DNA of 10,134 bases from an uncultured Eubacteriales bacterium (lineage in GTDB: Bacteria > Bacillota > Clostridia > Oscillospirales > Oscillospiraceae), in contig OMQS01000122.1 of the NCBI GenBank assembly GCA_900313295.1, forward strand, positions 1 through 10,134, given 5' to 3'. Within the stretch, counting starts at the first letter, position 1; every line of letters begins with the position of its first letter. A program made the position numbers and the translations under genes. Shown piece by piece: positions 1 to 10,134 of the stretch. Below the pieces are notes generated by a model, which was not told the DNA's origin, did not search any database, and worked only from the letters and a program-made list of their open reading frames with translations.

Positions 1-4
1 CCGC

Positions 5-67
5 GCTTGCGAAAAAGGACACAGTATTACATATAAATTATAGCATATAACGTCCTTTTTCTCAAGC
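5..67. repeat. Long inverted repeat with AT-rich centre, around a leftward promoter
   Basis: The arms at 5-20 and 52-67 are 16 bases each and complementary at 15 of 16 positions (core GAAAAAGGAC and GTCCTTTTTC). They are separated by 31 AT-rich bases. The right arm contains the -35 box of a leftward promoter and the left arm would lie just downstream of its start point, so the dyad brackets the promoter. The U-run falls inside the stem rather than after it, so this is not an ordinary terminator. An operator for a dimeric regulator, or a DNA-looping site, is an inference. Confidence 0.55.
37..65 (-). promoter_or_regulatory. Strong leftward sigma-A-type promoter
   Basis: On the minus strand, TTGAGA (plus positions 60-65) and TATAAT (37-42) are separated by exactly 17 bases. 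The -10 is preceded by TGC, giving an extended -10. Transcription would start near position 29-30 and leave the window leftward, so the gene it drives is not visible. The match to the vegetative consensus is close enough to be convincing from sequence alone. Confidence 0.7.
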
Positions 68-365
68 CGTTGCGTGAAAAAACTCTCCGCCTATTTGTAA
101 ATTTTTCGGAACCTCTTATATCACCAGTTTCTCACTGGTAAACTGTTCAAATTCCTTTCGCTTTACAACGGACAGTTTTTTGCCGTTTGTTGAGTATGGC
201 AGCAGAAAAATTTTCAAAAATTTTTCCGTCCCGCCGCCCCCGCCTGCCCCGCACTGCCCCTCAAAAACATGGCATTGCGAACCAGTGGCCGACGTCACTG
301 GTGTGGCAAACCGTCCTCCTCCCCACGCAAAAGCACGCACCCCCTCGCAAAGCGCGGAAAAACGG
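68..365. other. Non-coding spacer upstream of queT
   Basis: This stretch of about 300 bases contains no convincing gene. Open frames on both strands are composition-driven and have no credible ribosome binding site. It holds a small hairpin (ACCAGT at 123-128 with ACTGGT at 134-139), an AT-rich self-complementary patch near 207-228, and a palindromic repeat copy at 271-314 described separately. Confidence 0.6.
271..314 (-). repeat. Dispersed palindromic repeat, copy 1 (ATTGC hairpin family)
   Basis: Read on the minus strand this copy runs ACGGTTTGCCACACCAGTG, then CACTGGTTCGCAATGCC, around a short loop. It folds as an inner stem (ACCAGTG 281-287 with CACTGGT 296-302) and an outer stem (TTGC 275-278 with GCAA 306-309) with a small internal loop. 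A second copy in the opposite orientation lies at 5820-5862 inside the phage module. The ends resemble a broad class of short bacterial interspersed elements with CATTGCGA and GGCAATCC ends. That class assignment is from memory and not searched. Confidence 0.75.
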
Positions 366-393
366 TTGCAATATTCTGATTTTGTGCTATACT
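366..393 (+). promoter_or_regulatory. Promoter for queT
   Basis: TTGCAA (366-371) and TATACT (388-393) are separated by 16 bases, and the -10 is preceded by TGC (extended -10). The predicted start near 400 places the whole candidate preQ1 leader at the 5' end of the queT message, which supports both calls. Confidence 0.65.
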
Positions 394-400
394 ACCTCCC

Positions 401-481
401 GACAGGTTTCCACACCCTGTCCAAGCGCCGCCTGCGGCGTTCGTTCGGCCTTGCGCCGTTCTCTAAACAAAAAATGGGAGG
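401..481 (+). promoter_or_regulatory. Candidate preQ1 riboswitch (class III-like) in the queT leader
   Basis: The leader begins at the predicted transcription start with a hairpin: GACAGG (401-406), loop TTTCCACAC (407-415), CCTGTC (416-421). A second GC-rich hairpin (426-439) and an A-rich tail lead into the Shine-Dalgarno GGGAGG (476-481). Loop bases 407-411 (TTTCC) can pair with GGAGG (477-481), so an H-type pseudoknot that hides the ribosome binding site is possible. preQ1 riboswitches commonly precede queT, and class III was described mainly from Faecalibacterium relatives. The architecture fits, but I could not align it to the published consensus, so the class is uncertain. Confidence 0.45.
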
Positions 482-489
482 CTTTCACC

Positions 490-999
490 ATGAAAAAAAT
501 GACCGTTCAACACCTCACCACCGCCGCCGTCGTGGGCGCGGCCTACGCCGTGCTGTCGCTATTCGGTTCCGTGTTCGGCGTGACCTTCGGGACGGTGCAG
601 TGCCGGTTTTCCGAGGCGCTGTGCGTGCTGCCCTTCTTCTTTCCGGAAACGGTGTGGGGCCTGTTTGCCGGCTGCCTCATCACCAATCTCCTCAGCCCCT
701 ACGGGCTGGTGGACATCGTGGTAGGCTCGCTGGCCACGCTGCTGGCGGCGTTTCTGACATCGAAATGCGGCAAAAAGTGGTTGGCGCCTCTGCCGCCGGT
801 GGTCTGCAACGGGCTTCTGGTGGGCGGCATGCTGGCCTGGGAGCAGGTGGGCTTCACGGGCGCCTTCGGGGTCGCCTTTCTGGCAAACGGAGCCTCCGTT
901 GCGGCGGGGGAAGCCCTGGCCTGCTACGGGCTGGGAGCGCTGCTCTTGTGGCGTCTGCCGCGAATGGCTTTTTTCAAAAACCGGATGCGCAGAGAATGA
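490..999 (+). CDS. queT: QueT, queuosine precursor transporter membrane subunit
   Basis: This is a 169-residue integral membrane protein of the QueT (COG4708) family, thought to bring queuosine precursors such as preQ1 into the cell as the substrate-binding part of an energy-coupling factor transporter. The first hydrophobic segment covers about residues 9-33. The family signature VQCRFSEAL lies at 36-44, followed by LPFFFPETVWGLFAGC and then a NLLSPYGLVDIVVGSLATLL-like segment; several more hydrophobic helices follow. The length matches the family. The ATG at 490 is chosen because GGGAGG lies 8 bases upstream and the protein starts with the usual short basic MKK. Longer upstream in-frame starts would run through the leader and the repeat, so they are rejected. 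It stands alone with its own promoter, leader and terminator. Regulation by preQ1 is inferred. Confidence 0.93.
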   Translation: MKKMTVQHLTTAAVVGAAYAVLSLFGSVFGVTFGTVQCRFSEALCVLPFFFPETVWGLFAGCLITNLLSPYGLVDIVVGSLATLLAAFLTSKCGKKWLAPLPPVVCNGLLVGGMLAWEQVGFTGAFGVAFLANGASVAAGEALACYGLGALLLWRLPRMAFFKNRMRRE

Positions 1000-1003
1000 C
1001 AGA

Positions 1004-1037
1004 AAAAAACGGGTCGCCGGTAGGCGGCTCGTTTTTT
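1004..1037 (+). terminator. queT intrinsic terminator
   Basis: Bases 1004-1018 pair with 1023-1037 over 15 pairs (two G-U), with a GGTA loop and a run of six T at 1032-1037. The A-run on the 5' side makes it potentially bidirectional. It begins four bases after the queT stop codon. Confidence 0.88.
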
Positions 1038-1102
1038 CGTCAATGGCAGGCAGCCCAAGCGCACGTTTTTCTTAAAAAATATTTGATTTCAAGAAAAAAG
1101 CC

Positions 1103-1130
1103 TTGACTTTTGACAAAAATCAAGTACAAT
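1103..1130 (+). promoter_or_regulatory. Promoter of the rpsF-ssb-rpsR operon, with overlapping dyad
   Basis: TTGACT (1103-1108) and TACAAT (1125-1130) are separated by 16 bases, giving a start near 1137 and a leader of about 70 bases. The -35 and spacer coincide with a 23-base dyad at 1102-1124 (CTTGACTTTTG, central A, CAAAAATCAAG) with a single mismatched pair. A repressor bound there would block the polymerase. No regulator is known to me for this site. Confidence 0.65.
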
Positions 1131-1161
1131 AATAAGGCTTGCATTATGCGGGCAAATCCTT

Positions 1162-1182
1162 GCTCTCACAAAACGTGAGGGC
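1162..1182 (+). promoter_or_regulatory. Hairpin in the rpsF leader
   Basis: GCTCTCAC (1162-1169) pairs with GTGAGGGC (1175-1182) through eight pairs with one G-U, closed by the loop AAAAC. It ends 11 bases before the rpsF Shine-Dalgarno. In many bacteria the S6:S18 complex binds this leader and shuts the operon off, but the CCG loop that marks that motif is not seen here. The autoregulatory role is therefore only a possibility. Confidence 0.4.
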
Positions 1183-1209
1183 CATAAGACCAGAAGGAGG
1201 TGCAAAAGT

Positions 1210-1506
1210 ATGGCTAAAATTTCTGCCAACTACGAGGTCGTTTACATCATCGACCCTGCACAGGGTGAGGAGGCTATTGCCGCTACCGTGGCAAAGTTCC
1301 GGACTCTGGCTGAGCAGAACGGTTCCGACGTGGTCGTGGACGAGTGGGGCAAGCGCCGTCTTGCTTACGCCATCGACTACAAGACCGAGGGTTACTATGT
1401 GCTGATGAGCTTCACCAGCGCTCCCGAGTTCCCCAAGGAGCTGGATCGTATCCTGGGCATTACCGAGGGCATTATGCGTTCCATGATCGTCTGCAAGGAC
1501 GAGTAA
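1210..1506 (+). CDS. rpsF: 30S ribosomal protein S6
   Basis: This is a 98-residue S6, a small-subunit platform protein that binds 16S rRNA as a heterodimer with S18. It opens with the typical YEVVYIIDP strand (residues 8-16), has the central DEWGKRRLAYAIDYKTEGYYVLMSF block and ends in IMRSMIVCKDE. Length is normal for the family. The start at 1210 follows AGAAGGAGG with good spacing. It is the first gene of a three-gene operon whose order (rpsF, ssb, rpsR) is standard in Firmicutes. Only 13 bases separate it from ssb. The distinct promoter and the hairpin in the leader suggest independent control from queT. Confidence 0.97.
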   Translation: MAKISANYEVVYIIDPAQGEEAIAATVAKFRTLAEQNGSDVVVDEWGKRRLAYAIDYKTEGYYVLMSFTSAPEFPKELDRILGITEGIMRSMIVCKDE

Positions 1507-1519
1507 GGGAGGCACAAGA

Positions 1520-1966
1520 ATGCTGAACAAGATCGTTATCATGGGTCGACTGACCAGAGATCCCGAGCTGCGCAGGACCGCCAGCTCCACGGCCGTGACC
1601 GGCTTCACTCTGGCAGTCGATCGGGATTTCAAGTCCCAAAACGGAGAGAAGAGCACGGACTTTATCGACGTGGTTGCTTGGCGCAACACCGCCGAGTTCG
1701 TGTCCAAGTACTTCACCAAAGGCCGCATGGCCATCGTGGAGGGTCGCCTGCAGATCCGAGATTGGAAGGACAAGGACGGCAACAACCGCCGCAGCGCTGA
1801 AGTAGTGGCCGAAAATGTGTATTTCGGTGACTCCAAGCGGGACGGCGTCGCGCCGGCCGGCGACTATGCCGCTCCTTCCATGGGCGGCGGATTCTCTGCT
1901 CCTGTGAGCAGCGGCACCGGCGGCTTTTCCGAGATCGAAGACGAGGACGGCGACCTGCCGTTCTGA
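1520..1966 (+). CDS. ssb: Single-stranded DNA-binding protein
   Basis: This is a 148-residue SSB, which coats single-stranded DNA as a homotetramer during replication, repair and recombination. The OB-fold spans about residues 1-107, starting MLNKIVIMGRLTRDPELR, with Trp54 in VVAWRNTAEF at the position of the DNA-stacking Trp54 of E. coli SSB. A short Gly/Ala/Ser/Pro-rich linker follows. The protein ends in an acidic tip, EIEDEDGDLPF, the conserved peptide that recruits repair and replication partners. The start at 1520 is supported by GGGAGG at 1507-1512. The position between rpsF and rpsR marks it as the chromosomal housekeeping copy rather than a phage or plasmid one. Confidence 0.97.
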   Translation: MLNKIVIMGRLTRDPELRRTASSTAVTGFTLAVDRDFKSQNGEKSTDFIDVVAWRNTAEFVSKYFTKGRMAIVEGRLQIRDWKDKDGNNRRSAEVVAENVYFGDSKRDGVAPAGDYAAPSMGGGFSAPVSSGTGGFSEIEDEDGDLPF

Positions 1967-1969
1967 TCC

Positions 1970-1984
1970 GTACCCCCGGGGTAC
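1970..1984. repeat. Short perfect palindrome between ssb and rpsR
   Basis: GTACCCC (1970-1976), a central C, then GGGGTAC (1978-1984) begins three bases after the ssb stop codon and 28 bases before rpsR. It could form a small RNA hairpin stabilising or partly uncoupling the ssb and rpsR messages. No T-run follows, so it is not a terminator. Confidence 0.45.
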
Positions 1985-2011
1985 ACCAATCTATAAAGGA
2001 GGAATTTTTCC

Positions 2012-2263
2012 ATGGCTATGGAACGTGAAAATAGAGCGCCTCGCGGCAATGGCCGCAAGCGTCGCAAGGTTTGCCAGTTCTGCGTGGACAAGTGCGAGCA
2101 CATCGACTACAAGGACGCCGCCAAGCTGCGCCGCTTCATCTCCGAGCGCTCCAAGATACTGCCCCGCCGCACCACCGGCACCTGCGCTATGCATCAGCGC
2201 CAGCTGACGATGGCCATCAAGCGTGCCCGTCAGATCGCCCTGCTGCCCTTCGTCACCGAATAA
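2012..2263 (+). CDS. rpsR: 30S ribosomal protein S18, zinc-type
   Basis: This is an 83-residue S18, the partner of S6 on the 30S platform. It has a basic N-terminal tail (RGNGRKRRK) and the family core [33 protein letters not shown], ending in [20 protein letters not shown]. Cysteines at 21, 24, 28 and 58 make this the cysteine-containing, presumably zinc-binding, version common in Clostridia. Many bacteria instead carry a cysteine-less S18. The start at 2012 has AAAGGAGG at 1996-2003. It is the last gene of the operon and is followed after 22 bases by a strong terminator. In related genomes further host genes would be expected next, but here the phage-like module follows. Confidence 0.97.
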
Positions 2264-2285
2264 GGCAGAGGATCAACTGAAAATG

Positions 2286-2322
2286 AAACAGACGCTGCTG
2301 TCAAAGCGGCGTCTGTTTTTTT
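2286..2322 (+). terminator. rpsF-ssb-rpsR operon terminator
   Basis: AAACAGACGC (2286-2295) pairs perfectly with GCGTCTGTTT (2309-2318). Three further pairs at 2296-2298 with 2306-2308 extend the stem, with a seven-base loop and a run of seven T at 2316-2322. This is a textbook Rho-independent terminator that insulates the ribosomal operon from the downstream element. Confidence 0.93.
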
Positions 2323-2336
2323 GCAAGGGGGACGGC

Positions 2337-2717
2337 ATGAACGGCAAAAATGCTTTTCGATATATTCCGGACAATCCCGTGGTGCTGGAGCTGACGGGGT
2401 GCGGCGCTCTGGGCGAGGTGCATGAGCGCATCAAGAGGACGTTCGGGTTTCCGGACTACTACGGGGAGAACTGGAACGCTATGTGGGACTTCCCCAACAA
2501 TAAAATGAGCAGTTCGGCTACAAGGCTGAACCGTTCATTTTCCCTGTGTGTACGGACACCGGATGTGCATGCTATTCTCTCAAATCTCATATCCGCAGAT
2601 ACAACGCGCTCCCGCTTTCGCAAAAGCAGGGGCGCATATTTTTTGATAAAAATCCGGTGTTGCACGGAAATGGGCAACAGGGAGGGCAACGAAGGGCGGT
2701 TTATGAGGGAAAGGTGA
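2337..2717 (+). pseudogene. Truncated barstar-family gene
   Basis: The frame opens with an ATG at 2337 behind a G-rich ribosome site. Its first 51 residues fit the barstar fold (RNase inhibitor family): a first strand VVLELTGCGALGEVHERIK, then the family hallmark FGFPDYYGENWNAMWD. At about base 2490, where CL and the rest of the roughly 90-residue protein should follow, homology stops. The frame then runs on through unrelated, low-complexity residues to a stop at 2717. The missing half includes the last helices and strand of the fold, so it is unlikely to bind an RNase. The break is where the phage-like segment starts, so barstar was probably cut by an insertion or by a later deletion. Whether the 126-residue read-through product is made is unknown. 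Confidence 0.7.
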
Positions 2718-2735
2718 AAACGAAAAAAGGAGGTT
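2491..2735. other. Junction segment with no recognised gene
   Basis: These 245 bases lie between the barstar break and the portal ribosome binding site. In one frame, just after a stop at 2501-2503, the residues GYKAEPFIFPV and then IRRYNALPLSQKQGRIFFD look like real protein. This could be the C-terminal remnant of a gene that preceded the portal, such as a terminase, but I do not recognise it. A hairpin (GTTCGGC near 2513-2518 with GCTGAAC near 2525-2531) and the terminator-like hairpin at 2606-2644 also lie here. No clear promoter for the portal was found. Confidence 0.4.
2606..2644 (+). terminator. Terminator-like hairpin in front of the portal gene
   Basis: GCGCTCCCGCTTT (2606-2618) pairs with AAAGCAGGGGCGC (2623-2635), 12 of 13 positions, with one mismatch and one G-U. 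Six T follow at 2639-2644 after a three-base gap. If it works, it ends transcription of the broken barstar gene and the capsid operon needs its own promoter between 2645 and 2741. Confidence 0.5.
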
Positions 2736-2741
2736 TTGGTC

Positions 2742-4649
2742 ATGGCCGAAATGGAAACGGCGACCTTGCAGAGGCCCCGAATCGGGGCGGAGGAGGTGCG
2801 TCAGGCGGCGCAGATCCTGAAAAAATACAAGCAGGGCAAGGCGCATCTGGAGAGCCGCATCATCGACAACGAGCAGTTCTGGAAAATGCGGCACTGGCAG
2901 CAGATGGGGAAAAACGGGCAGGGCGGCAACCCTGCTGACCCCCAGCCTACCAGCGGCTGGCTGGTGAACTGCATCCTCTCCAAGCACGCGGATGCCATGG
3001 ACTGCTATCCGGAGCCTACGGTGCTGCCCCGCGAGGAGGGCGACCGCATGGAGGCGGGGAAGCTGACGAAGATCTTGCCCGTGGTGCTCAAGCAGAACCA
3101 GTTCAAGCGGACGTACTCCGACGCCTGGTGGTACAAGCTCAAGAGCGGCTGCGCCGCCTACGGCGTGTTCTGGGACGCCGGCAAGCTGGGCGGACTGGGG
3201 GACATCGCCATCCGGCGCATGGATCTTTTGAACCTGTTCTGGGAGCCGGGGGTGCGGGACATTCAGGACTCGGAGAACTTTTTCTCCACGGAGCTGGTGA
3301 GCAACGCCCAGCTCCTGCGGATGTACCCGCAGCTGGAGGGGAAGCTGGGGGGCGGCAGCTTCACCGTGAGCCGCTTTCTCTACGACGACACCGTGGACAC
3401 CTCGGATAAGTCCTTGGTGGTGGACTGGTACTATCACACTTCGGACGGCGGGCGGAAGGTGCTGCAATACTGCAAATTCGTGGGGGACACGGTGCTCTAC
3501 GCCACGGAAAACGACTGGCAGACGCCTACGGAGCAGCGCGTGACGGGGGTGGATGAGAGCGGCGAGCCGATTCTGGAGGAGGTGCCGGTGGGGCTGCCCA
3601 TGTACAGGCGGGGCTGGTATGACCACGGGAAGTACCCCTTCGTGTTCGACGTGCTGTTTCCCGAAGAGGGGACGCCCTGCGGGTACGGGTACATCGACCT
3701 GTGCAAGTCGCCCCAGAAGCAGATCGACCTGATGAATCAGGCCATTCTCAAAAATACGCTGGCGGCGGCGACCCCGCGATTCTTCGTGCGGGCCGACGGG
3801 GCGGTGAATGAAAACGAATACGCCGACTGGACCAAGCCCTTTGTCCACACCAACGGCAATCTGGGAAGCGACTCCATTGCCCCCATCCACACGGCGGGGC
3901 TGGACAGCGTGTACGTGGCCATTCTCCAGAGCAAGATCGCGGAGATGAAGGAGACGGCGGGAAACCGCGACGTGGCCAACGGGGGCGTGGCCTCCGGCGT
4001 GACGGCGGCCACGGCCATCGCTGCCCTGCAGGAGGCCGGCGGAAAGCTCTCGCGGAACATGATCGACGACGGGTATGAGGCGTTTTCCGACGTGGTGACG
4101 CTATGCATTGAGCTGATAAGGCAGTTTTACAGCCTACCGAGGCAGTTCCGCCTGCTGGGGGGCGAGTTTGCCAGCTACGACAACGCCGGCTTGCAGCCGG
4201 TGGCCATGAGCGACGGGGTGGAGGTATCCTATCGGGTGCCGACCTTCGACCTGGAAATTTCCGCGCAGCAGGAAAACCCCTACAAGACCATGGAGTACAA
4301 CCAGTTTGCCTTGCAGCTGTTCCAGATGGGCTTTTTCCGCGACGACATGGCGCAGCAGGCGCTGCGGTGTCTGGAGCTGATGGACTTTAAGAACAAGGAC
4401 ATGGTCATGGCCATGCTCCAGAACGGACAGACCCAGCAGCAGGAGATCCAGCGGCTGCGGGGGCAGCTGCTGCAGGCGGCGGCGGTGGTGGACGAGGCCA
4501 AGGGCACGAATCTCGCGGAGCAGCTGGCGCAGGAGTTCGGCGCGGCACCCAGAAGCGGCAAGAGCGGCGGCGCGGGCTGGAAGGGCGAGAAGCTGTCCGC
4601 CATGGAGCGCACCAGACGAAACGCACGGCAGGCGGTAAGCCCCAGATGA
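2742..4649 (+). CDS. Phage portal protein
   Basis: A 635-residue protein matching a podovirus-type portal, the twelve-fold ring at one vertex of the capsid through which DNA is packaged and ejected. Features seen are an N-terminal helical region, WLVNCILSKHADAMDCYPEP (about residues 70-90), a long mixed core with MDLLNLFWEPGVRDIQDSENFF, and the clip/stem-like stretch SPQKQIDLMNQAILKNTLAAATPRFF followed by ETAGNRDVANGGVASGVTAATAIAALQEAGGK. The C-terminus is Gln-rich and helical (about 560-600), suiting the barrel that some podovirus portals carry. The ATG at 2742 has AAAGGAGG at 2726-2733. A TTG six bases earlier is too close to it. Its stop overlaps the Prp start (ATGA), implying translational coupling. 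The assignment rests on family resemblance and position, without a search. Confidence 0.85.
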   Translation: MAEMETATLQRPRIGAEEVRQAAQILKKYKQGKAHLESRIIDNEQFWKMRHWQQMGKNGQGGNPADPQPTSGWLVNCILSKHADAMDCYPEPTVLPREEGDRMEAGKLTKILPVVLKQNQFKRTYSDAWWYKLKSGCAAYGVFWDAGKLGGLGDIAIRRMDLLNLFWEPGVRDIQDSENFFSTELVSNAQLLRMYPQLEGKLGGGSFTVSRFLYDDTVDTSDKSLVVDWYYHTSDGGRKVLQYCKFVGDTVLYATENDWQTPTEQRVTGVDESGEPILEEVPVGLPMYRRGWYDHGKYPFVFDVLFPEEGTPCGYGYIDLCKSPQKQIDLMNQAILKNTLAAATPRFFVRADGAVNENEYADWTKPFVHTNGNLGSDSIAPIHTAGLDSVYVAILQSKIAEMKETAGNRDVANGGVASGVTAATAIAALQEAGGKLSRNMIDDGYEAFSDVVTLCIELIRQFYSLPRQFRLLGGEFASYDNAGLQPVAMSDGVEVSYRVPTFDLEISAQQENPYKTMEYNQFALQLFQMGFFRDDMAQQALRCLELMDFKNKDMVMAMLQNGQTQQQEIQRLRGQLLQAAAVVDEAKGTNLAEQLAQEFGAAPRSGKSGGAGWKGEKLSAMERTRRNARQAVSPR

Positions 4650-4924
4650 TACGGGTGACGGCGGAGCCGGAGCGGCTGACGGTACAGGGGCACGCGGGCT
4701 TTGCGCCCAGAGGGCAGGACATCGTTTGCGCGGCGGCGTCGGCACTGATGCTGGCGCTTTGCGAGCGGCTGCAGGAGAAAAATCTCGTGCGGGAGCTGGT
4801 GATGCGCCCGGGGTACATAAGCGTGGCCATGCGGGGCGCGGAGCGGGAAACGGAGCTTATCAAATGCGGCCTGCGGCAGCTGGAGAGGCGATATCCCCAG
4901 TGCGTGCAGGTGCGTGAAAAATAG
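4646..4924 (+). CDS. prp: Prp-family cysteine protease, capsid maturation candidate
   Basis: A 92-residue protein of the Prp (ribosomal-processing cysteine protease) family. Host Prp trims the N-terminal extension of ribosomal protein L27 and is normally encoded between rplU and rpmA. This copy lies between portal and scaffold, the slot a phage prohead protease usually occupies. The catalytic motifs are intact: His16 in GHAGFAPRGQDIVCAAASAL and Cys28 in the same block, 12 residues apart as in the staphylococcal enzyme. The rest has the family's alternating strand-helix pattern and ends at a conserved KCGLRQLERRYPQCVQV. It has no good ribosome site and probably depends on coupling through the ATGA overlap with the portal stop. 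The likely substrate is the capsid protein of this operon, whose N-terminus has an L27-like cleavage motif. Use on host L27 cannot be excluded. Confidence 0.9.
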   Translation: MIRVTAEPERLTVQGHAGFAPRGQDIVCAAASALMLALCERLQEKNLVRELVMRPGYISVAMRGAERETELIKCGLRQLERRYPQCVQVREK

Positions 4925-4950
4925 GGCGCGCGCAAAAAAGCCTTGCAGAG

Positions 4951-4970
4951 TTCGCGTCCGCAGACGCGAA
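4951..4970. repeat. Perfect 8-bp hairpin in gap 1
   Basis: TTCGCGTC (4951-4958), loop CGCA, GACGCGAA (4963-4970). No T-run follows, so it is not a typical terminator. It could serve to stabilise or process the operon transcript between protease and scaffold. Confidence 0.6.
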
Positions 4971-5036
4971 AAATTGAAATCATTTTTCACCGCGACCTGT
5001 ACGTGGGGGAAAATACCGCGCAGGCTGCAAGTGTGG

Positions 5037-5061
5037 AATTTTGACGCTATGCGTCAAAATT
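5037..5061. repeat. Perfect 11-bp hairpin in gap 1
   Basis: AATTTTGACGC (5037-5047), loop TAT, GCGTCAAAATT (5051-5061). GC-rich complementary patches (CGCGC near 5017, GCGCG near 5065) could extend the fold. The contrast with the GC-rich genes on either side is marked. Confidence 0.65.
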
Positions 5062-5191
5062 ATGCGCGCGGCAGACTGCAATCCTTTTGTCGGGAAATTC
5101 CAAAGAAATTTTCGGCAGGTTCAGATGGCCATTTCTCCCGATGAGGGAGCGATGATACGGGTCGTGGCCTACCACGGGAAAGGACAACGCC

Positions 5192-5764
5192 ATGGAGATG
5201 GAAGAAAAGCAGGCGCAGGTCTGCCAGGAAACGGGCGAAGAGGCTCTCGACGCCGGAGAGCAGGAGGACTTTGAGACTTTGATCCGAGGAAAGTACAAGG
5301 AGGAGTTCGACGCTAGAGTGCGGAAAATTCTGGACGGGCGGCTGCGGGGCATGCGACAGGAGAACCTGCGGCTGAAGGAGCAGCAGCTGCGGCAGAAGGA
5401 GGAGGCGGTGCAGCGTCTTAGCCGCCTGCGGGAGCAGGAGGGGGCAGTGCGCAGACTGTATCCGGAGTTCTGCTGGCAGGAGGAGCTGAAAAATCCGCAG
5501 TTCGGGCGACTGGTGCTGGCCGGCGCGGAACCGGTGGAAGCCTACGAAACGGTGCATCGGCAGGAGCTTATGGAAAAGGCCATGCGCTACGCCGCAGGCC
5601 GCACCCGTAAGCAGGTGGCGGGAAGTCTGGCCACCATGGGACGGGTGGCGGAGAACGGCGGCAGGAGCATTGCTGTGACCGCCTGCGACCCCAGAGGGCT
5701 TACCAGCCGAGATCTGGCGGACATCCGGAAGCGTGTGCTGGACGGGGAGAAGATCAGGTTCTGA
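5192..5764 (+). CDS. Phage capsid scaffolding protein
   Basis: A 190-residue, highly charged, mostly helical protein, as expected for an internal scaffold that guides capsid assembly and then leaves the head. Residues 1-40 are Glu-rich and probably disordered. Residues about 30-90 are a heptad-like coiled coil (RMQENLRLKEQQLRQKEEA). The C-terminus, LTSRDLADIRKRVLDGEKIRF, matches the short basic helical end by which many phage scaffolds bind the capsid protein. It lies directly before the major capsid gene, the usual position. The start at 5192 follows GGGAAAGGA with about seven bases of spacing. Unlike the scaffold of staphylococcal phage 80alpha, its N-terminus has no Prp-type LNxQxF motif, so cleavage by the neighbouring protease is not predicted at this end. 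Confidence 0.82.
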   Translation: MEMEEKQAQVCQETGEEALDAGEQEDFETLIRGKYKEEFDARVRKILDGRLRGMRQENLRLKEQQLRQKEEAVQRLSRLREQEGAVRRLYPEFCWQEELKNPQFGRLVLAGAEPVEAYETVHRQELMEKAMRYAAGRTRKQVAGSLATMGRVAENGGRSIAVTACDPRGLTSRDLADIRKRVLDGEKIRF

Positions 5765-5819
5765 CAGGAGGGCGTTTCGGAGCGGAGAGCGTGCGCGAGG
5801 AGTGCAGAACATGGGTATT

Positions 5820-5862
5820 ACGGATTGCCACAGCCAGTGTGCGCACTGGCTTCGCAATGACA
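5820..5862 (+). repeat. Dispersed palindromic repeat, copy 2, inside the phage module
   Basis: The copy begins ACGGATTGCCACAGCCAGTG and ends CACTGGCTTCGCAATGACA around the loop TGCG. Inner stem AGCCAGTG (5832-5839) with CACTGGCT (5844-5851); outer stem ATTGC (5824-5828) with GCAAT (5854-5858). It is the same element as copy 1 near queT, in the other orientation. Compared with copy 1 it has one extra base inserted on each side of the inner stem, and these pair with each other, so the fold is kept. Confidence 0.8.
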
Positions 5863-5889
5863 GAACCTTTGCGGGGGCGTGGTGCGCAT

Positions 5890-5921
5890 CGGCGGGTCGT
5901 CGAGGACGCCGACCCCTACGG
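5890..5921. repeat. CGTAGGG-type hairpin repeat, copy A
   Basis: It runs from CGGCGGG to CCCTACGG around a stem GGGTCG (5894-5899) with CGACCC (5910-5915). The same ends and fold recur at 7315-7343 in the same orientation. It lies in the gap between scaffold and capsid genes (5765-6017), which otherwise holds no gene and only short open frames without ribosome sites. Confidence 0.6.
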
Positions 5922-6017
5922 GAGCATGATGGGGAGTGCGATGCATGATCCGGCGGACGCAGGCAGGACGCTTCGGAACGCAGGAACAGGAAAAAAATTT
6001 TAATTAAGAAAGGAAAA

Positions 6018-7241
6018 ATGACTATGGAACTGAATTATCAGATGTTTGCCGACGCAAACACCCAGACTACCGGCGGCCTCAGCGCCGAAATGAAGACTTA
6101 CTACGGCATGGAGCTGCTGGAAAACGCCAAGCCCCAGCTGGTGCATAACCAGTTCGCCGCCACCAAGCCTCTGCCTGTGGGCGGCGGCAAGACCGTGGAG
6201 TGGCGCAAGTTCGGCTCCTTTGACAAGGCGCTGACCCCCCTCACCGAGGGCGTGACCCCCGACGGCAGCGGCATTTCCGTCAGCTACATCACCAAGGAGC
6301 TGGCCCAGTACGGCGACTACACCACCGTGTCCGACATGCTGGATCTGACGGCCATTGACGACGTGGTGCTGGAGATCACCGACCGCCACGGCAACAACAT
6401 GGGTCTGACTCTGGACACCGTGACCCGCAACGAGATTCAGCAGGGCAACCAGGTCATCTACGCCCCCGTGCTGAACGCAGAAGGCACCCAGACCGCCGTG
6501 ACCAGCCGCACCGCCCTGACCCCCGCCTGCAAGATGACCAGCGAGCTGGTGGCCAAGGCCGCGACCCAGCTGAAGAAGATGAATGCGCCTACCTTTGACG
6601 GCAAGTATGTGTGCATCATCCACCCTTCCGTGGCCTTCGACCTGCGCCAGGACGAGGCATGGATCGCCGCTCACCAGTACGCTGCCGCCACGGAGCTTTT
6701 CTCGGGCGAAATTGGCGAGCTGCACGGCGTGCGCTTCGTGGAGACCACCGAGGCCAAGATCTTCTGCGGCGAGGATCTGGCGGAGGGCAGCCGCACCCTG
6801 ACGGTGAACGGCGCAGTAAGCGGCAAGAACGCCGTGACCTTTGACGGCGGCACCGTGAAGGAGGGCGCACTGGCGGGCCGCTACATTCTGGTGGGCGGCC
6901 AGCGTGCCAAGGTAGTGAGCAACACCGCCTCCGTGCTGACGCTGGACAAGAACGTCACCGCCGACGACAACGCCGTGATCTATCCCGGCGAGGGCGGCGC
7001 CGAGGGCTGCGCCGTGTACGGCTGCCTGTTCGTGGGCAAGGGCGCTTACGGTGTGGTGGACCTCAGCGAGGGCACCGAGGTCATCGTGAAGCCCCGCGGC
7101 TCCTCCGGCACCGCCGATCCTCTGGATCAGCGCTCCAGCGTGGGCTGGAAGGGCATCCATGCTGCCGCCATCCTGTACGACGAGTACATGGTGCGCGTGG
7201 AGTGCGGCTCCTCCTACTCCGGCGAGGACAAGGCCAACTAA
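6018..7241 (+). CDS. Major capsid protein, N4-gp56 family
   Basis: A 407-residue HK97-fold capsid protein of the N4-gp56 type, the subunit of the phage head. Family signatures include SAEMKTYY (about 22-29), PVGGGKTVEWRKF, the LTPLTEGVTPDGSG block, AQYGDYTTVSDMLDLTAIDDVVLE, and the C-terminal AYGVVDL and SVGWKGIHAAAILYDEYMVRVE. The N-terminus ELNYQMFA resembles the L27 peptide LNLQFFA cut by Prp between F and A, predicting loss of about ten residues by the Prp of this operon. Residues about 250-328 look like an inserted beta-rich domain before the conserved tail. The start at 6018 follows AAGAAAGGA; an ATG at 6024 is an alternative and also keeps the motif. Arg codons are all CGC or CGT, unlike the neighbouring phage genes, suggesting selection for high expression. 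Confidence 0.93.
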   Translation: MTMELNYQMFADANTQTTGGLSAEMKTYYGMELLENAKPQLVHNQFAATKPLPVGGGKTVEWRKFGSFDKALTPLTEGVTPDGSGISVSYITKELAQYGDYTTVSDMLDLTAIDDVVLEITDRHGNNMGLTLDTVTRNEIQQGNQVIYAPVLNAEGTQTAVTSRTALTPACKMTSELVAKAATQLKKMNAPTFDGKYVCIIHPSVAFDLRQDEAWIAAHQYAAATELFSGEIGELHGVRFVETTEAKIFCGEDLAEGSRTLTVNGAVSGKNAVTFDGGTVKEGALAGRYILVGGQRAKVVSNTASVLTLDKNVTADDNAVIYPGEGGAEGCAVYGCLFVGKGAYGVVDLSEGTEVIVKPRGSSGTADPLDQRSSVGWKGIHAAAILYDEYMVRVECGSSYSGEDKAN

Positions 7242-7252
7242 CGCGGAAAAAT

Positions 7253-7288
7253 CCCGCAGGGGGCGGGGGGATCCTGTCCCCCTGCGGG
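7253..7288. repeat. Perfect 11-bp hairpin after the capsid gene
   Basis: CCCGCAGGGGG (7253-7263) pairs perfectly with CCCCCTGCGGG (7278-7288) across a 14-base loop, beginning 11 bases after the capsid stop codon. There is no T-run. It could protect the capsid message from 3' decay or partly stop transcription, giving more capsid than tail protein. That role is inferred. Confidence 0.6.
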
Positions 7289-7314
7289 GGAGTGAGAATG
7301 CGGCGCGAGTCGGG

Positions 7315-7343
7315 CGGCGGGGTGAGGGTACCCCGCCCTACGG
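7315..7343. repeat. CGTAGGG-type hairpin repeat, copy B
   Basis: It has the same ends as copy A (CGGCGGG at the left, CCCTACGG at the right), with a different stem: GGCGGGGT (7316-7323) pairs with ACCCCGCC (7330-7337). It lies in the 252-base gap between the capsid gene and the next small gene (7242-7493). Nothing gene-like was found in the remainder of that gap. Confidence 0.6.
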
Positions 7344-7493
7344 AAATGTGACGGGACGTGCAGCGCGTGACGCGCGGGATCGGCAGGTTTTGTTTTGAGG
7401 CATTTATGGCCGCGCATACGAAGGTACATCTGCCGGCGAGGGACCCCCGGCGGGGAGAAGACGGCAGGCGAAAACAGGAAAGGATGAGATACC

Positions 7494-7694
7494 ATGGAGA
7501 AAATGAGCAAGGTTTTTCTGCCCAGAGGCAGAAAGAACGAGGAGAACTTCGTGATCGTGTCCGTGAACGGGCGCAACTACAAGATCATGAAGGGCGTGGA
7601 GGTGGAGGTGCCCGCGTGCGTGGCGGAGGTGCTGGAGAACGGCCGCATGATGGCCGACACCGCACGACGCTACATGGACACCATGGCCAACTGA
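7494..7694 (+). CDS. Small phage head-region protein of unknown function
   Basis: A 66-residue basic protein, MEKMSKVFLPRGRKNEENF followed by VIVSVNGRNYKIMKGVEVEVPACVAEVLENGRM. The pattern of a short strand, a 'VNGxxYxIxxGxxVxVP' turn and a helix ending near Asn is one I associate with small proteins that follow the capsid gene in Clostridia phages. Its molecular role is unknown to me; a minor head or decoration role is only a guess from position. The start at 7494 has AAAGGA nine bases upstream. It is 13 bases before the next gene and so probably co-transcribed with it. Confidence 0.75.
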   Translation: MEKMSKVFLPRGRKNEENFVIVSVNGRNYKIMKGVEVEVPACVAEVLENGRMMADTARRYMDTMAN

Positions 7695-7707
7695 AAGGGA
7701 GGCGGCT

Positions 7708-8082
7708 ATGGGCAGAACGACGGCGGGACAGGTGCTGGCGCAGGTGGACGGCCTGCTGCCCAACGCCTACACCCGGGAGGAAAAAATGTGGTGGCTTTTG
7801 CAGGCGGAGTGCACGTTGCTGCGGGAAGTGCTGCAGCCGGCGCTGCGGGAGGAGCTGAGCGTGCCCGAGGCGCTGGAGGACGGCACCGCGCTCGCGGTCA
7901 AGGCGCCCTATGACAGGCTCTACGGCCTGTATGTTCAGGCGCAGATCCACTACGCAGACGGCGACATGGTGCGCTGCAGCAACGCACTGAGCCTCTGGAA
8001 CGAGGGCGTGGCGGAGATGCAGGCGGCGGCGCTGCGGGAAAAAGGTGGGGCGCAGGCGGCCAAATGCCTGCGTTTTTGCTGA
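7708..8082 (+). CDS. Probable phage head-tail connector protein
   Basis: A 124-residue, largely helical protein located after the capsid and small head genes, where adaptor or head-completion proteins normally lie. It reads as several amphipathic helices (AGQVLAQVDGLLPNAYTREEKMWWLLQAECTLL, then APYDRLYGLYVQAQIHYADGDMVRCSNALSLWNEGVAEM). The pattern of Tyr-rich helix, acidic turn and final helix resembles ring-forming connector adaptors. I cannot name the family with certainty. The start at 7708 has AGGGAGG about six bases upstream. The next gene's ribosome site overlaps this stop codon, so translation of the two is closely linked. Confidence 0.6.
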   Translation: MGRTTAGQVLAQVDGLLPNAYTREEKMWWLLQAECTLLREVLQPALREELSVPEALEDGTALAVKAPYDRLYGLYVQAQIHYADGDMVRCSNALSLWNEGVAEMQAAALREKGGAQAAKCLRFC

Positions 8083-8096
8083 AAGGAGGCGGAGGG

Positions 8097-9815
8097 ATGT
8101 TCTTTCCGACGCTGAAAAAAACCGATATGGAAAAGGTGACGGTGACGGAGTTCCCGGGGCTTGACAGGCGGGAGAGCGTGCGCATGGGGGGCTTCCGGAA
8201 GATGAAAAATCTTTGCTCGGAGGGGTATCCCGCCCTGCGGACACGGCCCGCCCGAGGTCTTTCGGCCACGGTGGAAAAGCCCGAGGGGCTTATCGCCAAG
8301 GACGCCCTGCTCTGGGTGGACGGACGGCGGATCTATGTGAATGGTCTGGCGGCGGGGCCGGAGCTGGCGGAGGGGGAGAAGCAGTTGGTGAGCATGGGCG
8401 CTTACCTTATCGTTTTTCCCGACAAGGTGTATCTCAACACCAAGGATCTGACGGACTGGGGCAGCCTGGAGTGCAGTCGGACGGCGGCGGTGGGGGCACC
8501 CATCAGCCTGTGCGATGCAGACGGCGCGGCCTACAGCGGCGTGGTGGAGAGCGCCGGCGCACCGGAGGAGCCGGAGGAGGACGCGCTGTGGCTGGATGTG
8601 TCCGGCACAGTGCCGGTGCTACGGCAGTTCAGCCAGGAGAGCTGGACGGCGGTAGAGGGCGTGTGTGTGAAGGTGCAGGCCACCGGCCTGGGCGAGGGCT
8701 TCGCCGCCGGCGACGGCGTGACGATTTCTGGCTGCAGCGTGGAGCGGCTCAACGGCGAAACGGTGCTGCGTGCGGTGGGGGAGGACTGGGTGGCCTTTTC
8801 CGGCGCCGTGGCCGGCAGCACTGCGCTGAAGGCGGCCGTGACCGTCAGCCGCACCGTGCCGGAGATGGACTATGTGGTGCAGAGCGGCAACCGGCTCTGG
8901 GGCTGTAAGTACGGCATGGCGGACGGCAGAGCCGTGAACGAGATCTACGCCAGCAAGCTGGGGGATTTCAAAAACTGGCGGTGCTTTGAGGGGCTCGCCA
9001 CAGACAGCTATGCGGCGGCGCGCGGCTCCGACGGAGCTTTCACCGGCGCGGTGAGCTATCTGGGCAACCCTATTTTCTTCAAGGAGCACTGCATAGAGCG
9101 GGTGTATGCCGCCAGCCAAGGCGCGCACCAGATCGTGACCACGGAGTGCAGCGGCGTGCAGCAGGGCAGTGCCAAGAGCCTGCAGGTGGTGGGCGGCGTG
9201 CTGATGTATCTCTCGGACGAGGGGGTGCAGGCCTTTGACGGCAGTCTGCCGGTGACGGTGTCGCAGGCGCTGGGGGAGAAACGGCTCCACGGCGGCGTGG
9301 CCGGCACATGGCGGGGGAAATACTACCTCTCGGCGCTGGAGGAGGACGGTACGCCCACCCTGTTGGTGTATGACAGCGAAAGGAGCCAGTGGCACCAAGA
9401 GGACGGGCTGCGGGCCGTGGGCTTTGCCTGCAAAGGCTCGGAGCTTTACTGCCTCGGTACCGATGGGAAGCTCTGGAGCCTCCGCGGTGAGAGCGGCGAA
9501 GCGGAGGAGAGCTTTTCGTGGATGGCCGAAAGCGGGGAGCTGGGCTTGCAGAGCCCCCAGCGCAAGCGGCTGACAAAGCTGCTGCTGCAAATGCGGCCGG
9601 AGCGGGGCAAGACCGTGACGGTGTGGGTGAGCTACGACCGAGGCGCCAGCTGGCAGAAGCAGGGACAGTTGACGGGAAACGGCAGCCTGCGGGGGCAGGC
9701 GGTGGCCGTGCGCCCCAGACAGTGCCGCTATTTGCGGCTGAAGCTGGAGGGCAGCGGACAGTGCGTGCTGTTTGCCCTGACAGCGCTGTATGAAAGAGAC
9801 GGTGACGGGTTGTGA
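8097..9815 (+). CDS. Beta-propeller-like phage tail or stopper protein
   Basis: A 572-residue beta-rich protein. An N-terminal block with FPGLDRRESVRMGGFRKMKNL leads to a strand-turn repeat region (VDGRRIYVNGLA, VFPDKVYLNTKDLTDWGSLE). An inserted domain (about 145-260) follows. A second repeat block (VVQSGNRLWGCKYG, ASKLGDFKNWRCFEG, GNPIFFKEHCIERVYAAS, LMYLSDEGVQAFDGS) is typical of a propeller. The C-terminus (VWVSYDRGASWQKQG ... LRLKLEGSGQC) looks like a small beta-sandwich. Such proteins form the tail tube plug in podoviruses (compare P22 gp10) or a tail hub. The start at 8097 is preferred over an upstream ATG at 8064 because AAAGGAGG (8082-8089) lies seven bases before it; the longer form would overlap the previous gene. 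The exact role is inferred. Confidence 0.7.
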   Translation: MFFPTLKKTDMEKVTVTEFPGLDRRESVRMGGFRKMKNLCSEGYPALRTRPARGLSATVEKPEGLIAKDALLWVDGRRIYVNGLAAGPELAEGEKQLVSMGAYLIVFPDKVYLNTKDLTDWGSLECSRTAAVGAPISLCDADGAAYSGVVESAGAPEEPEEDALWLDVSGTVPVLRQFSQESWTAVEGVCVKVQATGLGEGFAAGDGVTISGCSVERLNGETVLRAVGEDWVAFSGAVAGSTALKAAVTVSRTVPEMDYVVQSGNRLWGCKYGMADGRAVNEIYASKLGDFKNWRCFEGLATDSYAAARGSDGAFTGAVSYLGNPIFFKEHCIERVYAASQGAHQIVTTECSGVQQGSAKSLQVVGGVLMYLSDEGVQAFDGSLPVTVSQALGEKRLHGGVAGTWRGKYYLSALEEDGTPTLLVYDSERSQWHQEDGLRAVGFACKGSELYCLGTDGKLWSLRGESGEAEESFSWMAESGELGLQSPQRKRLTKLLLQMRPERGKTVTVWVSYDRGASWQKQGQLTGNGSLRGQAVAVRPRQCRYLRLKLEGSGQCVLFALTALYERDGDGL

Positions 9816-9820
9816 ACGTG

Positions 9821-10134
9821 ATGACTATGCCCCCGGCGCCTACGGGGACGCTGAGTCAGCAGGTGCAGAAGCAGTACGCTTACCTGTTTCAGCTGGCGCA
9901 GATGCTGAACCGAGCCGCAGAGCAGGCGGAGCAGCAGCCGCAGACGCAGACGGTGCAGAAGCCCGTGCAGGCGGCGCAGGCGCAGACGGTGGTGGAGCTG
10001 AAAAGTCTCATCGTGAAGTCGGCGGACGCCGTGTGCAAGGAGATGGATCGGCTGGAAACGGAGCTGAAGGGCAGCTATGTAGCGGTGTCGGAGTTCGGGA
10101 CGTATCTGGAGAGGATCAGCCAGGAGATCGAGGC
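9821..10134 (+). CDS. Gln-rich phage tail or stalk protein, N-terminal part (runs off window)
   Basis: An open frame reaches the right edge without a stop. The visible 104 residues start MTMPPAPTGTLSQQVQKQYA, then a helical segment, a low-complexity Gln/Ala/Thr stretch (about 35-55), then KSLIVKSADAVCKEMDRLETELKGSY and SEFGTYLERISQEIEA, a predicted coiled coil. A stalk, fibre or adsorption protein downstream of the propeller gene fits this shape. The start is uncertain: a GTG at 9812 overlaps the previous stop (GTGA) as portal and Prp do, and ATGs at 9821 and 9827 are alternatives. No strong ribosome site precedes any of them, so coupling to the upstream gene is likely. Confidence 0.6.
   Translation, partial: MTMPPAPTGTLSQQVQKQYAYLFQLAQMLNRAAEQAEQQPQTQTVQKPVQAAQAQTVVELKSLIVKSADAVCKEMDRLETELKGSYVAVSEFGTYLERISQEIE

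Follow-up and report, generated by a model that had tools for sequence, protein, structure and literature searches.

The window, i.e., the whole stretch of 10,134 nucleotides that was analyzed from an uncultured Oscillospiraceae genome, probably contains the head module of a phage-derived element, vertically inherited in a genus of gut bacteria, similar to a podovirus-like gene transfer agent (GTA), and equipped with its own Prp maturation protease. Judging from the sequence, we put the probability of this reading at roughly 0.6. The following features were recognized:

2283..2717, + strand: fragment of a barstar gene fused to unrelated sequence (PF01337, E 3.9e-11, profile positions 4-42 of 96 only; scored on the longer ORF 2223-2717, the called start being 2283)
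2742..4649, + strand: portal protein, P22-like (PF16510, 1.6e-23; phrog_156, 2.8e-73; both for the ORF 2736-4649)
4646..4924, + strand: Prp-type cysteine protease of 92 aa with catalytic His16 and Cys28 (PF04327, E 9.5e-14)
5192..5764, + strand: scaffold-like protein of 190 aa without a Prp site (phrog_13908, 6.1e-27, a family of unknown function)
6018..7241, + strand: major capsid protein of the N4-gp56 family, with an alternative start at 6024 (TIGR04387, 2.4e-78; phrog_1357, 5.6e-78)
6030..6050, + strand: L27-like Prp site LNYQMFA, read from the sequence, with the predicted cut between F10 (ends at 6047) and A11 (starts at 6048)
7494..7694, + strand: conserved element protein of 66 aa (phrog_15239, 5.5e-11), syntenic in related genomes
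7708..8082, + strand: conserved element protein of 124 aa (phrog_12105, 2e-16, a family of unknown function), also syntenic and, judged by its position, perhaps a head-tail joining protein
8097..9815, + strand: virion protein of 572 aa (phrog_511 'internal virion protein', 2e-48, for the ORF 8064-9815)
9812..10134, + strand: start of an element protein of ~240 aa, truncated by the window end and homologous to a 241-aa protein of genome G001

The portal gene was the first gene of the element within the window, and in this assembly the barstar fragment marked the boundary between host DNA and the element. No terminase gene was found in the window, a point missed in the preliminary description; the TerL of this genome was located on another contig, which could mean that the element is broken or misassembled. 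A search for repeats across the window gave nothing clear.

The preliminary description had proposed an intact Prp with His16 and Cys28, 12 residues apart, and this was confirmed by matches to PF04327 (Peptidase_Prp; 51.8 bits, cut-off 27) and phrog_4478 'peptidase', as well as by the catalytic dyad, which was invariant across 26 aligned Prps. In a profile search, the protein also hit solved structures labeled as Prp or as a phage-related ribosomal protease (4peo/7kld and 7jvs), along with three labeled hypothetical (2g0i, 2idl, and 1s12). The start of its ORF overlapped the 3' end of the portal gene (P22-like), placing it between portal and scaffold and not, like host-type Prp genes, between rplU and rpmA, and on the NCBIfam Prp equivalogs it reached 20-38 bits vs cut-offs of 133-225. 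A second Prp, missed in the preliminary description, was found elsewhere in this genome on a different contig, where it adjoined an L27 starting MLYIGLQFFA, and with this L27-linked copy in place the window Prp could be ruled out as the host gene. Of the 32 genomes in the genus, 30 had a separate, full-length, high-scoring Prp. The independence from the host enzyme proposed in the preliminary description is therefore a possibility at most, as is an action on host L27. For G018 (98% complete), element-type Prp scores alone were obtained, with the caveat that a metagenome-assembled genome (MAG) can miss a gene. The control search in E. coli gave no Prp match. As part of the best explanation, the window Prp is probably the element's own maturation protease.

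The capsid ORF (6018-7241) begins MTMELNYQMFADANTQ, and the putative cut lies at MTMELNYQMF/A. As had been pointed out before, LNYQMFA (6030-6050) does share L, N, Q, F, and A with the L27 site LNLQFFA, and the protein belonged to the N4-gp56 capsid family, with 263.7 bits on TIGR04387 vs a curated cut-off of 60. Prp would cleave this protein behind LNYQMF and so strip its first ten (or eight) residues while the capsid is being assembled, much as phage 80alpha capsid is processed by host Prp; both the cleavage and its timing are predicted from the motif. Counts of the motif in the genus covered 19 capsids and 18 scaffolds, close type only. The strict site was found within the first 45 residues, and in the same place, in 18/19 close-type capsids, with conservation centered on the Q-x-F-A residues, compared to a background of 1375/38000 shuffled N-termini and 13/485 other called proteins. 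In four genomes (G007, G009, G013, and G019), the capsid was short of about 75 residues, in frame.

The ORF at 5192-5764, called scaffold by its position, indeed lacked the motif, as the preliminary description had stated. Its prediction of the capsid as the only target agrees with the window but is too narrow for the relatives, in which the scaffold would usually be targeted as well. Within the genus, a site was seen on part of the scaffold homologues (strict in 5/18, a variant in G001, and none recognizable in 12/18), and this lineage has probably lost most of its scaffold sites. That the capsid is the only target ever was ruled out, given that relatives bear the site on scaffold and tail proteins.

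The idea that Prp and an L27-like capsid site belong together also held up, and the check proposed along with it, whether the pairing is any commoner than in random capsids, was carried out and left the claim standing. Among capsids of the N4-gp56 family, the strict site was found in 24/45 with Prp vs 0/13 without (Fisher 3.2e-4), 9 of these 13 Prp-less loci stemming from a Bacillus-phage query, and Fisher values here overstate independence because the capsid loci are related by descent. A relaxed pattern gave 42/45 vs 0/13 (Fisher 1.8e-10), with a background of 3/70 in body windows; since it was drawn up after the variants had been seen, the strict count deserves preference as a test. The remaining 21 of the 45 Prp-bearing capsids showed site variants only, or none. 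For these counts the best 80 of 422 in the capsid search were used, 97 loci with a readable start being reduced to 70 distinct ones; the 2x2 comparison omits 12 loci with <2.5 kb upstream in which Prp was not seen, and a further 49 loci lie outside the counts. Chance and universality of the pairing could both be rejected, as same-family capsids without Prp lacked the site on the contigs (0/13) and in annotated phages (0/5; Pascal, API480, Y3, FlowerPower, and StenR_269).

Starting from Prp instead, the best 80 of 99 relatives were used, and the 80 viral Prp loci gave 62 distinct ones, 54 of which had at least 1.5 kb downstream. In 51/54, a site was observed either close to the N-terminus of a protein encoded downstream or following a Prp domain within a fusion, with two or more sites in 37 loci, compared to 6/54 for the antisense control and 3/54 for upstream same-strand ORFs. 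Nine Prp-scaffold fusions had the site behind the Prp domain; seven of these have a start-type codon between Prp and site, so that a separate start is possible there, and two (L034 and L068) have none. In three viral contigs with Prp (L015, L054, and L085), the strict site was not found downstream, L085 having NLRLFD and NLHLFD, and contig L228 carried a site on its scaffold with no Prp found nearby. In viral contig L224, portal, scaffold, and capsid were present and both Prp and site were absent; G011 shares the capsid start of L224, and its single Prp match in the genome is host-type by score. This amounts to a coupled loss of Prp and site in one lineage of the element. The pairing at the window locus is thus real, as described, but not peculiar to it, being common in Firmicute-host phages and viral contigs.

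The discovery of Prp goes back to a staphylococcal phage that relies on the enzyme of its host. Prp was found between portal and scaffold in nine annotated phages or prophages, and scaffold and capsid carried a site in 9/9, two of the capsids as variants (QVFT in DO134P1 and QRFS in TP712). A site on the tail-tube protein was found in 7/9 records and was absent in TP712 and PLgT-1; a tail protein of DO134P1 had QVFS. In the phrog_4478 phages (Enterococcus phiFL3A, Lactococcus TP712 and PLgT-1, Oenococcus phiS11, Lactobacillus Lj965, and Brochothrix BL3), Prp follows the portal and precedes the scaffold, as in the window, whereas their set of tail genes is longer than that of the element; in their records Prp is labeled peptidase, ribosomal protein, or hypothetical/unknown, or is left unannotated. 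Related phages would apply Prp to scaffold, capsid, and tail-tube proteins, and some fuse it to the scaffold with a site at the joint. Enterococcus phage EC99P2, in which Prp lies amid genes annotated as hypothetical and away from structural genes, counts against this reading. Given that a Prp of their own, together with matching sites on scaffold, capsid, and tail proteins, is encoded by phages as well as by a phage-derived element, the enzyme appears to serve Firmicute-host phages as a general prohead protease. A Prp has also been reported for Shewanella phage Y11 (PMC10846135).

Of the 32 genomes of the genus, 19 had the module in a closely similar copy, one per genome, with capsid identities of 79% or more. 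In other genera of the family, capsid identity did not exceed 56% (60% over a single stretch of 83 residues), with related modules of ~40-56% capsid identity in a minority of the genomes (31 matches). No credible TerL or capsid match was found in 5/32 genomes of the genus, one of them 97% complete. Distances agreed with those of the host RpoB for TerL (7 of 5000 permutations) and capsid (31 of 5000), and least closely for the Prp gene (211 of 5000); some weakly supported branches, e.g., G024, were placed differently in the trees of the element and of RpoB. For TerL, portal, Prp, scaffold, and capsid, dN/dS was 0.10-0.23 (G000 vs G002), with a maximum of 0.62 over the seven pairs chosen; flanking genes were partly common to the element copies. 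In G003, the scaffold and 572-aa genes were each split into two frames. Synteny was read with our own codon-based gene caller, which missed some small genes, e.g., the Prp of G017, seen by tblastn.

With regard to a GTA, a phage-like particle cluster with terminase, portal, and capsid was found in G001, comprising TerS-like, TerL, portal, Prp, scaffold, capsid, and fibre-like genes. Within the genes scanned and the matches listed, the element encoded neither integration nor replication functions: integrase, recombinase, and replication families were absent among the 13 genes of G001 (scanned directly or via the window homologue), and the other genomes were checked by gene family only, with unscanned ORFs within the run in G002, G003, and G023. 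Among the matches listed, G001 alone had recombinases in the vicinity of a close-type element, the nearest ones lying ~7.8 kb away in both directions, with host genes in between. The RpoB distances, dN/dS values, and partly shared flanks point to vertical inheritance in the clade under purifying selection. The carrier had previously been called a phage; rather than a free phage, it looks like a vertically inherited, GTA-like element. Particles would presumably be produced and host DNA packaged. A podovirus-like GTA, FpGTA, has been described in Faecalibacterium, and GTA-like packaging has been reported in Oscillospiraceae, with no operon given for it (PMC12946183). We regard it as an even call whether the element is an unrecognized, podovirus-like GTA of this Oscillospiraceae genus with a private Prp, its operon being divided in some species between one locus with TerL and another with the head genes, and whether Prp together with its site makes up a mobile maturation cassette, self-cleaving in some cases, that phages and their domesticated descendants have in common with the ribosome. 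In another family of the order (f17), nine loci had homologous TerL and portal, with no capsid match.

An ordinary temperate phage or decaying prophage, with Prp maturing its capsid and a genus that meets the phage often, is a possible but doubtful account. It would fit the ~40-56% modules in a minority of the other-genera genomes, the prophage-like look of some copies within the genus, the window module without terminase next to a broken barstar gene, the two frame breaks in G003, and the PHROG matches of the main genes, but hardly one close copy per genome in 19/32 with RpoB congruence, shared neighbors, and low dN/dS. The large gap in capsid identity to other genera and the recombinases, none nearer than ~7.8 kb among the matches listed, also speak against it.

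As to the protease, it could be that host Prp makes the cut, as in 80alpha, and that the element Prp is redundant or has another target, e.g., host L27 during particle production. Sites should then be equally common without a phage Prp, whereas 0/13 such capsids had one; moreover, site and Prp vanish together in L224, and G018 scores for the element-type Prp only, though a MAG can miss a gene. This makes cutting by the host enzyme improbable, even with a separate high-scoring Prp in 30/32 genomes that could cut the same site, a similar site in the window's host L27, the precedent of 80alpha (PMC5744158), and the L228 scaffold site with no Prp found nearby. It is quite improbable that the N-terminal motif serves Prp or a chaperone as a signal for docking or folding, with cleavage incidental: although the 80alpha scaffold N-terminus is required and its cleavage is not (PMC5744158), conservation is centered on Q-x-F-A, the dyad is invariant, and sites lie at the joints of Prp-scaffold fusions, where cutting makes most sense. 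Since 80alpha is viable with pre-cleaved or uncleavable capsid (PMC5744158), the cleavage step may matter little.

One of the closest known systems is that of 80alpha, whose capsid and scaffold are both cleaved by host Prp at the F-A bond (PMC5744158). Host Prp (MEROPS C108), acting on L27 and the 80alpha proteins, shares family, dyad, kind of N-terminal site, and a capsid substrate with the window enzyme, which is instead encoded beside the capsid and not L27, whereas 80alpha borrows the enzyme of its host (PMC5744158, PMC9405229). The pairing of enzyme and site, which many phages have as well, suggests a maturation enzyme private to the element. FpGTA, from another genus, differs in that no protease is reported for it, the terms Prp and prohead having 0 occurrences in the main text of PMC12946183. 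If the element is a GTA, it would provide a gene cluster for the GTA-like packaging in gut Oscillospiraceae, for which no operon has been named (PMC12946183), and an enzyme whose loss could probe what the particles do. The Prp-scaffold fusions make the role of Prp as a prohead protease testable in a single construct. Phage Cp-1 also encodes a Prp-clan protease (clan CR) that removes the capsid N-terminus (PMC9405229), which we take to be orf13 by its GHG...C pattern; it differs in that orf13 is very divergent and the start of the Cp-1 capsid has no LQxFA-like motif. Cp-1 is called staphylococcal in PMC9405229, and its record is that of a Streptococcus phage.

Host DNA and a phage-derived gene cluster (hereafter the element) meet in the window, with the following features:

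490-999, +, 169-aa ORF
1210-2263, +, three genes upstream of the barstar fragment, which we take to be rpsF, ssb and rpsR
2283-2717, +, barstar fragment (39 of 96 profile positions only), where host DNA gives way to the element
downstream of the barstar fragment, +, phage module by profile matches, in the order portal (PF16510), Prp (PF04327; 4646-4924), scaffold-like protein, N4-gp56 capsid (6018-7241), two small proteins, a virion protein and a last gene cut short by the window end

The details on which the preliminary description had built were borne out by the sequence: Prp, the ribosomal-processing cysteine protease, has intact His16 and Cys28, the capsid begins with MTMELNYQMFA and so carries an L27-like site (LNYQMFA, predicted cut between F and A), and the scaffold is without one. 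The two window proteins belong to the Prp and N4-gp56 families. A Prp profile search matched five solved sequences, including 4peo/7kld (phage-related ribosomal protease) and 7jvs (Prp), while the window Prp as a single query matched no solved structure. A second Prp was found in the window's genome, the one genome in which Prp-L27 linkage was read, adjoining an L27 with the start MLYIGLQFFA. Long non-coding gaps separate element genes at 4925-5191 and 5765-6017, one of them holding a stretch that resembles a host intergenic repeat (ATTGCCACAGCCAGTGTGCGCACTGGCTTCGCAATGACAG), and the lengths of such gaps differ among genomes.

It had been proposed beforehand that phage Prp homologues should be paired with the site more often than random capsids are. 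We examined viral contigs retrieved with the window Prp as query (best 80 of 99 relatives); removal of near-identical Prps left 62 loci, 54 of them with at least 1.5 kb downstream. A locus counted as positive if a strict site lay near the start of a protein encoded on the same strand up to 5 kb downstream, or in a Prp-fused protein. The site was present in 51 of these 54 loci, and at two or more places in 37, compared to 6/54 in the antisense control and 3/54 for upstream same-strand ORFs. In nine loci (L020, L025, L034, L041, L042, L057, L061, L068 and L073), Prp is part of a long fusion to the next, scaffold-like protein, with the site behind the Prp domain. An internal start between domain and site is possible in seven of them. 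Since L034 and L068 have no start-type codon in this interval, a simple reading is that they would release themselves by cutting, like a self-releasing protease-scaffold polyprotein. Two further proteins, P0050 and P0053, are reciprocal Prp/SSB chimeras with a junction near a common AERET word, and are probably metagenome assembly artefacts.

Capsids with and without a neighbouring Prp were compared within one family, pooled from three queries: A2 (N-terminus left out; best 80 of 422), a Bacillus phage capsid and the window capsid. Of 97 loci whose capsid start could be read, 70 were distinct: Prp is present in 45, absent from 13 for which at least 2.5 kb of upstream sequence was available, and undecided in 12. 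In agreement with the proposal, the strict site was found in 24/45 loci with Prp and 0/13 without (Fisher 3.2e-4), and a relaxed pattern, picked after the variants had been seen, in 42/45 and 0/13 (Fisher 1.8e-10), with a background of 3/70 in capsid body windows. Because the loci are mutually related, the relaxed pattern is post hoc and 9 of the 13 Prp-less loci came from the Bacillus phage query, the Fisher values serve as guides. The most telling case is a natural knock-out, viral contig L224, closely related to the window's element (79%), in which portal, scaffold and capsid are present and both Prp and site are absent. The same siteless capsid start occurs in G011 (same genus, 78% complete), whose one Prp match is host-type by score. 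Furthermore, five annotated phages of the N4-gp56 capsid family lack the site in both capsid and scaffold-position protein, and none of them was among the matches listed in the Prp searches. The pairing of Prp with the site is real and general, and the two are coupled in evolution.

Among 50,697 records, two other phage Prps used as tblastn queries matched 29 and 28, with named phages of Enterococcus, Lactococcus, Oenococcus, Lactobacillus, Latilactobacillus, Brochothrix and Dorea, and one labelled Staphylococcus. Prp stands between portal and scaffold in 9 of the 10 annotated records read around it, with one or two extra genes beside it in some and with unnamed genes in the portal place upstream in DO134P1; in the tenth, EC99P2, it lies away from the structural genes. 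Scaffold and capsid both carry the site in 9/9 such records, the capsids of TP712 (QRFS) and DO134P1 (QVFT) as variants. The tail-tube protein has the site or a variant in 7/9, the site being absent from that of TP712 and PLgT-1.

Host Prp has been reported to cut L27, as well as the capsid and scaffold of the staphylococcal phage 80alpha, between F and A; there, the phage requires the scaffold N-terminus but can do without the cutting of either scaffold or capsid (PMC5744158). According to a Prp review, the phage Cp-1 protease is the sole other clan member (PMC9405229). Cp-1 orf13 (L101:8805-9119), annotated as hypothetical, has a Prp-like GHG...C pattern, and the Cp-1 capsid has no LQxFA start. 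Among the papers listed in searches of one literature library on phage-encoded Prp, on its sites and on Prp in gene transfer agents (GTAs), none describes this pairing in its title or the opening of its abstract.

The window capsid was matched in 25 of the 32 genomes of its genus and in 13 of the 14 near-complete ones. Nineteen carry a close type (capsid identity at least 79%) and six more distant types; G004 and G014 have a close-type TerL only, with no capsid match, and five have neither capsid nor TerL match, save one weak TerL match. Among 300 family genomes sampled, 31 of other genera were matched, with capsid identities of at most 56% (60% across one 83-residue piece). Carriers by genome-contig scan include uncultured Oscillibacter sp., Firmicutes bacterium CAG:176, and Oscillospiraceae and other Clostridia-type MAGs.

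The strict site is present in 18/19 close-type capsids, with varying residues around it (NYQMFA, DLQLFA, DIQLFA, NLQMFA, HLQLFA and others), compared to 5/18 scaffolds, with variants in G001 and L099. The capsid is therefore the constant predicted target, and the scaffold site is often lost, as in the window. All close-type genomes read from portal to capsid have the element's own Prp, and a separate full-length Prp match (at least 69 bits) was found in 30/32 genus genomes. In G005 the Prp match ends at the contig edge, and in G018 (98% complete) the search gave element-type scores only and no high-scoring host-type Prp, reflecting either a MAG gap or a real loss. A second Prp may be kept for its different substrate preference or for dosage in the producing cell, both of these being guesses.

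Close-type copies are gene runs of 12-13 kb, in the order small protein, TerS-like, TerL, portal, Prp, scaffold, capsid, 66 aa, 124 aa, 572 aa, ~240 aa, fibre-like (DUF859, Gp10_C) and peptidoglycan-binding-domain protein. When all 13 genes of the G001 copy were scanned, directly or via window homologues, no integrase, replication or repressor family was the main match, and the TerS-like protein matched helix-turn-helix families; the copies in G002, G003 and G023 hold additional ORFs beyond this scanned set. In G001 the element has a tyrosine integrase to one side and a serine recombinase to the other, each ~7.8 kb off and beyond other genes, and no recombinase is nearer in any close-type contig among the matches listed. 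Flanking host genes are partly common: one, presumably NUDIX, in 11 genomes; two, which we take to be smpB and a peptidyl-prolyl isomerase gene, in six; and, downstream, one for a 337-aa protein, also in six. In the window's genome, TerL is on contig C112 near this presumed NUDIX gene, and the window has the portal onward behind the presumed rpsR gene. This TerL/portal split is visible from both sides in G027 and from one side in G004, G011, G014 and G017; in any single MAG, misassembly is possible.

Protein distances within the element were compared with those of RpoB over 11-14 genomes (Spearman value; permutations of 5000 reaching it): TerL (0.43; 7), portal (0.41; 25), scaffold (0.40; 13), capsid (0.38; 31), 572-aa protein (0.71; 0) and Prp (0.28; 211). 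Element and RpoB trees concur on several groups, e.g., G000 (the window's genome), G002 and G025 with G001, and disagree at weakly supported branches, e.g., G024. Between G000 and G002, at dS 0.5-0.9, dN/dS was 0.10 for TerL, 0.13 for portal, 0.20 for Prp, 0.23 for scaffold and 0.13 for capsid, compared to 0.05 for RpoB, and single-gene values reached 0.62 over seven chosen pairs. Close-type TerL and capsid matches had no inner stops, and frame breaks occurred in 2 of 132 gene-by-genome tblastn matches, both in G003. Given the RpoB correlation, the dN/dS values, the intact frames and the rarity of breaks, a maintained, vertically inherited element fits better than a decaying prophage. The window copy looks like part of a vertically inherited, GTA-like element, one with the genomic features of a GTA.

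A podovirus-like GTA-like system with two loci, FpGTA, has been described in Faecalibacterium, along with GTA-like packaging in an Oscillospiraceae MAG (Onthomonas); among the MAGs searched there, a strong candidate operon is stated only for Faecalibacterium (Borodovich et al. 2026, PMC12946183). Neither Prp nor prohead is mentioned in the main text of that report. TerL-portal clusters ~40% identical to the element in TerL occur in genomes of f17, another family of the order (L345-L353), and in others (L354-L358). This capsid family is absent from these clusters, and the nine f17 loci read gave at most one weak Prp match; the clusters are possibly FpGTA-like elements. In G012, G016, G022 and G028 (L162, L163, L164, L166 and L199) the element takes a more distant form, which showed no integrase within the stretches read. 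Its upstream neighbours are common to all four genomes, and it includes a repressor-like gene and two genes that are presumably a holin and an amidase.
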